From contig WTCE01000030.1 in the NCBI GenBank assembly GCA_013138735.1, forward strand, positions 62,001-126,000: 64,000 nucleotides of DNA, written 5' to 3'. Below the pieces are notes generated by a model. That model was given only the letters and a program-made list of their open reading frames with translations, was not told where the DNA came from and ran no database searches. This stretch comes from Crocinitomix sp. Its GTDB lineage: Bacteria; Bacteroidota; Bacteroidia; Flavobacteriales_D; Crocinitomicaceae. Position 1 is the first letter of the stretch. Each line of letters begins with the position of its first letter. Both the position numbers and the translations under genes were made by a program. This document shows positions 1-64,000 of this stretch, one piece after another.

Positions 1-760
1 TAATGGGGTTGCTTATGACCCCGCTACTTTTATCAAAATCCAATACTTGAAAATCATTATGGCGAGTTGCCATTGCGATCTTGTTCCCAAGAGGAGAGCT
101 TTGTAGTTGACCATTCACGTAATAATCCCATTCAGAATTATCAATTAGAATACCAACTTCGCTTACAATGGGTTCGGCAATAACACCGTCTGGTGTGAGC
201 AGGTGCGAATAAAATTTATTTCCAGCCAGACTATGTGTAATTACCCATGCGTCACGGCCATTTTCATGGCGTACAGCTGTTATTTTGTCACATACCGAAT
301 CCATTAAAACAACACCTTTTAAATCAGAGATATCTCCTAAGCCTCCGTTTAAATTCATGTCGATAACCGAATATCTTAATTCTTGTGAGTATCCTCCCCC
401 AGTCATTTTGAAGAGATAGTAGAGGTTGTTAGAATTTGGTTTGCGTATTATAATTGGAGATTGAGTGTGATGATTATATCCTCCAATTTCATCAGATGTT
501 GGCATTTCAATTTGATTCCGGTCATAGTTATGAGCTCCATCCGAATAAAACAATAGATTTCCTAGACTGTCACTAATACTTGAACATGCTGTACAACAAA
601 TTTCGCTATCCTCTATGGGCAATGGAGGGTCATAGTTAAAATCTAATCCAACGTGGCATCCAAAATACCACATATTACCTTCATTTTGGGCAAATGTGGT
701 AATACTAAGAACCAATATAAATATGACTAATGTTTTTTGAGCATGATTAATAGTTAACAC
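1..760 (-). CDS. Secreted protein, N-terminal part (runs off left edge)
   Basis: An uninterrupted frame of 253 codons runs leftwards off the window, so the C-terminus is missing. No ATG fits. The best start is GTG at 760, nine bases after an AGGAG run, which gives a signal peptide (hydrophobic stretch LVIFILVLSITTFAQ, cleavage probably after Gln25). The mature part opens N-E-G-N-x-W-Y-F-G, an opening I associate with large exported Bacteroidota proteins that carry a T9SS domain at the far end; that end cannot be seen here. A Cys-Cys-x-x-Cys cluster lies near residue 60. The rest looks beta-rich, with repeated short strands of the kind found in propellers. Function unknown. It is the only gene here whose start depends on a clear Shine-Dalgarno sequence. 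Confidence 0.6.
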   Translation of the reverse strand, partial: MLTINHAQKTLVIFILVLSITTFAQNEGNMWYFGCHVGLDFNYDPPLPIEDSEICCTACSSISDSLGNLLFYSDGAHNYDRNQIEMPTSDEIGGYNHHTQSPIIIRKPNSNNLYYLFKMTGGGYSQELRYSVIDMNLNGGLGDISDLKGVVLMDSVCDKITAVRHENGRDAWVITHSLAGNKFYSHLLTPDGVIAEPIVSEVGILIDNSEWDYYVNGQLQSSPLGNKIAMATRHNDFQVLDFDKSSGVISNPI

Positions 761-878
761 GAAATAAATCTCCTCATGGTTGGTTAAATTCAGTTTAGGT
801 CAAATGGTAATAAAACATAACATCCCGCTATAAACCATCCGTCAGCTTCGAGATTACAACCTAAATTAGCCCGTTTTC

Positions 879-1826
879 TCACCCTACCCAAGTTAACTGC
901 TCAAAAAGATAAGCATAAAATCCGTCAACATCAATATCAGTAACTACATTCACAGCATAGCCTTCAGAACTTTGTACAATATTTCCTTCATCTGAACCTT
1001 CGGTTACATTAAGCAAGAATTGCTGCTCAATAGTATACAATGAAGGTTGATCAAGATAAGCTGTTGTGACGGTATCCCAAAAGGCATAACCATCTTCAAA
1101 GGCCACCATAGAATACATTTGACCAGCTAAAGCATACAAAGGATATTGCTCACTATCTGGTGCAAAGTCAAGCACTATTTGAGGCGATAGCATTACTTCG
1201 TTAGTCGCGTTCAAAGGGAACATGGTTAATGGAATTCCTGAAGCCAAGATTTCTTGTACCGCAAAAGGATCCCAATAGGCATTCCATTCTGCATTGGGAT
1301 TGGCGCCAGGTGACAAACCTGGATCTACATTTCCAGTAGCTGGTGGTAAAGCTCCACCCATCCAAAGAATTTCAGCAATACCATTTCTGATATTAGCATT
1401 CATGGATAAAGCAGTTGTTAAGGGAGTCATTGGTGAAAGCACTAAAATTTTCACATTTTCTCCTCCTTGATCCATATTGTTTTGAATCAAATCCACTATC
1501 ATTTGTTCACCACTTACTGTTGAAGGTGGAACAGTATTGGGCGTAATATTTAACATGGGCAACATATTGGCCATCATTGAATATTGGCGATAAGTCCATG
1601 GAAAAGCATTGATTGCCCGAGCGGTACTGGTTGTTATTGGAATATTGGGTTGCTGCATTAGGTTGAGTACTTTTTGCGTAACATCAACAGTAGGCGCAGC
1701 GCGACAATCAGCATTTACGACTACTATTCCCAATAGATTTATGTTTTGCATTGTGGCTACCAATGCGACAGAAATTAATTCGTCCACGGCACCATCTTGA
1801 AGGATGATTAAAGGTTGTTTGCTCAT
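879..1826 (-). CDS. Nucleoside hydrolase (IunH-like) family protein
   Basis: This 315-residue protein has no signal peptide, so it is probably cytoplasmic. Members of this superfamily hydrolyse the N-glycosidic bond of ribonucleosides using a calcium ion held by an N-terminal aspartate cluster. Here the cluster reads L-Q-D11-G-A-V-D15-E16 instead of D-x-D-P-G-x-D-D, so one ligand is Glu and the Pro-Gly pair is lost. Later family marks are intact: S-P-M-T-P-L-T near 131-137, M-G-G-A at 156-159, W-N182-A-Y-W-D186-P, and W-D251 where the last metal Asp is expected. The length is normal. It stands alone, with no transporter or kinase nearby. The fold is secure; substrate and activity are not, because of the altered cluster. 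Confidence 0.85.
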   Translation of the reverse strand: MSKQPLIILQDGAVDELISVALVATMQNINLLGIVVVNADCRAAPTVDVTQKVLNLMQQPNIPITTSTARAINAFPWTYRQYSMMANMLPMLNITPNTVPPSTVSGEQMIVDLIQNNMDQGGENVKILVLSPMTPLTTALSMNANIRNGIAEILWMGGALPPATGNVDPGLSPGANPNAEWNAYWDPFAVQEILASGIPLTMFPLNATNEVMLSPQIVLDFAPDSEQYPLYALAGQMYSMVAFEDGYAFWDTVTTAYLDQPSLYTIEQQFLLNVTEGSDEGNIVQSSEGYAVNVVTDIDVDGFYAYLFEQLTWVG

Positions 1827-1943
1827 AGTTTTGGTGTTAGGTTTAATATTGTTTTTCTCCTACTACTGCAAGCCGTCTACCTTTTAAATGTACAAAAATG
1901 TTCTGAATTAATGGGTTTAAAATCAATGACCTATTCTGAATTT

Positions 1944-3170
1944 TCATCTCGTTATTTCAAGAAAACGCTCTTCCTCTCCTTCAAGGATTACTTGTTTGGT
2001 CAATTTTCCGTTTTTATATATTTCATATCCTATCCCATCTCCTTGATAAAAATAGTCGGCAGAAGTTTGTTCTCCATCTGAATTGAAAAACTTCCTAATC
2101 CCATGTCGTTTTCCCATATCCCATGGTTCAATAAATGTTATTTCGCCTGTTTGTGAATTCATGTTTTTTGTCACACCATGCTCTAAACCATTGATGAAAC
2201 ATCTAATTTCCGTTGTATCTCCATTGGTATAAAAGCGATAGAAACATCCATGCTCTTCGCCATTTTGGAAGTTGCGTATGAACCTTTTATCATAGAAGTA
2301 ATAATAATGAATCCAATTTCCTTCAAGTTTTCCGTTTTTGAATTGTCCTTCTACACTAATTTTTCCATTATCAAAGTATTTTATATAAGTTCCGTGGAAA
2401 ACCCCGTCATGGTATTCAGCAAAAACGGATTCACTTGTGTCATTAGGGTTCGGTTGTTTAAACTCTCCATGTCCATCAAAAATTTTTTGAGTCCCATCTC
2501 TATCGTATGCCTGTAGTAGTAATAAGTCTAGCGAGTCAGTTCGTTGAACTATTTTCATTAATTGTCCATTTGGATACCAATACCTCCACTCACCATCAGG
2601 TTCTGTATTCTTGAAATTTGATTCCAAAATCAATTGTCCGTTTGGCGCATATTCCACCCACTTACCAATTGACCAACCATTTTTATAATTGCCTTTTGCT
2701 TTTAATTGACCATCCTCATAATAGAATTCCCAAAATCCCTCTTTGCATACATGGAGGTTCTTTTTTTCACGAGCCCTCTTTGCGTCACTGCTAATCCAGC
2801 TGTCATATTCGACTATCGTATCACCATTATTATCTAACAATGGTAATTTATAACTCAAAGACCAATTACCATTATTTAAAGAATCGTCGATAATATAATT
2901 CCCTTTTTCCGCTAGATTTCCGTTATCATAAAAATACTCCCATGCCCCATGAACGATTGAATCTTTCACAGGACCTGTTCGTTTCATTTCTCCATTTATA
3001 TAGTATTCTTGAAGAACAAAATTGACGGTGTCTAATTTCGAATCATAAAGCCTTTTTGACTTGATTTGTCCGTTTTCATGGTGATCAATTACCCTATCAA
3101 AGTTCCCATCAGATTGCCAGCAACTGTTTAAGTGAAACGTCAATAAAACTATATATAAAATCTTGTTCAT
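1944..3170 (-). CDS. MORN-repeat-variant lipoprotein
   Basis: A 408-residue protein with a lipoprotein signal (L-N-S-C17), so it should be lipid-anchored in the envelope. Most of the mature protein is made of repeated units of about 22-25 residues built on Y-x-N-G-x-(I/L)-x-x-x-G-x-(Y/F)-x-x-G-x-x-x-G-x-W. This is the MORN variant also seen in Bacteroidota proteins annotated as YwqK-like. At least ten units can be counted, some decayed. MORN variants are stacked beta-hairpins that bind proteins or membranes; the ligand here is unknown. No toxin gene adjoins it, so the antitoxin label often given to YwqK relatives is not supported. It is separated from both neighbours and probably transcribed alone. 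Confidence 0.8.
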   Translation of the reverse strand: MNKILYIVLLTFHLNSCWQSDGNFDRVIDHHENGQIKSKRLYDSKLDTVNFVLQEYYINGEMKRTGPVKDSIVHGAWEYFYDNGNLAEKGNYIIDDSLNNGNWSLSYKLPLLDNNGDTIVEYDSWISSDAKRAREKKNLHVCKEGFWEFYYEDGQLKAKGNYKNGWSIGKWVEYAPNGQLILESNFKNTEPDGEWRYWYPNGQLMKIVQRTDSLDLLLLQAYDRDGTQKIFDGHGEFKQPNPNDTSESVFAEYHDGVFHGTYIKYFDNGKISVEGQFKNGKLEGNWIHYYYFYDKRFIRNFQNGEEHGCFYRFYTNGDTTEIRCFINGLEHGVTKNMNSQTGEITFIEPWDMGKRHGIRKFFNSDGEQTSADYFYQGDGIGYEIYKNGKLTKQVILEGEEERFLEITR

Positions 3171-3419
3171 TTAATTTGTACGCTAGGTTTGATTAAAACC
3201 CGTATGCGATTGTCTCCACTAAATTAATAATTATCCCCTACTCCTTCCCTGCTCAGGATTATAGTTTTTAAAGTCAAACTTAAACACTGCCCAAATTCAC
3301 TTTTTTCGGTACAAAAGGAAAGGCTGAAATCTTATAAGCTGATTAAATGTTTGTAACAATTGGAATATGTCTCGTTAGTAAACCATCACCCATTTATTCA
3401 AAACCTTAAATCTAATTCC

Positions 3420-4835
3420 ATGACAAAACTTTACGTCTATGTTATTATTCTTGCCTTAACAATGCTTAATTCTGCCTTTGCGCAAGACTGTCAATCCACC
3501 ATAGTTATTCAATTAGACAACATTACGAACGGGAGTTTATTTTCTGGGCAAAAAGTTGTTCTGACAAGTTTTAGAAGTAAAAAAGTATACACGAATACGA
3601 CTGACTTCAAAGGAGAAGCATCCTTTTTATTACCCTGTGAAGAAAAGTTTAATGTGACAATTTCAAATTATGTTGGTAAAATTGAATTGATGTCTCCTCC
3701 TTATGCCAATAGCACATCCACACAAACCTTTTCGTATGCGGCAGATATGTTGGAAAAAAGTAAGGCCTTTGCCATGAATGATGTGCAAAAAAAGGTAGTC
3801 GATCGTGCCATAACTCATTTGCCAGACACAACTTATGCCAAAGCTTGGATCATGCGTCAACCTCACGATCTAGAAAACTATTCAACATTAGATATAACCT
3901 TAATTGGTTTGGAGAAACAATTTTTAGAGGATGAGGAAATTGTGTTTACTGGAAGAAAGCGAAATAAATCATTCAAGGCAAATACAAATGCCAAAGGGCG
4001 TGCGCGTTTCTATTTGCCAAAGGGTGATATTTATAACGTCAATTTTAAGTATCATGGCAATTATAGTATTGAGGAGGTTGTCTATTCTAAAGGAACCTCA
4101 AGCACAAGAGTTGAGATTACTTATATGGGAACCAAAGAGTTTTTGCGCAGAAAAAAAGCGGAAGAAAAGCGCATGGAACTTGAACGCCAACAAGCTTTAT
4201 TGGCAAAAGCAGCAGGTAATGCAATTTATAACGGAGATTTAGTATTGGAAACGGTTATGAACAGGAATGATTGGAAGAATAAATTGCTTATTACTGATGT
4301 TTCATACGAAATGTTAGCCTATGCCTTGAAATTGGCAATATGGTACGAAGCAAATCGAAAAGCGGATCAAACCACCCAATTCGTCTTATATAACAATGGG
4401 AAAAAGCAACAAAACTCAGAGTCAGGTGTTGCTTTTCATATGGTTTCTCCAGAATACCAAACACTTGTAGATAAGATTAACTATGTATATGATAATGTAG
4501 GTTTAGAAACCGCAGCACACAGCATAGAGGGCTTAATAGCTGGAGACGGCATTGCGAAAACGTATGATGATGTCATTCTTTTCGTTGATAAGGACGCCGG
4601 CTTAATGGACTATGAATATTTCAAACAATTAAAGGCGCCCGTGCATGTTGTACTTTGTGTGGATGACAGACGTGCTAATCCACAACATTTAACAATTGCT
4701 TGGAAAACAAAAGGGAGTGTTCATTCACTATCTGGCGATTATACGAATATTGGACAATTGGTTGAAGGCGATACGTTTGAAATGGAGGGCGCTCAATATA
4801 AAATTATGGGCGGGGAATTTGTGTCAATTTATTGA
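3420..4835 (+). CDS. Secreted protein with two carboxypeptidase-regulatory-like domains
   Basis: The ATG at 3420 is preferred over an in-frame one 60 bases upstream because it places a clean signal peptide (MTKLYVYVIILALTMLNSAFA, cut before Gln-Asp-Cys) at the N-terminus, leaving 471 residues. Two similar beta domains follow, near residues 30-90 and 150-235. Each has a 'F/L-x-x-x-x-V-x-(L/F)-T-x-x-x-x-x-K' strand and a 'T-(D/N)-x-K-G-x-A-x-F-x-L-P' turn, as in carboxypeptidase-regulatory or SpaA-type domains. A Lys/Glu-rich helix at about 250-280 links to a C-terminal alpha/beta region with D-D-V-I-L-F-V-D-K-D, possibly a degenerate von Willebrand A fold. Function unknown. It is one of few plus-strand genes in this part and is followed by the terminator at 5002. 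Confidence 0.65.
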   Translation: MTKLYVYVIILALTMLNSAFAQDCQSTIVIQLDNITNGSLFSGQKVVLTSFRSKKVYTNTTDFKGEASFLLPCEEKFNVTISNYVGKIELMSPPYANSTSTQTFSYAADMLEKSKAFAMNDVQKKVVDRAITHLPDTTYAKAWIMRQPHDLENYSTLDITLIGLEKQFLEDEEIVFTGRKRNKSFKANTNAKGRARFYLPKGDIYNVNFKYHGNYSIEEVVYSKGTSSTRVEITYMGTKEFLRRKKAEEKRMELERQQALLAKAAGNAIYNGDLVLETVMNRNDWKNKLLITDVSYEMLAYALKLAIWYEANRKADQTTQFVLYNNGKKQQNSESGVAFHMVSPEYQTLVDKINYVYDNVGLETAAHSIEGLIAGDGIAKTYDDVILFVDKDAGLMDYEYFKQLKAPVHVVLCVDDRRANPQHLTIAWKTKGSVHSLSGDYTNIGQLVEGDTFEMEGAQYKIMGGEFVSIY

Positions 4836-4972
4836 TCAATACAATCTCTATCAGAATTAGGATTAATGTGGTTGCAATCCGCGTTAGTTTTATCTGGCTG
4901 GTAATAGATTATCTCCCATAAATGTTCGGAACCTCCTAGAGTTATTAGATAAATACAGTCCATTGAACGCAG

Positions 4973-4990
4973 TCCCGATTGTTATCGGGA
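4973..4990. repeat. Short palindrome TCCCGAT-TGTT-ATCGGGA
   Basis: Perfect 7-bp arms around a 4-base loop, 11 bases before the terminator hairpin at 5002. The same palindrome occurs as a dispersed intergenic repeat in other Flavobacteriia (from memory, not searched). No T-tract follows, so alone it is unlikely to terminate transcription. Confidence 0.5.
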
Positions 4991-5001
4991 ACTTAGATTT
5001 T

Positions 5002-5031
5002 AGTCCGCCTGAGGCGGACTGTTTTTTTTTT
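5002..5031 (+). terminator. Rho-independent terminator built on a dispersed palindrome
   Basis: A perfect 8-bp GC-rich stem (AGTCCGCC-TGA-GGCGGACT) is followed by G and ten or more Ts, a strong intrinsic terminator in the plus direction, 167 bases past the stop of the secreted protein gene ending at 4835. On the minus strand the hairpin is not followed by Ts. The same 19-base hairpin recurs at 61377, so it is both a terminator and a repeat copy. The rest of the 297-base gap 4836-5132 shows nothing else. Confidence 0.75.
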
Positions 5032-5132
5032 AAATGATGTATCTCAAGAACTCGAAATCACCAGGTTTCGAAGCGCAGTAAATGATTCTTAAAAATAGCA
5101 AATGATAAGTCTAGTAATTAAAAAGGAGGGTT

Positions 5133-5642
5133 TTATTCAATTTTTTTCATCCATCTGGTGATTGCTTTGGCTTCATTACTTTCGTTGTAATAGCTCCAAT
5201 CCCCCTCAGTGTGAAGTAGTATTCTTTTATAGCGTCCCACATCAGTGTCAAATTGATAGCAATAATAGCTGTATTGTCCCATATCTGCTCCATGACTTGT
5301 TCCCTCAGAAAAGGCCCCGTTGGCTGCTTTATTGATTAACTTATTTTGGGTGTACAATTTTCTTTTAGTCACACTCCCAATTATACCGTCGCAGTTTGAA
5401 ATGTTTTCAATTAATTCAGACTCGCTTATATAGCCTAATGAATCTGCTCCATTCATGCCCTCCGGCAAGTTAAAGGAATTCACATTACCATCTGAATCTA
5501 TCATCCAACCATTGAAGGTGTAACCCCAAGCAAAATTTTGATATACCATTGTGTAATATCCATGCGGAATGGAATCATACTTTTCTTTATTACATCCTAA
5601 TAGGATTAGGCTAAAAATTGCGAGTAGAAATAGCTTTTTCAT
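5133..5642 (-). CDS. Small lipoprotein of unknown function
   Basis: This 169-residue protein has a typical lipoprotein signal (hydrophobic run to L-L-G-C17 after Met-Lys-Lys). The mature part carries many aromatic residues (Y-Y-T-M-V-Y, W-G-Y-T-F-N-G-W-M) and ends with a basic W-M-K-K-I-E tail. No family is recognised. It probably sits in the outer membrane facing the periplasm. The 62-residue frame starts 24 bases upstream on the same strand and may be co-transcribed. Confidence 0.65.
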   Translation of the reverse strand: MKKLFLLAIFSLILLGCNKEKYDSIPHGYYTMVYQNFAWGYTFNGWMIDSDGNVNSFNLPEGMNGADSLGYISESELIENISNCDGIIGSVTKRKLYTQNKLINKAANGAFSEGTSHGADMGQYSYYCYQFDTDVGRYKRILLHTEGDWSYYNESNEAKAITRWMKKIE

Positions 5643-5666
5643 TTTGAATGGGTTAAGGATAGCTTC

Positions 5667-5837
5667 TTATTCTTTAATGATATGCTGCTCTATTCGTTCC
5701 ATGCGGTCGCACAACTCTTGTAGTTTATTGAGAATTAGAATATGCGTTTTTTTTGCATCAATCCCTACAGGGCTTTTATCACTATGGATCACCTCAGCAA
5801 TTTCTTCGTACGTTTTTGCGTCTATTTCAAATTTCAT
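5667..5837 (-). CDS. Small acidic helical protein, unknown
   Basis: Starting at the ATG at 5837 this encodes 56 residues; an upstream ATG at 5855 would add six Asn/Lys-rich residues. The sequence has an N-terminal M-K-F-E-I-D-A-K-T-Y-E-E-I-A-E-V segment and then a heptad-like helix ending D-R-M-E-R-I-E-Q-H. This composition is typical of a real small protein, perhaps a dimer through its C-terminal helix. No family recognised. It lies between the lipoprotein gene at 5642 and the MDR gene at 5921, on the same strand as both. Confidence 0.5.
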   Translation of the reverse strand: MKFEIDAKTYEEIAEVIHSDKSPVGIDAKKTHILILNKLQELCDRMERIEQHIIKE

Positions 5838-5876
5838 ATTGTTGTTTTTTATCAATTTAGGTATAATGGTTGGGTA

Positions 5877-5904
5877 AACCGCGTTTTAATTCAGCTTAGA
5901 CTTT
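5877..5904 (-). repeat. Spacer repeat, copy 1 (trailing motif of MDR gene)
   Basis: Read on the plus strand the block begins AACCGCGTTTTAATTCAG and continues CTTAGACTTT. It lies 17 bases beyond the stop of the minus-strand gene at 5921. It matches 24 of 28 bases at 10103-10130, which follows a different gene in the same orientation. A short hairpin (GGTT..AAACC) abuts its plus-strand left side. Confidence 0.6.
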
Positions 5905-5920
5905 GTTGTGCATGTGCTAT

Positions 5921-6853
5921 TTATATAACATTAATAATTACATTCCCTTTTTTGTGGCCCTTATCAACATATCTATGCGCTTCTACTATTTGTTCCATAG
6001 GATAGCGTTTATCTATTACTGATCTTAACTTTCCTGCCTCACAGAGTTCTTTGAGAAAGATAAGGTCTTCGACTTTTAACTTAAAGTTGCTCGACAAAGC
6101 CAGAACGTTAAGATAGACCCCTGACGTTGTCAAAGATTTTTTACGTTTTGAGGCATCAATCTTGCCAACTGCATCAAAGATGATATCATAAGTATTACCA
6201 TTTTGCGTAAAATCTTCTTGCGTATAATCAATAAGCTTATCGGCTCCCAGAGATTTCGCCAATTCCAAATTCCCCGCACTGCATACTCCTGTAACTTCTG
6301 CCCCAAAGTACTTGGCTAGCTGAATTGCAAAAGTGCCAACACTGCCAGAAGCACCATATATTAAAACTTTTTGTCCTTTCTGAATATTTGCTTTTCTGAG
6401 ATTAAGTAAGGCGGTTAATCCACCATTAGAAAGCGGGGCAACTTCTTCATAATTCATATTAGTTGGTATTGTTGTCAGAATTCCATCTTCAAGCATAACA
6501 CAATACTCAGCATAGGCACCAAAATTAAATTCAGTAGATCCAAAAACAAGATCACCAATTTTAAATAGCTTAACATCTTTTCCTACTGCTTCAATTTCTC
6601 CAGCCAGCTCCATTCCAAGTATTTTTTTTCTTGGCCCCCTGAACCCCATCATTATTCGCATTATAGGTTTGAAAAAGAAATCCTTTACAGGACCTAAACC
6701 AGGTTCTAACCGCCGAACTTTAGTATCTCCTATGTGCACAGTTGTAACATGCACTTTTATCAGCACCTCATTGTCTTTAGGGAAAGGTTTTTCTACCTCC
6801 TTTATCTGAAGAACCTCTGGAGGTCCATATTTAGTGCAAATAACAACTTTCAT
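5921..6853 (-). CDS. MDR-family NAD(P)-dependent oxidoreductase (quinone reductase type)
   Basis: Starting at the ATG at 6853, not the one 57 bases upstream, gives 310 residues that begin [13 protein letters not shown], the usual opening of zinc-independent medium-chain reductases. An N-terminal GroES-like domain (about 1-130) is followed by a Rossmann domain with Y-G-A-S-G-S-V-G-T and [11 protein letters not shown]. The structural zinc cysteine loop is absent, and so is the catalytic Cys-His-Glu set, which fits the quinone oxidoreductase or enoyl reductase branch acting in the cytoplasm with NADPH. Substrate unknown. Its upstream region (6854-7057) is unusually GC-rich and resembles the leader of the TPR gene starting at 12683. 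Confidence 0.85.
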
Positions 6854-7057
6854 ATTTCTATTGTTTACGGTGAATCCAATGACGTACAAGGTTTGAATAA
6901 AGATAGGCATTTTCTGCGTTCACCGAAGTGTAATGAAGATGAATGCCGCCGCGGACCACATTGGCGTTCAGTAGTGATGGAATCTCTGGACATTGGATCA
7001 GGTTCAGTCGCAGGAGCCTTTTGCAGGGATAAGGAATCGTGAGCTTTGGCTCGTATG
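6854..7057. other. GC-richer intergenic spacer, no gene seen
   Basis: This 204-base gap is richer in G and C than its surroundings (for example GCCGCCGCGGACC near 6944 and a GAGC-TTTG-GCTC hairpin near 7040). No convincing coding frame lies in it. The part next to the start at 6853 is related to the leader of the gene starting at 12683. It looks like a repeated spacer, not like a decayed gene. Confidence 0.4.
6887..6920 (-). repeat. Leader repeat, copy 1 (upstream of MDR gene)
   Basis: On the plus strand the block begins CAAGGTTTGAATAAA and ends ATTTTCTGCGTT. It matches 29 of 34 bases at 12697-12730. Both copies lie just upstream of minus-strand start codons (6853 and 12683), and a GTTTAC hexamer stands between each block and its gene. 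Confidence 0.6.
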
Positions 7058-7630
7058 TTAGGGTACCTTTTCTAATTCACTGTAACAGCAGTACCTATTG
7101 AAAATGTACTTATGACCGAGAAAAAAAACAGATGTTTCTTTCACACTATTAGAATTGAACTCAGCCTCTGACATTGACCTAATTACTTTCGCTACACTCT
7201 CCGGCAAGAAGCTTCCTGTGTGGCCTGAAGTTTCATAAAGTCCATAGTATTGTCGTTGATTGTCGGTTAATACAGTATCTGTTTTAGCAAGTTGTGAGCA
7301 AAAGAAAATCCGGGAATGAGGTCCAATTCCATCTAAGAATTGGTATTGCATGTTTTTTGCACTATCTATAAAAGTGTGCGTGTATTCGAAATCATAAATA
7401 GTTTCATAGAGGTTTGCATATGAATTTTTGGAGTCATCAACAATGCCATCATTAACTAGGTCGGTCCTCATTTCTTCATAATGATCATAATATTCTTTCA
7501 TTTTCTGTTCTAAGCAGTATTCGACTGATGATTTAGGTGCTTGTTGATTTTCATTTTCTTGATCAGAATTCCCAGAACAGCTAGAGACAGTAATGGTGAT
7601 AGTAAATATGAATAATAGATCAATTCTCAT
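7058..7630 (-). CDS. Lipoprotein of unknown function
   Basis: Starting at the ATG at 7630 (a further 30 bases upstream are in frame) gives 190 residues with a lipoprotein signal, I-T-V-S-S-C18. The mature protein begins with a Ser/Asn/Gln/Glu-rich linker and continues as a mixed, mostly hydrophilic domain with no motif I recognise. It is transcribed divergently from the lipoprotein gene at 7711. The 80-base region between them holds a perfect 11-bp inverted repeat whose left arm touches this start codon, so both genes may be controlled together. Confidence 0.65.
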   Translation of the reverse strand: MRIDLLFIFTITITVSSCSGNSDQENENQQAPKSSVEYCLEQKMKEYYDHYEEMRTDLVNDGIVDDSKNSYANLYETIYDFEYTHTFIDSAKNMQYQFLDGIGPHSRIFFCSQLAKTDTVLTDNQRQYYGLYETSGHTGSFLPESVAKVIRSMSEAEFNSNSVKETSVFFLGHKYIFNRYCCYSELEKVP

Positions 7631-7671
7631 TATTTTAGGTTTACTCGTTGTATATGACACACCTAAAATAA
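7630..7671. promoter_or_regulatory. Inverted repeat in divergent lipoprotein promoter region
   Basis: TTATTTTAGGT at 7630-7640 and ACCTAAAATAA at 7661-7671 are perfectly complementary 11-base arms separated by 20 bases. The left arm overlaps the start codon of the leftward gene and the right arm lies 8 bases before the rightward -7 box at 7679. It could be an operator for both genes or a hairpin in the leftward leader RNA. Confidence 0.45.
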
Positions 7672-7678
7672 GAATTAA

Positions 7679-7686
7679 TATATTTG
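7679..7686 (+). promoter_or_regulatory. Promoter -7 box TATATTTG
   Basis: A perfect match to the Bacteroidota -7 consensus TAnnTTTG, with its last base 25 bases before the ATG at 7711. The same distance (24 bases) is found at the two T9SS paralogues. No good TTTG -33 element is seen. The position also argues against a TTG start at 7684. Confidence 0.5.
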
Positions 7687-7710
7687 AGCACTCAAAACAC
7701 CTGGAGACCT

Positions 7711-8256
7711 ATGAAATTATTTTTTATTTTCGCTTTGATTTTAATGACGAGTTGTGCGACTGAGAATGATCAAGTTGAAGACACCTCAGAAATAGCTCCT
7801 GTCCCCTTTCCTCGAAATTACAAGAGCTTTTATGCTGGCATGAGTGTGGACGAGCTATTTGTCAACGCAAAAGAGGAAAACTTTTATCTTACTGGAGAAT
7901 GCAGCAAATGGACGAGGCTCTATGATGGAGAAATAATAGGACCAAAATTAATCTTAGAAAGTGGTAGCGTTATACTTACTGCCTATCCAATTGATGGAAG
8001 AATAGCAAGGTTAGAATTTGATGGAGATAACGACCCTTTTTTTCACGGGGATTTAACCGATATTTATGAGAATTTTGGAGGCTATAAAAAAAATGGATCT
8101 AAAAGAACGTTCTCTCAGGATAGTTTAAAAACGCATATTGATAAAAGCAGAGACGTTTTAGAACTTACTCATAATTCGCTTTGGGGAAAATGGATGGATA
8201 GTGAAACTGAATTTATGGAAAATTTAAAAACCAAAATTCAAGAAAAATACTCCTAG
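7711..8256 (+). CDS. Lipoprotein of unknown function
   Basis: The ATG at 7711 gives 181 residues with a short lipoprotein signal ending L-M-T-S-C15. The mature part contains F-Y-A-G-M-S-V-D-E-L-F, reminiscent of the 'G-M-(S/T)-x-x-E-(L/V)' start of SmpA/BamE-like small lipoproteins, then beta strands and a charged helical C-terminus. That resemblance is weak, and function is unknown. Its gene is divergent from the lipoprotein at 7630 and convergent with the one ending at 8406; a small GTCTT-TAAT-AAGAC hairpin lies just after the stop. Confidence 0.65.
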   Translation: MKLFFIFALILMTSCATENDQVEDTSEIAPVPFPRNYKSFYAGMSVDELFVNAKEENFYLTGECSKWTRLYDGEIIGPKLILESGSVILTAYPIDGRIARLEFDGDNDPFFHGDLTDIYENFGGYKKNGSKRTFSQDSLKTHIDKSRDVLELTHNSLWGKWMDSETEFMENLKTKIQEKYS

Positions 8257-8405
8257 TCTTTAATAAGACCAATAAATCTTTTCATGAATGTATTTAGTGT
8301 TTGATATCGCCAAATCATCTTGTGAATTAATGCTAACGTTAAGTATAACAAGCGTGGCCTGCCGATAAGCGGATATGATTTTTTTTTAGAGTGTTAGCCG
8401 TTTTT

Positions 8406-8981
8406 CTATGTCATCATTTGAATTTTTTTCCACTTCATTGTTTGCCTGAGAGGAATCTCTTTTTCTATTTCTATTTTTCTGTCACCGATCGAATAAATCA
8501 ATTTAATCTTAAGCAAATACCTTTCAGACTCCAAAATGTCTGGCGTTTTGAAATAGAATATGTATGTATTCTCTTCACGCTCAGGTGACACAAACTTATA
8601 TTTTTCAGGGAATTCAGCAAAATTTGAAGCTCTTATTCTCGAATTATTGACTCTTTCCCAATTAACTGTATCTGTATAAGTCAATACATGAGATAGTTCA
8701 ATAGGCTGCTTTGCATTCTTTATAGAAACAATCTCCTGGGTTATTGAGTTGATTTGTATCTGCTTGTCTACTCCTTCAAATCTAAGTACACTCCGAATAG
8801 TGGTCTTTCCATCCAGGCTAATGAAAGGTACAATTATCGTTGAATCTTCAAGAATAAATTCACTTCCATCATCCAAATTTAATACGGGTATATATTCACA
8901 AAAAAGATGACGATAGCAAGATCTCATCCCTATACCCATTAGTACAACTAAACTTATTCCTATTATCAGTTTTTTGGTCAT
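8406..8981 (-). CDS. Membrane-anchored protein of unknown function
   Basis: A 191-residue protein with one N-terminal membrane segment (about residues 4-20) and R-S-C22 right after it; the Cys lacks a proper lipobox, so this is probably an uncleaved anchor. The exported part is beta-rich, with E-F-I-L-E-D-S-T-I-I-V-P and repeated hydrophobic/charged alternation, and ends with K-I-E-I-E-K-E-I-P-L-R. No family recognised. It is flanked on both sides by spacers with GTTAG-like ends (near 8392 and 9003). Confidence 0.6.
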   Translation of the reverse strand: MTKKLIIGISLVVLMGIGMRSCYRHLFCEYIPVLNLDDGSEFILEDSTIIVPFISLDGKTTIRSVLRFEGVDKQIQINSITQEIVSIKNAKQPIELSHVLTYTDTVNWERVNNSRIRASNFAEFPEKYKFVSPEREENTYIFYFKTPDILESERYLLKIKLIYSIGDRKIEIEKEIPLRQTMKWKKIQMMT

Positions 8982-9031
8982 AGGTTTTAATTACTGCCAA
9001 CGGTTAGTTTAAACTCCCTTTTATTGCTTTT

Positions 9032-9922
9032 TCATGCATTATTAGGCTTCTCTTCGTTTTCATTAAAAATGGGAGATTCTGAATTTAAATTTTCCCTTAA
9101 ATAAGTATGAACTGTCAGTAAAAGCTTTTTAGCGACTTCCATGTCGTAGCTCTCAGTAGTTGTAGATGTGATTTTTTTATCAGCATAGTATTCACCAGAC
9201 TTAAGTTGAGCATTTGGCGTTTCGATAAGAAAGCTTAATGTTTGCGAACCTTTTTCTGGAGATTTCCCCATTAAATAAAATATCATTTTTGAAAACCATC
9301 CTGCTCTTTTGCCTAAATTGGTTCTAACCATACCAGGATGTTGTGAGTAGATACCTACACTATTCTCTTCTAATGTCTTTGCTAATAATCTACAAATTAA
9401 TATTACGCCAAGTTTTGATTGTCGGTAAACTTTAAAGCTAGAAAAGGAGTCCTTGAATTCTAAGTTGTTAAAGTTAATTTCTCCTTGATGAAGCCCTGAA
9501 CTGGTGAAAATTATTTTGGGGTCAGCAGACTTTTTTAAATTATCAAAAAGTAAATGACAAATTAACAAGGGTGATAAAAGGTTGATCTGCAAAGTTTCTT
9601 CTATATCGTCAACAGTCTGTTTGTGCTTAAAATTCATTATGCCAGCATTATTGACTATCATGTCGATAACCGGATATTTTAACCCAATTTCTTCACAAGC
9701 TGAGCAAACTGAATCAAGTGAATTTAAGTTACCTTCAATAAATTCAATTTGACCAGTGCTATTTGGATATTGATTTTTTAATTCAGTTCTAAGTGACTCA
9801 CCTTTGTTTTTATCTCTAGCTAAGACTATAAGTGTAGCACCATTTCCAGCCGCTTTTAAAGCGCTAATCTTGCCCAATCCAGATGTGGCACCCGTCATGA
9901 AAATGATTTTATTTAATTCCAT
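9032..9922 (-). CDS. Short-chain dehydrogenase/reductase (retinol-dehydrogenase-like)
   Basis: With the ATG at 9922 this encodes 296 residues. The cofactor motif T-G-A-T-S-G-L-G lies at 10-17, N-N-A-G at 91-94, a Ser pair at 141-142, and the catalytic Y166-x-x-x-K170. All core residues are present, so it should be an active NAD(P)-dependent oxidoreductase. The longer C-terminal part resembles the retinol dehydrogenase / WW-domain oxidoreductase branch of SDRs. Cytoplasmic. The substrate cannot be told. A second, atypical SDR starts 0.9 kb upstream on the same strand, but the 223-base spacer between them argues against a tight operon. Confidence 0.85.
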   Translation of the reverse strand: MELNKIIFMTGATSGLGKISALKAAGNGATLIVLARDKNKGESLRTELKNQYPNSTGQIEFIEGNLNSLDSVCSACEEIGLKYPVIDMIVNNAGIMNFKHKQTVDDIEETLQINLLSPLLICHLLFDNLKKSADPKIIFTSSGLHQGEINFNNLEFKDSFSSFKVYRQSKLGVILICRLLAKTLEENSVGIYSQHPGMVRTNLGKRAGWFSKMIFYLMGKSPEKGSQTLSFLIETPNAQLKSGEYYADKKITSTTTESYDMEVAKKLLLTVHTYLRENLNSESPIFNENEEKPNNA

Positions 9923-10044
9923 CTTGTGTGTGTTATGCAACTAAAATAGCAAAAGGAAACCGAACCTTAGGCAAATTCATAGGATAAGTACACGTATTGT
10001 GCGAAAAGAGTGTTGGCCAAGGCTGGACATGTATTTTTGCGACT

Positions 10045-10062
10045 AATCTGAGTTCGATTATT
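10045..10062. repeat. 18-base exact repeat, copy 1
   Basis: AATCTGAGTTCGATTATT occurs here and again at 29449-29466, where it overlaps the stop codon of a lipoprotein gene. On the minus strand the match continues loosely (AGTCG, then an A-run). An 18-base identity between two spacers 19 kb apart is unlikely to be chance. Confidence 0.55.
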
Positions 10063-10102
10063 CCAAATATTCACATTATTGATTGTTGCTAATGTCTAGC
10101 TT

Positions 10103-10130
10103 AACAGCGTTCTAATTCAGTTTAGATTTT
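10103..10130 (-). repeat. Spacer repeat, copy 2 (trailing motif of SDR gene)
   Basis: Plus-strand AACAGCGTTCTAATTCAG followed by TTTAGATTTT matches the copy at 5877-5904 in 24 of 28 bases. It sits 16 bases after the stop of the minus-strand gene at 10146, as copy 1 does after its gene. A GCTA-ATGTC-TAGC hairpin adjoins it. Confidence 0.6.
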
Positions 10131-10145
10131 CTTTGCAAGAAGTTG

Positions 10146-10781
10146 TTATTTCTTTTGACAAATACCGCTTACTCCAGTTTTGTTTTCTAAAAGGCTATTG
10201 ACAAGAAACTTTGCCACATCAGCTCTTTGAATTGCGTTGCTTGGCAAAAAACCTTCATTTTGCACATGTACTTCTCCTTTTGATGCACCATCTTTTAATC
10301 CTACAGGTCTCAATATATGATAAGGTAGTGCATTACTCATTAGGTGCTTTTCTTGCTCATTATGGTCATTCATAGTGCTCTTAATTAATAAATTAGAAAT
10401 GAGCTTTCCGAACCAATTAAGCTGCGCCCAACTTTTTCCTACACCCAAAGCACTTATTGCGTGAATATGAGAGTTGGATTGCGAACTATTTAAAGCGTCA
10501 AGAATGTTTTTAGTGCCTACTGCTCTAATTCCTGCTCCTTTTAAATCCTTACTACCTAAGGCAATTACTACATCACTAAAGGATTCATTGTCAAAAGCAA
10601 GTTGAACATCCTTGGCATTCAGAACATTCCCCGTTTTAATATTAACCGTCGAATTTTCGATTTTATTGGTAGATTCTTCTCTAACAAAAACAGAGTAGCT
10701 CAAATTATTTAATTCTAACTCTTTGCAAATGAGTTGCCCTGTTTTTCCTGTAGCTCCAAATACGATTATATTTCTATTCAT
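10146..10781 (-). CDS. NAD(P)-binding atypical SDR (SDR_a5-like)
   Basis: This 211-residue protein opens with the nucleotide-binding motif G9-A-T-G-K-T-G15. It continues with features of atypical SDRs: D-V-V-I-A-L-G, A-I-S-A-L-G-V-G and a C-terminal I-L-R-P-V-G followed by R-A-D-V-A-K-F-L. The classic Tyr-x3-Lys pair is absent, as in flavin-reductase-like or YwnB-like members that act as NAD(P)-dependent reductases, epimerase relatives or redox sensors. Its length fits these. Cytoplasmic. Substrate unknown. It is not clearly linked to either neighbour. Confidence 0.8.
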   Translation of the reverse strand: MNRNIIVFGATGKTGQLICKELELNNLSYSVFVREESTNKIENSTVNIKTGNVLNAKDVQLAFDNESFSDVVIALGSKDLKGAGIRAVGTKNILDALNSSQSNSHIHAISALGVGKSWAQLNWFGKLISNLLIKSTMNDHNEQEKHLMSNALPYHILRPVGLKDGASKGEVHVQNEGFLPSNAIQRADVAKFLVNSLLENKTGVSGICQKK

Positions 10782-10820
10782 TCAATTTTTTATTATTGGT
10801 TACGGTCGAATAAAATTAGA

Positions 10821-10861
10821 CATTTAGGACAAATCTGTAAGGCGGCAGCTGAATTTTAATT
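10821..10861 (-). repeat. 3' spacer motif after TPR gene
   Basis: The plus-strand block CATTTAGG ... GTA-x-GGCGG ... GAATTTTAATT is paralleled at 12761-12789 by CATTAGG ... GTA-x-GGGGG-GAATTTTAATT. Each copy lies 5-17 bases past the stop codon of a minus-strand gene (10878 and 12795). The GAATTAAAA core on the minus strand also occurs in the 5877 copy and, with a change, in the 10103 copy. Confidence 0.45.
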
Positions 10862-10877
10862 CGTAATGACAACCTTT

Positions 10878-12683
10878 TTATTTACATTTTATCCCCAATA
10901 GCACTTCGGCGTTCAGGATTCCTAATTCTTTTGCGTTAAATACGTCAAGACAATAACCAGACTGTTTCATGAGTATTTTTATTTGAGCTCTGACCAGATA
11001 GGCAAAGGCATTTTTTTTATCTAATTCAAGGGCAATATTGCACTCTTTTAATGCCTGTTCTAACTTGTTATTGTCAATTTTTTTCTTGCTAAAAACGGGC
11101 AATGTCACTGACCTTCTCCCCATGAACGAAGGATTAATATAAAACCCCATATTAATTGTTTTGTATTCCACGGTGCTACTTTCACTAATTAGAGCAAAGG
11201 CCATGTTAACATGCGGTAGCGGATTGGATTTATTAAAATGAGTGGCATTTAAAAAATCACTTTTTGCTTTCTCATAGTTGCCTTGCACATTATGAATTAC
11301 GCCTCTAATATTATAATTAGACGACAAAACCTCATGAATTCCGGTTTTCTCCTTATGCTTAAGCAGAAAATTAATGGCGCTGTCTGCATAAGTAATAGCG
11401 GTCTCATAGTTTCCAATATTTGCATAACATTCGGCAAGACTTCCATAAAATGCACCAACCGCACCAATATAATAAACATCACCTGCTACGCTGTTATCCT
11501 TGAAACTTGCACTACTCTTTATTTCTGATTTCAATGCGTCTTTGTGCTGTAGGGCACTTTTATATTCCACAATTGCCAAGGCGTCCTTGCCCAACGCTAC
11601 GAGCGCATTTCCACGGAATGACAATAGCATGGCACTGTTTGGGAATTGAATCAATCCTTGATCGTAATGCACAATCGCCTGCTCAAACTGACCAAGATTA
11701 TATGAAGCAATTCCCCTTTGATAGTAATAGCTTTTCTTTTTAGGGTCGCATAGATCGGCAATTTGCTCTTTTAAATAGTCAATGCTCGATTTATTCGCTT
11801 CAGTTTTCTCTATTAATTCTAGCGCTCTACTATTATCAGCGCAAGTACCGTCCATGTCCTCATTGCTATATTTGGCTCTTGCACGATTCATATATGCTAA
11901 AAAATAAGTACTATCAATTTTAAGCGATAAATCATAATTGTCTATGGCTTCGTCATACTTTTGAAGAAATGCAAGAATCGTTGCCTTGGTGGCGTAATAC
12001 TCAGAATTTGTTGGTTGAAGTTTGATGCAGCGATTCAAATCCTTAAGTGCATTATCCCAATCTTGATTATTGGCATAATATTTCGCTCTAGGATAAATAA
12101 CTTGACTATCATTTGAATCAAGCATAAACCCTTTATTCAAATCTCTTATAGCCAATGCAGCATATCCCGAATTAAGGTTATAGAGTCCTCTTCCTGTATA
12201 GTACAATGCCATATCTGGCGCTAATTCAATTGCTTTATTATAGTCAAACAAAGCTCCAATTTTGTTGTTATTAAACTCCCTTAAATTTGCTCTCATATAA
12301 AAAGCAAAATCATTTTTTTCGTCATTTCCTATGGCAAGTTCAAGCAGCTGCAGCGCCTTATCAAGGTTTCCCCTGTTGGCTTCAAGTTTGGCTAAATGGC
12401 TGTAACAGAATGAGCAGTTTGGATTGAGTTCAAGTGCCTTTTGATAGTCTGCTTCCCCCTTCTTTAATTCATTTAGTTCAAGATAGGCGTAACCTCTACT
12501 CCTAAAATACATTTCCTCAGAACTGTCTTGCCCAATTAAATTATCGTAATATGAAATCGCCTCCTCAAATTGGTCAAGCTCAAACAAGGAATCAGAATAA
12601 GCTATTATATCATCTTGAGTTTGTGAGAAAACACTTGAAGTATAGCAGCAAAAGAATAATATAGGCAGTAAGATTTTAATCAT
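10878..12683 (-). CDS. Exported tetratricopeptide-repeat protein
   Basis: The 601 residues begin with a signal peptide (MIKILLPILFFCCYTSSVFS, cleaved before Gln-Thr-Gln). About a dozen TPR units of 34 residues follow (pattern Y-x-x-x-G-x-x-x-x-x-x-x-x-x-A-(I/L)-x-D-(Y/F)-x-x-A-(I/L)-x-L-x-P), in two blocks at about 25-290 and 315-500. A C-terminal block with Y-I-N-P-S-F-M-G-R-R-S separates the last repeats. TPR arrays are scaffolds for binding other proteins, here probably in the periplasm or outer membrane. The partner is unknown. It is a single gene with spacers on both sides; the leader is related to that of the MDR gene at 6853. Confidence 0.85.
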   Translation of the reverse strand: MIKILLPILFFCCYTSSVFSQTQDDIIAYSDSLFELDQFEEAISYYDNLIGQDSSEEMYFRSRGYAYLELNELKKGEADYQKALELNPNCSFCYSHLAKLEANRGNLDKALQLLELAIGNDEKNDFAFYMRANLREFNNNKIGALFDYNKAIELAPDMALYYTGRGLYNLNSGYAALAIRDLNKGFMLDSNDSQVIYPRAKYYANNQDWDNALKDLNRCIKLQPTNSEYYATKATILAFLQKYDEAIDNYDLSLKIDSTYFLAYMNRARAKYSNEDMDGTCADNSRALELIEKTEANKSSIDYLKEQIADLCDPKKKSYYYQRGIASYNLGQFEQAIVHYDQGLIQFPNSAMLLSFRGNALVALGKDALAIVEYKSALQHKDALKSEIKSSASFKDNSVAGDVYYIGAVGAFYGSLAECYANIGNYETAITYADSAINFLLKHKEKTGIHEVLSSNYNIRGVIHNVQGNYEKAKSDFLNATHFNKSNPLPHVNMAFALISESSTVEYKTINMGFYINPSFMGRRSVTLPVFSKKKIDNNKLEQALKECNIALELDKKNAFAYLVRAQIKILMKQSGYCLDVFNAKELGILNAEVLLGIKCK

Positions 12684-12696
12684 TTTGATTGTTTAC

Positions 12697-12730
12697 CAAG
12701 GTTTCAATAAATTTAAGAATTTTCTGCGTT
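12697..12730 (-). repeat. Leader repeat, copy 2 (upstream of TPR gene)
   Basis: The plus-strand block begins CAAGGTTTCAATAAA and ends ATTTTCTGCGTT. It matches 29 of 34 bases at 6887-6920 and, like it, is separated from the downstream gene start only by GTTTAC and a short A/T stretch. Confidence 0.6.
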
Positions 12731-12760
12731 TAGTGAAAGCAATGTTGAAGGTAAATAGTA

Positions 12761-12789
12761 CATTAGGTATGTAGGGGGGAATTTTAATT
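12761..12789 (-). repeat. 3' spacer motif after propeller gene
   Basis: CATTAGGTATGTAGGGGGG and then GAATTTTAATT on the plus strand, 5 bases past the stop codon of the gene at 12795. It is related to 10821-10861, which follows the TPR gene in the same relative position. Confidence 0.45.
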
Positions 12790-12794
12790 GATGC

Positions 12795-13931
12795 CTACTT
12801 TGTCATGTTCGTTACCGTTTCTCCATCAAATTGCCAAAGTCCGTTTTTTCCTCCAAACCAAATGTTTCCTTCAGCATCTTCAAGAATAGTAAGTATTCCA
12901 TTAAAATTCTTATCGTCTTCGGAACTAAACTTGTTAAAATTTTCGCCATCATAAATACATAAAGGATTCAAATCTCCTCCTAACCATAAATTTTCATCCT
13001 TATCTTCATATATCACTCTAACGCTGTGATTACAAAGACCATCTGTTTTGTTAAAATTGACAAAATATTTCCCATCATAGCGCGTAAAACCACCATCATG
13101 AGTTGCTTTATACCCAAACCATATTATGCCTTCCTTATCCTTAAAAATGGTACGAACCATATCAGTGAACAAACCATCTTCTGGCATAAATTGAGTGAAA
13201 TTTTCACCGTCAAATCGATTTGCTCCTCCACGTGTCATAGAAGAGAACCAAATGTGTCCATTAGCATCCTCAACAATACTTGTTATCCAATTATGATTAA
13301 GACTATCTTCCTGTTTGTGTCCTATTTCAGTTAAAAAAGAGGTGAATTTATTTCCATCATAGCGGTAAGCTCCGGCACCACCTGTACCAATCCAAATATT
13401 ACCTTTTTTGTCCTCCAACAAAGAATGAACAGCGTTTGGGTTAATTATAGGATATACTTTATCTAACCAAATACTACTAGTATCGCTATAAGGAATTGGG
13501 ATGTGTGTGAACGATTTCCCGTCATATCTTAACAATCCGTCTGCTGTACCAAACCATAAATCACTGTTTTTATCTTCTATCATTGATAAAACTATGTTAC
13601 TATTCAAGCCGTTTTCTTGAGTGTAATGCGTAAACCCGGCTGAAGTGGGATCATAACGATATAAACCACCTCCGTTGCTCCCAAACCACAAATCACCATT
13701 GCTAGCTAACAATCCGCTATTAAAACCATATTGCGGAATTATCACTTTGGATTCAATTATCGTTAATTGTTCAACTGCTGGGGAAACCGTTATATCCACA
13801 TTAGACTTTGGTTGATTCAGGTCATTACAAGAAATAACTACAAGCATTAATAATGAATAACTCATTCCCCTCCATAGTAAATGTAAGTTGGGAGTTGTTT
13901 TTTTTGTCAATTTATTAGGTTTGATTATCAT
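12795..13931 (-). CDS. Two-component-regulator-propeller lipoprotein
   Basis: Seven repeats of about 45 residues carry the Reg_prop signature (D-x-x-G-x-(I/L)-W-(F/I)-G-T-x-x-G-G-x-x-R-Y-D-G-x-x-F). They should close a beta-propeller like the sensor half of Bacteroidota hybrid two-component systems. No kinase or DNA-binding domain follows, so it is a free propeller. A lipoprotein signal ending V-V-I-S-C anchors it. The start is uncertain: ATG at 13931 gives 378 residues with a long basic leader, and ATG at 13865 gives 356 residues with a compact signal. In hybrid sensors these propellers bind glycans or couple ligand to signalling; here the ligand is unknown and no sugar-use locus is near. 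Confidence 0.8.
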   Translation of the reverse strand: MIIKPNKLTKKTTPNLHLLWRGMSYSLLMLVVISCNDLNQPKSNVDITVSPAVEQLTIIESKVIIPQYGFNSGLLASNGDLWFGSNGGGLYRYDPTSAGFTHYTQENGLNSNIVLSMIEDKNSDLWFGTADGLLRYDGKSFTHIPIPYSDTSSIWLDKVYPIINPNAVHSLLEDKKGNIWIGTGGAGAYRYDGNKFTSFLTEIGHKQEDSLNHNWITSIVEDANGHIWFSSMTRGGANRFDGENFTQFMPEDGLFTDMVRTIFKDKEGIIWFGYKATHDGGFTRYDGKYFVNFNKTDGLCNHSVRVIYEDKDENLWLGGDLNPLCIYDGENFNKFSSEDDKNFNGILTILEDAEGNIWFGGKNGLWQFDGETVTNMTK

Positions 13932-14107
13932 ACAGTAACGTTGTTTTAGGTTGCGGGTGATGGCTTGCAAGTGTGGAGTGTTGCCGTTCCTTACTCCGAT
14001 ATATATTGATTTATACTATTTTAAATATAGAATTCTTTGTCTTAATGAACGTGAAGTGGCTATATGCTATACTTGCAGTTAGGCGATCACGCATTGTTCT
14101 TTATTAT

Positions 14108-14518
14108 TCATTTTTGTTCATATAGTTCCCAATATAAATCATCAATAAAGTGCGTAAATGATTCGCTCGTAAATATTTCACTATAATCGCCGTCTTCATC
14201 TAGAATGTAAAAGCTACCTTCTTTTTTCATAACTGCATCATATCTCATACTTGCTTGAAATGGGGTGTCAAAATAGTAAAGTTTACCTACTTCTTTACAC
14301 ACTATATTTAATACTGAATAGAGAAATAAAAGTCGAGTTTCACGAAGAATCTCTTCTAATTCGTCAATAGTTTTCGAATATTTTTTTGGTGTGCTTATTG
14401 AATTAATATCAAAATCTTCTTTGAGTAGTTTTGCATTTCCTGTCCAAGGTTTATTTTCAAAATTATTCGATATATCCTCAATTTCTTGTGATAGTTTTCT
14501 TACTACTTCCTTTGTCAT
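14108..14518 (-). CDS. Hypothetical cytoplasmic protein
   Basis: This 136-residue acidic protein has no signal or membrane segment. It begins with a charged helix (E-V-V-R-K-L-S-Q-E-I-E-D-I) and has a middle hydrophobic helix (L-L-F-L-Y-S-V-L-N-I-V). It ends with a small aromatic domain containing Y-Y-F-D-T-P-F and G-S-F-Y-I-L-D-E-D-G-D-Y. No family recognised. The ankyrin protein gene ends 20 bases upstream on the same strand, so the two are probably co-transcribed. Such soluble small pairs can be immunity or effector-linked proteins, but no toxin domain is seen and I do not propose that role. Confidence 0.6.
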   Translation of the reverse strand: MTKEVVRKLSQEIEDISNNFENKPWTGNAKLLKEDFDINSISTPKKYSKTIDELEEILRETRLLFLYSVLNIVCKEVGKLYYFDTPFQASMRYDAVMKKEGSFYILDEDGDYSEIFTSESFTHFIDDLYWELYEQK

Positions 14519-14538
14519 AATGCCTTTTTTAAATATTG

Positions 14539-15111
14539 TTATTTATACTTTTCTATTAAATCCATTAAATCCTCATCCTCTAAATCTTTTGCTTTTTCCA
14601 ATGTAATATATCCATTTTTGTTTTCTTGATTTAGATCAGCTCCTAGATCCAATAACTTCTGAATTATTTCAAAAAATACTCTTTTCTCAGATTCAGCCTC
14701 TTTTTGCCAACATTGCCCATATTCACCAATCGCGAGGAAGAGAACAGAGTTTTGATGCGGCGCTGCAGTAGCATTGACTTCAATACTGCATCCCTTCACT
14801 ATTTGTAGCGCAATTTTGGCTAGTCTTTTGTTAGAAACAGCAACATGCAGGGCATTATAGCCATCAATCGTTTTTACGTTTGGATCTGCACCACGTTCAA
14901 TTAATTCATTTACCAGTTTTATTTGATCTTCAGAACCTTTAAAACTACTTACGCGGCACTGTACAGCATGAAAAAAAATGTCAGTTCCTCTTTTTTCATT
15001 AATTATTAGGTTTGGACTCAATTTAAATTCATCAATAATTTTCAGAACTTTTTCGCATTCAGCTTTAGTTAGCCCTTGTCTTAATTCTTTTAGTTTATCT
15101 TCTGGGATCAT
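14539..15111 (-). CDS. Ankyrin-repeat protein
   Basis: A 190-residue soluble protein with ankyrin units. The best is L-I-E-R-G-A-D-P-N-V-K-T-I-D-G-Y-N-A-L-H-V-A-V, and a second complete turn is L-L-D-L-G-A-D-L-N-Q-E-N-K-N-G-Y. One or two weaker units lie between them. Ankyrin repeats mediate protein binding; the partner is unknown. The gene is sandwiched between a lipoprotein gene 23 bases upstream and the 136-residue protein gene 20 bases downstream, all on the minus strand, so a three-gene unit is likely. Confidence 0.75.
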   Translation of the reverse strand: MIPEDKLKELRQGLTKAECEKVLKIIDEFKLSPNLIINEKRGTDIFFHAVQCRVSSFKGSEDQIKLVNELIERGADPNVKTIDGYNALHVAVSNKRLAKIALQIVKGCSIEVNATAAPHQNSVLFLAIGEYGQCWQKEAESEKRVFFEIIQKLLDLGADLNQENKNGYITLEKAKDLEDEDLMDLIEKYK

Positions 15112-15134
15112 ATACTTTCTTTTTCTACCATTTG

Positions 15135-16028
15135 TTATTGGTCAGTTAGAGATGATGTTTCTACATATGATTTGTCGTCCCACTTATATACTTTTTGTAC
15201 GTACAGAAATGAGTTCGAATCTGTTTCTTCGGTCAAGATATTATAATATCCGTTCTCTGATTTTTCGTCAAGCAAGACTTCGCTCACATTATGAAAAGTA
15301 TTTAATAAGTGATATTCCTCTTTATTTTCTGTTGCAAACAACCAATATTCTTCTTCAATTATACTCATATTGTTTTCAAAAATATAGTGCGGAGCAGAAA
15401 TCATTAGGCCTGTCTCTCCTTTTTCGCCAATGATTATTTCTTCCATTTTCAGCGCACCTACATCAAAACAATCATAATTGGATGCTACACACTCTTCCTT
15501 ATCAAGTGGCAGCTGTGTCAGGACACTCCAAGGAATATCATTTCTAGATATTTTTTTTGAATCAAATTCATTGCCAGTCCAAAACACTTTGTACTTCAAA
15601 TATCCAGTTTGATAGCCTCTGCTTAAATCAAAAAAAGTATTTATTCCATTATAGATACTATCTGAAACGTGGTCAATAAATCCGCAATTCTGGTAAAGAA
15701 TTTCTGTACTATCTTTAATGATAAGACAACGATTCCCGCAACTGCCGGTATATCCGCATCCTTTTTCCGTTTCAATCAATACTATTTTTGAGTCTCCAAT
15801 ATTTCCTAGTGGATAAAGACTTGTGTTTTCTTTTGTATAAATCGAAACAGAATTAGGATCGTAGATTGAGCAACTATCGTTTTTTTTCAAAATTTCAACG
15901 TAATCCTCAAAAACTATGTCATTTTGATTTATTGCTTGTTCTTTTTCTGACGTGTTCTGACAGGCAATCAAAAGACTAGTCGCAAAAAACAACCCTAAAA
16001 GTGATATGAACGATTTTCTATCTCTCAT
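15135..16028 (-). CDS. Lipoprotein of unknown function
   Basis: This 297-residue protein has a lipoprotein signal ending L-L-I-A-C23. The mature domain has several cysteines (C-G-Y-T-G-S-C-G-N-R-C near residue 95, then C-V-A-S-N-Y-D-C-F-D), which may form disulfides in the periplasm. Alternating strands such as K-Y-K-V-F-W-T-G-N-E-F suggest a beta-rich fold. No family recognised. It starts a probable three-gene minus-strand unit with the ankyrin and 136-residue proteins. Confidence 0.65.
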   Translation of the reverse strand: MRDRKSFISLLGLFFATSLLIACQNTSEKEQAINQNDIVFEDYVEILKKNDSCSIYDPNSVSIYTKENTSLYPLGNIGDSKIVLIETEKGCGYTGSCGNRCLIIKDSTEILYQNCGFIDHVSDSIYNGINTFFDLSRGYQTGYLKYKVFWTGNEFDSKKISRNDIPWSVLTQLPLDKEECVASNYDCFDVGALKMEEIIIGEKGETGLMISAPHYIFENNMSIIEEEYWLFATENKEEYHLLNTFHNVSEVLLDEKSENGYYNILTEETDSNSFLYVQKVYKWDDKSYVETSSLTDQ

Positions 16029-16075
16029 TTAGATGATACCAATTAAATGCGTTTTTAACAATGGAAATAGGATTG

Positions 16076-17188
16076 TTATTCTTCCTCAGTATTTTCAAGG
16101 ATCGTGATTAATTCACTTCTTATATGTTCCGACATTTCGGGCTTATTCACCGTATGAATCATATATGTCTTTATCAAAGGATGACTTTCTCCATTCAGTC
16201 CTAAAGACCAAGAACTTGCCATACCTACTGCATATTGGATCATATCTGCCTGAGGAGCGTTTTTAACCTCTTCAATGCTTCGACCTTCAGTGTAACTCAG
16301 CGCTGAAATAATCTTTTCAATGTTTTCGTATTTCCCATTGGCAAAAAACATACTCCACAAGATATCCAATTCAGTTGGATGCGTTAATGCTTCTTCTAAG
16401 AGCGGATTATAAGCCCCTTCATCCTCTTCTCTGACTTGATGATGTATTTCTAACTCAGGTTTAGAAAACCCGCTCAAATCAGGCCCTCTGTAATTGGAAC
16501 GGGCAATTAATAAACTGATGGCATTCCTTTTTTTCTGTGGTAGTTCGTCTTTAATCAATAGTTGATCAATATCCTCTATGAGGAATAAGGCATTATTCAA
16601 TGCTTCAACATAGAATTGAATGTTGGCATTATCATTCATTCCTATTTCATCCATTGATTGTAAATAGTATGAAATTAATTCATTCGGTTTTGGGTCCAAA
16701 TAATAATTTTGTCGCCATCCCTCTAATTCTCCTTCCAGCTCTATGAATTTATTCGGACTTGAAGTATGCAATGAAATCTTACTTTTTAGGATCTCTTCTT
16801 TCCCTGAATTGGCATCATTTATTGTCACAACAATAGTGTATTCTCCTTCAGCATCCGTTTTACCAAAGTTAAATTGAGGTAGTTCTGGTAAAAGAATAAA
16901 ACCGATATATTCTTCGAGATCAGCCACTAATGTTCTTTCAAAATCATTTTGCGAAACAGTGTGTCCCTCTTCATTTTCAATATGGCAGTTTATTCCAACA
17001 CTGATTTTACCCTTAACGATTTCATAATCACCGATCATAATTATGACTTGAAACTCTTGATTTGGATATACATTATCTACAATTGAAAACCTGGGTGCTG
17101 TAATTCCTTTGGTCAATTCCCATTGGTCATGAATAAATATGTCTAATGTAGGAATGACTACGGTTGTACTTTTATAATTTTCGTCCAT
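16076..17188 (-). CDS. Hypothetical protein, two-part, no signal
   Basis: The 370 residues lack a signal peptide. The first half (about 1-145) is beta-rich, with Y-P-N-Q-E-F-Q-V-I-I-M and G-K-T-D-A-E-G-E-Y-T-I-V-V-T-I, like an immunoglobulin-type or macroglobulin-like fold. The second half is helical and acidic, with E-L-E-G-W-R-Q-N-Y-Y-L, and ends S-E-L-I-T-I-L-E-N-T-E-E-E. I do not recognise the family. It is isolated by about 50 and 110 bases from its same-strand neighbours. Confidence 0.6.
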   Translation of the reverse strand: MDENYKSTTVVIPTLDIFIHDQWELTKGITAPRFSIVDNVYPNQEFQVIIMIGDYEIVKGKISVGINCHIENEEGHTVSQNDFERTLVADLEEYIGFILLPELPQFNFGKTDAEGEYTIVVTINDANSGKEEILKSKISLHTSSPNKFIELEGELEGWRQNYYLDPKPNELISYYLQSMDEIGMNDNANIQFYVEALNNALFLIEDIDQLLIKDELPQKKRNAISLLIARSNYRGPDLSGFSKPELEIHHQVREEDEGAYNPLLEEALTHPTELDILWSMFFANGKYENIEKIISALSYTEGRSIEEVKNAPQADMIQYAVGMASSWSLGLNGESHPLIKTYMIHTVNKPEMSEHIRSELITILENTEEE

Positions 17189-17301
17189 TGCTATTGTTCG
17201 ATATGAAATTGATTCAATTATTATATTGATTAATCAAATATTATTTATGCGTTTAATAATTTGGTATTCATGGAAGTCAACGATTCTTTTAAATGCCTGT
17301 T

Positions 17302-17718
17302 TTAAAGGTTCTTATTTTTTGTTGCAATATGTTGATTCAATCTTAAAATTGATTCAATCTCTTTTTCTTGGAAATTACTACTCATTCCAAGGTTCGATCT
17401 AATTTCGATCATTAAACTGCGGAAATGTGCTATTGATATTTTACCCTCAGACTTGTTTTCAAGCACTTTAACAAAATCTTTTATAACCTCATCCTTTCCA
17501 TAAACCAATAGTTTTATTTTCAAGTCTTCGAGATCCTCATTGGTCAAATCCTCTGCAAATAAATACTTAACTAACGTTTCATAGACTTCAGGTCGAAGTT
17601 CAGTCTTTGCATTTCTCTTTGCTGTCCATCTGTCGAGATAGTTCTTAATTACAGGTCCAATAATTGATCCTATTATTGCACCCAGAATGGCCGCTATAAT
17701 TCTTCCATCTATTTCCAT
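17302..17718 (-). CDS. Small membrane-anchored protein
   Basis: A 138-residue protein with one N-terminal membrane segment holding a glycine-zipper-like run (I-L-G-A-I-I-G-S-I-I-G-P-V-I). A basic stop-transfer (D-R-W-T-A-K-R-N-A-K) and a soluble, mostly helical cytoplasmic domain rich in Glu and Lys follow. The layout, a short periplasmic N-end then a long cytoplasmic tail, resembles small helper proteins of membrane complexes, but no family is recognised and no partner is nearby. Confidence 0.6.
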   Translation of the reverse strand: MEIDGRIIAAILGAIIGSIIGPVIKNYLDRWTAKRNAKTELRPEVYETLVKYLFAEDLTNEDLEDLKIKLLVYGKDEVIKDFVKVLENKSEGKISIAHFRSLMIEIRSNLGMSSNFQEKEIESILRLNQHIATKNKNL

Positions 17719-17876
17719 TTCCTATGTTTTATTTGCTAGCACAACTAGCTAAAGACTTTACCTCAACTGACCCATTGCGCACCTAAAAATACGAAATTCT
17801 ACTCCTTAAGCAAGCCGCGCTTATCATTCAAAATTCTAAACTCAATAACATCCCAAAAACGCCCTTTACGGCTTAG

Positions 17877-19130
17877 TTATAACATCTTTTCAAGTTCTTT
17901 TTTCAAGTCTTCCTTGGTTGTGACTTTAAGCGTCAGGTCAATGTTTTGAGACTTTTTTATTTCAAAAGTTTTGATTGAATAAAAGGGTTTTGAATCTTTA
18001 TATGCGGTAATTAGAATTGTAGCGGTCTCACCGATTGGTAAAGAAGTTTTTTCATAATCACCATGCGTAAAGGAAAAAGTCTTGTCTTTCTTCTGATAAC
18101 CCGGTAAGTACATGTCCTGATTCTTAAAAATCATGCTCGTATAAATATTATCATATACATCAAACTCCTTGACTGAAACTATCAGATCAATTTCTTGCGT
18201 TCGAGGATCTGAAAACAGTCGATCGATATTTGCCCAGCCTAGTTTTTTCAATGAAAAAATATAGGTAGTACTTTGATCTTCAACAAAGTTGTTTACAGCC
18301 CCTATTTCAACCCACTTTTCACCATAGATATAGTCTTCCCATTGGGTTAAAGGATCATGTTTAAAGAGGTTAACTTTGTAACCGTCAACGATCATTAATG
18401 AATCTTTTGTTAGGATCATTCCCATTCCTGCATAAATCTGTTTACCTATTTTACTACTCAATTCAGTTGGGATTTCGTCATGTTTTCCAACGTCCGAAAA
18501 GCCGTCAACATTATAAGCCACATTATGGCTTTTATAAACTGTGTCTTGGATGAAAGAAACCAGCATACTATCAAAACCAGGCTCAAGGAACTCTTGTTCA
18601 TTTTCAACATTAATTGGTGATGGATTTATCCAGTTTACGGAGTTATCAGCAAGATTGCCTTCATATATTTGCATATCATTCAGAACATTGTCTGTAGGTA
18701 CTTCTACCCCAATAGTCTTATTGGGGGCTATTTCTAGTTGTTGATTATCAGACGTGGCATTAATATATATCATTCCCCCGCTTTCCAAAAATTGTCCGTT
18801 GGACGTTGTTGTTAGGTTACTCAGAACCATATCAAGTTTATCTAAGCACTCTTTGAGTTCAATCGTTACTTCTCCAGATATTGGCCTTCCATTCGTGTCA
18901 ATGAATGAGTTTTTAAATATTGTCAAAACAGTTCCGTCCTTTCCTGTTAATGTAGTGTCTATGTTCGAAGAAATAGAGAATACCTGAGCGCCTATTTCTT
19001 CAGCGGTGAACACTTGATTTCCAGCCTCTTCGGTAGAGATAATATTTTTATTTTGTGTATTGTCTTGGACAGTGTTTTCACAAGCGATAAGTGTCAATAC
19101 TGCCAATATTATTAAAAGTCTCCCTTTCAT
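17877..19130 (-). CDS. Lipoprotein with ZU5/cadherin-like N-terminal region
   Basis: The 417 residues start with a lipoprotein signal (L-T-L-I-A-C17) and a linker with a doubled A-G-N-Q-V-F / I-G-A-Q-V-F element. The domain beginning T-L-T-G-K-D-G-T-V-L-T-I-F and running to G-E-V-T-I-E-L-K-E resembles the 'G-T-x-(I/L)-x-I-P-x-x-(A/S)-F' start of ZU5-like domains common in Bacteroidota envelope lipoproteins. The C-terminal part is beta-rich. It probably faces the periplasm or cell surface. Function unknown. A palindrome GCTAG-TTGTG-CTAGC (near 17737) lies in the downstream spacer. Confidence 0.65.
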   Translation of the reverse strand: MKGRLLIILAVLTLIACENTVQDNTQNKNIISTEEAGNQVFTAEEIGAQVFSISSNIDTTLTGKDGTVLTIFKNSFIDTNGRPISGEVTIELKECLDKLDMVLSNLTTTSNGQFLESGGMIYINATSDNQQLEIAPNKTIGVEVPTDNVLNDMQIYEGNLADNSVNWINPSPINVENEQEFLEPGFDSMLVSFIQDTVYKSHNVAYNVDGFSDVGKHDEIPTELSSKIGKQIYAGMGMILTKDSLMIVDGYKVNLFKHDPLTQWEDYIYGEKWVEIGAVNNFVEDQSTTYIFSLKKLGWANIDRLFSDPRTQEIDLIVSVKEFDVYDNIYTSMIFKNQDMYLPGYQKKDKTFSFTHGDYEKTSLPIGETATILITAYKDSKPFYSIKTFEIKKSQNIDLTLKVTTKEDLKKELEKML

Positions 19131-19192
19131 GTGTTTTTTATTTATGCCATGTTTAATGTAAAATGCTTTTTACATAATTTTAGCGAATCGTT

Positions 19193-19645
19193 TTAATTTT
19201 CTCTGTTGTATTTATAAATCCTATATCCATCTTTTTGTTCAAATCCATCTGGCATATATCCTTTTTTTAATATTCCGTCAGCTATGATTGCCATATTCAA
19301 TCCCATGGCATCATTTAGCTCATCTGAAATAAGAAGTGTTTCTTCTTTTTTATTAAAAGATTCGGTCACATATTTCTTTGCATTTTCAACTGTTGTCAAT
19401 ACGTTGTTTTTCATTGTTTCATTTGATTCTGGTTTGTCTTTTTTATAACATTCACATTCAGCGTCTTGAAGTTTAGCCATTTCTTGGCATATTGATTTGG
19501 AGGCTTTCATTCCTTCGTCATCACAGCTTTCATACATCTCAATCATTTGTCCGTCTTTCAAAACTTCACAAACTTCACATTGTTTTTTTTGTTCTGCGCA
19601 ACTAGTAAACAGAATAATGGGAATTATAATATAGAAGTATTTCAT
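19193..19645 (-). CDS. Cys-rich small lipoprotein
   Basis: A 150-residue protein with a lipoprotein signal ending F-T-S-C16. The first half of the mature part has many cysteines (Q-C-E-V-C-E-V-L, E-S-C-D-D-E-G, K-S-I-C-Q-E, A-E-C-E-C-Y), suggesting a small disulfide-bonded or metal-binding module. The rest is helical and ends D-G-Y-R-I-Y-K-Y-N. No family recognised. The gene lies 62 bases upstream of the ZU5-like lipoprotein gene on the same strand and may share its transcript. Confidence 0.6.
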   Translation of the reverse strand: MKYFYIIIPIILFTSCAEQKKQCEVCEVLKDGQMIEMYESCDDEGMKASKSICQEMAKLQDAECECYKKDKPESNETMKNNVLTTVENAKKYVTESFNKKEETLLISDELNDAMGLNMAIIADGILKKGYMPDGFEQKDGYRIYKYNREN

Positions 19646-19704
19646 AGTTGATTTTAATATTTGCTAACATCCAGCGATAAGCCACATGATCTATATTCCT
19701 TTTA

Positions 19705-19720
19705 TCCGCCAGCTGACGGA
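19705..19720. repeat. Palindrome TCCGCCAGCTGACGGA
   Basis: A 16-base near-perfect palindrome (one mismatch pair) in the spacer between the GMC oxidoreductase stop and the lipoprotein start. A diverged, non-palindromic relative (TTTTATCC...TGAC-x-GATT) lies near 21441 on the other side of the oxidoreductase gene. There is no strong T-run on either side. Confidence 0.35.
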
Positions 19721-19771
19721 TTGCATCACTAATTTAGCAAAAAAACCTAAATCAAACCACCAACATCCACC

Positions 19772-21349
19772 CTAACCCAATTCACTTTTAAAAGGTATTT
19801 GATCCATGGCATGCTCGGCAATTGCGGTTATAGATAAGGATGGATTAACACCCGGATTTGCAGAAATCATAGCACCATCAATAATGAACATATTTTGATA
19901 TCCAAAAACGGCATTGTTTTTATCAATCACTCCTTCTGCTGGATTTTTGCCCATTACAGCACCACCTAAAATATGTGCCGTTGACGGAATGCCTGCCAAT
20001 GTTTCTAATCCAAATGAGGTACTTACGCCATTTACGACTTTACTATATTCCTTAATCAGTTTGACAGATTCTGGAATAAAGGGAGTCGGTTTTTTACCTG
20101 TGCTAACTTTTGAGCGCATCAATCCAAGCCAATTTCGCTTAAATCGGAGTGTACTATCTAGCGTCTGCATGAAAAGGAGTACAACCGTTTTTTTTGCCCA
20201 ACTATTCACAAAATAAACTCTAAAATATTGTATGGGCGATTTTATCCAAGCCCAAAACATCTTTGCTATCCGCACAAAAACATTATTGCCTGTGACATAA
20301 GGGAAATGGACTAACTTCCAAGCATTTGAACCTTCGGCGTATCGCACTACTTCAAGGTGACTATTTTCATCCGTATCTAAAATACTGCCTATAGCCACAC
20401 CTTTTGAATAATTTTTATCCTTTTCAAGACTTGAAACACTGACCAAAGTTTCATTATTGGTTCTAATATCTTGCCCCAACTTGTCTGAAATGTTTGGCAA
20501 TGAGTTTTGTTTTAGTTTGAGTAATAACTTAATGGTACCTAAAACACCCCCAGAAAAAATAACGCCCTTTGTTGTAATTTTCTTTTTCTTGCTAAAGAAT
20601 TTTGTGCTGGTTTTTATCGCTACTTCATAGCCACCCGTGCCATCTTCTGAATCTATAGGATTAACGTCATAAACCTCATGTTCTGCCAAAATCTCTGCAC
20701 CGTATTTTTGAGCCAAATGCAAATAATTTTTGTCCAATGTATTTTTAGAATTATTTCTACAACCCGTCATACAGGCCCCACAAAAATTGCAACCGGTTCT
20801 TTTTGGACCTTCTCCATCAAAATAGGGATCTTCTTCTGTGACATTTTCTTCGCCAAAATATACACCAACATTGGTAGCAGAAAACTTGTCTTCCATCTTC
20901 AATTTTTGAGCTACTTTTTTGAGCCCAATATCTCCGTCAAATAATTTGGGGTTTTTGGTTGCCCCCAGCATCTTCAACGCTTCTTTATAATAAGGTGCCA
21001 ATTCGTATTCCCAATCATTGAGTTCGCTCCAACTGCCCGTTTTAAAAAAGGCTGATTTTGGAACGGGTAAGGTATTGGCATAAACCAAAGAACCTCCACC
21101 AACTCCTGTTCCCGAAATAATTACAATATGTCTGAAAATGGATAATTTCATGATACCAAAGAAGCGCACGCCTGGCATCCAAAGCCATTTTCTAAAATTC
21201 CAGTTGGTCTTTGGAAAATCTTTCGCTTTGAACCATTTTCCTTTTTCAACAACTAAAACCTTATAGCCCTTTTTTGATAACCTTAAAGCACTCACAGAAC
21301 CTCCAAAACCGCTTCCTACTATAATATAATCGTATTCTGGTTCTTTCAT
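19772..21349 (-). CDS. GMC oxidoreductase (cholesterol-oxidase-like)
   Basis: This 525-residue flavoprotein has the FAD motif G12-S-G-F-G-G17 with V-V-E-K-G at the end of the second strand, G-T-G-V-G-G-G-S-L-V-Y-A-N (GMC signature) and a cysteine-rich segment G-C-N-F-C-G-A-C-M-T-G-C followed by K-N-T-L-D-K-N-Y-L. The C-terminal domain has H-I-L-G-G-A-V-M-G and D-G-A-M-I-S-A-N-P-G-V-N-P, supplying the family's catalytic His and Asn. The cysteine segment marks the branch of bacterial 'GMC family' proteins related to cholesterol oxidase. No signal peptide, so it is probably intracellular. It should oxidise a hydrophobic alcohol; the substrate is unknown. It is a single gene. Confidence 0.9.
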   Translation of the reverse strand: MKEPEYDYIIVGSGFGGSVSALRLSKKGYKVLVVEKGKWFKAKDFPKTNWNFRKWLWMPGVRFFGIMKLSIFRHIVIISGTGVGGGSLVYANTLPVPKSAFFKTGSWSELNDWEYELAPYYKEALKMLGATKNPKLFDGDIGLKKVAQKLKMEDKFSATNVGVYFGEENVTEEDPYFDGEGPKRTGCNFCGACMTGCRNNSKNTLDKNYLHLAQKYGAEILAEHEVYDVNPIDSEDGTGGYEVAIKTSTKFFSKKKKITTKGVIFSGGVLGTIKLLLKLKQNSLPNISDKLGQDIRTNNETLVSVSSLEKDKNYSKGVAIGSILDTDENSHLEVVRYAEGSNAWKLVHFPYVTGNNVFVRIAKMFWAWIKSPIQYFRVYFVNSWAKKTVVLLFMQTLDSTLRFKRNWLGLMRSKVSTGKKPTPFIPESVKLIKEYSKVVNGVSTSFGLETLAGIPSTAHILGGAVMGKNPAEGVIDKNNAVFGYQNMFIIDGAMISANPGVNPSLSITAIAEHAMDQIPFKSELG

Positions 21350-21562
21350 TTTACTTAGAAGGGGATCAATAGGTACTCTTTTTCGGGGTAGTTTATAACA
21401 CAGTTGGGGCCTATAAGCGATTTCGAGTGTTATTTATCCCTTTTATCCCTCAGGTGACTGATTATGCTCCTAAAAATAACAAATCCCCTTTAATCATCAA
21501 CCAACACTTGCTTATAATTCTTAATACAAACCTAAATAACGCAATGAAACACGTTTCAATTT

Positions 21563-21808
21563 TCACGCTTTAATTAAGCAGAAAACAGCACCTAAAGTCG
21601 AAAAAACAAGAAATAATAGTAGTATGGAATATTTCCATTTGTCTGCTTTATTATTCTGCCTTTTAATTAATTGAAATAATTGCCCCCACTGATTAAGGTT
21701 GGCCTTCCACGAAACCTTGAATCCCTTTTCTTCAAGTAGAACTTTAGTGTAAATGGTCAATAAAAGTGCCAATAGACCTGAAACAATAAACGCTATATTA
21801 TAGTTCAT
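21563..21808 (-). CDS. Small two-helix membrane protein
   Basis: An 81-residue protein with two membrane segments (about 4-26 and 57-79) joined by a basic loop (K-A-N-L-N-Q-W-G-Q-L-F-Q-L-I-K-R-Q). No family recognised. It begins 17 bases after the stop of the 138-residue soluble protein gene, so the two likely form an operon. Confidence 0.55.
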   Translation of the reverse strand: MNYNIAFIVSGLLALLLTIYTKVLLEEKGFKVSWKANLNQWGQLFQLIKRQNNKADKWKYSILLLFLVFSTLGAVFCLIKA

Positions 21809-21825
21809 TATTTATCAATTGTAAA

Positions 21826-22242
21826 TTAGGCAAGTCGTTCATTGTCTTTAAGGTTTTCTCTATAATAATAATAAACGGTATCCGTATTAAATCCAATTTC
21901 CTTAGCCGCTATATAAATATCATTCTTATAATCTTCTGTTCTAATTATAAATACTTGGTAGCCTTGTTCAATTTCAAATTTAATATTCAATTCTTTGTTG
22001 AATTCAGGGTCGGGTAATTCAATCACCGCTTTATCAGTATCAGAATGCCAACCTTCAAAAAAAGTTGATGCGAAAAAAACATCCGTAAATATAATTTCAA
22101 GCTTATGATAATAGGTCAAATCACTACTACCGGCTATAATAAGATTTCGACCATCATAACGCCATAAATGAAAATCAAACCACTTATTCTTTCGAATATA
22201 GTCGTCAATTGAGTTTACAGTTGATGCTATTGTATTATTCAT
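21826..22242 (-). CDS. Hypothetical soluble protein
   Basis: With the ATG at 22242 (a TTG lies 15 bases upstream) it encodes 138 residues. The sequence is beta-rich with many aromatics: W-F-D-F-H-L-W-R-Y-D-G-R-N-L, L-T-Y-Y-H-K-L-E-I-I-F-T-D-V, F-F-E-G-W-H-S-D and a final Y-Y-Y-Y-R-E-N-L. No signal peptide. I do not recognise the family. It is upstream of, and close to, the two-helix membrane protein gene. Confidence 0.55.
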   Translation of the reverse strand: MNNTIASTVNSIDDYIRKNKWFDFHLWRYDGRNLIIAGSSDLTYYHKLEIIFTDVFFASTFFEGWHSDTDKAVIELPDPEFNKELNIKFEIEQGYQVFIIRTEDYKNDIYIAAKEIGFNTDTVYYYYRENLKDNERLA

Positions 22243-22384
22243 ATTTTGGCTAATCAATTATAAAGTTCGAGTGAATATAACGCAACATTATGACCTAGCG
22301 CTTATTTCCAGTAAAACGATCCTAGAAAGGTTATGATAAATCATATTGCGATTAGGATCATGCACGCTTTGTAGTCATTTGATT

Positions 22385-23806
22385 TTATGCTTGTATAAAC
22401 AAACTCTTCATTGTAACAATCTTTCTAACTATTGCATTACTGTATTGGTTTTGCTTTACTCCCCATGTTGTAATAACTGCCGTTTTGAGTCCTTTTTTGG
22501 ATTCTTTAGACTCCCTAAATTGAGTTTCTCGATTCCTAAGTTTTTTTAGATCGGAAGCATCAAGTTCGTATTCATCACCGTAATACTTTATTTCGCACAA
22601 ATTTACCGTCTTATCATCTCGATCAACGACCAAATCAACTTGTGCTTTGCTACTGCTCCATGTATAATTTTTTGACTCTATTTGATCACACTCCAGTCCT
22701 TTCTTGATTTCCTTAATATGTTTCAAACATATTGTTTCAAACGCATAGCCGCACCATGTTCTATATTCTTGTTTCTGGTATACTGATGTCCATTTCGACC
22801 CCCGATATGGGATCATAAATTGAAGGTGAAACAAACAAAATTCATCATAAATTCTATACAGGGTCGTTTTCGACTTCTCTCTGTAAGAATCATACTTTAG
22901 TACAAAGCCTGATAGTATAAGTTCTTCCAAAGATTTTGAAAATTGTCCCCCAGTTGAAATGTTGGTTTTCTTTAATAAATCAGTCCTAGTTAGCCCCTTT
23001 TTTCGAGCTGTTGCCAAGACGTGAATTATCTGCTCATGATATGAATTCTGTCCATAGAGTGAGTTAAATATATCTGCATACTCATTCTCTAGAAAACCAC
23101 CATTTGAGAAACACATACGATCGATAGCTTGAACTGATGATTCTCCAGTATTAACATGTTCCAAATATTCAGCGACTCCACCAAAAGCCATATACATCTT
23201 TAATAAGTCATATTGCTCAACTGGATTGTCTTTATACTTAAAGAACGCCTCTGTTTCGTGTAATGTAAAAGGTTGGAGTTCGATTCTTTGTGTGATTCTA
23301 TTATGCAGACCTCCTTTATTTCTAATGATCTTTTTCATCATGTAAGAGGCAGCTGATCCGCATACCACTACTACTAAATCTGTTCTTGTGGTGCAGTAGT
23401 CATTCCAGAAATTTTCGAAGGCTGGTAAAAACCGAGACTTAGGTGAGTCTGTCCAAGGGAATTCATCAATGAAAATCACCTTTTTTGTTTTAGTGACTTT
23501 TATGGTTTTCAAATACTTCTTTAAGAGTGTAAACGCTGCCAACCATGAGACGGGCTTTTCATTTTCATAGCGGTCGTTTGTGAATTCATTTAACTTAAGC
23601 ATGAAATTCTCAATTTGATCTGCTCTATTTCCAACTTCTAGCCCGGTGAAACTAAATTCAATCTTATTACCAAAGAACTCTCTAATAAGATACGTTTTGC
23701 CAATTCTTCTTCGTCCGTAAACAGCTATTAGCTCTGATCTTCGACTACTTAAGGTATTCGTTAAAACTTTAAGCTCATTTACCCGTCCTACGACTCTTTT
23801 TGACAT
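22385..23806 (-). CDS. ATPase fused to PD-(D/E)xK nuclease-like domain (ATPase_2 + DUF234)
   Basis: A 473-residue protein starting V-G-R-V-N-E-L, the hallmark of the archaeal/bacterial 'ATPase_2' group of STAND-like AAA+ proteins. Walker A is G31-R-R-R-I-G-K-T38, Walker B is I-F-I-D114-E115-F-P-W, and a sensor segment V-C-G-S-A-A-S-Y-M follows at 148-156. A winged-helix-like linker lies near 255-320. The C-terminal DUF234-type domain has E357, D391 (Q-V-D-L-V) and E405-I-K407, the spacing expected of a PD-(D/E)xK nuclease. Family members are widespread but poorly characterised. The gene stands alone, and its promoter region carries two copies of a 37-bp palindrome (23828-23922). Confidence 0.85.
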   Translation of the reverse strand: MSKRVVGRVNELKVLTNTLSSRRSELIAVYGRRRIGKTYLIREFFGNKIEFSFTGLEVGNRADQIENFMLKLNEFTNDRYENEKPVSWLAAFTLLKKYLKTIKVTKTKKVIFIDEFPWTDSPKSRFLPAFENFWNDYCTTRTDLVVVVCGSAASYMMKKIIRNKGGLHNRITQRIELQPFTLHETEAFFKYKDNPVEQYDLLKMYMAFGGVAEYLEHVNTGESSVQAIDRMCFSNGGFLENEYADIFNSLYGQNSYHEQIIHVLATARKKGLTRTDLLKKTNISTGGQFSKSLEELILSGFVLKYDSYREKSKTTLYRIYDEFCLFHLQFMIPYRGSKWTSVYQKQEYRTWCGYAFETICLKHIKEIKKGLECDQIESKNYTWSSSKAQVDLVVDRDDKTVNLCEIKYYGDEYELDASDLKKLRNRETQFRESKESKKGLKTAVITTWGVKQNQYSNAIVRKIVTMKSLFIQA

Positions 23807-23827
23807 AGTAATTATTTATTTTATAAC

Positions 23828-23922
23828 GCAGCCAAATATATGATTTTTTATTCAATTTGGCTGCACTATATATTTGATACATAAAGCAGCCAAATGTATA
23901 ATTTTTCGTCCGATTTGGCTGC
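23828..23922. promoter_or_regulatory. Two tandem 37-bp palindromes over the ATPase-nuclease promoter
   Basis: GCAGCCAAAT-N17-ATTTGGCTGC occurs at 23828-23864 and again at 23886-23922, 58 bases apart, with perfect 10-base arms, equal 17-base A/T-rich spacers and the same ACTATA following each on the plus strand. Read toward the gene (minus strand), each copy contains a Bacteroidota -7 box: TATATTTG (23840-23833) and TACATTTG (23898-23891). The opposite arm begins 20 bases upstream of each box, where a -33 element would lie. This layout fits autoregulatory operators. The rest of the 360-base gap 23807-24166 shows no gene. Confidence 0.75.
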
Positions 23923-24166
23923 ACTATAAATACAGCGCTCTTAACATTTTAGTGACTACAGCACTCAGTTAAAATAGCATATAGTACTGAAAAATCACCA
24001 GTATTTTCTTTATATACAGATGACCTGAAAAGCAACTATTAACACTAGAAAACCAAAACCATGTGTTCGCGGAAGAAAATTAAAATCAGATGAGATTAAC
24101 TCTAAATTTAAGCGTGTTTTTTTCCTTTTCAAGGATTCTTATTCCGAAAGTTGCTGCCATTTTACT

Positions 24167-24706
24167 TTAGGGGTTATTTTCTTTTTCAATTATTTCGTCA
24201 ATTATGTAGCTTTTCACAACTTCATTCTGATCAATCCGCTCTCCATCCCATTCGTCAACACTAAAATTCCATAATACGGTTCTGTCATAATACTTTCGAG
24301 TTTCAACTAATGGAAAATAGATTGGACTTTCCGTAATCCAAAAATTCCCTTCGCCACCAGCATAAGAGCCAACAGGCTTGAAATAAGCATTAAATAATCG
24401 TCCATCAACCTTTTGATAATAAAAACTTCTAATTTTAAAAGTGTCCCAAGTCATGGGATTTACCAAGACTAAGATTAGTAAACCATAAACAACAGTTGAA
24501 CAAAGAATTGCTGTAATTCTTAACAATATAGTTTGCCACCGTTTTTCGGTTTTTCTTTTGAATACTATGAATAAAGTAATTGTAACAATAACTATAGAGA
24601 AGATAACATCCGTCCAGAAACCGGTTAGAGAAAAATCCGTAAATAAAACGACTAGCAAATAAATTGCTGTAAAAACTGTGATTATTGTTTGTCTTTTAGT
24701 CGTCAT
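24167..24706 (-). CDS. Membrane protein of unknown function
   Basis: The ATG at 24706 gives 179 residues with three hydrophobic segments in the first 95 residues (T-V-F-T-A-I-Y-L-L-V-V-L-F, F-S-I-V-I-V-T-I-T-L-F-I-V-F, L-C-S-T-V-V-Y-G-L-L-I-L-V-L). A soluble C-terminal domain with many aromatics follows (S-F-Y-Y-Q-K-V-D-G, E-T-R-K-Y-Y-D-R). No family recognised. It is flanked by long spacers and is probably a single transcription unit. Confidence 0.6.
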   Translation of the reverse strand: MTTKRQTIITVFTAIYLLVVLFTDFSLTGFWTDVIFSIVIVTITLFIVFKRKTEKRWQTILLRITAILCSTVVYGLLILVLVNPMTWDTFKIRSFYYQKVDGRLFNAYFKPVGSYAGGEGNFWITESPIYFPLVETRKYYDRTVLWNFSVDEWDGERIDQNEVVKSYIIDEIIEKENNP

Positions 24707-24725
24707 TTTTAATAACCTTTGGTGC

Positions 24726-24881
24726 TTGAGCAAAAAATTAGAAACAATAATTCCACAAGAACAAATTCAAGAATTACCCACAATAATATGGCTCAGTAAT
24801 TTGACCAACTATTTAGCTGAATTATTTAAAAAGACGTTAAAAATTGATAGTTGCAGCAAGGAGTATCTAAACTTGAAGTAA
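24726..24881 (+). CDS. Possible small ORF or gene remnant
   Basis: A plus-strand frame of 51 codons from TTG at 24726 encodes a protein-like sequence (L-E-T-I-I-P-Q-E-Q-I-Q-E-L-P-T, W-L-S-N-L-T-N-Y-L-A-E-L-F-K-K). Its stop codon lies inside the left arm of the perfect 15-bp hairpin at 24869. An intact gene would be expected to have an ATG and a longer N-terminus, so this is either a very small gene or the 3' end of a lost one. Weakly supported. Confidence 0.25.
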   Translation: MSKKLETIIPQEQIQELPTIIWLSNLTNYLAELFKKTLKIDSCSKEYLNLK

Positions 24882-24911
24882 ACAGAGTTTAACAATGTTT
24901 ACTTCAAGTTT
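24869..24911. terminator. Perfect 15-bp stem hairpin, likely terminator
   Basis: AAACTTGAAGTAAAC (24869-24883) and GTTTACTTCAAGTTT (24897-24911) are perfect complements around a 13-base loop; the right arm runs into a further TT. It probably ends transcription of the plus-strand ORF whose stop codon it contains, or of the minus-strand 32-residue gene at 24929. Confidence 0.5.
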
Positions 24912-24928
24912 TTAGAATTCAAAAAAAA

Positions 24929-25027
24929 TTATTTACTTTTCTTTAACTTCTTGGCTGCTTTTTTTTCTTTTGCAGTTTTAGTAGGTTCTTTTTTAACATT
25001 TTTCTTTGCGTCTTGACCTTTTCCCAT
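24929..25027 (-). CDS. 32-residue lysine-rich basic peptide
   Basis: ATG at 25027 to TAA at 24929 encodes 32 residues, 14 of them lysine, beginning M-G-K-G-Q-D-A-K-K-N and ending A-K-K-L-K-K-S-K. It also has P-T-K-T-A-K-E-K-K. I recall near-identical 'MGKG..TKK' peptides annotated as hypothetical in other Bacteroidota, which argues for a real gene. It is too basic to be a membrane or catalytic protein and could bind RNA, ribosomes or DNA. It has no tight link to neighbours, and the hairpin at 24869 lies 18 bases past its stop. Confidence 0.6.
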   Translation of the reverse strand: MGKGQDAKKNVKKEPTKTAKEKKAAKKLKKSK

Positions 25028-25214
25028 GATATCTTTTTTTAATTATTGTTTTTATTTATTCTAATGCAGATATTTACGTATTAATAATAATCCACATGAG
25101 ATTTACTCCTACTAAAATAAGCAATTATTCTTTCAAACCTATTTAGATCAACTATTGCATTATTTTTTTGCTATTTAGCTAAAAGAATAATTTCTTCAAT
25201 ATCTAAATACATTT

Positions 25215-26561
25215 TTAGTGATTTTCATCTGCACTAATTTGGTAAGCTTCATCCAATATATCTGTGATTTTTTCATTCTTCAAAATATATAACCCTAACC
25301 TTACTTCAGAAATTCCTGGACATAATTTATAAGTAAATTCGGGAGTATTGTTGACGAGTTTAGCGTCGAGATACTTGAATTGAATATTTTTACTATTCTT
25401 AAGTTCGACTGCAACTTCCGTGATGTGCGTTGAAATGAAGAATGTACAGTTCTTAATTTTGGAAAGTGCAGAAATTATTAAAGTAGAACCTTCAAAAGCG
25501 TCTTTTACATTAGTTCCTCTAAATAATTCATCACAAAGGACAAATACTCTTCCATGGGTCTTGATTTTTATTGCGGTTTCTTTGACTCTTTTGACTTCGC
25601 TATAAAAATGACTGTATCCCCTAGAAATATCATCAGATAAATTAATGGTCGAAACAAGTCCATTATATATAGATGTTTTCATTTTGTCCGCATTAATTGG
25701 AAAACCAAGGTGGGATAAATGGATAGAAAGCCCTATTGATTTAAGGAAAGTCGATTTTCCAGCCATATTAGGACCCGTTAAAAAAAACAAATTTTGTGAT
25801 TCGTCAAGAATAACATCATTCTTTATTGCATTTTTCACTAAAGGGTGATAAAGTCCATTGATAGCAACTGTTGGTGTTTTTGAATCTGTATATTCTGGTA
25901 AACACAAACCATTATTAATGTAAACCTTAGAAACTGAACCAAGTGCATCAAACAGGTATAATAAATCTAAAAAATCGCGAACACTATTCTTGAGTTTAGA
26001 GCGGAATATTTGATCAAATTTATTAATCGATCTTGGAGATAATTTCGCCTTATTACTAAGAGCAGATTTCATTAATTTATCTTCCAATAATTCAGACAAT
26101 GAAGAAATTCTATTTGACATTTCAGAAGGCATTTTTGTCAAATCAAGTGTTTGAAAAAAAATTGATTGAGTTCGCAATACATCAATCAAATATTCAATGC
26201 CTTTACTAATTATGTGGTAGTCATTTTTTGCTTTTAGTAGATTAGACAGATGCGCACTATAGGCATCCATGTAATTATCCTTCAGTACAGGTATATTTAG
26301 TTTGAGATAATGTTCAATAAAATCGAATTGACTTGAATTGAATTGGATGGCCACTTTATTGTCTCCAAAATATTGAATCGCGTCTTTTCTGAAAGTTAGG
26401 ATATTAATATCATTAATGGGTGATCTCATCATTTGAGAAAGTGCATCTTGCCCCCCCTTTGTATGCGTATGATTAAAATAATCGAACACAGAATTTTGAT
26501 TGGAGGAATTTCCAAAAATGTCTAAATCCTTAATTGTCTGATTGTCTAACTCGAACATCAT
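25215..26561 (-). CDS. MutS-like ATPase lacking mismatch-recognition domains
   Basis: The 448 residues correspond to the core/lever and ATPase domains of MutS proteins only. The N-terminus (F-D-Y-F-N-H-T-H-T-K-G-G) matches the start of MutS domain III, then comes an R-K-D-A-I-Q-Y helix and a coiled region. The ABC-type ATPase has G263-P-N-M-A-G-K-S270, D344-E-L-F-R-G-T-N351 and F-I-S-T-H-I-T-E. Domains I and II, which read mismatches, are missing, and so is the Smr nuclease of MutS2. Such short MutS relatives are common in Bacteroidota but uncharacterised. It may bind branched DNA, or act as an ATP-switch protein. Single gene. Confidence 0.85.
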   Translation of the reverse strand: MMFELDNQTIKDLDIFGNSSNQNSVFDYFNHTHTKGGQDALSQMMRSPINDINILTFRKDAIQYFGDNKVAIQFNSSQFDFIEHYLKLNIPVLKDNYMDAYSAHLSNLLKAKNDYHIISKGIEYLIDVLRTQSIFFQTLDLTKMPSEMSNRISSLSELLEDKLMKSALSNKAKLSPRSINKFDQIFRSKLKNSVRDFLDLLYLFDALGSVSKVYINNGLCLPEYTDSKTPTVAINGLYHPLVKNAIKNDVILDESQNLFFLTGPNMAGKSTFLKSIGLSIHLSHLGFPINADKMKTSIYNGLVSTINLSDDISRGYSHFYSEVKRVKETAIKIKTHGRVFVLCDELFRGTNVKDAFEGSTLIISALSKIKNCTFFISTHITEVAVELKNSKNIQFKYLDAKLVNNTPEFTYKLCPGISEVRLGLYILKNEKITDILDEAYQISADENH

Positions 26562-26715
26562 TGCAAGCTAACGAAAATCTTAGATCGATATTTTATTTCA
26601 ATCGATAAATCATTATCAGCTTTATTAGATTCCATTGTCCTCACTAATAATTCGCTTATTATTTTGGATATTCTAGTATTAATATACAATTTTGACTCTT
26701 AACTTGCAGCTAATT

Positions 26716-27585
26716 ATGAAAACAAAGAGCCTTGAAGTAGCATTCGATAAATTATACGATAAGTTGGAAGGATGGCTGAACTCATTGATAGAGATGATCC
26801 CAAATGTCATTATCGCCTTGGTCGTTTTTTTACTTTTCTATCTGGCCAGTAAATGGATAGGTCATATCGTGAATAAAATGCTTGGAAGATTAACTAAAAA
26901 CAATCCTGCCAACAAGCCCATCAATAAACTCATTGTCAGATCACTATCTATACTAATCATTATGGCTGGGGTCTTTTTTGCTCTAGGACTTTTGCATCTT
27001 GACAAAACGGTAACCTCTCTTTTAGCCGGAATTGGAATTCTAGGGTTGGCACTTTCTTTTGCTTTTCAGCATACAGCCGCAAATATTTTATCCGGACTAA
27101 TTATATCCATCAGAAGCTCAGTACACTTAGGTGATCTTATTGAGTCAAATGATACATTTGGAAATGTATTGAGAGTAGGGTTAAGATCTACAAAAATTTT
27201 GAATGTAAAAGGGCAAAATGTAGATATTCCAAATAGGCTCCTTTTAGATAATACTTACAAAGAGTATTCAAAAACCGGCTATAGAAGAATTGATGTAATT
27301 GGTAAAATAAATTTTAGGGAGAATCTGGATGAGATTAGACAAAAAGCTGAAAGGAGAATGATGAACTTTGATTTTCTCTATGAAGAGAAACCACCGAATT
27401 TTGTATACAATGAGATTCACAAGGAAAAGATTGATTTCACTTTGAGGGTTTGGATGAAGTTCACCAATGTTGATGGTGCGTTTTTGAATGCCAGGAGCCA
27501 GTGTTTGATTGAACTCAGTAAACTATTCAATGAGCTGGGTGTAGAAATCGCTAGAGATGAAATTCTATATCTGGACCGAAAATAA
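26716..27585 (+). CDS. Small-conductance mechanosensitive channel (MscS family)
   Basis: The ATG at 26716 gives 289 residues. Three membrane helices are visible (about 28-48, 72-92 and 98-130). The last is the pore helix with A-G-I-G-I-L-G-L-A-L-S-F-A-F-Q and the A-N-I-L-S-G kink. The beta domain follows (G-D-L-I-E, V-G-L-R-S-T-K-I, V-D-I-P-N-R) and then the alpha/beta vestibule. All of this is standard for an inner-membrane MscS-type channel that opens under membrane tension during osmotic downshift. A TTG 24 bases upstream is a less likely start. It is one of few plus-strand genes in this region, transcribed divergently from the MutS-like gene. Confidence 0.9.
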   Translation: MKTKSLEVAFDKLYDKLEGWLNSLIEMIPNVIIALVVFLLFYLASKWIGHIVNKMLGRLTKNNPANKPINKLIVRSLSILIIMAGVFFALGLLHLDKTVTSLLAGIGILGLALSFAFQHTAANILSGLIISIRSSVHLGDLIESNDTFGNVLRVGLRSTKILNVKGQNVDIPNRLLLDNTYKEYSKTGYRRIDVIGKINFRENLDEIRQKAERRMMNFDFLYEEKPPNFVYNEIHKEKIDFTLRVWMKFTNVDGAFLNARSQCLIELSKLFNELGVEIARDEILYLDRK

Positions 27586-27744
27586 GAGACAAATACTAAT
27601 TGCATCACCGAGCCTTATTTTTGTACGCGAAAGGATGAGTGCAACACACACGCCAAAGTATTGCTGCCCTACCGCAATTCATTAGCGCTTAATTGTTATT
27701 CGCTTTTTTAGTCATCAACCTCTTGTAACGCGTGTATAATACCG

Positions 27745-28299
27745 TTAATTACCGATTAGTTTATTCATTGCACTTACTAAACTAAGTTTTTCTTTAAGAC
27801 TTAATGCCTTAGAGAATTTTGAGAACTCTTCATCTATTTGTGGTTTTAATTTTACAATTTCTTTTCGTCCTTTTTCTGAAAGTTTTATTCTTTTCGCTCG
27901 TTTATCTTCTTGGTCGTTAAATTCAGTAATTAACCCTTTTGAAAGAAGTCTTTTAATTACTTCTATTCCAGTTGGTGCTTCAAGTTTATGAAGCTCTATT
28001 ATTTCCATTTTTCTATATGATTCAACTTGATCCAAATGAAGCAAAAAGCTGTACCCGTCCAATGACGAAAAAGGAGAGTCTGAAATCACAGATTTTGTTT
28101 GTTTCTTAATTTCTTTATTGAGCATTGAAATTTGGAAAGCGAGCATTAAATCCAAATGATCATTATGACTATTTGTATTATCTGATTTGAAATATTTACC
28201 ACTAAGCCATATTGCAAAGTCCTCTATATTCTCTGACTCGTTTGATTTTGAGAATTCATCCAATTGATCTATAAGAGTATGTATAAGTTTAGCTTTCAT
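27745..28299 (-). CDS. MarR-family transcriptional regulator
   Basis: A 184-residue DNA-binding protein. Its winged helix-turn-helix spans about 95-170: a recognition helix in P-T-G-I-E-V-I-K-R-L-L-S-K-G-L-I and the family's wing signature D-Q-E-D-K-R-A-K-R-I-K-L-S-E-K-G. An N-terminal extension of about 60 residues is longer than usual for MarR and probably adds to the dimer interface. MarR proteins usually repress their own and a divergent gene and release DNA on binding a small molecule or oxidant. The divergent gene here encodes a small ABM-like protein, and a palindrome lies between the two. Confidence 0.85.
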   Translation of the reverse strand: MKAKLIHTLIDQLDEFSKSNESENIEDFAIWLSGKYFKSDNTNSHNDHLDLMLAFQISMLNKEIKKQTKSVISDSPFSSLDGYSFLLHLDQVESYRKMEIIELHKLEAPTGIEVIKRLLSKGLITEFNDQEDKRAKRIKLSEKGRKEIVKLKPQIDEEFSKFSKALSLKEKLSLVSAMNKLIGN

Positions 28300-28317
28300 T
28301 TTTCATATGTTATTGAA

Positions 28318-28362
28318 CAAATTTACGAAATATTATTGTGTTTTTGATATAATACGTTATAT
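28318..28362. promoter_or_regulatory. MarR promoter -7 box and candidate operator
   Basis: On the minus strand TAAATTTG at 28325-28318 matches the TAnnTTTG -7 box, 19 bases before the marR-like start. At 28347-28362 the sequence ATATAA-TACG-TTATAT is a perfect 6-bp-arm palindrome between the two divergent genes, the size and place expected of a MarR operator. Confidence 0.45.
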
Positions 28363-28425
28363 TTACATCAGAAACATAGTAATTGTTTCGAATTACATTA
28401 CAAATGAAATAAAAAAGATAGAATT

Positions 28426-28746
28426 ATGAACTTTAATAACCACGTAGTAGTCGAGTACTATTTTCCTAAAGAAGGAAAATTTGATGCCGTAATGGCAATA
28501 TGCAAAGAGACGCTGCAAATGTTTCAATCAGGAATTGAAGGATTGCAAATGGCGCAAGTTTTAAAGCCGACAACTAAAAATGGTCCAATTGGAATGTTGT
28601 CTATTTGGGACTCAAAAAAATCATTAGGAGATCTACTTAAAAATATGGATCCGTCAATGGAAGAAGGAGTAGCAAATGTAAAAGAATGGACGACTAAAAT
28701 AGAGTTTCAAATGTTTGATGGGGTTGCTGGTTGGCATATGAATTAA
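28426..28746 (+). CDS. Small ABM-like (dimeric alpha/beta barrel) protein
   Basis: The 106 residues have the pattern of a ferredoxin-like alpha/beta-barrel protein, as in antibiotic-biosynthesis monooxygenase relatives: strand V-V-V-E-Y-Y-F, helix F-D-A-V-M-A-I-C-K-E-T-L, strand G-L-Q-M-A-Q-V-L, then G-M-L-S-I-W-D-S-K-K-S-L and a last strand I-E-F-Q-M-F. Such proteins form dimers and act on small aromatic or quinone-like molecules or haem, or simply bind them. The assignment rests on pattern, not on a diagnostic motif. It faces the MarR gene, whose regulator probably controls it. Confidence 0.55.
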   Translation: MNFNNHVVVEYYFPKEGKFDAVMAICKETLQMFQSGIEGLQMAQVLKPTTKNGPIGMLSIWDSKKSLGDLLKNMDPSMEEGVANVKEWTTKIEFQMFDGVAGWHMN

Positions 28747-28765
28747 TTATTGCTAATTAAATTAT

Positions 28766-28799
28766 AAATAGTTCTTTGATTGACTTTACAGGACTATTT
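28766..28799 (+). terminator. Possible terminator after ABM-like gene
   Basis: AAATAGTTC (28766-28774) pairs with GGACTATTT (28791-28799) through nine pairs including one G-U, with a 16-base loop, followed by T-rich sequence. It starts 20 bases after the stop at 28746. Weak stem, so moderate support. Confidence 0.35.
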
Positions 28800-28921
28800 T
28801 CATTTTCTACAAGGTGATTCTAAATTTCATATAACAATGGTTTTACCAAACCGCGTTTTATGCACTTTAGATTCTAATAAATGAGGTATACAATTGCAGT
28901 TGCTTCAGGACAACTAACCTT

Positions 28922-29323
28922 TTACCATTTCTTCGGACCAAATTCTCTGTAGTTCTCAGTAATCTTCCAATATTCGTGACATTTAGCTTGTAAGTCTTTA
29001 AGAAACTTGGAATTAGGCTTTGTCGTTTCTGGTGACAAGTCATAAAGTTCCACGCACATATTATAAAGGCTCTCAAGTATTGGTTTACTAACTGAACCAC
29101 TTTTATACACGACCACAGCACCTAATGGAGGTCTTCCATTTTTTACTTCACTCATTGAAATGGCTTCAATATCCTCAGCAAAACTATCACGTTCGTCAGG
29201 ATCTCGAAAATCATATCCTGAATCTGAACTCGTATTCAATCTGGAATAGGTAACCGTTTTATTTTTCACAGCTAAATCTATTAGCGTCTCTCTTATCTCT
29301 CTATTAACGTATATCTCTTCCAT
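28922..29323 (-). CDS. Hypothetical cytoplasmic protein
   Basis: A 133-residue protein without signal or membrane segments. It begins V-N-R-E-I-R-E-T-L-I-D-L-A-V-K-N-K-T-V-T-Y-S-R-L, a helix-strand start of a kind seen in methyltransferase-like or winged-helix folds. It continues D-P-D-E-R-D-S-F-A-E-D-I-E-A-I-S and G-R-P-P-L-G-A-V-V-V-Y-K-S-G-S. The R-P-P-L-G-A-V-V-V strand resembles small proteins found beside restriction or mobile functions, but I cannot name a family. It stands alone with a -7 box at 29342. Confidence 0.55.
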   Translation of the reverse strand: MEEIYVNREIRETLIDLAVKNKTVTYSRLNTSSDSGYDFRDPDERDSFAEDIEAISMSEVKNGRPPLGAVVVYKSGSVSKPILESLYNMCVELYDLSPETTKPNSKFLKDLQAKCHEYWKITENYREFGPKKW

Positions 29324-29341
29324 AATTCAATCTTGTATGCT

Positions 29342-29349
29342 CAAATGTA
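29342..29349 (-). promoter_or_regulatory. Promoter -7 box TACATTTG
   Basis: On the minus strand TACATTTG matches TAnnTTTG and ends 19 bases before the start codon at 29323. A partial TTG lies 23 bases further upstream, longer than the usual 20-base spacer. Confidence 0.4.
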
Positions 29350-29448
29350 AGACTTTTTTGGTGGATGTTTACCAAGCGTTCAAGATCAGCAGTAATTAGA
29401 AAAATGGAGACGGAAATATTTGATGATTTCGTTTTTTCGTCGACTCTA

Positions 29449-29466
29449 AATCTGAGTTCGATTATT
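29449..29466. repeat. 18-base exact repeat, copy 2
   Basis: AATCTGAGTTCGATTATT, identical to 10045-10062. Here it covers the stop codon (29462-29464) of the minus-strand lipoprotein gene, so the repeat forms the junction between coding sequence and spacer. Confidence 0.55.
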
Positions 29467-29965
29467 GAGGATAGCCTCTAATGGACCAACTATTTGACGA
29501 TCCATAATATTCAGAAACGCCTAAATTGTAGATTGCCGCACTATCAGTGTTAGATTCTCCTTGTGCTAAATACCACCAATTAGCAAATGGACCTAAGGTA
29601 TCATAACCTGCATTTTGGCAGTCAGATATACAGGTGACATATGAACCATCCGTTGAAATTATAAAATCATGTTCATTTGGCCCGTAATTCACAACTAAAC
29701 CATCAAATGAATACTGATCAGCACTAATGGAACCCTCTTTCACCCAAACTGTATCAACGACAAATTGATAGGTGGACGTATCGCTTACTTCATCATATAC
29801 CAAACCTTCAAAATAATGACTCATAGTAAATTTCCAATCTCCAATAAAGGGTTGGCGCATTTCGTCTTTCATAAGGTCAAGTGCGTCTGGACCAGTTTCT
29901 TTGCGACAAGCCGTAGCAAGAAATAAAAACAAACAGAAAAATAGGGATAGCTTAAATAACTTCAT
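29462..29965 (-). CDS. Lipoprotein of unknown function
   Basis: The ATG at 29965 is chosen because it gives a clean lipoprotein signal ending L-A-T-A-C20; 63 in-frame bases upstream are left out. The 167 residues then include F-I-G-D-W-K-F-T-M, a strand-turn typical of lipocalin-like 'I-x-G-x-W' starts in Bacteroidota lipoproteins, and a C-terminal Y-G-S-S-N-S-W-S-I. A lipocalin-type barrel is a guess. Function unknown. Its stop codon lies in the 18-base repeat. Confidence 0.6.
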   Translation of the reverse strand: MKLFKLSLFFCLFLFLATACRKETGPDALDLMKDEMRQPFIGDWKFTMSHYFEGLVYDEVSDTSTYQFVVDTVWVKEGSISADQYSFDGLVVNYGPNEHDFIISTDGSYVTCISDCQNAGYDTLGPFANWWYLAQGESNTDSAAIYNLGVSEYYGSSNSWSIRGYPQ

Positions 29966-30155
29966 TTCAATTTTAATAACGTCCAATTTAGTTAATTGGT
30001 TGGCAAATATTGTCCAAACGTTTGTCACAAATTAGAAAACGATACTGGCCGTTTGATTGTTAATTTTTTTCATGTAAGAACTCATTATGATCAATCGAAC
30101 AAATTCTACAGCAATTAATTCATACATGTTATTGTGCATTCGTTGTTTAGCTATT

Positions 30156-30536
30156 TCATTTTTCGGCAAAAGCAATAATATGTCCATCTATATCAGCAAT
30201 ATAACCAACTGTATCTCCCCAATCTCTATCTTTTGACTTACTTATTATTTTCGCTCCTAATTCAATTCCTCTATTTAAATATTCAATAGAATTTTGAACT
30301 TTCAGATATAACTCACATCTCGGAATTCCATTTCCTTCTTCCGGATTTGGCATTATTGGAGAAATAATCTTAGAAATACCCTTTTCAGGCATTAATCCAA
30401 GTTTTGTAAATTCATTTATTTTGAATTCAGTCATTCCAGGAACATTTAAACAAGGATTAAGCTGAAGTAATTTTTTGTAAAACTCGGTGCTTTTACCTTG
30501 ATCTGACACATAAAGTATAAATTCAATTTCTAGCAT
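30156..30536 (-). CDS. VOC-family (glyoxalase-fold) protein
   Basis: A 126-residue protein with the two beta-alpha-beta-beta-beta halves of the vicinal oxygen chelate fold: F-I-L-Y-V-S-D-Q-G-K-S-T-E-F-Y-K-K-L-L at the start and E-L-Y-L-K-V-Q-N-S-I-E-Y then D-W-G-D-T-V-G-Y-I-A-D-I-D-G-H-I-I-A-F-A at the end. The final half keeps the D-x-D-G-H pattern, but the His/Glu metal set seems incomplete, as in the many VOC members that bind, not convert, ligands (for example resistance-type proteins). Substrate unknown. Single gene, cytoplasmic. Confidence 0.8.
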   Translation of the reverse strand: MLEIEFILYVSDQGKSTEFYKKLLQLNPCLNVPGMTEFKINEFTKLGLMPEKGISKIISPIMPNPEEGNGIPRCELYLKVQNSIEYLNRGIELGAKIISKSKDRDWGDTVGYIADIDGHIIAFAEK

Positions 30537-30649
30537 AATCTGAATATTTATCGTTCATTTCGGCATTAAAGTACAAGGTCAATTTGACTAACAACTCGGA
30601 AAACAAGAATAATACGCATTCGTTTAAGGACCTTTATAGCATCCCAAAG

Positions 30650-32080
30650 CTACTCCTTCACCAACACATGCTTATAATTCTTGATGGCAAACTTAAAAGT
30701 TTCCCAAAAATTACGTTTTTCAGAACGGATATAAACTCTGAAATAAATGAAGCCAAACCATGCTCTAAACAAGAAATTGGGTGGTAATTTAATAAGCTTT
30801 TTGATGAGCGGAAAAGTCCAAGGCCACAAGACGGCAGTTTGGAAAAACTTTTGCAGGTTTTGCAATTCGCGTTTATGAGGTAAATCTAATTGTGAGGAGA
30901 GAAAAAATGATTTGTCTAATTCTTCGACAGAAAATGTTGGGCTTAAATAGCCTTTTGACAAGGCATAATCAGCAAGTTCTGTTCCTGGAAAGGGTGCAAA
31001 AATCGAACACCAGGGATAATCTGCTTTGATTTTGATGTTGAGTTCTACAGTTGAAAAGGCATCTTCTAAAGTTTCATCCGGTAGTCCTAAAATATTATAG
31101 GTACGGAATGTGATTCCCGCCTCATGCAACAGTTCAGCGGCTTCGACAATTTGTTTGTCGTTCAATTGTTTTTTGAGGACTTGGTTGCGCAAATCTTCGT
31201 TTCCGGATTCTACACCAAAAAACACAGATTGACAGCCTCCCTTAGCCAAATTAAACGCATAGTCGCGATCTGCCGCAACCAAATCAGCCCGAACAAGACA
31301 GATAAAAGGCAAGCCCACTTCTTCCTTATAACGCTCTAAAAACTCGTATAGCCAAGAACGATTCATACCAAAAACATCATCTGCAAAATAGATGACTTCT
31401 ACTGGAGTTTCTTCTTTTAAGCGGATACATTCTTGGATTACTTCCTCAATTTCGCGAATACGAACATATTTTCCTTTGCCTTTATACAAAGCCCGCATGG
31501 CGTCTTCAAAACAAAAGGAACAGTGAAAAGGACAACCTCTAGAGGTTATAACATTCCGCACTTGACGGTGTTGATTTTTATCTAATGCGTGGTATAACTT
31601 GCGATCTGGATAAGGGTAATCATCCATATTATCGGCTAAATGCCGCAGTGAGTTATGTTTTGTTTTGCCTTCAGCATCTATATAAGAGAGGTTAGGCACA
31701 TGATCAAAATTCTCTTTTGCATCTAAGCAATTCAAAATATCAACCATTGATTCTTCGCCCTCTCCTCTGATCAAATAGTCAATGCCATCTTCTCGAATAA
31801 AATCTTGAAAAAACGTAGGATGCGCCCCACCAAACAAGGTTAAAACATTGTACTTTTCTTTTAATTGAATCGCAATTCGTTTTCCCCAATTATGACTGCC
31901 GCTCATGACTGAAAACCCAACTATGTCTGGTTGGTATTTTTCCATGATCTCCTCAAAATCCTCCAATTTATGTCCAATTGCTAAATCACACTCATGTCCA
32001 TGCGACTTAACCATGGCTGAGATGTACATAGGACCTACGAATTCGTAGTCCATATTTTGAAGAAAAAGCATTTTAGCCAT
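30650..32080 (-). CDS. B12-binding-domain radical SAM protein (last gene of operon)
   Basis: The 476 residues have an N-terminal cobalamin-binding-type Rossmann domain (about 1-130, with G-G-A-H-P-T and R-G-E-G-E-E). A radical SAM barrel follows with C183-P-F-H-C187-S-F-C190, holding the [4Fe-4S] cluster that cleaves S-adenosylmethionine. G-V-E-S-G and G-L-P-D-E-T complete the SAM site. The C-terminus has hydrophobic segments near 415-445 that may touch the membrane. Enzymes of this class methylate or rearrange unactivated carbons. It overlaps the GT87 gene by 8 bases and is the third such enzyme in the operon, suggesting several steps on one lipid or glycan. Confidence 0.85.
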   Translation of the reverse strand: MAKMLFLQNMDYEFVGPMYISAMVKSHGHECDLAIGHKLEDFEEIMEKYQPDIVGFSVMSGSHNWGKRIAIQLKEKYNVLTLFGGAHPTFFQDFIREDGIDYLIRGEGEESMVDILNCLDAKENFDHVPNLSYIDAEGKTKHNSLRHLADNMDDYPYPDRKLYHALDKNQHRQVRNVITSRGCPFHCSFCFEDAMRALYKGKGKYVRIREIEEVIQECIRLKEETPVEVIYFADDVFGMNRSWLYEFLERYKEEVGLPFICLVRADLVAADRDYAFNLAKGGCQSVFFGVESGNEDLRNQVLKKQLNDKQIVEAAELLHEAGITFRTYNILGLPDETLEDAFSTVELNIKIKADYPWCSIFAPFPGTELADYALSKGYLSPTFSVEELDKSFFLSSQLDLPHKRELQNLQKFFQTAVLWPWTFPLIKKLIKLPPNFLFRAWFGFIYFRVYIRSEKRNFWETFKFAIKNYKHVLVKE

Positions 32081-33347
32081 TTTTGGGATCTAATTTTAGA
32101 TAGCTTAAATATCCGAATAATAATAACAAACTCCAAAGCCTTGGGTAATGGATGATATAATTTAATGCAGGAATGCTTTGAATATCAGGAATGTGATGGT
32201 ACTGAACACAAAACACCAATAAGAGTAACATGGTAAAAATGATAAGTGACCGCTTACTTTCTAATGCGCTCAACCATTTAAAAATAAATACCACTGGAAT
32301 GAGTAAAAACAGAAAGTGATAAGATGCAGAAGCGGGAATTAAAACAAAAGCTCCAATAATAAAAATGGAACTGTTGCTTGCTGTAAAACGAAATTGATCG
32401 CGCTTGAATATTTTGAAACAAGTCCATGCGACCCCCGCAATGAAAACTGATTTCACAATAGGTTTAAGGATGGGCATGTCGACTATTGCAGCCCTTTCGG
32501 GAACAAAAAGATTATTCAATAAAGAATCAACGGATTGGAAACCAATTGCATGTTTACCTTGCCCTGAAAGATCGCCTTGTAAATGATCAGAAAATGTAAT
32601 GAGATAGGCTTGGTAAGCATCATGAAAGAGCAAGATAGTCAATCCTAAAACACCTACAATAGTCAATCCAGCTGTTAGCATCCACTTTTGTTTTAAAAGG
32701 TAAGTCTTTAACCCAGCCCCCTTTTCTTTTATTGGATCGAACAAATAAAGAATAAACAAAATTGGGAAATATTTAAGCAAAGCACAAAAGGCTAAAATGA
32801 TGGCGGCCGCATGCCTCTTTGATTTTAATTGTACTAGTCCAATGGCCTCAACCATGCAAAAAGTAAGAACAAAATAGGCTTGTCCAAAATTGAAATTTGA
32901 GGCCAATGGAACGAAAAACAAGCTACTAATGAAAAGAGCGGAAAGGAGCGGTAAATTAAATATGCGTTTTAACCGAAAAGGCAAAAACAGTAATAAAAAA
33001 ACGTTAAAGATGAGCCAAACACGCTTGGCAGTCATAAAATCAAGTCCCGAAAGTGGTAAATATAAAAAGGCAGTTATTGGCGGAAACGGTGCGAATTTAG
33101 CCCCCTTTTCAAGTCCCATTTCACGTGCTTTTGCTGCGTACCAATCATTATCATAAAATTGATCGATTGATTCGCCATCAGTAATAAGAGAAGCAGCTGT
33201 ATAGTAATTATTAAAATCTCCGCCGCGATTATTCCACCCCTCTACTCCACCTTTATAAATGATGAATAAGGCTGTTAAAGCAAGCCAAATTCCCAGCACA
33301 ACTTTTGTGACCCGCCGATTTGCTACTATGTCTTTTAACTTTCGCAC
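32073..33347 (-). CDS. GT87-family (DUF2029) membrane glycosyltransferase
   Basis: A 424-residue polytopic membrane protein with about ten helices. The first extracytoplasmic loop carries the GT87 pattern G-G-D-F-N-N-Y-Y-T-A-A and F-A-P-F-P-P-I-T-A-F-L-Y-L-P. Known GT87 enzymes (for example mycobacterial PimE) move mannose from polyprenyl-phosphate-mannose to an acceptor on the outer face of the inner membrane. The donor Asp is in the D-F-N motif. It lies in the eight-gene minus-strand operon, 3 bases after a B12-radical SAM gene and overlapping another, so it probably glycosylates the same lipid-linked molecule. Confidence 0.8.
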   Translation of the reverse strand: MRKLKDIVANRRVTKVVLGIWLALTALFIIYKGGVEGWNNRGGDFNNYYTAASLITDGESIDQFYDNDWYAAKAREMGLEKGAKFAPFPPITAFLYLPLSGLDFMTAKRVWLIFNVFLLLFLPFRLKRIFNLPLLSALFISSLFFVPLASNFNFGQAYFVLTFCMVEAIGLVQLKSKRHAAAIILAFCALLKYFPILFILYLFDPIKEKGAGLKTYLLKQKWMLTAGLTIVGVLGLTILLFHDAYQAYLITFSDHLQGDLSGQGKHAIGFQSVDSLLNNLFVPERAAIVDMPILKPIVKSVFIAGVAWTCFKIFKRDQFRFTASNSSIFIIGAFVLIPASASYHFLFLLIPVVFIFKWLSALESKRSLIIFTMLLLLVFCVQYHHIPDIQSIPALNYIIHYPRLWSLLLLFGYLSYLKLDPKNG

Positions 33348-33350
33348 GAA

Positions 33351-34760
33351 TCAATCTTCCTTATTCTTTTTGACGATTCCTTTTAGCACATAAGTTCCTT
33401 CAATGACATGCGCTTTAAATTCTGTCCAGTTAGAAATGTTTGCAAGGCGTTTGAAGAGATATGACGGTCGAAAATAAAAAGAGCGATAGGCCTTGTTTTT
33501 AATGGTCTGTAGCTCATCACGGGTCAATTCTCCAGTCCCCATTGTAACGCGTTCACCAGACTGATCCATTACCTGAACGGAAGCATCAATTAAACCTGAT
33601 TCAATCGCCTCTTCGCGAAAAGAGGTGTTTGATCTAGGCACTGCAACATTAAAAGAGGCATAGTCCGCATCAATTTCAATGGCAAATTTTACGGTATTTA
33701 AAATGGACGCTGCCGTTTGACCGGGGACACCTATTAAGAAAGTGCCTAAACGCTGAATTTTTAGTTCTTTGGCCAATTTAAAAGTTGCCCGAATTTGATC
33801 AACGGTATAATGCTTTTTATAATGCTCTAAACGCTCATTCTCGGCCCATTCAACGCCAAACATAATGAGTTTGCAGCCTGCCTTTTTCATTAAGGTTAAT
33901 TGGTATTCATCCACCACATCAACCCGTGAAAAACACATCCAATTGATGCCGTATTCTACCTCAACCATCCATTCTAACACCCTTTTAGTAATTGCTTTGG
34001 ATTGGTAAAATGTTTGATCTGAAAAGTAAATAAAACGATAGCCCTCTGCTTTCAAATACTTTAACTCTTCTATGATTGATTCCGCCGTGCGTGGTGTATA
34101 TGGTAAGGTTGACATGATACAAAACGTGCATGGATAAGGACAGGCATAGTTTGTTAAAACGGTAGCGATAGGTTCTGCATTTGCAAATGGCATGCGATAA
34201 TTACCCGTAAACAGTTTTTGTTGTGGAACTGCCATATCCATAGGTTTGGCGCGTTTGGCAATTTTTTCAATTACCTGCTCATTTTCCAAATAAACAATCC
34301 CTTGTGCTTCATCCGCTTGGTCTGTAAACCATAGCGAAGGGCCATTACTATAAAAATTGGTAATGATCAAATCTAACCAATTATAGGTTTTAAATTTTGC
34401 ATCAAACTCTTCTAATAAAGCATCTCCTGAACAGGCAATTTTTGCTGTTGGAATGGCTTGTTTTAATGCCACATAAAAAGCGACATCTTCCTCCAAACTC
34501 GCTGATCCAATTAAGCCAATAATCAAATCGGGATTGAATGCGCTCGCTTCTTGAACGGTTTGCGCTACTGATTTTTTCTCAGCAATGGCATCAATTACTT
34601 TAAGGTTATAGTGATCGGAATTAAAATGCGCCGTTTGCATTAATAAATCAACCGGCTGTGGTAAATAATAAGCTTTTGAAACTTTTGAGCAATAATAATC
34701 TCGAATGTAGATTTTTTTACCTGGCGGATTTAGAAATAATATGTTCTTTTTATCTACCAT
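33351..34760 (-). CDS. B12-binding-domain radical SAM protein
   Basis: A 469-residue protein. The N-terminal Rossmann domain (about 1-135) opens I-L-F-L-N-P-P-G-K, a common start of cobalamin-dependent radical SAM enzymes. The cluster motif is C207-P-Y-P-C211-T-F-C214. M-F-G-V-E-W-A and G-T-F-L-I-G-V-P-G-Q-T are the SAM-site strands. A DxHxxG cobalamin-ligand motif is not evident, which is usual for this subclass. It probably catalyses a methyl transfer or a carbon-carbon rearrangement. Distances of 3 and 6 bases to its neighbours place it firmly in the operon between GT9 and GT87 genes. Confidence 0.85.
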   Translation of the reverse strand: MVDKKNILFLNPPGKKIYIRDYYCSKVSKAYYLPQPVDLLMQTAHFNSDHYNLKVIDAIAEKKSVAQTVQEASAFNPDLIIGLIGSASLEEDVAFYVALKQAIPTAKIACSGDALLEEFDAKFKTYNWLDLIITNFYSNGPSLWFTDQADEAQGIVYLENEQVIEKIAKRAKPMDMAVPQQKLFTGNYRMPFANAEPIATVLTNYACPYPCTFCIMSTLPYTPRTAESIIEELKYLKAEGYRFIYFSDQTFYQSKAITKRVLEWMVEVEYGINWMCFSRVDVVDEYQLTLMKKAGCKLIMFGVEWAENERLEHYKKHYTVDQIRATFKLAKELKIQRLGTFLIGVPGQTAASILNTVKFAIEIDADYASFNVAVPRSNTSFREEAIESGLIDASVQVMDQSGERVTMGTGELTRDELQTIKNKAYRSFYFRPSYLFKRLANISNWTEFKAHVIEGTYVLKGIVKKNKED

Positions 34761-34766
34761 TTTGGC

Positions 34767-35891
34767 TTATTCAGAATCAATGATACCATTTTTAGATGAG
34801 GCTTCCAAAAATTCTTTGATTTTGGACAACATATTGTCTACATCATAGTTATGAAAACAAGTCAATTGCCCGCCACATGCTTTTGCAACCTTTGACTTTG
34901 GGTTAATAAAACACGGTGAGCAGGCTTCATCTGGCATTAAATTCAACATAGTGCTTGAATTTGAATAACCGACTATATTGGCAGCCGTTGGACCCCAAAT
35001 TCCAACCGTTTTAGATCCGACATAGTTGGCGAAATGAATTGGACCAGAATCATTTGTAATTACCAAATCTACCCCTTTAATAGTTGCCAAAAATTCTTCT
35101 AAGTTTTGCTGACCAGCGAGGTTCTGAATCTTTTCAAGGTTCACTCCGCCTTCTTCTAACAATTGAATAAATTCAGCCACTCGATCTATTTCAGCTTTAG
35201 CCCCAGTTAATAAAAACGTCCAATTGGCATAGGAATCATGTAGTTTCATCACCAACTCTGCGTATTTATGCAATGGAAACATACGCTCAGGTAAATAAGC
35301 ACCCGCATTAACATTTATCAAAACCTGATTGGTTTGAACCGAAACAAGATCAGCTTTAGTTATTTCTATTTCCTTTTCCCCAAACATTTCAGCAATGCTA
35401 GCCATTGCCGTTTTGTTGACTAATGAGATAAAGTGTTGATTGCCCAAGGTCTTATTCTCGCTTTTAAAAAAGAATCCTGTTGATGGTTTCCGAATAGCTA
35501 ATAAAACTCTAAAAATGCCCGAAAAATTGGATGAACGCTCCATGTCAAAAACATGGACTCGCTTTTTCTTCCATACATGAAAGATCGCCTTAAAATAATC
35601 AGCTGCAAAATAGAAGGGATTGCTTGAACGTATATAAATAGCATTGATTTTCAAATGCTCGATAATGGGTCGATTACTTTTTAAAGTGATAATCGTTACC
35701 TTATTTTCATCTATACCAGTGTTTTCAATAACATACGCTATCCGCGTCAAACTGCCCAAACCAAAAAACTTAATGACAACGAATTCGTCCGTTTCCACTG
35801 TCTTTTTTGGCCAAATGCATTTTAGCCATTTCATTATAAAATAGAATGGCTTCAATAATTTATCAGCAAATATGAGTGTTGAATGCCCCAT
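34767..35891 (-). CDS. Glycosyltransferase family 9 (heptosyltransferase-like)
   Basis: The 374 residues show the GT-B layout of GT9. An N-terminal domain has I-K-F-F-G-L-G-S-L-T-R, a variant of the family's R-x-x-x-(L/I)-G-D. The C-terminal domain has V-N-A-G-A-Y-L-P-E-R-M-F-P and D-L-V-I-T-N-D-S-G-P-I-H-F-A-N, which binds the ADP-sugar. GT9 enzymes add heptose or another sugar to the core of lipopolysaccharide or to lipids, on the cytoplasmic side. A C-terminal cluster of cysteines (A-C-S-P-C-F, A-C-G-G-Q-L-T-C) is typical for some GT9 members. It sits one base from the preceding B12-radical SAM gene in the operon. Confidence 0.85.
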   Translation of the reverse strand: MGHSTLIFADKLLKPFYFIMKWLKCIWPKKTVETDEFVVIKFFGLGSLTRIAYVIENTGIDENKVTIITLKSNRPIIEHLKINAIYIRSSNPFYFAADYFKAIFHVWKKKRVHVFDMERSSNFSGIFRVLLAIRKPSTGFFFKSENKTLGNQHFISLVNKTAMASIAEMFGEKEIEITKADLVSVQTNQVLINVNAGAYLPERMFPLHKYAELVMKLHDSYANWTFLLTGAKAEIDRVAEFIQLLEEGGVNLEKIQNLAGQQNLEEFLATIKGVDLVITNDSGPIHFANYVGSKTVGIWGPTAANIVGYSNSSTMLNLMPDEACSPCFINPKSKVAKACGGQLTCFHNYDVDNMLSKIKEFLEASSKNGIIDSE

Positions 35892-35892
35892 A

Positions 35893-37266
35893 TTAACGCG
35901 CCAATAATTTTAACATGATTCCGCTTAAACGGACTTTTAGGATGGTTTTTAAGCGCCTTTTATTGGCTGCTTTCTCTCGTTTTAATTGCACCCGATTGTA
36001 AATATAACGCACCGCATAGGAATAAAAACGATCGCTATAAGGGCGTTTAAAATCAATTTGTCGATCTGTTGTGGTGAACCAATTCGGTTGTTCGGTTATT
36101 GACGCCTCAATTTCGTTATAAAGTGCTGTTCCTTTAATGGGATAACTTTTCGTAATTGTAAATTGGTCAGGCAGTGCTTTTTCTAGATATGCGGCGGTTT
36201 TTAAAATGTCTTCATATTCCTCTCCGGGATAACCAACCATTATGAATGTTCCTGTCTCGATTCCTGCTCTTCGTGTTGCAATTAATTGGTCGCAAACGAC
36301 GTCTACATCCACTCTTCTATCCATGGCGTCAATCACTTTTTGTGAACCACTTTCAGCACCAATCCACACTCTAATACAGCCCGATTCTTTTAGCTGCTGA
36401 ATAACTTCTTCATTCATCCGTTCGGCACGCGTAATGCACTCGTATTGAATCTTCAATCCTGTTCTTTTAATTTCGGCAGCAAATCCACGCATCCATTTAT
36501 GGCTTACGGTAAAAACATCATCCACAAACCAAAAAGTATCCGGATTATACGTTTCCATCAAAACACTGAGTTCTTCCACCACTTTTTCGGGTGAACGACG
36601 GCGATAACTTTGTCCATAAACAGCCGTACTGCACCATTTACAGGTATAAGGACAACCGCGTTGAGTACTCACGTTTAATGCGCTTTTCCCATGTGCTGTT
36701 TTCCATGTCTCTAAATATCTTTCAATTGGAAAAGCTGCTCTGTTTGGTAAGGGCAGTTCATCCAATTCTTTCATCTTTTGTCGCGGCGGATTGGTTTTCA
36801 CTTCTTCGCCGTCCATATAAACCAACCCCGTAATTTCACTGGTTGACGTATTAGCTAATATGGCTGTCGTCAATTCAAAGATGGTTTCTTCTCCTTCTCC
36901 AATAATTAAAAAATCTGCTCCTGCTTTTAGGTAATTTTCCTTGTTATAAGTTATATCTGGACCTCCTAATACTATTTTGGTTGCTGCGAGGGTCGCTTCT
37001 GCTCTAATAAATTGAATGAGTTGAATGATTTTGACTTTGGTCATCAAATTCACATAAAAAGCAATCACTTTTGGTTTGGATTCCAATACTTCTTGCTTCC
37101 ACGCGATTTCAGATGAAAAGGTCGTATCTAAGACCTTATGTTCTAATCCTCTTTCATTGATATAAGAAGACAAATAGAGAATCCCCAATGGCGGATATGG
37201 CCGCATGATTTTTTTCTCAATTGGATCTTCCTCCAAAAAATAGCCGTGAGTTAGTATAACGCTCAT
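35893..37266 (-). CDS. B12-binding-domain radical SAM protein
   Basis: Starting at the ATG at 37266, which overlaps the methyltransferase stop by four bases (ATGA), gives 457 residues. An in-frame ATG 102 bases upstream would read through the methyltransferase gene and is rejected. The N-terminal cobalamin-type domain (R-P-Y-P-P-L-G-I-L-Y-L at 22-32, G-G-P-D at 101-104, G-E-G-E-E) precedes C205-P-Y-T-C209-K-W-C212 and I-G-A-E-S-G-S. It is the closest of the three to the hopanoid/lipid-modifying and glycan-modifying class. It probably works together with the methyltransferase just upstream. Confidence 0.85.
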   Translation of the reverse strand: MSVILTHGYFLEEDPIEKKIMRPYPPLGILYLSSYINERGLEHKVLDTTFSSEIAWKQEVLESKPKVIAFYVNLMTKVKIIQLIQFIRAEATLAATKIVLGGPDITYNKENYLKAGADFLIIGEGEETIFELTTAILANTSTSEITGLVYMDGEEVKTNPPRQKMKELDELPLPNRAAFPIERYLETWKTAHGKSALNVSTQRGCPYTCKWCSTAVYGQSYRRRSPEKVVEELSVLMETYNPDTFWFVDDVFTVSHKWMRGFAAEIKRTGLKIQYECITRAERMNEEVIQQLKESGCIRVWIGAESGSQKVIDAMDRRVDVDVVCDQLIATRRAGIETGTFIMVGYPGEEYEDILKTAAYLEKALPDQFTITKSYPIKGTALYNEIEASITEQPNWFTTTDRQIDFKRPYSDRFYSYAVRYIYNRVQLKREKAANKRRLKTILKVRLSGIMLKLLAR

Positions 37267-38048
37267 TTTTTTACTCCAATTATGATGTAGTGATCTGACC
37301 AACCAGATAGAAATGACATGCGCCCTGCAATTTTTTCTAAGCGATTTAAAAAGTTTAAGAGGAACCATTTATTCTTAAAAAACCCTTCTAAATAAGAGGG
37401 GGGGAGAAAAAAGGCCACTGGTTTTACTTTTTCGATTTTATAGGTATCATTCAAAACCCGCTTTACAAAACGTGGCGAATGATAGAAGGTTTCTACTGCT
37501 GTTCCGTCAACATTAACGGCTACTGCCTTTGCGGTATTTCTTCTAAAAAGCTTCCCGAATTTCAACCGAGACAAGAAATACATTCCTTCCATGAAACAAA
37601 AACGGGGCATAATTACCCAAATGATTAAATCGCCTTTTTGTTGTTTATTGCTAATAGTACTTGCAATGGTTTTCAATTCATCACCCGGCACGCAGTTTAA
37701 ACCGCCAAAGTTCGAGAATAAAGCGTCTGCTGTTATTTCTTGCTCGGCTAATTTTGAAAAATCTAATGGAAAAAAATTGATTCCTGTAGTACCTTTATTT
37801 TTGGCTGCTTCAATCATTTTTGTAGAGCGATCCGTCGCTGTTACTTCCAATCCATTTTCATGAAAATAAGTAGCATCTGCGCCAGTACCGCAATTAATTT
37901 CAAAAACAGATTTCACCCGTTTGAAAAAGTCAATTTGAGACAAGTAAGAATAAACCCTTGCACGCTGGAATCTTCCGATATGACTCTTGGTAAAAGTCGT
38001 ATCATAGGACGCCGCAGCATTATCAAAAAGTTGTTTTTTTACCGACAT
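37263..38048 (-). CDS. Class I SAM-dependent methyltransferase
   Basis: A 261-residue cytoplasmic enzyme with motif I V-F-E-I-N-C-G-T-G-A-D-A-T (49-58 region), the acidic residue in E-V-T-A-T-D-R-S at the end of strand 2, and F-S-N-F-G-G-L at motif III. The first part resembles ubiE/COQ5-type small-molecule methyltransferases. Its substrate is probably a lipid or sugar made by the same operon. The start is nine bases from the stop of the radical SAM/SPASM gene, and its stop overlaps the next start by four bases, both marks of translational coupling. Confidence 0.85.
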   Translation of the reverse strand: MSVKKQLFDNAAASYDTTFTKSHIGRFQRARVYSYLSQIDFFKRVKSVFEINCGTGADATYFHENGLEVTATDRSTKMIEAAKNKGTTGINFFPLDFSKLAEQEITADALFSNFGGLNCVPGDELKTIASTISNKQQKGDLIIWVIMPRFCFMEGMYFLSRLKFGKLFRRNTAKAVAVNVDGTAVETFYHSPRFVKRVLNDTYKIEKVKPVAFFLPPSYLEGFFKNKWFLLNFLNRLEKIAGRMSFLSGWSDHYIIIGVKK

Positions 38049-38057
38049 TTATCTGAA

Positions 38058-39140
38058 TTAAAAAGCGCTACAGCATCTGCTGCATCCTTGAAATAGTCCT
38101 CCGGCTTTATGCAAGTCCCCTCTTAACTGTTTTAATTTGGCTGATTTCCAAATATCGTTTATTCCTTCTTTATAAACATCTCCAATAGTCATATTATAAC
38201 ACCTGCCATGCGCTGGAATTACACTTCCGTCAGATTTGACCATCATACTGTTGAAAACGGCGCCACAATGACTGCCAATAACGGTTTCGGGCTCTAAATA
38301 ATAACGCTTTAATTCATCCATTTTAGTCATCTCTGGAGAGAAATAAGTTTTAAAAGGATAATCGGCATTATTTATTTCATGAATTTCTTTGAGCAAAAGC
38401 TCCAAATCCATCTTACTAAAATCTATGAAATCTAAATTTGATTCAGATGAAGGATAATCAACTCCCCATTGGGAAGCATTGTGCGTTTGCGCCGATTTTA
38501 AGCTGTTGAATTGCGTATGCATAAATGCAAATTCATCAATTCCTAAATGTTTCAAAGATTCAATTAGATTAACCAACTCGCCTATATTCCACTCCGTAAT
38601 GGCACAAATAACTGTTATTTTCGGACAATCCTCATGTGCTTTTAAGACCTCAATGCCTTCCATTGCTTTTTGGAAAGATTTTTTATGCCCTCTAATTTCA
38701 TTATGGATGTCTTGCGGCCCGTCTAATGAAACATAAAGTTCATCTAATTTGGCAGCTAATATGCCTGGCGCCTTGCTTTTAAGCGTTAAGGCATTTGTAG
38801 TAACGGTTGTATATAAGTTTTTTTCTTTGGCGTATAATAAAGAGGATGCCAAATGAGGATAAACCAAAGGTTCTGTAAAGGCATAAGCCAATTTAGCGCT
38901 GGGATAATGTTTCGCCGTTTGATCGATCACCTTAAAGATTAATTCCTCAGGCATATTCATTGGATGCGTGCCTACCAAATTTTGAGCAAAATTACTGTCC
39001 AAATTTTGATTGCCAACATCACACATTTTGCAATGCAAATTGCAGACGTTATTCACACCTAGCACCACCCATTCTGGTGCAAAAAAGAAATTCTTTGGGG
39101 CAATCTTTTTATTTATCTTTTTTAAATAGGTCGTCATCAA
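38058..39140 (-). CDS. Radical SAM protein with SPASM-type C-terminus
   Basis: The 360 residues hold the radical SAM cluster motif C33-N-L-H-C37-K-M-C40, E-P-L-V-Y-P-H on the second strand and S-L-D-G-P in the middle. The C-terminus has extra cysteines (G-S-H-C-G-A, H-G-R-C-Y-N and the final G-C353-S-R-C356-C357), as in SPASM proteins that bind an auxiliary iron-sulfur cluster. SPASM enzymes modify peptides, sugars or other metabolites. No small precursor peptide is seen nearby, so a non-peptide substrate (sugar or lipid) seems more likely. Its start overlaps the end of the flippase gene by 32 bases. Confidence 0.85.
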   Translation of the reverse strand: MMTTYLKKINKKIAPKNFFFAPEWVVLGVNNVCNLHCKMCDVGNQNLDSNFAQNLVGTHPMNMPEELIFKVIDQTAKHYPSAKLAYAFTEPLVYPHLASSLLYAKEKNLYTTVTTNALTLKSKAPGILAAKLDELYVSLDGPQDIHNEIRGHKKSFQKAMEGIEVLKAHEDCPKITVICAITEWNIGELVNLIESLKHLGIDEFAFMHTQFNSLKSAQTHNASQWGVDYPSSESNLDFIDFSKMDLELLLKEIHEINNADYPFKTYFSPEMTKMDELKRYYLEPETVIGSHCGAVFNSMMVKSDGSVIPAHGRCYNMTIGDVYKEGINDIWKSAKLKQLRGDLHKAGGLFQGCSRCCSAF

Positions 39141-40335
39141 TTTTTTTACTGAGGTAGAGAAACATAGCTACAATCTGTGCAATTGCGTTGGCAATTAAAA
39201 CACCTAAAATGGCTACATCCAAAGATAGTAAAACTAATGAAAGCATAAAGTTAAAGCCTAAACTAACCACACTAATGAGAAGCACAGTGCGCTCTGCGTT
39301 CTTTTTAAACAAATAAAAGACGTGCATTACATAAACGTATGAAGGCCATCCAATAAAGAATCCAACCCCCACTTCAAGTGCCGATAATTCAATTTTGAAA
39401 AACAGTTTTAATGCCAAGTATATCGCTGCAACAACAAGGGAATTTAGAAAAAACCCTACCCAAATCATGCGTTGTTTTAACGAACGAATGCTCATTGCTT
39501 TCATCCGGTAAATGTTTTTTAAATAGGGCAAAAGTAAGATCGTAGCAATAGATTGCGAAAAAATAAAAAAGCCAGAAATTATTTGATATTCGCCTAAAAG
39601 TTCTTTGTTATGAAAAAAACCAAAGAGGTATAAATCTACTTTTGACTGTAGGAATCCCGCACAACCCATTAGAAAAAATGGTAAGCTTAAAAGCAAAAGC
39701 CCCCATTTAAATTGAATGCGAGAAAAGCGGAAAAAGGCAGCATAAATGAGACTATACACCAAGGCCTTTAAAACTTGACTTAAGGCATAAAAGTAAACCA
39801 AATCGGTAACCGTTAATTCTTGGGAGGATCTAAGAATAAGAAAAATGAGCAAAGCAAAACCAAGTAATTCGGTCAGAATGACTTTACCAAAATCACGCTT
39901 ATAAGTATAGACGGGAATGAATGCATTGTTGACGAAGCCCGCTATTAACCACAAGATAAAATAAAGCTGAGCGCTTTGCTCAAATATGAACGGAACAATG
40001 GCAATTGTTACTAATAACAAAGGCAATCGAGCTGTAAAATGCGACTGCCATTCTGGAATCAATTCCTTTGGCTTTTCGCTAAACGACCGCGACAAATAAT
40101 CTTTACTACCCCAATTGGAAATTAAGGTTGCCAAGTAAAAAAATAGCAAATAATCTACAAAACCACCCCAAAGTCCTTTTGAGTGATAGTGTACAATTAA
40201 ATAAGAAAAAACAATGAAAACTATTGGTTGAAGGATGGTTCGTACACCATTTAAAAGGATAGGATAAAACCGCCGAAGTAATTTTTTTCGATCGGGTTTA
40301 TTTCCATTATTAGAAGCGTCATTTTGCCCTTGCAT
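39109..40335 (-). CDS. Wzx-like polysaccharide/lipid flippase (first gene of operon)
   Basis: A polytopic membrane protein with about twelve helices in the MATE/MOP pattern of oligosaccharide flippases (N-terminal R-R-F-Y-P-I-L-L-N-G-V-R-T-I-L-Q-P, then repeated hydrophobic segments to I-A-Q-I-V-A-M-F-L-Y-L). It should move a lipid-linked sugar across the inner membrane. The ATG at 40335 (408 residues) is chosen over one 30 bases upstream because the -7 box at 40342-40349 lies between the two. It is the first gene of the eight-gene operon running down to 30650. Confidence 0.8.
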   Translation of the reverse strand: MQGQNDASNNGNKPDRKKLLRRFYPILLNGVRTILQPIVFIVFSYLIVHYHSKGLWGGFVDYLLFFYLATLISNWGSKDYLSRSFSEKPKELIPEWQSHFTARLPLLLVTIAIVPFIFEQSAQLYFILWLIAGFVNNAFIPVYTYKRDFGKVILTELLGFALLIFLILRSSQELTVTDLVYFYALSQVLKALVYSLIYAAFFRFSRIQFKWGLLLLSLPFFLMGCAGFLQSKVDLYLFGFFHNKELLGEYQIISGFFIFSQSIATILLLPYLKNIYRMKAMSIRSLKQRMIWVGFFLNSLVVAAIYLALKLFFKIELSALEVGVGFFIGWPSYVYVMHVFYLFKKNAERTVLLISVVSLGFNFMLSLVLLSLDVAILGVLIANAIAQIVAMFLYLSKKIDDDLFKKDK

Positions 40336-40341
40336 TCGCAC

Positions 40342-40349
40342 CAAATATA
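40342..40349 (-). promoter_or_regulatory. Operon promoter -7 box TATATTTG
   Basis: On the minus strand TATATTTG is a perfect TAnnTTTG match, and its last base lies 7 bases before the ATG at 40335. That predicts a leaderless mRNA for the eight-gene flippase/radical SAM operon. No TTTG at -33 is present. Confidence 0.5.
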
Positions 40350-40436
40350 GTGGTTTTTGTATCAACGGAATTTGGGCGGTTGCGAATTATTCTTTGTCTC
40401 AATAAAGCCTTTTATTAGGGCATGGGGTTTTGTTCT

Positions 40437-40922
40437 TTAAAGAAGTCGTTTTATAAAACTCTCAATTTGATATCTATGTCTTAGTATGTGAACTATCGCA
40501 TGCTCTAAAAGTTGTTCAATATCATACTTTTGTCGCCAAGAGGAAATTATTTTCTTTTCATCTATTAGCTCTTCAATATCATGATCTGATAAATCAATAA
40601 GAAAAGTGTAATGTACCTTCATCAATTCATCCAGCTGATCTGTATAATCAGCAATATTATCGTACCATAAATTCACAGGAACGGCTATGGTTGGCTTATC
40701 TCGGTTAATTTGTATGCTATTAAGATAACCATACGAAGACTGACACACATGACGTAGGATTGATTGAATAGAAACACAGTTTGGGTCTGTTGTTTTTAAA
40801 TCCATTTTACGCAAAAGATCATCTGGTGAAACGTTTTCAATAACATTCACTAATCCGGTTTTTGCCAATTCGTATTCATGCAGAATGGCTTTAATGGCGC
40901 TGTTACTAAATTGATCTGTCAT
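40437..40922 (-). CDS. DinB-family protein
   Basis: A 161-residue four-helix-bundle protein of the DinB/YfiT superfamily. Histidines in I-L-R-H-V-C-Q-S-S and E-H-A-I-V-H-I-L-R-H-R at the expected helix positions form the family's metal-binding triad. Family members are nickel- or zinc-dependent thiol (often bacillithiol or mycothiol) transferases or are of unknown role. Cytoplasmic. It ends about 90 bases upstream of the radical SAM operon, on the same strand, but outside its promoter, so it is likely a separate unit. Confidence 0.75.
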   Translation of the reverse strand: MTDQFSNSAIKAILHEYELAKTGLVNVIENVSPDDLLRKMDLKTTDPNCVSIQSILRHVCQSSYGYLNSIQINRDKPTIAVPVNLWYDNIADYTDQLDELMKVHYTFLIDLSDHDIEELIDEKKIISSWRQKYDIEQLLEHAIVHILRHRYQIESFIKRLL

Positions 40923-40940
40923 ACTAATTATCTTTTCTCA

Positions 40941-41102
40941 TTAATGAGGTTCGGGTCTTGTTTGTTGTGATAATTTTTCCTCCATTATACTTTTATCACA
41001 AAATTCGCTTGAGCAGCAAAGAAAAGAGTTTGATAAGACAAAACTTAATTGCTCTATACTTTTTTTGTTATCCACTTCCTCAATAGTTTCTGCATTTATC
41101 AC
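40941..41102 (-). CDS. Uncertain open frame between DinB and T9SS genes
   Basis: The 248-base gap has one frame open from the T9SS stop region down to a stop at 40941, with no ATG at its start; GTG at 41100-41102 gives 53 residues. The reading is protein-like but without known motifs (T-I-E-E-V-D-N-K-K-S-I-E-Q-L-S-F-V-L-S-N-S-F). It may be a gene fragment or chance. Confidence 0.2.
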   Translation of the reverse strand: MINAETIEEVDNKKSIEQLSFVLSNSFLCCSSEFCDKSIMEEKLSQQTRPEPH

Positions 41103-41170
41103 CTTTTTTGTCTCTGCGGCCGATTTTTGATTAAGTTTTGCGATTAAAACATGGTAATCTTGAAGCCTTA

Positions 41171-43846
41171 TTACTTTTTAATAAGCAACTTAAATCGTTC
41201 ACTGCCGACAGCTGCGGTTATTTCAACAAAATAAACCCCCGCTTCAACATCCAATTCAAACGTGTAAATCTTAGCTTCAACATTATGCGCTTGATAAACC
41301 AATTCACCACTAACAGCATAAACTTGAATTGAAACACCCAACAACTCACCCAAATCAACATAAACGAATCCACTACTTGGATTAGGATAAATTTTAACAC
41401 CACTCAAAGGACCATTTTCAACAACTCCCGCCGTAACAATCACATAACAATCAGAAGTATCAACACATTCTAATTTAGTCACCTCAACGGCATATTCTCC
41501 ATTATCTTCTGGCACAAAACTGACTCCTGTTGCTCCAGGTATTTCACTAAAATCATCTAAACAATCTAACCACTGATATTCGGCGTATGTTTCTAGCGAA
41601 GTTAAAGTTGGGTCATCATTTGTAACACCAATATTAATCGGATCAATGTCAAGGTTCAATGTCACCACCGAATCACATCCTACTGCATTGGTTAAAGTGA
41701 AAGTGGCACTCGTATTATCTTCAAAATATTCTATTCCATCAATCCAAACGTAGGAATCACAAGCTGTTTGTTCGTCAGTTCCTGAACTTGAATAATTGAC
41801 CACAAGATTAAGTGCTACCACTGAATCACATCCGGACACATTTGATAATGAAAAAGTAGCTGCGTCATTATCTTCACAGTATGTAACTCCATCAATCCAG
41901 ACCAATGAATCACAAACCACCAATTCATCAATTCCGGTATTTGAATAATTAACAATTAGGTTCAAAGTCACCACTGAATCACAGCCAACAGCGTTTACAA
42001 AAGTATCTGTTGCAACGAAATTATCTTCGTAATACATTATCCCATCAGTCCATAAAAGAGAGTCACAAGCTATTTGTACGTCGATTCCTGTTGAACTTGA
42101 CAGAATAGTCAAATTAAGCGCTACCACTGAATCGCATCCAAACTCATTGGTTAATGTGAATGTTGCTTCGTCATTATCTTCGGTGTATTCAATACCATCT
42201 ATCCAAGTGTACGCATCACAAGCTTCAATATTGTCAGTTGTGCTTGAACTTGGCAAAATTGTGAGGTGAAGTGAAATGATGGAGTCGCATCCAGAAGTGT
42301 CTGCCATTATAAAAATGGGATCGGAAGTGCTTTCAAAATATTCGATATCGTTTATCCAAGTGAATGAATTGCAGGCTTCAATTGTGTCGGTGGTTTCATG
42401 AGGTGTACAGGGCGCCATTTTTAGAATGAAGAAGTCGTCATTGTCTAAAGGTCCTTCCAATTCTAGCGTATCTGGTCCTGGATCAAAATCCATTGTTCCT
42501 TCGAAAAAGCCTGACATAAAAATGTTAGATGAATCGTCTATATCTAAACCATACGGGATTGATCGATCATTACTATTGTAATGCTTCACCCAGCTAAACT
42601 CACCACTAGCATTTAATTTTAATAAATATGTATCATCATTAAATCCATTAGCATCTAATTCGTAAACTCCTTCACTAGGGTCAAAATCGACCACTTCTGA
42701 GAACTTTCCTACAGTAAATATTTCGTTTTCTGCATTCAAAATAACTTTTGTCACATTAACTTCCTCCTCACCAGTAATCGTTCTCACCCAAATAAAATCT
42801 CCATCATTTGATAATTTTAGGATATAGCCATCCGTATATCCTCCAGCAGTAATTGTGGAGTCACCTGGACCTGGGTCAAAATCGACTGTTGATGAAAATG
42901 TGCCTACAACATATAAGTTTTCAGAGAGGTCAGAAGTCAAACATTGAGCGGATTCAAGATTAAAGATCCCTCCGATAGAATGAGACCATAAATAATTACC
43001 GTCAGAATCTAGCTTCAAAATAAAACCATCTCTCAGCCCTAATGCCGTGTGCAAAGCAGGAATTCCCTCTGGATTGAAATCAATTGTTTCATGATAGTAC
43101 CCTGTTACGCAAACATTATTAGAATTATCAATATGAATTTCTGAACCAGCATCATCTTCAGTTCCTCCATAGGCATTTGCCCATAGAAAATTTCCATCAA
43201 CATCTAGTTTCAAAACAAATACATCTACCGTACCTTCAGCAATAAGATCGTGTGTTCCAATTCCTGGATCAAAATCTACAGTATCTTCAAAAAAACCTGT
43301 TGTATATACATTTCCAACATCATCTATCGCAATTCCAATCCCTCTGTCCACAAGCGGACCTCCCATAGATGTTGCCCAAATTAAATTCCCTAAAGAATCT
43401 AATTTCATTACAAAAATGTCAGCTGATCCATTAGAGATGAGGTTTAATACTTCATCATTAGGATCAAAATCTGCTTCTTCACTATAATAACCTGTTAGAT
43501 AAACATTCCCATTCGTGTCAGTGACAATTTCAGCACCTATATCGTTTGACGTTCCTCCAATGGATTTTACCCATACAAAATTTCCATCATTATCGAGTTT
43601 GTGAATATAAATATCTGCTCCTCCCATTGAGGTGTACTCGTCAACACCTGGTCCTGGGTCAAGATCTGCTGTTAGTGCATAAGAACCTGTGGTATATACA
43701 TTTCCAGAATCATCAACCGACAATCCAAAGCTATAGTCTTGCAAGGGTGGATTACCCGCAGATACTGCCCAATCGAGGCGAACGTTTTGAGTCCAACCGT
43801 GAGCGGAAAATAAAATCAATAAGAGTCCAATCAGGAGCCTTTTCAT
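41171..43846 (-). CDS. T9SS-exported propeller/CDS-repeat protein, copy B
   Basis: This 891-residue secreted protein has a signal peptide (MKRLLIGLLLILFSAHGWTQ) and then about eight SBBP-like propeller units (to about 440; pattern D-G-N-x-x-W-(A/V)-x-x-x-G-G-x-x-x-D-x-x-x-x-(I/L)-x-x-D-x-x-x-N-V-Y-x-T-G). Five modules of about 52 residues follow, with A-C-D-S-x-x-W-I-D-G-x-x-Y and G-C-D-S-V-V-A-L-N-L. The end is a type A T9SS domain (Y-P-N-P-S-S-G-F-V-Y-V-D, last residues K-L-L-I-K-K). It should be exported to the surface or medium. It is the downstream member of a tandem pair; both share the same promoter elements. Confidence 0.9.
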   Translation of the reverse strand: MKRLLIGLLLILFSAHGWTQNVRLDWAVSAGNPPLQDYSFGLSVDDSGNVYTTGSYALTADLDPGPGVDEYTSMGGADIYIHKLDNDGNFVWVKSIGGTSNDIGAEIVTDTNGNVYLTGYYSEEADFDPNDEVLNLISNGSADIFVMKLDSLGNLIWATSMGGPLVDRGIGIAIDDVGNVYTTGFFEDTVDFDPGIGTHDLIAEGTVDVFVLKLDVDGNFLWANAYGGTEDDAGSEIHIDNSNNVCVTGYYHETIDFNPEGIPALHTALGLRDGFILKLDSDGNYLWSHSIGGIFNLESAQCLTSDLSENLYVVGTFSSTVDFDPGPGDSTITAGGYTDGYILKLSNDGDFIWVRTITGEEEVNVTKVILNAENEIFTVGKFSEVVDFDPSEGVYELDANGFNDDTYLLKLNASGEFSWVKHYNSNDRSIPYGLDIDDSSNIFMSGFFEGTMDFDPGPDTLELEGPLDNDDFFILKMAPCTPHETTDTIEACNSFTWINDIEYFESTSDPIFIMADTSGCDSIISLHLTILPSSSTTDNIEACDAYTWIDGIEYTEDNDEATFTLTNEFGCDSVVALNLTILSSSTGIDVQIACDSLLWTDGIMYYEDNFVATDTFVNAVGCDSVVTLNLIVNYSNTGIDELVVCDSLVWIDGVTYCEDNDAATFSLSNVSGCDSVVALNLVVNYSSSGTDEQTACDSYVWIDGIEYFEDNTSATFTLTNAVGCDSVVTLNLDIDPINIGVTNDDPTLTSLETYAEYQWLDCLDDFSEIPGATGVSFVPEDNGEYAVEVTKLECVDTSDCYVIVTAGVVENGPLSGVKIYPNPSSGFVYVDLGELLGVSIQVYAVSGELVYQAHNVEAKIYTFELDVEAGVYFVEITAAVGSERFKLLIKK

Positions 43847-43869
43847 AATAAATTAGGATCAATTCAATA

Positions 43870-43901
43870 CAAAGGTAAACGATTTGAACGCTTCACCCAA
43901 A
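43870..43901 (-). promoter_or_regulatory. Promoter of T9SS gene B: TTTG-N20-TACCTTTG
   Basis: On the minus strand TTTG (43901-43898) and TACCTTTG (43877-43870) are separated by exactly 20 bases, the Bacteroidota -33/-7 layout. The -7 box ends 24 bases before the ATG at 43846. The same arrangement is kept in the upstream paralogue. Confidence 0.8.
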
Positions 43902-43929
43902 AAACACCAAACAATTATAAAACAAAGCG

Positions 43930-44338
43930 TTAAACTCCAAAAGTATAACGTCCTGCATATACAAACAAAACACCATCAGGGCATAAAGCACTGATTACAT
44001 TAATGCTAAAAGTATATGTCCTATTTGGATTTGAACCATTTAGAACAAGACTACCATCACCATGTGTAAAGGTTGTATTTCCCGATATGGTTGTAATTTC
44101 TTTCATAAAGGAATTACCTAATCCATCTTCTATGGTGATTTCAACTTTTGTAAAGGTGTCACCCGCTGGTAAGTTTGAAGATACGCTTTCAGTAATTACC
44201 ATACTACCTCCTGGATGCGCATTTGTTCCATCATTAAATTCAGAAGAATCTAAAGGATATTTGGTCAAGCCATTTGCATCTTGATAATCAACTATATCGG
44301 TTTGACTTCCCAAAGCTTGAAAAGGATCACAGGCAAAT
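43930..44338 (-). pseudogene. 3' remnant of a gene trapped between the tandem T9SS genes
   Basis: An open frame begins right at the end of T9SS gene A (44340) without any ATG (only a TTG at 44313) and runs to a stop at 43930. It encodes a beta-rich tail (G-D-T-F-T-K-V-E-I-T-I-E-D-G-L-G-N-S-F, Y-T-F-S-I-N-V-I-S) ending A-G-R-Y-T-F-G-V. The last eight residues recur upstream of T9SS gene A (stop at 47096), where only about 20 codons survive. So it is the 3' part of a gene that once preceded the T9SS gene and was carried along by the duplication. Confidence 0.55.
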
Positions 44339-44339
44339 C

Positions 44340-47012
44340 CTACTCAACAACCAACCTAAACTGCCCACGACCATCATTACTCAATACCTCAACAAAATAA
44401 ACCCCTGCATCAACATCCAATTTAAACGAATAAATAGCGGATTCAACATTATGCGCCTGATAAACCAATTCACCACTAACAGCATAAACCTGAATAGAAA
44501 CATTTTGCAAATCACCCAAATCAACATAAACTAATCCTGAACTCGGATTAGGATAAATTTTAACAGCATTCAAAGCCCCATTTTCAACAACACCTGCCGT
44601 AACAATCACATAACATTCAGAAGTATCGACACATTCTGCCTTTGTAATTTCAACAGCATATTCTCCATTATCGTCAGGTACAAAACTCATTGTAGTCGCT
44701 CCCGGTATTTCGCTAAAATCATCTAAACAATCTAACCACTGATATTCGGCGTCTGTTTCTAGCGAAGTTAAAGTTGGGTCATCATTTGTCACACCAAAAT
44801 TAATCGGATCAATATCAAGGTTCAATGTCACCACCGAATCACATCCTACTGCATTGGTTAAAGTGAAAGTGGCACTCGTATTATCTTCAAAATATTCTAT
44901 TCCATCAATCCAAACGTAAGAATCACAAGCCGTTTGTTCGTCGGTTCCTGAACTTGAATAATTAACTTCAAGATTAAGTGCTACCACTGAATCGCACCCA
45001 AACATATTGGCTAATGTAAAAGTGGCTTCGTCATTATTTTCATAATAGGTGATCCCATCAATCCATAGGAGTGAATCACAAGCCACCAATTCATCAATTC
45101 CCGTGTTTGAATAATTAACAGTTAGGTTCAAAGTCACCACCGAATCACAACCAACGGCGTTTACAAATGTATCTGTTGCTACGAAATTATCTTCGTAATA
45201 CGTAATTCCATCAGTCCATAAAAGAGAATCACAAGCTGTTTGCTCGTCGATTCCTGATGAGCTTGAAAGAATTGTTAGATTAAGTGCTACCACTGAATCG
45301 CATCCAAACTCATTTGTTAATGTGAATACAGCTTCGTCATTATCTTCGGTGTATTCAATACCGTCTATCCAAGTGTACGAATCACAGGCCTCAATATTAT
45401 CAGTTGTGCTTGAGGCTGGAAGAATTGTGAGGTGAAGTGAAATGATGGAGTCGCATCCAGAAGTATCTGCCATTATAAAAATAGGATCAGTGGTGCTTTC
45501 GAAATATTCAATATCGTTTATCCATGTGTATGAATTACAAACTTCGATTGTATCGGTGGTTTCATGAGGTGTACAGGGTGCCATTTTTAGGATGAAGAAG
45601 TCGTCATTGTCTAAAGGTCCTTCCAATTCTAGCGTATCTGGTCCGGGATCAAAATCCATTGTTCCTTCGAAAAAGCCTGACATAAAAATATTGGAGGAGT
45701 CGTCTATATCTAGGCCTTCAGTTCTTGCTTGATCATCACAATCGAAATGTTTGACCCACGCAAACTCTCCGAGAGCATTTAATTTTAACAAATATGTATC
45801 TTCTTTGAAAAGGCCACCATCCAATTCGTAAACCCCTTCTCCTGGATCAAAATCTGCGACCTCTGAAAAGAGACCTGTAGCAAATATATCATTATCATCA
45901 TTTAAAACTATTTTAAAAATGTTGACATCATCTTCACCTGTTATTACCCTTACCCATAAAAAATCACCTTCACTATTTAACTTTAAAATATATCCATCTG
46001 CACTTCCTCCAGATGTGACCAAAGAATCTTCAGGACCTGGATCAAAATCGACAGTTTGAGTAAACATTCCTGCGACATATAAATTCTCTTCATCATCTGT
46101 TGTTAAACTTCTCGCAGACTCTAAATTACTAATCCCTCCGATTGAATGCGACCATAAATAATTACCTTCAGAATCAAGTTTTAGAATGAACCCGTCTTCA
46201 AATCCTTCGGACGTGTGTAATGCTGGAATGCCCGAGGGATTGAAATCAATAGTTGCTCGGTAATAACCTACAATACAAACATTATTTGCGTCGTCTATAC
46301 TTACTTCTAAACCAGCATCATTAGCAGTCCCCCCGTAAGCATTTGCCCATATGAACTCACCATCATTATCCAATTTCACTACAAATACATCAATTCCACC
46401 TTCAGAAATCAATTCAAAAGAGCCAACTCCAGGATCGAAATCAACTGTATCCTGAAAAAAACCAGTTGCATAAACGTTTCCTTCATTATCCATATCAAGG
46501 CTAATTCCTCGATCAGCGTCACCCCCTCCCATAGATCTTGACCAAATTAAATTCCCCAGTGAATCTAATTTCATTACAAAAATATCTGACGCTCCATTTG
46601 CAGTCTGTAAAAGCACACCGTCATTTGGATCGAAATCAGCCTCATTCTCATAATAGCCCACAACATAAACAAAGCCAAGAGAATCAGTTATAATTTCAGT
46701 TCCGATATCATTTAAAGTTCCACCAATGGATTTTACCCAAACGAAATTGCCGTTGTTATCCATCTTATGGATATAAATATCCAAGCCACCCATAGCGGTG
46801 TACTCATCAAAACCCGGTCCTGGATCGAGGTCAGCAGTCAGGGCATAGGCACCAGTAGTGTAAACATTTCCAGAATCGTCTACAGACAAACTAAAGCTAT
46901 AATCTTGAAGGGGTGGATTACCCGCAGATACAGCCCAATCAAGGCGAACGTTTTGCGTCCAGCCTTGAGCGCTTAGAAAAATCAATAAGAGTCCAGTAAG
47001 AAGCCTTTTCAT
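44340..47012 (-). CDS. T9SS-exported propeller/CDS-repeat protein, copy A
   Basis: A 890-residue paralogue of the gene at 41171, with the same order: signal peptide (MKRLLTGLLLIFLSAQGWTQ), SBBP-like propeller units, five A-C-D-S-(Y/L)-x-W-(I/T)-D-G modules, and a type A sorting domain (Y-P-N-P-S-S-G-L-V-Y-V-D). The sorting domain is close to that of copy B up to the last 15 or so residues, where this one ends F-R-L-V-V-E and copy B ends K-L-L-I-K-K. The junction of the duplication lies just past its stop. Exported by T9SS; binding partner or adhesive role unknown. Likely expressed from its own promoter at 47036-47067. Confidence 0.9.
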   Translation of the reverse strand: MKRLLTGLLLIFLSAQGWTQNVRLDWAVSAGNPPLQDYSFSLSVDDSGNVYTTGAYALTADLDPGPGFDEYTAMGGLDIYIHKMDNNGNFVWVKSIGGTLNDIGTEIITDSLGFVYVVGYYENEADFDPNDGVLLQTANGASDIFVMKLDSLGNLIWSRSMGGGDADRGISLDMDNEGNVYATGFFQDTVDFDPGVGSFELISEGGIDVFVVKLDNDGEFIWANAYGGTANDAGLEVSIDDANNVCIVGYYRATIDFNPSGIPALHTSEGFEDGFILKLDSEGNYLWSHSIGGISNLESARSLTTDDEENLYVAGMFTQTVDFDPGPEDSLVTSGGSADGYILKLNSEGDFLWVRVITGEDDVNIFKIVLNDDNDIFATGLFSEVADFDPGEGVYELDGGLFKEDTYLLKLNALGEFAWVKHFDCDDQARTEGLDIDDSSNIFMSGFFEGTMDFDPGPDTLELEGPLDNDDFFILKMAPCTPHETTDTIEVCNSYTWINDIEYFESTTDPIFIMADTSGCDSIISLHLTILPASSTTDNIEACDSYTWIDGIEYTEDNDEAVFTLTNEFGCDSVVALNLTILSSSSGIDEQTACDSLLWTDGITYYEDNFVATDTFVNAVGCDSVVTLNLTVNYSNTGIDELVACDSLLWIDGITYYENNDEATFTLANMFGCDSVVALNLEVNYSSSGTDEQTACDSYVWIDGIEYFEDNTSATFTLTNAVGCDSVVTLNLDIDPINFGVTNDDPTLTSLETDAEYQWLDCLDDFSEIPGATTMSFVPDDNGEYAVEITKAECVDTSECYVIVTAGVVENGALNAVKIYPNPSSGLVYVDLGDLQNVSIQVYAVSGELVYQAHNVESAIYSFKLDVDAGVYFVEVLSNDGRGQFRLVVE

Positions 47013-47035
47013 TTTAAATTAGCATCAATTTAGCA

Positions 47036-47067
47036 CAAAGGTAAACGATTTGAGCTCCTCATCCAAA
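47036..47067 (-). promoter_or_regulatory. Promoter of T9SS gene A: TTTG-N20-TACCTTTG
   Basis: TTTG (47067-47064) and TACCTTTG (47043-47036) on the minus strand, 20 bases apart, ending 24 bases before the ATG at 47012. Identical in layout to the promoter of copy B, although bases in the spacer differ, which indicates the boxes are under selection. Confidence 0.8.
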
Positions 47068-47095
47068 AATTACCATTCAATTATAAATCAAAGCA

Positions 47096-47157
47096 TTAAA
47101 CTCCAAAAGTATAACGTCCAGCATTGAAATAAGGTTGGTTAGCTGCAACGTTCTGAG
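47096..47157 (-). pseudogene. 20-codon tail of the lost upstream gene
   Basis: Reading leftwards, codons for T-Q-N-V-A-A-N-Q-P-Y-F-N-A-G-R-Y-T-F-G-V precede a TAA at 47096; a stop closes the frame upstream. The last eight codons equal the end of the fragment at 43930. This is the counterpart of that fragment next to T9SS gene A, reduced to its extreme 3' end. Confidence 0.5.
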
Positions 47158-47274
47158 TTTATCAAACTATCGAAATGAGCAATTTTCGATCAAGTAAAGC
47201 AGAAATCAGACTTTACAACCCGAATTCGAATAAATAAATTATCTTAGTCAATTATACCAAATCAAGCCTAAATT

Positions 47275-48312
47275 ATGGAGAAAAATGAAATTTCCGAAGA
47301 AGTTACGGTAACCCCTGTAATTAAGGATTTAGAACGGCTCTTTAACCGTTTCGTTCAATTTATTCGTTCAATTGTTACGCGTCTTATCAACGGATTGCAA
47401 AATTTTATTGCTTTTGCTTTTCATCATTTTATCATTCTTGCGGTTGTTGTGATACTTGGTGGTTGTTTGGGCTTTTTCAGCACAGAACTTATGCCGCGTG
47501 AGTATGAGTCAAACATGACAGTTAAAATGAATGTAAATGGCAAGGAGCAATTGCTGAATGACGTTGGTTATTTCAATGCCCTAATAAAAAAAGGTGCATT
47601 GACAGAACTTTCTGAATTGCTATCGATTACTGAATTGGAGGCAGCAACCTTAAAGTCTTGCGAAGCCTATCCCTATGCCACTTTCTTTGAAAAAACGGAG
47701 GCTCTCAACCAATTATACATGACCACCGATACTGCAATTTATAACAACCTAGATTTTGCTCAATTAATGTCACAAAATAATGGTGACTTAAGCTCTAAAT
47801 TTAGAATTTCTTTTACGGCTACTGATCAAACAGTATTTTCAAAATTAGAAGCGCCGCTACTCGCCTATTTAGAGCGGGTTCCTGAATTAAATAAATTGTT
47901 AGAATCTAGCCAAAAAGCGTTGGAATTTCAACGGCAAACTTATTACAAAGAAATGGCCAATTTAGATACCTTGAAAAAAGTAATGAATTTAGCACTGCTA
48001 GAACAAGCCAAAAATTCAGGAGGGACAGGAACAAATACTTATGTCAACCTATCGAGCGACAAACAATCCAATAGAAGTGTGAATGCATTAGATATTCAAG
48101 ACCGTTCGATCTTTTACGCCTTGAAAATCACAAATATTGATGTGGCCATTGAAGAACATGCATCCTGCTATTTTGTAAGCTCACATTTAAACCCTTTTGG
48201 TAAAAAGATTGGTTATGGAAAATTATCGCGTGCAATCGTAAGTGCAGGAGTTTCCTTTTTATTGACCATTCTCTTACTCTTCTTCTATAAGTTAAGCAAA
48301 AACAAGGCATAA
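47275..48312 (+). CDS. Wzz-like polysaccharide chain-length/co-polymerase protein
   Basis: The 345 residues have two membrane segments, at about 50-70 (F-I-I-L-A-V-V-V-I-L-G-G-C-L-G-F-F) and 318-338 (V-S-A-G-V-S-F-L-L-T-I-L-L-L-F-F). Between them is a large extracytoplasmic domain with Y-E-S-N-M-T-V-K-M, the usual start of Wzz domains, and coiled-coil helices near 210-240. This is the two-helix layout of chain-length regulators that set polymer length with Wzy. It is the first gene of a six-gene polysaccharide operon, with the next start immediately after its stop. No Wzc kinase domain is attached. Confidence 0.75.
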   Translation: MEKNEISEEVTVTPVIKDLERLFNRFVQFIRSIVTRLINGLQNFIAFAFHHFIILAVVVILGGCLGFFSTELMPREYESNMTVKMNVNGKEQLLNDVGYFNALIKKGALTELSELLSITELEAATLKSCEAYPYATFFEKTEALNQLYMTTDTAIYNNLDFAQLMSQNNGDLSSKFRISFTATDQTVFSKLEAPLLAYLERVPELNKLLESSQKALEFQRQTYYKEMANLDTLKKVMNLALLEQAKNSGGTGTNTYVNLSSDKQSNRSVNALDIQDRSIFYALKITNIDVAIEEHASCYFVSSHLNPFGKKIGYGKLSRAIVSAGVSFLLTILLLFFYKLSKNKA

Positions 48313-49614
48313 ATGAATGCCGAAAATGCTGGAATTACAGAAAAGTTAAAACGGAATGTATACGGAAGTATCATTTACAAAGGTATTGATGTACTGTTTA
48401 ATTTTTTATTGGTACGTTACGCCATCCAATTTTTCGGTGCAGAGGATTACGGAGTTTGGCTCACAATTCTATCCTTTTTCGCTTGGTTTTCGGTCATTGA
48501 ATTTGGAATCAGCAGCAGTTTCCGCAATAAATTAACGCAATATTTCGCAGACAAAAAATTTGATCACATTCGCAAATGGATTGGGATGGGTTATCACGCA
48601 AGCACTATCATTTACCTGATTTCCATTGCGCTATTTTTGATTGTATTTAATATTCTTGGTTATTCATTTGATCAATTTGACGCCAACTTCAACCTCATAT
48701 TCCAAGTCAGTTTTGTGCTTTATATGCTGCACTATATTCTCTTCTTTTTACAAACGGTTTTATTGGCTACCCATCATGCGCAATCCACTTACATTATTAG
48801 TGCTGTTCAAAAAGCTTTGCTCTTATTTGGGATCATAGCTTTTATTGAATTTGAGCTGACGGCATCACTATCGTTTATTTGCTTGTGGTTTTCGGTTATC
48901 CCCGTTATCGTTTGGGGAATTGCAACGCTCTTTTCTTATCGTTCATTTTTGAAACCAATAAAACCAAGAATCTCTGAGATTTTAAGCCCCAAAACACGAC
49001 CTTTTTCTCATGTTCAAAAAGCATTTTTCATCATTCAAATCAGCACGCTAATCATTTACGCAACCGACAATATTATAATCATAAACGGGATGACGGGCGC
49101 TGATGTCACCTATTATAATATTGCTTTTAAGTACTTTAATATTTTAATTATTTTATTCAATATTGTTTTGTTGCCCTATTGGTCTTCGTTTACGGAAGCG
49201 GCGCATAGGAAGGACATTTCCTGGATTAAAAAGAACGTGCGTAGGTTAATGTTACTTTGGTTGGCCATCACAGGTTTGTCTGTAGTTATGTTGTTGGTTT
49301 CAAGCTATGCTTATGAACTTTGGATTGGAGAACCTGTCACAATTCCTTTAGAACTATCCATTTTTATGGGGATTTCTGTTCTAATTACCTGTTGGAATAA
49401 TATTTTCACATATTTCCTAAACAGTATCTCTAAAACGAAACGTCAAATGTTGGTACTGGTTATTTCTGCCTTAATTAATGTGCCTCTATCTTTTTATTTA
49501 TTAGATGAAATTGGAATTACTGGAGTAATAATCGCTACAAGCATTGTACTCTTGCCACTTTCAATTGTATTGCCGCTTCAATATCGTTCTGTTATTAAAA
49601 AACTGGAAGCATAA
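48313..49614 (+). CDS. Wzx-type polysaccharide flippase
   Basis: A 433-residue MOP-superfamily membrane protein with about twelve helices; the N-terminus (G-S-I-I-Y-K-G-I-D-V-L-F-N-F-L-L-V-R-Y-A) and F-G-A-E-D-Y-G-V-W are typical of O-antigen and capsule flippases. It should flip undecaprenyl-linked repeat units to the periplasmic face. The ATG directly follows the stop of the Wzz-like gene, and its own stop shares one base with the next ATG (TAATG). It is a second flippase in the window, distinct in sequence from the one at 39109. Confidence 0.85.
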   Translation: MNAENAGITEKLKRNVYGSIIYKGIDVLFNFLLVRYAIQFFGAEDYGVWLTILSFFAWFSVIEFGISSSFRNKLTQYFADKKFDHIRKWIGMGYHASTIIYLISIALFLIVFNILGYSFDQFDANFNLIFQVSFVLYMLHYILFFLQTVLLATHHAQSTYIISAVQKALLLFGIIAFIEFELTASLSFICLWFSVIPVIVWGIATLFSYRSFLKPIKPRISEILSPKTRPFSHVQKAFFIIQISTLIIYATDNIIIINGMTGADVTYYNIAFKYFNILIILFNIVLLPYWSSFTEAAHRKDISWIKKNVRRLMLLWLAITGLSVVMLLVSSYAYELWIGEPVTIPLELSIFMGISVLITCWNNIFTYFLNSISKTKRQMLVLVISALINVPLSFYLLDEIGITGVIIATSIVLLPLSIVLPLQYRSVIKKLEA

Positions 49615-50891
49615 TGGAACGGACGTTGACAAAAAACAATACCATTCATCTTCTTTTCCTAGAATTGGTCAGCATTACCCCTATCCTAATCATATTGGGC
49701 AATGTTGTTCCTCCCATGCCAATAAAAATCCATCACATGGGATTGGGAATTATATTTTTAATCATGATTTGGGCCTTAATGTCTGATCCTTATAAAAAAT
49801 GGATCTTATATGTTGCAGGTGCTTATACCTTGATTCAATTCACACACGAACAATGGTATTTAAAAGGTTTGGTCGACTATTTCTTTGGGCCATTTGCTTT
49901 GTTGTTGTTATTGGATATTTTAGTGAATCAAAAATTACCCAAAGCAACGCTTTTGAAATATGAAAGGCGTTTCTATTACCTGCTATGGGTGCCAATTGCA
50001 ATTGCAGTATTGCAATATTTCAACCTTTTCCCTATCAAGTTATGGAATGCCACTTATGTTAACTTCGCTTATTTTGGCGATCTGGCAATTCCACGACCAA
50101 ATGGATTGCTTTATCATGGATCAGAACTTTCAGTTATCATTTGCTTTATGGCCTTATTTCAATTCTTTAAAAAAGAAAACAAAGCCGTTTGGATGCTATT
50201 ACTGCTGGTTATGATTGCTTTCATGACATACTTTAAGGCATTAATTGGTTGTGCCGCTCTCTTATTTCTTTACTATATCGTGTTTGTCAATCGAGGGGTT
50301 CTAGCTCAATTCAAACTCATTTCAAAAAAGCGGATTATTTTTTATGCCGTGCTCATTGTGCTTATTTTGACGACAGTTGCACTTCGTTTTTTCTCCCAAG
50401 TCTACACCTATACAGGATATTTATTTGTACCGGATATGTTAACAGGTCGTGGTGCAATTTGGAATATTTATATTGAACGAATCAAAGATTTTACGTTTTG
50501 GAATTATTTATTCGGGAATGGAATGGGTTCGTCTTTCGATATTTTTGCAGATTATGCAACGGCAGACACTTGGTATTTATTAGCAGCAGATCCTAACGCG
50601 GACACTGATTATGACACGCACAATGCGGTTTTGAGTGTGTTTATAAATAGCGGAATAATTGGTTTGGCGTTTATCTTTTACCTGTTTCGCATGGTTTGGA
50701 ATCAGATAAAAAAGTGGGCGCCAAATGGGAGTTGGAATAAGACCATCTTTTTTGGTATTTTTATAATCCCATTAATTACCATTGGAATTACCATTCCAAT
50801 TTATGAAAATGCCATATTTTGGATTGCTTTGGGATTTTTAATATACCGCTGGAAATTTTACACAGATGACGAAGGAACCGTTGAAACCTAG
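49614..50891 (+). CDS. O-antigen ligase/polymerase family protein (first of two)
   Basis: A 425-residue membrane protein with about eleven helices. The characteristic large periplasmic loop lies near 300-345, where G-N-G-M-G-S-S-F and D-T-H-N-A-V-L-S-V-F-I-N-S-G-I-I-G match the Wzy_C/WaaL motif. Such proteins either polymerise repeat units (Wzy) or ligate glycan to lipid A or another acceptor (WaaL-like). It is next to another member of the family; together they could be polymerase and ligase. The 3' end overlaps the next gene by 26 bases. Confidence 0.8.
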   Translation: MERTLTKNNTIHLLFLELVSITPILIILGNVVPPMPIKIHHMGLGIIFLIMIWALMSDPYKKWILYVAGAYTLIQFTHEQWYLKGLVDYFFGPFALLLLLDILVNQKLPKATLLKYERRFYYLLWVPIAIAVLQYFNLFPIKLWNATYVNFAYFGDLAIPRPNGLLYHGSELSVIICFMALFQFFKKENKAVWMLLLLVMIAFMTYFKALIGCAALLFLYYIVFVNRGVLAQFKLISKKRIIFYAVLIVLILTTVALRFFSQVYTYTGYLFVPDMLTGRGAIWNIYIERIKDFTFWNYLFGNGMGSSFDIFADYATADTWYLLAADPNADTDYDTHNAVLSVFINSGIIGLAFIFYLFRMVWNQIKKWAPNGSWNKTIFFGIFIIPLITIGITIPIYENAIFWIALGFLIYRWKFYTDDEGTVET

Positions 50892-52140
50892 GCTTATTTC
50901 TGTTGCAAATATTGATTTGCTCTTGTTCTCGGCGTTTTTAATTTCTTTCTTATTGCATTACCGCATCAATGGGTTTATTGCCATGCTCATTATTATTTTT
51001 GGCGTGGTCAAGCTTGTCATGAAAAAACTTACTTTTCGTGGTGGTTTGGGCTTACTTTTTTTACCTGGATTATTTCTTTTACTAGTCATGGGACAATTGT
51101 ATACTAGCGATTTAAAAGAAGGTTGGACTTTGGTAGAACGCAACCTGTCACTTTTATTAATGCCCTTTGCTATTTCAAGTTTCCCTAGTATATCCGCAAA
51201 AAAGCAAACATTTTTAATTGGGGTATTTGTCGCTTCCGCAGCGGTTTTTGGATTAATCTGTTTAGGCAATGCAGCCATGGTAGCATCTGAAGTTGGAAGT
51301 ATTTATACCGTTCCTAATAACACGCATTTTCTCTATAATATATTCATGCATCACCGCTTAACCGATCCTTTCGGAATCCATGCGGTCTATTTTTCTTTAT
51401 ACGTTGCTTTAGCTGGTATAGTGGTTCTACAAACGGTTATTGCAGCCAAAACAAGCCAATCAAAGCGAATTTTACTCGGAATACTGTTTCTTTTCTTCTG
51501 CGGATTAATCTACTTGCTAAAATCGGCAAACATTACCTTAGGCTTTGCCATTTGCATCTTGCTTGTTATTGCTTATCGCTATGGGAAGTCAGTTTTTAGC
51601 TCATCTAAAAATATCGCGCTAATCAGTATTGGGGTTCTTGTGCTTGGTTTCTTTACTTTTAAAGGGATTCAAAGTAAAGTGAATGATTTTCAATTCACGT
51701 ATGAAATGTCTGATCCCGCTATGGGGCCTCTTGGGATTCGTTTATCCATTTGGGACTGCACATGGCAAGTCATTCAAGAAAATTGGTTGCTTGGAACAGG
51801 AACAGGAGATTCTCATCATGAATTATTGAAAAAATACACCGAAAACAACTTCACAATTGGTTTGGAAAATGATTTCAATTCACATAATATGTATTTGCAA
51901 TATTGGATGAGCAATGGTTTATTTGCCATTGGTTTTTTTGTCTGTGGATTAGTGATTTTGTTCAAAAAAGCCGTGCAACATAATAATGCCATTTTTCTAT
52001 CCTTCATTATTTTATTTGCCTTATTCAGTTTAACAGAATCTACCATGCGAACACAAAAAGGAATGCTTTTCTTTGTGTTTTTTGCGGCACTATTTTATTG
52101 GGCACCACAATTATTAGCCAAAAACATTAGCGAAGAATGA
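50866..52140 (+). CDS. O-antigen ligase/polymerase family protein (second of two)
   Basis: The 424 residues form about ten helices. The large loop (about 275-345) has L-G-I-R-L-S-I-W-D, G-T-G-T-G-D-S-H-H-E and N-S-H-N-M-Y-L-Q-Y-W-M-S-N-G-L, the strongest Wzy_C-type motif of the two proteins. The H-N and G-D-S-H pieces are the usual catalytic-loop marks of O-antigen ligases. It differs clearly from its upstream neighbour, so it is not a simple duplicate. Its stop overlaps the GT4 start by four bases. Confidence 0.8.
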   Translation: MTKEPLKPRLISVANIDLLLFSAFLISFLLHYRINGFIAMLIIIFGVVKLVMKKLTFRGGLGLLFLPGLFLLLVMGQLYTSDLKEGWTLVERNLSLLLMPFAISSFPSISAKKQTFLIGVFVASAAVFGLICLGNAAMVASEVGSIYTVPNNTHFLYNIFMHHRLTDPFGIHAVYFSLYVALAGIVVLQTVIAAKTSQSKRILLGILFLFFCGLIYLLKSANITLGFAICILLVIAYRYGKSVFSSSKNIALISIGVLVLGFFTFKGIQSKVNDFQFTYEMSDPAMGPLGIRLSIWDCTWQVIQENWLLGTGTGDSHHELLKKYTENNFTIGLENDFNSHNMYLQYWMSNGLFAIGFFVCGLVILFKKAVQHNNAIFLSFIILFALFSLTESTMRTQKGMLFFVFFAALFYWAPQLLAKNISEE

Positions 52141-53300
52141 AAGTAGCAATTGTACATAACTATTATAAAATTCGCGGTGGTGAGGCAACTGTTGTAGCAA
52201 TTGAAAGTGCTGCTTTGGAAAAGCAGGGCCTTGAAGTAATTAGCTATGATCGCGATAATCGTGAAATTGATTCCTTCTCGATCATAGAAAAATTTAGTTT
52301 AATTCGAAACACTGCTTGGTCCAAAGAATCATACAAACTGTTTCGTGCATTCTTAAAAGAACATCAGCCAGACATTTGCCATGTACATAATTTTTTGCCC
52401 CTCTTCTCCCCTTCTATTTTTCAAGCTTGCCAGGATGAAGGCATTCCTGTTGTGCAAACTTTACATAATTACCGCTTAATCTGCACCAACGGATTATTAA
52501 TGCGTAAAGGTAAAATTTGTGAATTATGTTTGGGGAAATCCGCTTATCAGGCAGTCACAAAAAAGTGTTATCGCAATTCAGCCCTGCAAACGTACGCGGT
52601 TGCCAGAATGATTGAGAAGAACAAAAAAAATCAAACTTGGAACGAAAATATTGATGGTTATATCTGCCTCACTGACTTTGCCAAATCCAAATTCAAACAA
52701 CACGGACTTCCAGAAGAAAAGCTATACGTCAAAGCGAATGCTGTTGCTATTACAGAGGAGCCACCAGAAGTTGAAGTTAAGCCCTATTTTGTGTTTGTTG
52801 GAAGATTAACAGAAAGCAAAGGCGTAAGACTCTTGAAAGAAATTGCCAAGCAAATCGACATTCCAATTTGGATGGTTGGTGAAGGCGAATTGGCGGATGA
52901 ACTAAGACTCCAGAAAAATATTTTAGTGTTGGGCAAGCAGCCTTATTTTGAAACAGTTGGCCTTATTAAGAATGCAACTGCTTTAATTCTACCTTCCCTT
53001 TGGTATGAAGGAATGCCAATGACTATTTTAGAAGCTTTTGCTTTAAAAACACCTGTTATCACAAGTGATTTAGGCGCTATGCAAAGCATTATTCGCCATA
53101 AAGAAAATGGTTTATTATTTCAACCCGGTTCTGCCAAAGACCTAATTGATAATCTTAACTTTGTTTTGAAAAATGTGGATGCAGCTAGTAAAATGGCGGC
53201 AAACGGTTTTCAAGACTATGAAGAATTGTATAGCATTGAATCAAACATGGTGCAATTGCAAGAAATTTATAGGTCTGTAATTGCAGCAAAAGCTAAATGA
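52137..53300 (+). CDS. Glycosyltransferase family 4
   Basis: A 387-residue GT-B enzyme. The N-domain opens V-A-I-V-H-N-Y-Y-K-I-R-G-G-E-A, with C-H-V-H-N-F-L-P. The C-domain has Y-F-V-F-V-G-R-L-T-E-S-K-G-V and the donor-binding Y-E-G-M-P-M-T-I-L-E-A-F-A (the GT4 E-x7-E motif). A Cys-rich stretch near 128-143 (K-I-C-E-L-C-L, K-K-C-Y) is common in bacterial members that add mannose or related sugars to polysaccharide repeat units. It acts on a lipid-linked acceptor at the cytoplasmic face. Four-base overlaps with both neighbours show translational coupling. Confidence 0.85.
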   Translation: MKVAIVHNYYKIRGGEATVVAIESAALEKQGLEVISYDRDNREIDSFSIIEKFSLIRNTAWSKESYKLFRAFLKEHQPDICHVHNFLPLFSPSIFQACQDEGIPVVQTLHNYRLICTNGLLMRKGKICELCLGKSAYQAVTKKCYRNSALQTYAVARMIEKNKKNQTWNENIDGYICLTDFAKSKFKQHGLPEEKLYVKANAVAITEEPPEVEVKPYFVFVGRLTESKGVRLLKEIAKQIDIPIWMVGEGELADELRLQKNILVLGKQPYFETVGLIKNATALILPSLWYEGMPMTILEAFALKTPVITSDLGAMQSIIRHKENGLLFQPGSAKDLIDNLNFVLKNVDAASKMAANGFQDYEELYSIESNMVQLQEIYRSVIAAKAK

Positions 53301-54037
53301 AAGTAATCGGGACTGATTTATATGAACACGGTATGGATGCTGCCATTAAGGAGATAATTGCCTTATGTGACGCGCCTGCAGAAAATCGATTAATTAGCCC
53401 TTCTGATGCAAACGTATTAGTACATGCCCGTCGCAATAAAGCTTTTAAAGCCGTTTTAGACCAGTATTTTTGGAATTTGCCTGATGGTGTTCCATCTGTA
53501 TGGATTTTAAAGCTAAAAGGCGCCAAACAAGCCACACGGTGCAGTGGCCCCGATTTATTTGAACAAGTGATTCGCGCCACAGCTCATTTACCAATTAAAC
53601 ATTATTTGTGTGGCGGAGCAGAAGGCACTGCGAAAGAATTGGCGGAAAAATGCTTAGAATGGGGCAATAAAAATATTGTAGGTTATTATAGTCCTCCATT
53701 TAAAGAATTGACGGAAAAGGATTATCAAGAAATGGCTGAAAACATTAATGCCGTGCAAACTTCAATTCTTTGGGTTGGATTAGGAGCGCCAAAACAAATC
53801 TATTTTTCTCATCAGATCTCAAAATTTACGCAAACGAAATTTATCATCCCAATTGGTGCGGCCTTCGATTTTCATACGGGTAAAGTAAAAAAAGCACCAC
53901 GCTGGATTCAAAAATGTGGCATGGAATGGTTTTACAGACTTTGTCAAGAACCAAGACGGCTTGGTAAACGTTACTTTAAGGTGGTGCCGCTTTTTATGTG
54001 GTATTGTTTTTTGGGCGCATTTGGAAAAAGGCAATAG
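53297..54037 (+). CDS. WecG/TagA/CpsF-family glycosyltransferase (GT26)
   Basis: A 246-residue enzyme with the GT26 marks: N-x-L-P-D-G-V-P-S-V-W at about 56-66, S-G-P-D-L-F-E, and near the end V-G-L-G-A-P-K-Q-I-Y-F followed by P-I-G-A-A-F-D-F-H-T-G. GT26 enzymes add N-acetylmannosamine or ManNAcA (or glucose in capsules) to undecaprenyl-linked sugars, an early step of repeat-unit assembly. Its stop codon is inside a purine-rich AGGCAAT repeat. It is the last gene of the operon starting at 47275. Only two transferases are in the operon, so other sugars are added by genes elsewhere. Confidence 0.85.
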   Translation: MKVIGTDLYEHGMDAAIKEIIALCDAPAENRLISPSDANVLVHARRNKAFKAVLDQYFWNLPDGVPSVWILKLKGAKQATRCSGPDLFEQVIRATAHLPIKHYLCGGAEGTAKELAEKCLEWGNKNIVGYYSPPFKELTEKDYQEMAENINAVQTSILWVGLGAPKQIYFSHQISKFTQTKFIIPIGAAFDFHTGKVKKAPRWIQKCGMEWFYRLCQEPRRLGKRYFKVVPLFMWYCFLGAFGKRQ

Positions 54038-54068
54038 GCAATAGGCTAAGAGGCAAGAGGCGGGAGGC
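54029..54068. repeat. Purine-rich short direct repeats
   Basis: AGGCAAT occurs in tandem (AGGCAATAGGCAATAGGC) and with variants (AGGCAAG, AGGCGGG) over about 40 bases, overlapping the stop codon of the GT26 gene. It could vary by slippage; changes here would alter only the last residues of the protein. Confidence 0.5.
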
Positions 54069-54084
54069 AATGTACAATGCGCCG

Positions 54085-54103
54085 CCCTGAGTTTATCGAA
54101 GGG
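54085..54103. repeat. Dispersed repeat CCCTGAGTTTATCGAAGGG
   Basis: A 19-base element with complementary ends (CCCT/AGGG). A truncated relative, CTGAGTTTATC, lies at 47153-47163 beside the T9SS remnant. I have seen this motif as an intergenic repeat in other Bacteroidota. Confidence 0.4.
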
Positions 54104-54204
54104 TTCAATTAGTAATTTTATTTGAGTTATTGATAATTAAAACACTAGATCATTAGACCCCTGGACCATCAAATCATTCATAATTGAGATTTGGAACAAA
54201 TCAT

Positions 54205-54212
54205 TATCTTTG
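54205..54212 (+). promoter_or_regulatory. Promoter -7 box TATCTTTG, leaderless geometry
   Basis: Perfect TAnnTTTG whose last base is 7 bases before the ATG at 54219, so transcription should begin at or next to the start codon. ATTG lies 18 bases upstream as a poor -33 element. Confidence 0.55.
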
Positions 54213-54218
54213 CTACAC

Positions 54219-54758
54219 ATGAAAAAATCTATCCTCTCTAGAACTACTCCCCTTTTAATCTTATTCGTTGGAATATTTTGTGTTGGGCCTCTTATTCTAA
54301 GCTGCTCTTCAAAAATTAAGAAAGACGAAGTGGTGATTTATTTAGTTCGCCATGCTGAAAAAGATTTGAGCGACCCAACGAACGTGGATCCTGAATTAAC
54401 GGCAGAAGGTTTAGCGCGTGCTGAAAAGCTGGTAAAAGAAATGAAAGGTGTAAAATTGGAAGGCGTTTTTAGTACGGAGTATATTCGTAATATCAAAACT
54501 GTTCAACCCCTTTGTGATGACCGCGGAATGGAGATTCAAAACTATGCCGCATTTGACTTTAGCGGTATGTTAGATTTAATGAAAACCAATAAAGGTAAAG
54601 CCTTCTTAATTTGTGGACACGGCGATAACTTATTACCAATGGTAGACTATTTAGGAGCCACCCGCCCAATTGAATCACTTGGCCACACTGAAAATGATAA
54701 GATTTTTAGAGTGAAAATTACGGATGATACGAGCATTGTTGAAATGTTAGTGTATTAA
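54219..54758 (+). CDS. Lipoprotein histidine phosphatase
   Basis: From ATG at 54219 the 179 residues begin with a lipoprotein signal ending L-I-L-S-C29. The catalytic R44-H45-A-E motif of the histidine phosphatase (phosphoglycerate-mutase) superfamily follows in the form V-R-H-A-E-K, with S-T-E-Y-I-R90 and the second active-site histidine in I-C-G-H134-G-D-N. It is the short form of the family (no alpha-helical insertion), so the substrate may be a small phosphate or phosphoprotein. The lipid anchor places it in the periplasm, unusual for this mostly cytoplasmic family. It stands alone, convergent with the next gene. Confidence 0.85.
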   Translation: MKKSILSRTTPLLILFVGIFCVGPLILSCSSKIKKDEVVIYLVRHAEKDLSDPTNVDPELTAEGLARAEKLVKEMKGVKLEGVFSTEYIRNIKTVQPLCDDRGMEIQNYAAFDFSGMLDLMKTNKGKAFLICGHGDNLLPMVDYLGATRPIESLGHTENDKIFRVKITDDTSIVEMLVY

Positions 54759-54772
54759 GAATCTAGGTTCAC

Positions 54773-55048
54773 TTATAACCAAACCTTTATTGCCGCCAAT
54801 ACATCCTCCCAATTCTCGACAATTACATCCTTTTTAGGTCCCAATAAGTAAGTTGTTTCATCAACAAATTTCATATTAGCATCAAAGCTTGATTCGATTT
54901 TTCGATAAAAGCAAAAGGTATCTGAGCGGTCTTTAATTTCAATATGCAATTGCCCTCTCTTTTTTCTGAATGAATATTGCCGTTCTGTTAAGCCACCTTC
55001 AATTAATAAAGCGCTAATTGATTGATGTTCTTCGGGTAAAAATTTCAT
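54773..55048 (-). CDS. Hypothetical small soluble protein
   Basis: A 91-residue protein of mixed strands: N-terminal F-L-P-E-E-H-Q-S-I-S-A-L-L-I-E, then R-Q-Y-S-F-R-K-K-R-G-Q-L-H-I-E-I-K, and a C-terminal V-E-N-W-E-D-V-L-A-A-I-K-V-W. No signal. No family recognised. Only 14 bases separate its stop from that of the phosphatase gene on the other strand, and 17 bases separate its start from the lipoprotein gene upstream, which may share its transcript. Confidence 0.55.
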   Translation of the reverse strand: MKFLPEEHQSISALLIEGGLTERQYSFRKKRGQLHIEIKDRSDTFCFYRKIESSFDANMKFVDETTYLLGPKKDVIVENWEDVLAAIKVWL

Positions 55049-55065
55049 AGGTTAAAGTGTCATAA

Positions 55066-56574
55066 TTATCGAATTCCATTATTTTCAAGCAATCTACTTA
55101 AGGCTGATTCACCCTGCCCTATTGTTAAATTATCATTGATTTTTATCGTTGCCAAAATTTGTTGATTTATGGCTTTATCCTCATAAGAGATCAATGCTTT
55201 TACTATTTCAAGATATATGTGTACATTCCATTCTTTCTCTAATTGTTCGAATAATGGCGGTACAAAAGATGGATCTTTCAGCTTGTGGATATGATCTGTG
55301 AAAATCTCATAAATATGGACGTTGGCTTCCAGAATATTTTTTCTAATAATCATTATGCCCGCAGCTTCGTCTTGCAATAAAACGTCATCCAGCATGAGAC
55401 TAATTAATGAATCTGACCCGGCTTCGTTTCGACTCTGAAAGGACATGTTTGCGCCATAAAAAGCATCAATATTCAGCAGACATTCTTTCGTTAAGCTAAA
55501 TGTACGACTGGAATCTTTAGCCTTGAGGTAGTAATAAACTGAAGGAGTCATCCTCAGCTCCTCCTCCCACAAGCGCCACAATAAATCATCATAAATAGGA
55601 TCTTGATTTTCTTCCAAAGCTTTGAAAACATAATCAATATGATATCCTTTAATATTTTCATGCTTAACCTTTGTGAATGGAACTTGAAGCATAGCCACTG
55701 CATATTCATTCTTATAGCGCACTATTGCTTTGTAAAGACCTTTCCACTCATTACTATAATGGGTTTTATCCAACGTTTTTTCTAAGTTATTCTTAAGCAA
55801 TGGCAAGAAACGCGGATGCGGAAACTCAGCAATTGCGCGATAGGTATAAAAGTATCCGTCTTCATCCCCATCTGCGTCTCCGCGATAATTCAAGATCAAC
55901 TCAATATCCTGTGCTTTCTGATATTTCGCTAATTGAACCAAAGCATTCTGATCGTTCTCCTCAATCACCATTTCCCTGAACTTAGGATATAGAGCAGCCG
56001 TTGGTTCTGCACTGCTCATGGCGTCAAATTTTGCAGAGAGAAAATTTGCTTCAAATAATAATATACTGTCCAGCATTGCCAATTGTGCTTCATTCAATTT
56101 TTGAGCCTCCAAATCTATAGAATGTGGCGTAACGACATTTATAAAAAAATCGCCTACTCTATCATACGAAACGGAACATCCAAATTGCGTTTCAACACGA
56201 GCCGTATCGTCAATATGATCGATAACAATTGAATATAAATCAACGGAATCCGATAAGGACAAAGCCCAAAAAGCATAACAGCGCACTACTCCATTTGGAT
56301 GATCCGTTAGCGCAATTAATTCTTCGGAGCTTGCTTGAGCTTCTAAAGCTTCAAAATTATCGTATTGTAAGGGACGCTCGCCTCCTGAGCTCACTTGAGC
56401 CCCCATTACTACATTAATTTTGGAAATTTCATCAACAAAAACCTGAGTTTCATCCGTGATTATTGTTTCATTCGTGATTTTGATTTCTTCGTTGATTTTG
56501 GTATCACCAAACTCTGATTGCGTGCATGCAAGCATATTCAGCATCAATAAAAATATCATTATTTGGTATTTCAT
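55066..56574 (-). CDS. Lipoprotein with HEAT-like helical N-terminal region
   Basis: The 502 residues start with a lipoprotein signal (L-N-M-L-A-C17). Near residue 80-95, L-T-D-H-P-N-G-V-V-R-C-Y-A-F-W-A-L resembles a HEAT repeat helix pair, and much of the protein is helical with regular hydrophobic spacing. No catalytic motif is seen. It probably binds proteins in the periplasm. It starts in isolation, and the small protein gene follows 17 bases downstream. Confidence 0.65.
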   Translation of the reverse strand: MKYQIMIFLLMLNMLACTQSEFGDTKINEEIKITNETIITDETQVFVDEISKINVVMGAQVSSGGERPLQYDNFEALEAQASSEELIALTDHPNGVVRCYAFWALSLSDSVDLYSIVIDHIDDTARVETQFGCSVSYDRVGDFFINVVTPHSIDLEAQKLNEAQLAMLDSILLFEANFLSAKFDAMSSAEPTAALYPKFREMVIEENDQNALVQLAKYQKAQDIELILNYRGDADGDEDGYFYTYRAIAEFPHPRFLPLLKNNLEKTLDKTHYSNEWKGLYKAIVRYKNEYAVAMLQVPFTKVKHENIKGYHIDYVFKALEENQDPIYDDLLWRLWEEELRMTPSVYYYLKAKDSSRTFSLTKECLLNIDAFYGANMSFQSRNEAGSDSLISLMLDDVLLQDEAAGIMIIRKNILEANVHIYEIFTDHIHKLKDPSFVPPLFEQLEKEWNVHIYLEIVKALISYEDKAINQQILATIKINDNLTIGQGESALSRLLENNGIR

Positions 56575-56710
56575 TGTCGCACTAAAATTTCTTTAAATTT
56601 TGAAATACTTGTTGAATAACCTTGGGCAAATGAACCGGCAGAAATTAAAGTAAAAAGACAGCCGAAAAGTTTATTCATACTTCAAGATACGGAATAATTA
56701 CGAATGACGT

Positions 56711-57217
56711 TTATTCCAAACGCATCCACATTAACGTAGCTTCAAAAGATGCAACGCGAATGGCATCCACCTTTTTCCCTTCAACGTCAATAGCTACATT
56801 TGTAAGACCGCTTTCAATTTCTCCACTGTATTTTTTAACCACTTCACCTTGATATAAAAGCTCAATTACAGGATCACTATTATTAAAAATTCCAAGTGTG
56901 ATCGTATTATACTCAACGGTGTCAAATAATGAAATTTCAACCATACTTGCTTTCGGGAACTGACCATAAGCCAATGTAATTCCGTCAGATTTCCCAGGCT
57001 CTGGGCCCCCACTGAATGCCCGGTAAGCTTTTACTGTGTGGTTACCAACTGTAAAAGAAGTATCGTCCAATGTGATAGTTAGATTTGCAAATGAGATTGG
57101 ATCTACTTTAATACTGCTTTGCGGCGTGTTGTCGTTTTGATTCCAAACAAATGAAAGTAAAATTAGTGCTAAACTCGCTAATCCTAATTTGGCAAATGTG
57201 TATTGTGTAGTTTTCAT
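56711..57217 (-). CDS. Exported protein of unknown function
   Basis: This 168-residue protein has an N-terminal hydrophobic segment (L-G-L-A-S-L-A-L-I-L-L-S-F-V-W), probably a signal peptide or anchor. A beta-rich domain follows (V-G-N-H-T-V-K-A-Y-R-A-F-S-G-G-P-E-P-G-K-S-D and repeated short strands), ending A-S-F-E-A-T-L-M-W-M-R. No family recognised. It lies alone between longer spacers; TATCTTTA about 27 bases upstream is close to a -7 box. Confidence 0.55.
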   Translation of the reverse strand: MKTTQYTFAKLGLASLALILLSFVWNQNDNTPQSSIKVDPISFANLTITLDDTSFTVGNHTVKAYRAFSGGPEPGKSDGITLAYGQFPKASMVEISLFDTVEYNTITLGIFNNSDPVIELLYQGEVVKKYSGEIESGLTNVAIDVEGKKVDAIRVASFEATLMWMRLE

Positions 57218-57421
57218 AAAATCATTTTATATGGATTTTTAAAGATAGAAAATAAATAGTGTTGACTGATAGATAATTTATAATCATTTTTATGACTCCA
57301 TTTTTTTCTGTAACGTAGTGCCTTCTTGAATTCTAAAGTTAACTGTACTTTATAAGCACAGTCAATGGCACACGGACAACGCTGATCCAGCAGATAATTG
57401 TTGATTTTTTGACCCGATTTT

Positions 57422-58192
57422 TTAGCTAAATAAATCTACTATAGACACGCTAATATCATCCACATAAACTGTCATTGGATTATCAGAAGCATTGGCGGTA
57501 ACTCCAAATTCAATTTGGCTATACATTCCTTTTGTACCTTGGGTAGCGTATAAAATATCTTTCGGAAGGGTTTTCCAATCATACTGCTCAATGATAAGCA
57601 CGTCATCTTGCCAAACTTTTACAGAACCTTCATTCTTTTGCGACAGTTTTGATTCAAAACGGATATTGACCCATTGATCGCGCGGAAATTCAACCTCTGC
57701 TCCAAGCTCTTGTTTAATATCAGGATTTGGATACTTATGCTCTACGCGCAAAAAATTATCGACTAAAGCCAAGCGCATCCCAGGCCCTGCACCAATGGCT
57801 GTTTTTTCTTCAATATCAAACAAAAACATCCAATCGGCATTTTCTGTTCCAACAACATAGTACCACATATCAATCACAACGGTTTCATCCTCCCAAAAAG
57901 CCATAAATTGTTTGTTAATACTCGCTTTAGACGCTCCTTCAGAGGTTCCTGCAACTGCGAATGATTTAAAACTTTTATTGCCTGAATGAAAAAATGTCGT
58001 ATCAATTGATAGTTCATTTTCAGCATAAGTTTTTTGAAAAAAAGACCAGTTTATGTTATCTCCGTCAACAGTTTCGTTGATTTCGGTGTAGCCTTCAAAA
58101 CTATCTGAATAGGAGTTTGGGCCGGCAAATATTTCTTTTTTATCACATGACAAAAAAAGAATTGGTAGTATGAGGAGGATTGCTTTTTTCAT
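57422..58192 (-). CDS. Lipoprotein, concanavalin-like/LamG-type fold
   Basis: A 256-residue protein with a lipoprotein signal ending L-F-L-S-C16. The mature part has the strand pattern of a jelly-roll domain: S-D-S-F-E-G-Y, S-I-D-T-T-F-F-H-S-G-N-K-S-F-K, W-M-F-L-F-D-I-E, E-F-P-R-D-Q-W-V-N-I-R-F-E-S-K and V-Y-V-D-D-I-S-V. The D-Q-W-V-N-I-R-F piece is typical of polysaccharide-lyase-like or LamG domains. A carbohydrate-binding or lyase role is possible, but no catalytic set can be recognised. Its start overlaps the stop of the upstream gene by four bases. Confidence 0.65.
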   Translation of the reverse strand: MKKAILLILPILFLSCDKKEIFAGPNSYSDSFEGYTEINETVDGDNINWSFFQKTYAENELSIDTTFFHSGNKSFKSFAVAGTSEGASKASINKQFMAFWEDETVVIDMWYYVVGTENADWMFLFDIEEKTAIGAGPGMRLALVDNFLRVEHKYPNPDIKQELGAEVEFPRDQWVNIRFESKLSQKNEGSVKVWQDDVLIIEQYDWKTLPKDILYATQGTKGMYSQIEFGVTANASDNPMTVYVDDISVSIVDLFS

Positions 58193-58695
58193 TTTTTACG
58201 ATTAAAGTGATAGCCATAGGTTAATCCAGCCCAATTCTGCCATTGAAAATCTAAAAGATAAGATACGATTGGTGTATAAGCTGCGCGTAAAAAATAGTTT
58301 TTATCAGTGGGTTGATAACGATAGCCAAAGGACAATGGAGCTAGAATAAAAAGACTTCCTTTGGTGGTTATCGTGAGCGCTTGGCCTGCCCCTAAATCCA
58401 ATTTATGTGCTCCTTTTCCTATTAGAAAATGAGCTAAAACGGGGATAATTATACCCCCTCCGTTATTTTTATCAATCGGCATATAACTCAAGCCATATCT
58501 CATCTGAATATCCAGCACCTCCTTATCTAACACGTTATGTTCGAAGTTGAGTGAAGCCAAGCCACCAACTCCCGCCAATTCAAATGAGAAGTAGGTTTGA
58601 TCTTTTGAATTGTTATCCTGAGAAAAACTGGAAACTTGCTTGAGTAAGATGACGCAAACAAGAATCAGTGTTCTAAGGATTTTTTGGTTAGTCAT
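58189..58695 (-). CDS. Outer-membrane-type beta-barrel protein
   Basis: The 168 residues begin with a signal peptide (L-R-T-L-I-L-V-C-V-I-L-L-K-Q-V-S-S-F-S-Q). About eight amphipathic strands follow, such as L-D-I-Q-M-R-Y-G-L-S-Y-M, L-S-F-G-Y-R-Y-Q and G-L-T-Y-G-Y-H-F-N at the end, the pattern of a small eight-stranded outer-membrane barrel. Function unknown. It is the first gene of a two-gene unit with the jelly-roll lipoprotein, joined by a four-base overlap, so the two may work together at the surface. Confidence 0.65.
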   Translation of the reverse strand: MTNQKILRTLILVCVILLKQVSSFSQDNNSKDQTYFSFELAGVGGLASLNFEHNVLDKEVLDIQMRYGLSYMPIDKNNGGGIIIPVLAHFLIGKGAHKLDLGAGQALTITTKGSLFILAPLSFGYRYQPTDKNYFLRAAYTPIVSYLLDFQWQNWAGLTYGYHFNRKK

Positions 58696-58741
58696 AACTT
58701 ATAATAAACTACAATATAATTAAATAAATTTTAGCTATTAA

Positions 58742-59188
58742 TCATAAAGCTAATTCCATAATTGGTAAAAAACGTCCTTCTATCGAACTTTGATGCTGAC
58801 CTATAGTTTGAAATCCAAATTGTCCATAAAATTTTTCCACTTGAGGTTCTGAAAACAACCTTATTTTCTTTTTCCCTGAACTTTTAACGCGCTCCAAAAA
58901 ATCATTCATTAAAATTTTGCCATTGCCTTTATTCATGCATGGTGGATCAATAAATAGGTTGCCTAATTCAACAGTGTCATTATCATGCACAAGCCAAGAA
59001 TAATAGCCAATTACTTTGGATTTCAGCAACAGTACAAAGACCTCATTCTCCAAAACATAGTCCGTAGTGATCGCTAATTCCACTTTCCAAGCATGTAATT
59101 GTTCCGGCGAATAGTTCCAAAATGCTTTAGATCGAAATGTCAAATCTGTTAGGATATCAGCATCCATCTTCATTGCCTTTCTGATCAT
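58742..59188 (-). CDS. GNAT-family N-acetyltransferase
   Basis: A 148-residue cytoplasmic enzyme. The core GNAT strands and acetyl-CoA loop are V-E-L-G-N-L-F-I-D-P-P followed by N-K-G-N-G-K-I-L-M-N-D-F, the Q/R-x-x-G-x-G/A-like pyrophosphate-binding turn. The last strand is F-Y-G-Q-F-G-F-Q-T-I-G. The N-terminal R-S-K-A-F-W-N-Y-S-P-E is typical for members acting on small amines or on protein N-termini. The acceptor is unknown. It lies alone, divergent from the fatty acid desaturase gene. Confidence 0.85.
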   Translation of the reverse strand: MIRKAMKMDADILTDLTFRSKAFWNYSPEQLHAWKVELAITTDYVLENEVFVLLLKSKVIGYYSWLVHDNDTVELGNLFIDPPCMNKGNGKILMNDFLERVKSSGKKKIRLFSEPQVEKFYGQFGFQTIGQHQSSIEGRFLPIMELAL

Positions 59189-59300
59189 AATTTAAAGCTA
59201 ATTTGATTCAAATATTGGGTTAATGTTAGCATCTCCAATAAAAGTACAATTCTAATTTAGAATTTTTACGAATCATTTAATTTTCTTAGGTTTAAGCTAA

Positions 59301-60152
59301 ATGACAGGTAAAACCAGATATGAGATTCGTTTAGAGCGTAAAATGCGCAGGATTCCGTTTTTGATTCCATTCATTACAATTGCTACCGGTTTCACTTTAT
59401 TCGCTGGCATTTTGATATGTGCCTATTACTTTCAAGAAGGACTTCTATGGACATTTTTACCAGCAGGCTTAATGGGACATGCTTTTTTTATTGTTGTCGT
59501 TCATGACGGCGCCCACAAATCAATTACACGATCCAAACTTGATCGCTACCTCATGAACTTGGGCTGCGCAGTCATGTTATTGCCATTTTATGGCGAAGGT
59601 TTTCGAAAATACCATTTGATCCATCATGCCAATACAAATTCTAATGTAGATCCTTTATGGCCTTCACAAAAGAAACAGTTTTATGAGAATTACCGCTGGC
59701 TCTATATCTTATGCGAATTAGTCCCCTTGCTTTATACAGGATTTTTAGTTTTTGCTCAAAAAAAGCAAAGCAGCGAGCTTGCTACAAAAGCTAAATCTCC
59801 ACGAATCAATTATTATCACATAATTTGGGGAAGTGCAATAAGTATTGGCCTTATTTTTTGGCTTCAGCCACCTATTTATTTCTTAGTTGGAACCTTGTTA
59901 ACGTTGAACATTTTTAGCACCTTAAGACATTGGTGCGAACATTTGGGCTATGATCGCACAAAAACCAGCAATACTTTTTGGTTTCCTTTAGGGATGGGGA
60001 TTGGCAATCACGATACACATCACGAACACCCGCACGTTTCTTGGTTTGTTTTGTTCTTAGGATTGTTTAAAAGAAAAAAAGACACACGTTTATGGCGAAC
60101 GGTGTTTGGGGTTTTCTTTAAAAAATCATTCCATCATTATGAGGGACATTAG
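59301..60152 (+). CDS. Fatty-acid-desaturase-type membrane protein
   Basis: The 283 residues contain the three histidine boxes of membrane di-iron desaturases: H68-D-G-A-H72, H105-L-I-H-H109 and H237-D-T-H-H-E-H-P-H245. Four or more membrane helices lie between them. Enzymes of this type insert double bonds or hydroxyl groups in acyl chains, or act on carotenoids. The short length and H-D-G-A-H box point to the beta-carotene-hydroxylase/desaturase side of the superfamily, so the exact reaction is open. Its stop overlaps by four bases the stop of the convergent CDP-alcohol phosphatidyltransferase gene, placing three lipid genes together. Confidence 0.85.
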   Translation: MTGKTRYEIRLERKMRRIPFLIPFITIATGFTLFAGILICAYYFQEGLLWTFLPAGLMGHAFFIVVVHDGAHKSITRSKLDRYLMNLGCAVMLLPFYGEGFRKYHLIHHANTNSNVDPLWPSQKKQFYENYRWLYILCELVPLLYTGFLVFAQKKQSSELATKAKSPRINYYHIIWGSAISIGLIFWLQPPIYFLVGTLLTLNIFSTLRHWCEHLGYDRTKTSNTFWFPLGMGIGNHDTHHEHPHVSWFVLFLGLFKRKKDTRLWRTVFGVFFKKSFHHYEGH

Positions 60153-60730
60153 TTTTTTCGACTACTGCGTTCTTTCAACACCCAATAAATTCCTTTCACA
60201 TTTGAACGAGGTTCATTCAAAACTAAAAGCACAATAATTTCTTCTAGCCAAGACAAATAACCTACGCCAATTGCCATAAAATAAAGCCAAGGAACGTGGA
60301 ACCACGCGAATAGGATGAAAAAGTAAATTCCTTGCACATAACCACCTATTTTACTCGCGTATAAATGCAAACTAGGCGCTTGACGGAACTTAACTATGGA
60401 GATCATTTGACCTAAAATAAAGAGCACTAAAAAGGGCCATAACAAATGGATACTCTCTTCTAATTCAGCTTGTTTAAATGTAAAGATCCCCCAAAACGCA
60501 CAGATATAGGTTCCAATATCTGCCAATGAATCTAATTTTGCCCCAAATTTGGTTTCCAATTTAAATACGCGCGCAATTAGCCCATCTAAAATATCTGTGA
60601 TTAAGTTGATACAAAGAAATATTGCGAAAAGGTTTGCTTTTTCTGTCAAAATCATCCATACCAAAAACGGAAATGTTAAGAGTCGATATAAACTCAAGAA
60701 GTTGGGAAGATTGATGATTTTCTCTTTCAT
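60149..60730 (-). CDS. CDP-alcohol phosphatidyltransferase
   Basis: A 193-residue membrane enzyme with about five or six helices and the complete family signature D49-G-x2-A-R54-x8-G63-x3-D67-x3-D71, with a further Asp at 46. It transfers a phosphatidyl-type group from a CDP-activated lipid to an alcohol (for example glycerol-phosphate, inositol-phosphate, serine). The acceptor cannot be told from the motif. The CarS-like gene lies just 12 bases upstream on the same strand, so this pair may make and use an unusual CDP-lipid. Confidence 0.85.
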   Translation of the reverse strand: MKEKIINLPNFLSLYRLLTFPFLVWMILTEKANLFAIFLCINLITDILDGLIARVFKLETKFGAKLDSLADIGTYICAFWGIFTFKQAELEESIHLLWPFLVLFILGQMISIVKFRQAPSLHLYASKIGGYVQGIYFFILFAWFHVPWLYFMAIGVGYLSWLEEIIVLLVLNEPRSNVKGIYWVLKERSSRKN

Positions 60731-60742
60731 TATATCGATATT

Positions 60743-61258
60743 CTAAAGTGATTTTTTGATCTTGAAGATCATTAATAAATATGAAATTGTGAGGTGTGTT
60801 AAACTTGCTAAAAAGAATAAAACTATCGCCGAAACAAGCATAATATGCCCCATTACATAATAGACCAAAACAACACCAAAAGCGGAATCCATTTTATCAA
60901 TAAGTGTGACAAATAATCCATATTTATTACCAGTAGAACCCGCTTGAATTCCTGCGCGGCGTTTAATATACGAATTGGGAAGTTCGAATAAGAGATAGGC
61001 TAAACCTAATAGAAATCCGATTAAAACAGGATTTAAAATTGCGATATTCCCAATTGAAATGATCAGCCAAAAGAAAAAAGCATTTAAAATTGGAACAATC
61101 AAAAAGCCTCTCCATGTTTTGTTTGCCCCTAGCCCAACTTGCCAAATTGGTTGTGCTAATGAGGACAAGAAATTTTGCTTTACAACTAACATGTGAATTA
61201 CATTGGAAAGTAGTAAAGGCAGAATAACAATGAGAATATGGATTTCAAAAGCAAACAT
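60743..61258 (-). CDS. CDP-archaeol-synthase-like (CarS family) protein
   Basis: The 171 residues form about five membrane helices. The family signature is visible: G-A-N-K-T-W-R-G in the first third, then P-N-S-Y-I-K-R-R-A-G-I-Q-A-G and D-K-M-D-S-A-F-G. In archaea CarS activates digeranylgeranyl-glycerol phosphate with CTP; bacterial relatives are uncharacterised or act on other lipid phosphates. It is followed 12 bases later by a CDP-alcohol phosphatidyltransferase, the enzyme class expected to use its product. It is encoded in a bacterium with otherwise normal lipid genes presumably elsewhere, so the substrate is an open question. Confidence 0.7.
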   Translation of the reverse strand: MFAFEIHILIVILPLLLSNVIHMLVVKQNFLSSLAQPIWQVGLGANKTWRGFLIVPILNAFFFWLIISIGNIAILNPVLIGFLLGLAYLLFELPNSYIKRRAGIQAGSTGNKYGLFVTLIDKMDSAFGVVLVYYVMGHIMLVSAIVLFFLASLTHLTISYLLMIFKIKKSL

Positions 61259-61376
61259 CTATAAAAATGTTAATTTAAGAAAATTTGAATGGTTTGTGGT
61301 TGGATAGGTGATTTGAGTGATCGAAAGCTAATGAATAATTAAAGTTCAATTAATAGAATACTGATAACGCGGATAA

Positions 61377-61395
61377 AGTCCGCCTGAGGCGGACT
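61377..61395. repeat. Dispersed palindrome AGTCCGCC-TGA-GGCGGACT, copy 2
   Basis: Identical to the stem-loop at 5002-5020, again followed by a T-rich run (GATTTTTTTG) on the plus strand. Here no plus-strand gene ends near it, so it is best read as a mobile or repeated element that can act as a terminator, not as one placed for a gene. Confidence 0.65.
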
Positions 61396-61472
61396 GATTT
61401 TTTTGACCGAGTAAAATGAAATGATCCTGCAAGTGCAGCAACGGAAGCATTTTTTCTGTTACAATAAACGCA

Positions 61473-62732
61473 TTACTCTTTCACCAATTTGCCTGTTGTT
61501 ACGCTTCCATATTCGTCACGCAATTGGTATAAATATATCCCAGCATCTAAGTAAACATCAGTTATATTAATTGTTTTGGTGAAGATTGTTCTAAAAATGA
61601 TCTTTCCAGAAATATCTGTAAAGGTTAGCATAACCTCATTTTCTTGATTGGATTCAAAGGTAAATTGGTTGGTAAATGGATTGGGGTAAATCGAATAACT
61701 CACGCTTATTTCCTCCGAAGGTATACTCGCTAATCCGCAATCTGTATTAAAAGGCTCAAAAGTCACCAAGCCATAAGCGATATTGTCATAGCCATCATAA
61801 ATATTACCGGCAATATCATCTGACCTTTCGGTACACCAGCAATTATCAGATAAATCGGCATTATTATGATCTAAAAACTTAATGTCATAGAAGGAATTAT
61901 TACAAATTACATTGTCTGTAAAAGTCACCGACTCATTAAAATAGGATTGAATTTCAACTCCAACCACATTTCCAAAAACAGTATTTCCGGTAAACGTATT
62001 GTTCACTGCATTAAAACTGCACTTAACCCCTACGTCATTATTTTTAATGAGGCAATTAATTGTCGCGCCATAAGGTGATAAAGCCACTATATTACCGGAA
62101 AAATAGCAATTTTTTATCAAATCAATTCCCGCTAAACCTTGTCCATTATCTAAAAAATGACAGCCTATGGCTTCCGAGTCAAATTGGCACCAATCTAAAC
62201 CTTGTCCATTTTCACGGAAAACACATTCCTCAAATTTGGTAAGTGGCGCTCCCCCATCCTCGTTGACTTTTGAATTGTCAAAAAATGTACAATTATTATA
62301 TAAATAAGGCCCATTATAGGCTAAATCCATATTTATGAACGTTTTGGCGTATTCTCCACGGACATATTCCATAGTAACTTGCCCACCTTCATAAGTAGGA
62401 TCTGCATTTCCAATTACTTTAATGCCTAGCCAATCGTGTCGTGCAGGCTCGTCTACGTTGGACGTAAAAACAATTGAATCGGTAGCGGTGCCAATTGCAG
62501 TTAGCTTTCCACGCAATTCTAAGTTCGTTGCTGCGTTGAAGCGAAGTTCTACGCCCGGTTCTATTGTGATTTCAACATTATCAAATACAACCACCTAACC
62601 TGTAATGATATACGGGCTTTCTTCAACTGTCCATATTGTATTTTCATAAATTCCTCCAGAGATTTCTGTTTGGCCGAATGAATTAATGCTTAAAAAGAAT
62701 ATTAAAAGGAAATGAATTGTAAATCTTTTCAT
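61473..62732 (-). pseudogene. T9SS-exported right-handed-repeat protein interrupted by an amber codon
   Basis: From ATG at 62732 a frame encodes a signal peptide (F-L-L-I-F-F-L-S-I-N-S-F-G-Q) and the start of a secreted domain, but TAG at 62597-62595 stops it after 45 codons. The same frame then continues 373 codons with V-V-V-F-D-N-V-E-I-T-I-E-P-G-V-E-L-R-F, beta-helix-like repeats (N-N-C-T-F-F-D-N-S, C-V-F-R-E-N-G) and a type A T9SS domain ending G-K-L-V-K-E. The sequence on both sides of the TAG is the continuous start of such a protein. A one-base change (for example AAG to TAG) would explain it. Pseudogene, readthrough or assembly error. Confidence 0.7.
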
Positions 62733-62903
62733 TGTAGGTTAAGGTAAGGATTTGTTATGCTCCAAGAACGATATATTATTTAGATTATTGTATTTGTTAT
62801 AAAGCAATAATTTAGAATTCTTACTTATTTATAACCAATAAGTTAAGCGTTTAGAGTAGTATCCAAAACAGAAACAATGAAACTCTAATGCTAATCTTTA
62901 AAG

Positions 62904-64000
62904 CTACTCAACAATTAATTTGGAAACAAATACTTTTTCGGTTGTATCCATTTCTTTAAACGTTAATAAATAAAGACCAGCTTGAAGCTGTGCTCTATCG
63001 ATTTGGAGCTCATTTCCAGTAATATTTTCAGTGCGGTAAACTTGCTGGCCCAATAAATCATACATCACAATGGTATTATTTCCTGTTAATACTTCATCAA
63101 AATGAACTGTGGTGAAATCGTTGAAAGGGTTCGGATAAATTGCCATATTTTGTTCGCTAACGTCATACTCAACTGTACTCAACTCATAATCAATTAAATA
63201 CTGAGCTAACGCAACGCGCGAATGCACCCCGAAATCTCCTCCCTCTGTGCCGGTCACTAGAATTTTTTCATTGTTAATAATTAGAAAATCCTCTGCATAA
63301 TCTGGACTGGGTGACAAGTCTGTTTTCACCAAACCGTCAACGCCAAACGTTGGGTCCAAAACACCATTTGCAGTATAACGCGCCATCACAAATTCTTCAT
63401 TATACTCCTCGAACGCAGCATGACCAAGCAGTATGATTTTATCATTAGACTGGATTAGCATGCTGGTACATTCTGTCCAAGCAGGCATTTCAGTAAAAAC
63501 TACACCATCCGTTCCAAAGCTCTCATCAAGCGTTCCTGCGGCAGAATAGCGCGCTACTGCAAAAGCTCCTTCTTCATCATAAATCATTCCTCCCACAACG
63601 AGCTTACCGTCTGATTGAAAAGCAATATCCGAGCCATAATCATTACTTGAAATGCCATCAGTTACCATGATATTCGTCAATACTTGTCCATCTGTTCCGA
63701 AAGTCAAATCAAGATCACCGTCTGAATCATATTTAACGATTGAAAAATTAACATGACTCTCCCCCATTCCAAATGCTGAACTCACAACCAAAATGTTTTC
63801 ATCCCCATCAAATAAGATATTTAGCCCTTCACTTTCGTCTGAATAGCTCCCTATAATAGGAGCAACAATTCCTTCGTCACCAAAGGTGTCATCCAACGTC
63901 CCGTCGGTATTGTAGCGCAATAATAGAAATTCCAAATCGTCCTCATAATTGAATGCCATTACAAGTAATTTACCATCAGCTTGTATTTCAACTCTCATTC
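62904..64000 (-). CDS. Delta-60-repeat T9SS protein, C-terminal part (runs off right edge)
   Basis: The frame is open to the window edge. The Met near 63998 is likely internal, because it begins in the middle of a repeat. At least five delta-60-type repeats are present (D-G-T-L-D-x-x-F-G-x-x-G-x-V, each about 45-60 residues, with D-G-K-L-V-V). They are followed by a type A T9SS sorting domain near residues 285-364 (I-Y-P-N-P-F-N-D-F and V-F-V-S-K-L-I-V-E at the end). It is exported, probably to the surface or medium. Function unknown; 365 codons are visible. Confidence 0.85.
   Translation of the reverse strand, partial: MRVEIQADGKLLVMAFNYEDDLEFLLLRYNTDGTLDDTFGDEGIVAPIIGSYSDESEGLNILFDGDENILVVSSAFGMGESHVNFSIVKYDSDGDLDLTFGTDGQVLTNIMVTDGISSNDYGSDIAFQSDGKLVVGGMIYDEEGAFAVARYSAAGTLDESFGTDGVVFTEMPAWTECTSMLIQSNDKIILLGHAAFEEYNEEFVMARYTANGVLDPTFGVDGLVKTDLSPSPDYAEDFLIINNEKILVTGTEGGDFGVHSRVALAQYLIDYELSTVEYDVSEQNMAIYPNPFNDFTTVHFDEVLTGNNTIVMYDLLGQQVYRTENITGNELQIDRAQLQAGLYLLTFKEMDTTEKVFVSKLIVE

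Follow-up and report, generated by a model that had tools for sequence, protein, structure and literature searches.

PDC-S27 is a common candidate antiphage system in which an ATPase is fused to a PD-(D/E)xK nuclease. In the portion of the source available to us, it is listed as unvalidated, most similar candidates are said to await experimental validation, and one survey counted 3503 archaeal and 4562 bacterial occurrences (PMC12988326). Two described modes of promoter control offer points of comparison. In AbiEi-type operons, which are linked to defence, inverted repeats in the promoter are bound by the operon's own product, and Rv2827c binds two sets of such repeats (PMC7319586, consulted as excerpts). 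RptR represses a defence promoter, that of a restriction-modification island, by way of short palindromic sites that are repeated there (PMC12255303, likewise as excerpts). Here, we describe evidence that a gene of the PDC-S27 family probably carries a paired palindromic operator for its own product. In AbiEi-type operons a separate antitoxin binds DNA, whereas in PDC-S27 the ATPase, a probable DNA reader and the nuclease lie in one protein. RptR, as far as the excerpts describe it, is a separate, small repressor whose 6-bp site is conserved, unlike PDC-S27, in which the site diverges with each protein. The available text on PDC-S27 mentions no operator, palindrome or DNA-reading domain, in contrast to the findings presented here (PMC12988326). 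The palindromes described below are likewise undescribed in the literature we searched on PDC-S27, DUF234 ATPases, DUF4143, PDC-S01, AbiEi, SSO1545 and PABY2304, in the portions available of these sources (including PMC12988326, PMC13356809, PMC4599002, PMC5760070, PMC7319586 and PMC12255303). Our analysis suggests that the operator of this known candidate family co-evolves with the protein, a combination that we did not find described in this literature.

The window, that is, the whole 64,000-nucleotide stretch of Crocinitomix sp. DNA that was analysed, encodes at 22385..23806 (minus strand) a 473-residue protein comprising an AAA+/STAND-type ATPase, a winged helix and a PD-(D/E)xK nuclease. 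This protein resembles PDC-S27, a single-gene candidate in PADLOC, in architecture and in a full-length match, as far as the source could be consulted (PMC12988326): the profile PDLC04984 matches residues 4-470 with an E value of 1.9e-172, and the same profile was matched by all 57 of the 57 sequences in our alignment A2. A preliminary description of this DNA had proposed a fusion of ATPase_2 and DUF234 domains. The first assignment held in Pfam (PF01637; residues 7-218, 23153..23788, minus strand, a region with invariant columns; E 3.3e-18, 66.7 bits against a cut-off of 33.2), whereas DUF234 (PF03008) scored 22.4 bits, 0.1 bit under its gathering cut-off of 22.5, so that the C-terminus is better termed DUF234-like. 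The nuclease domain spans approximately residues 346-465 (22412..22771, minus strand) and has E357, Q389-x-D391 and E405-x-K407. The preliminary description had named E357, D391, E405 and K407 as PD-(D/E)xK residues; all four are present and, together with Q389, are invariant in 76 aligned sequences, namely the window protein and 75 relatives. Invariant in the same 76 sequences are the ATPase residues G31, R32-R34, G36 and K37 (the P-loop being G31..K37) and the Walker B pair D114-E115. With its catalytic residues intact, the gene product is probably a DNA-cutting ATPase-nuclease. Searches of NCBIfam up to an E value of 0.1 returned no match to the window protein, and sequence relatives in the PDB were limited to weak TnsC matches (E 0.006-0.011).

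In an AlphaFold2 model of the window protein (mean pLDDT 94.4), an AAA+ domain is followed by a winged helix and, at the C-terminus, by a nuclease-like fold. In this model the winged helix-turn-helix occupies approximately residues 256-319 (22850..23041, minus strand; boundaries from predicted secondary structure). Its recognition helix runs from residue 287 to 299, within a recognition helix region of residues 286-299 (22910..22951, minus strand). The ATPase and winged-helix parts share their fold with the archaeal ATPases PABY2304 (2qen; Z 21.1, rmsd 3.2, 311 aligned residues) and SSO1545 (2fna; Z 20.1, rmsd 3.2, 301 aligned), which gave the best matches. They were followed by STAND switches (CED-4 and plant NLRs) and then by Orc1/Cdc6, whose entries also have the AAA+ and winged-helix fold (Z about 13-15). 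These include 1w5t_A (Z 14.7, rmsd 4.2, 305 aligned) and the DNA-bound 2qby_B (Z 13.6, rmsd 9.1, 288 aligned) and 2v1u (Z 13.5, rmsd 7.2, 287 aligned). Orc1/Cdc6 proteins mark replication origins and contact DNA with both their ATPase and winged-helix parts; we know of none fused to a nuclease. For SSO1545, PABY2304 and Orc1/Cdc6 alike, the fold match stops before the nuclease domain of the window protein. That domain, modelled alone (pLDDT 94.0), aligned with PD-(D/E)xK-type endonucleases, namely 2vld (Z 9.1, rmsd 6.3, 116 aligned), EndoMS (5gke; Z 8.6, rmsd 4.0, 114 aligned) and AF1548 (1y88; Z 8.0, rmsd 2.7, 106 aligned), matches that leave other folds possible. Foldseek gave no match to it at an E value of 0.001 or better, the best being 1.6e-3.

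Upstream of the gene are two palindromes of the form GCAGCCAAAT-N17-ATTTGGCTGC, each with perfect 10-bp arms and a 17-bp centre. The proximal copy lies at 23828..23864 and the distal copy, with identical arms, at 23886..23922 (both without assigned strand), 58 bp apart from start to start, as had been noted in the preliminary description. The number of such palindromes expected from 100 dinucleotide shuffles of the window is 0.00. The preliminary description had also placed a -7 box in each palindrome, and both right arms hold a match to TAnnTTTG on the coding strand: TATATTTG in the proximal palindrome (23833..23840, minus strand) and TACATTTG in the distal one (23891..23898, minus strand), a position at which the match is less common in relatives. 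Its further proposal, that the other arm starts exactly 20 bases upstream at a -33 element, was imprecise: counted on the sequence, that arm occupies the bases 15-24 upstream of the -7 box and has no coding-strand TTTG, so that there is no evident -33 element.

To place the window in its family, relatives were drawn from named MAGs, whole genomes and plasmid or phage records, giving a final set of 132 complete genes at less than 97% identity, the window included; no relative of the gene was confirmed in IMG/VR viral contigs. Palindromes upstream of the gene proved to be the rule in this set. An upstream arm of at least 8 bp was found at 116 of the 132 loci compared to 114 of 1320 shuffles (8.6%), and an arm of at least 10 bp at 89 loci compared to 17 shuffles. 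Two palindromes with a common 7-mer arm were present at 70 of the 132 loci and in none of the 1320 shuffles. An earlier set gave similar figures: arms of at least 8 bp occurred in 92 of 106 upstream regions, compared to 199 cases in 2120 shuffles and 108 in 1552 other 200-bp windows from these loci, and two non-overlapping palindromes sharing a 7-mer arm occurred in 48 of 106, 0 of 2120 and 1 of 1552, respectively. At the remaining 16 loci of the final set no arm reaches 8 bp; some of them still have shorter or imperfect palindromes, and some, for example L125 and L132, have no clear palindrome.

The layout of the palindromes is kept among relatives while the specific bases of the arms differ widely, a pattern that the preliminary description had anticipated. 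Arms at 93 of the 132 loci contain a CCAAA/TTTGG core (with at most one mismatch). When spacings of 17-21 were allowed, 19 or 20 bases separated the cores in 148 of 155 palindrome calls, some of which represent one palindrome called at two spacings. The bases next to the core vary, and include CTG, CAC, CGA, CGT, CCA, AAC, GAA and GGA, among others. At the other 39 loci, 32 of which have an arm of at least 8 bp, the arms have different letters, such as TTCCGCGTA, TTAAAGTAGT, ATAAATCCA and TTTCAGAC. Some loci (L066, L110, L111 and L116) carry regular alternating arrays with a pitch of about 26-27 bp. Among 45 representatives, the 21 distances between successive palindromes were 52-54 (6), 64-68 (8) or 76-78 (6), with the 58 bp of the window as a single exception off these main clusters. 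The clusters step by about 11-12 bp, which is near one helical turn.

The Bacteroidota -7 box has the consensus TAnnTTTG. Based on deduplicated palindrome calls, from which the distances above were also taken, TA stands at the position that this box requires in the proximal right arm of 35 of the 44 representatives with a called palindrome. The corresponding counts are 8 of 44 for proximal left, 6 of 21 for distal right and 3 of 21 for distal left arms. From these counts, the palindrome nearest the gene very probably lies over the promoter, in agreement with the suggestion of the preliminary description that the palindromes cover it. Judged by the -7 consensus alone, the gene has inverted repeats on its own promoter, as in the AbiEi-like mode of control.

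Candidate residues for reading the arms were sought through co-variation of protein columns with arm bases. We designated the variable arm block beside the TTTGG core n1-n4, with n1, n2 and n3 being arm bases 1, 2 and 3. When all protein columns were scored against the arm bases in 88 sequences, residues 286 and 288 and the loop 164-169 came near the top. The ranks of this first scoring (for example, those of A227, M206 and G166) partly reflect shared ancestry, and a tree test was made for that reason. Stricter arm calls, available for 90 sequences, were used for the ranks by identity class, the tree test and the random resolutions, whereas the tables of residues against bases use the first arm calls. 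Residue 288 ranked first for n2 both among pairs of less than 50% identity (P for the same base 0.66 vs 0.21, 418 columns) and among pairs of more than 50% identity (0.96 vs 0.19, 388 columns), and only seventh among pairs of less than 45% identity. In the tables, T288 and Q288 occur with n2=T (22 of 22 and 6 of 6 sequences, respectively), and Y288 and D288 with n2=G (11 of 11 and 9 of 10). The tenth D288 sequence is a miscall at L010, read as CAAC in the tables and corrected to CGA by the stricter calls. R288 is ambiguous for n2 (A in 9, C in 6 and G in 2), and S168-K169 occurs with n2=A and with n3=C in 13 of 13 sequences each. Many sequences in these tables are close relatives, and the weight is therefore carried by the tree test.

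For that test we built the tree, which has 178 branches, without the candidate segments. Residue 288 changes 21 times on this tree, and 9 of the 13 changes of n2 share a branch with such a change (p 4e-7), which ranks residue 288 first among 467 columns; under length-weighted placement the co-change has a p value of 0.001. When parsimony was resolved at random 30 times, residue 288 ranked first for n2 every time, with a median of 8 of 13 changes (p 4.5e-6). Other columns, for example Y256 and E66, likewise have low p values for n2 on the tree. For n1, the leading residue is 286, with 2 of 3 changes and rank 1 kept over the 30 random resolutions, a link that involves few events because n1 changed only three times on the tree. 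For n3, the leading residue is 168, with 3 of 14 changes and a median rank of 4 (range 1-30) over the random resolutions. Residue 168 lies in a loop of the ATPase domain (residues 164-170, KGGLHNR; 23297..23317, minus strand), and its link to n3 is the weaker one. Taken as a whole, the co-variation is an indirect but strong indication that the protein probably binds its upstream palindromes, as suggested in the preliminary description. Given that arm bases and putative DNA-reading residues change together, the gene that each protein recognises and controls is most likely its own.

The reading that we consider probable is that the gene encodes a DNA-specific ATPase-nuclease with its own paired palindromic operator over the promoter, that reader and operator drift together, and that self-repression is the simplest outcome. 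Each arm would be a half-site, with TTTGG as its inner core, a block n1-n4 that varies and sets specificity, and an outer part rich in AT. Of these bases, n1 and n2 would be read by residues 286 and 288, where the recognition helix of the winged helix begins, and residue 168 in the ATPase-domain loop may read n3. We infer that the two inverted half-sites of a palindrome are bound by a dimer or a larger assembly. Protein on the proximal palindrome would cover the -7 box, and repression of its own gene is therefore the simplest outcome; based on this overlap, self-repression is the most likely form of control. Such repression could keep a potentially toxic nuclease at a low level, in stand-by, possibly for defence. 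Drift of protein and operator together would leave matched pairs, and the relatives provide dozens of natural protein/operator pairs with a readable code at few positions, so that binding, change of specificity and self-control could each be tested by single swaps. The operator pairs could also help to identify what activates the nuclease. A fuller picture, which we consider unlikely, is that these proteins are self-addressed nucleases, in which a dormant ATPase switch sits on a private palindromic address at its promoter, repeated behind the stop codon at roughly one locus in five. Loss of occupancy, or an address elsewhere, as might arise when a phage takes over the cell or the cassette arrives in a new genome, would then free or direct the nuclease, and address and reader would be rewritten together as the cassette spreads.

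The preliminary description had also raised the possibilities that the protein could nick its own site and that the palindromes could mark where the gene can move, both of which are conjectural. Under one reading of this kind, the palindromes would be the ends or the address of a small mobile cassette at which the nuclease acts, with palindromes and gene moving or being copied as a unit. One finding in favour is a palindrome with the same arm within 500 bases behind the stop codon at 23 of 107 loci, all 23 having one centred 19-60 bases after the stop codon, compared to 5-8 of 107 when the arms of another random locus were used in five draws. Elsewhere in the fetched stretches, same-arm palindromes were found at only two loci (L033 and L055). 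At L002 and L030 the 3' copy is identical to an upstream copy, including the centre, and at L044 and L096 it is nearly so. No 3' copy is present at the other 84 of the 107 loci, the window among them, which argues against a cassette bounded in this way. Palindromes and gene are the main shared block in 7 of 13 locus pairs, which were picked by hand, so that the fraction is not a rate. Such blocks extend, for example, from -165 to +1 in the window and L022, from -118 to +52 in L012 and L099, from -153 to +15 in L144 and L162 and from -136 to +51 in L076 and L092, and consist likewise essentially of palindromes and gene in L024/L031 and L030/L033. However, L038 and L072 share a further, separate upstream block in addition to palindromes and gene, the shared block extends further in 6 of the 13 pairs (for example, L028/L034, L078/L083 and L008/L091), and blocks of this kind are also expected from selection on gene and operator alone.

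Comparison of occupied and empty sites adds to this picture. At one well-resolved site in genus g56, 3 of 30 fetched loci have the gene, 25 have the flanks joined and no gene between them, and the remaining 2 gave no clear picture. This site shows gain and loss of the gene rather than an active mechanism of movement. No target duplication was seen by eye at this site with its 25 empty relatives, which counts against the proposed movement mark even as the shared blocks favour it. At one empty site (L233) an intact palindrome and a decayed one persist in the absence of the gene, and another (L227) retains one decayed palindrome and the first codons of the gene. Inspection by eye of the other 23 of the 25 empty sites found no palindrome or gene relic, and a search of the empty sites for AGCCAAA/TTTGGCT returned L233 only. 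For L012, a search for empty sites in its genus gave no informative match. Weighing these findings together, we regard the mobile cassette as quite unlikely to be the explanation of the palindromes.

A palindrome over a promoter does not by itself tell what binds it, and the sites could belong to another host regulator instead of the PDC-S27 protein. The tracking of arm bases by the protein's own recognition-helix residues on the tree speaks against this, as does the genome of the window. In that assembly (6.84 Mb in 188 contigs, 97.5% complete), the window palindromes are the sole copies of their arm pair, searched as a pattern with 10-25 bases between the arms, and no unrelated gene has them. 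When the pattern was relaxed to AGCCAAA-N18-21-TTTGGCT, a single further match appeared, some 90 bases past the stop codon of a paralogue. Of the two outcomes that the preliminary description had named as refuting its proposal, neither was observed: upstream palindromes occur in the majority of relatives, and in its own genome the palindrome of the window is absent from unrelated genes. The genome has three further full-length copies of the gene (49, 41 and 38% identical) and one fragment. The arms of the three paralogues differ (CTATACTCCGCCAAA, TGGAAATAA/TTATTTCCA and GTCTGAAACA), so that each of the four full-length copies in this genome has an arm type of its own. We therefore consider control by another regulator very unlikely. 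Selection for differing arms among the paralogues of one genome, as a form of insulation, was considered separately and gave no signal: 7 of 31 pairs of paralogues within genomes share a 7-mer arm compared to 7.95 expected, both numbers being inflated by the common CCAAA core.

The protein might instead act as an activator when bound to the operator, or the bound site might mainly sense phage infection and release the nuclease. The STAND switches among the fold matches, together with 8bob, an entry concerned with how the maltose system is negatively regulated, and the listing of PDC-S27 as a candidate antiphage system are consistent with this. A site over the -7 box fits repression better, and we judge activation or sensing to be more doubtful still than a foreign regulator. 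Least probable is that the palindromes are RNA hairpins in a 5' leader (an attenuator or a type III toxin-antitoxin-like RNA): long arms around a centre of 17-20 bases could form hairpins, but both palindromes repeat the same arm, the arms co-vary with the winged helix, much of a palindrome that overlaps the -7 box would not be transcribed from that promoter, and the arm mismatches (G-T 61, A-C 65, other 84, counted in a non-deduplicated set with 16 double calls at a spacing of 0 or 1) contain no G-U excess, which gives no sign of selected RNA pairing and speaks for DNA.

Beyond the close relatives, the pattern is less uniform. DUF4143/AAA_14 ATPases (PDC-S01), a related candidate family for which 30 loci were fetched and 25 were usable, have arms of at least 12 bp in 6 of 25 upstream regions compared to 1 of 1000 shuffles; their geometry is unlike that of PDC-S27, and two palindromes with the same arm occur in only 1 of 25. 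Among 11 more distant plasmid members of the PDC-S27 family, only 2 clearly exceed shuffles. The palindromes of a Vescimonas member and two Fusobacteriota members are not above shuffles, and the 6 haloarchaeal members of the 11 lack this type of palindrome. For a Desulfosarcina member the palindrome is TTTTGTGTC-N21-GACACAAAA, equalled in 3 of 100 shuffles, and the ATTATACTC dyads of a Rhodothermus member were equalled in 0 of 100. The six haloarchaeal members share a motif of their own, TAAGTCATTATCG-N3-TAATCATTA, shortly before the start of the gene.

At one site in genus g56, the traces of PDC-S27, a candidate antiphage family combining an ATPase, a winged helix and a PD-(D/E)xK nuclease, include two relics. 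In L233 the gene is absent and one intact and one decayed palindrome persist; L227 retains the first codons of the gene together with one decayed palindrome. The same site is filled in L144, L161 and L163. Copies of a palindromic repeat resembling GGTTCGTG-GGGA-CACGAACC turn up repeatedly between genes in this genus. Both halves of this repeat were present in 8 of the 25 empty g56 sites, the repeat being noted in intergenic stretches of L230, L234, L239, L241, L244, L245, L248 and L250.

The genome of the window also carries a C-terminal fragment of a fifth PDC-S27 copy (L005 273-617, G000:C79), which covers query residues 354-468 with 47% identity and is located close to a contig end.

Two papers differ on the origin of the family: it apparently arose in Bacteria and then spread to Archaea (PMC12988326), whereas an archaeal origin is given elsewhere, citing a recent study (PMC13356809). 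Among the regions upstream of the start codon in six fetched haloarchaeal PDC-S27-like loci (L132, L258, L260, L261, L263 and L264), all six share TAAGTCATTATCG-N3-TAATCATTA just before the start codon, perhaps an operator of their own. A PDC-S27 homologue adjoining head-tail genes was found in a Wolbachia phage WO record (L126 2001-3464), whose annotation describes it as an archaeal ATPase with a DUF234 domain fused at the C-terminus.

Upstream of genes for the related candidate DUF4143/PDC-S01 ATPases (L172, L187, L189 and L190), palindromes are frequent, their arms being 17-21 bp long and their centres short. Arms of at least 12 bp occurred in 6 of 25 such upstream regions, compared to 1 of 1000 shuffles.
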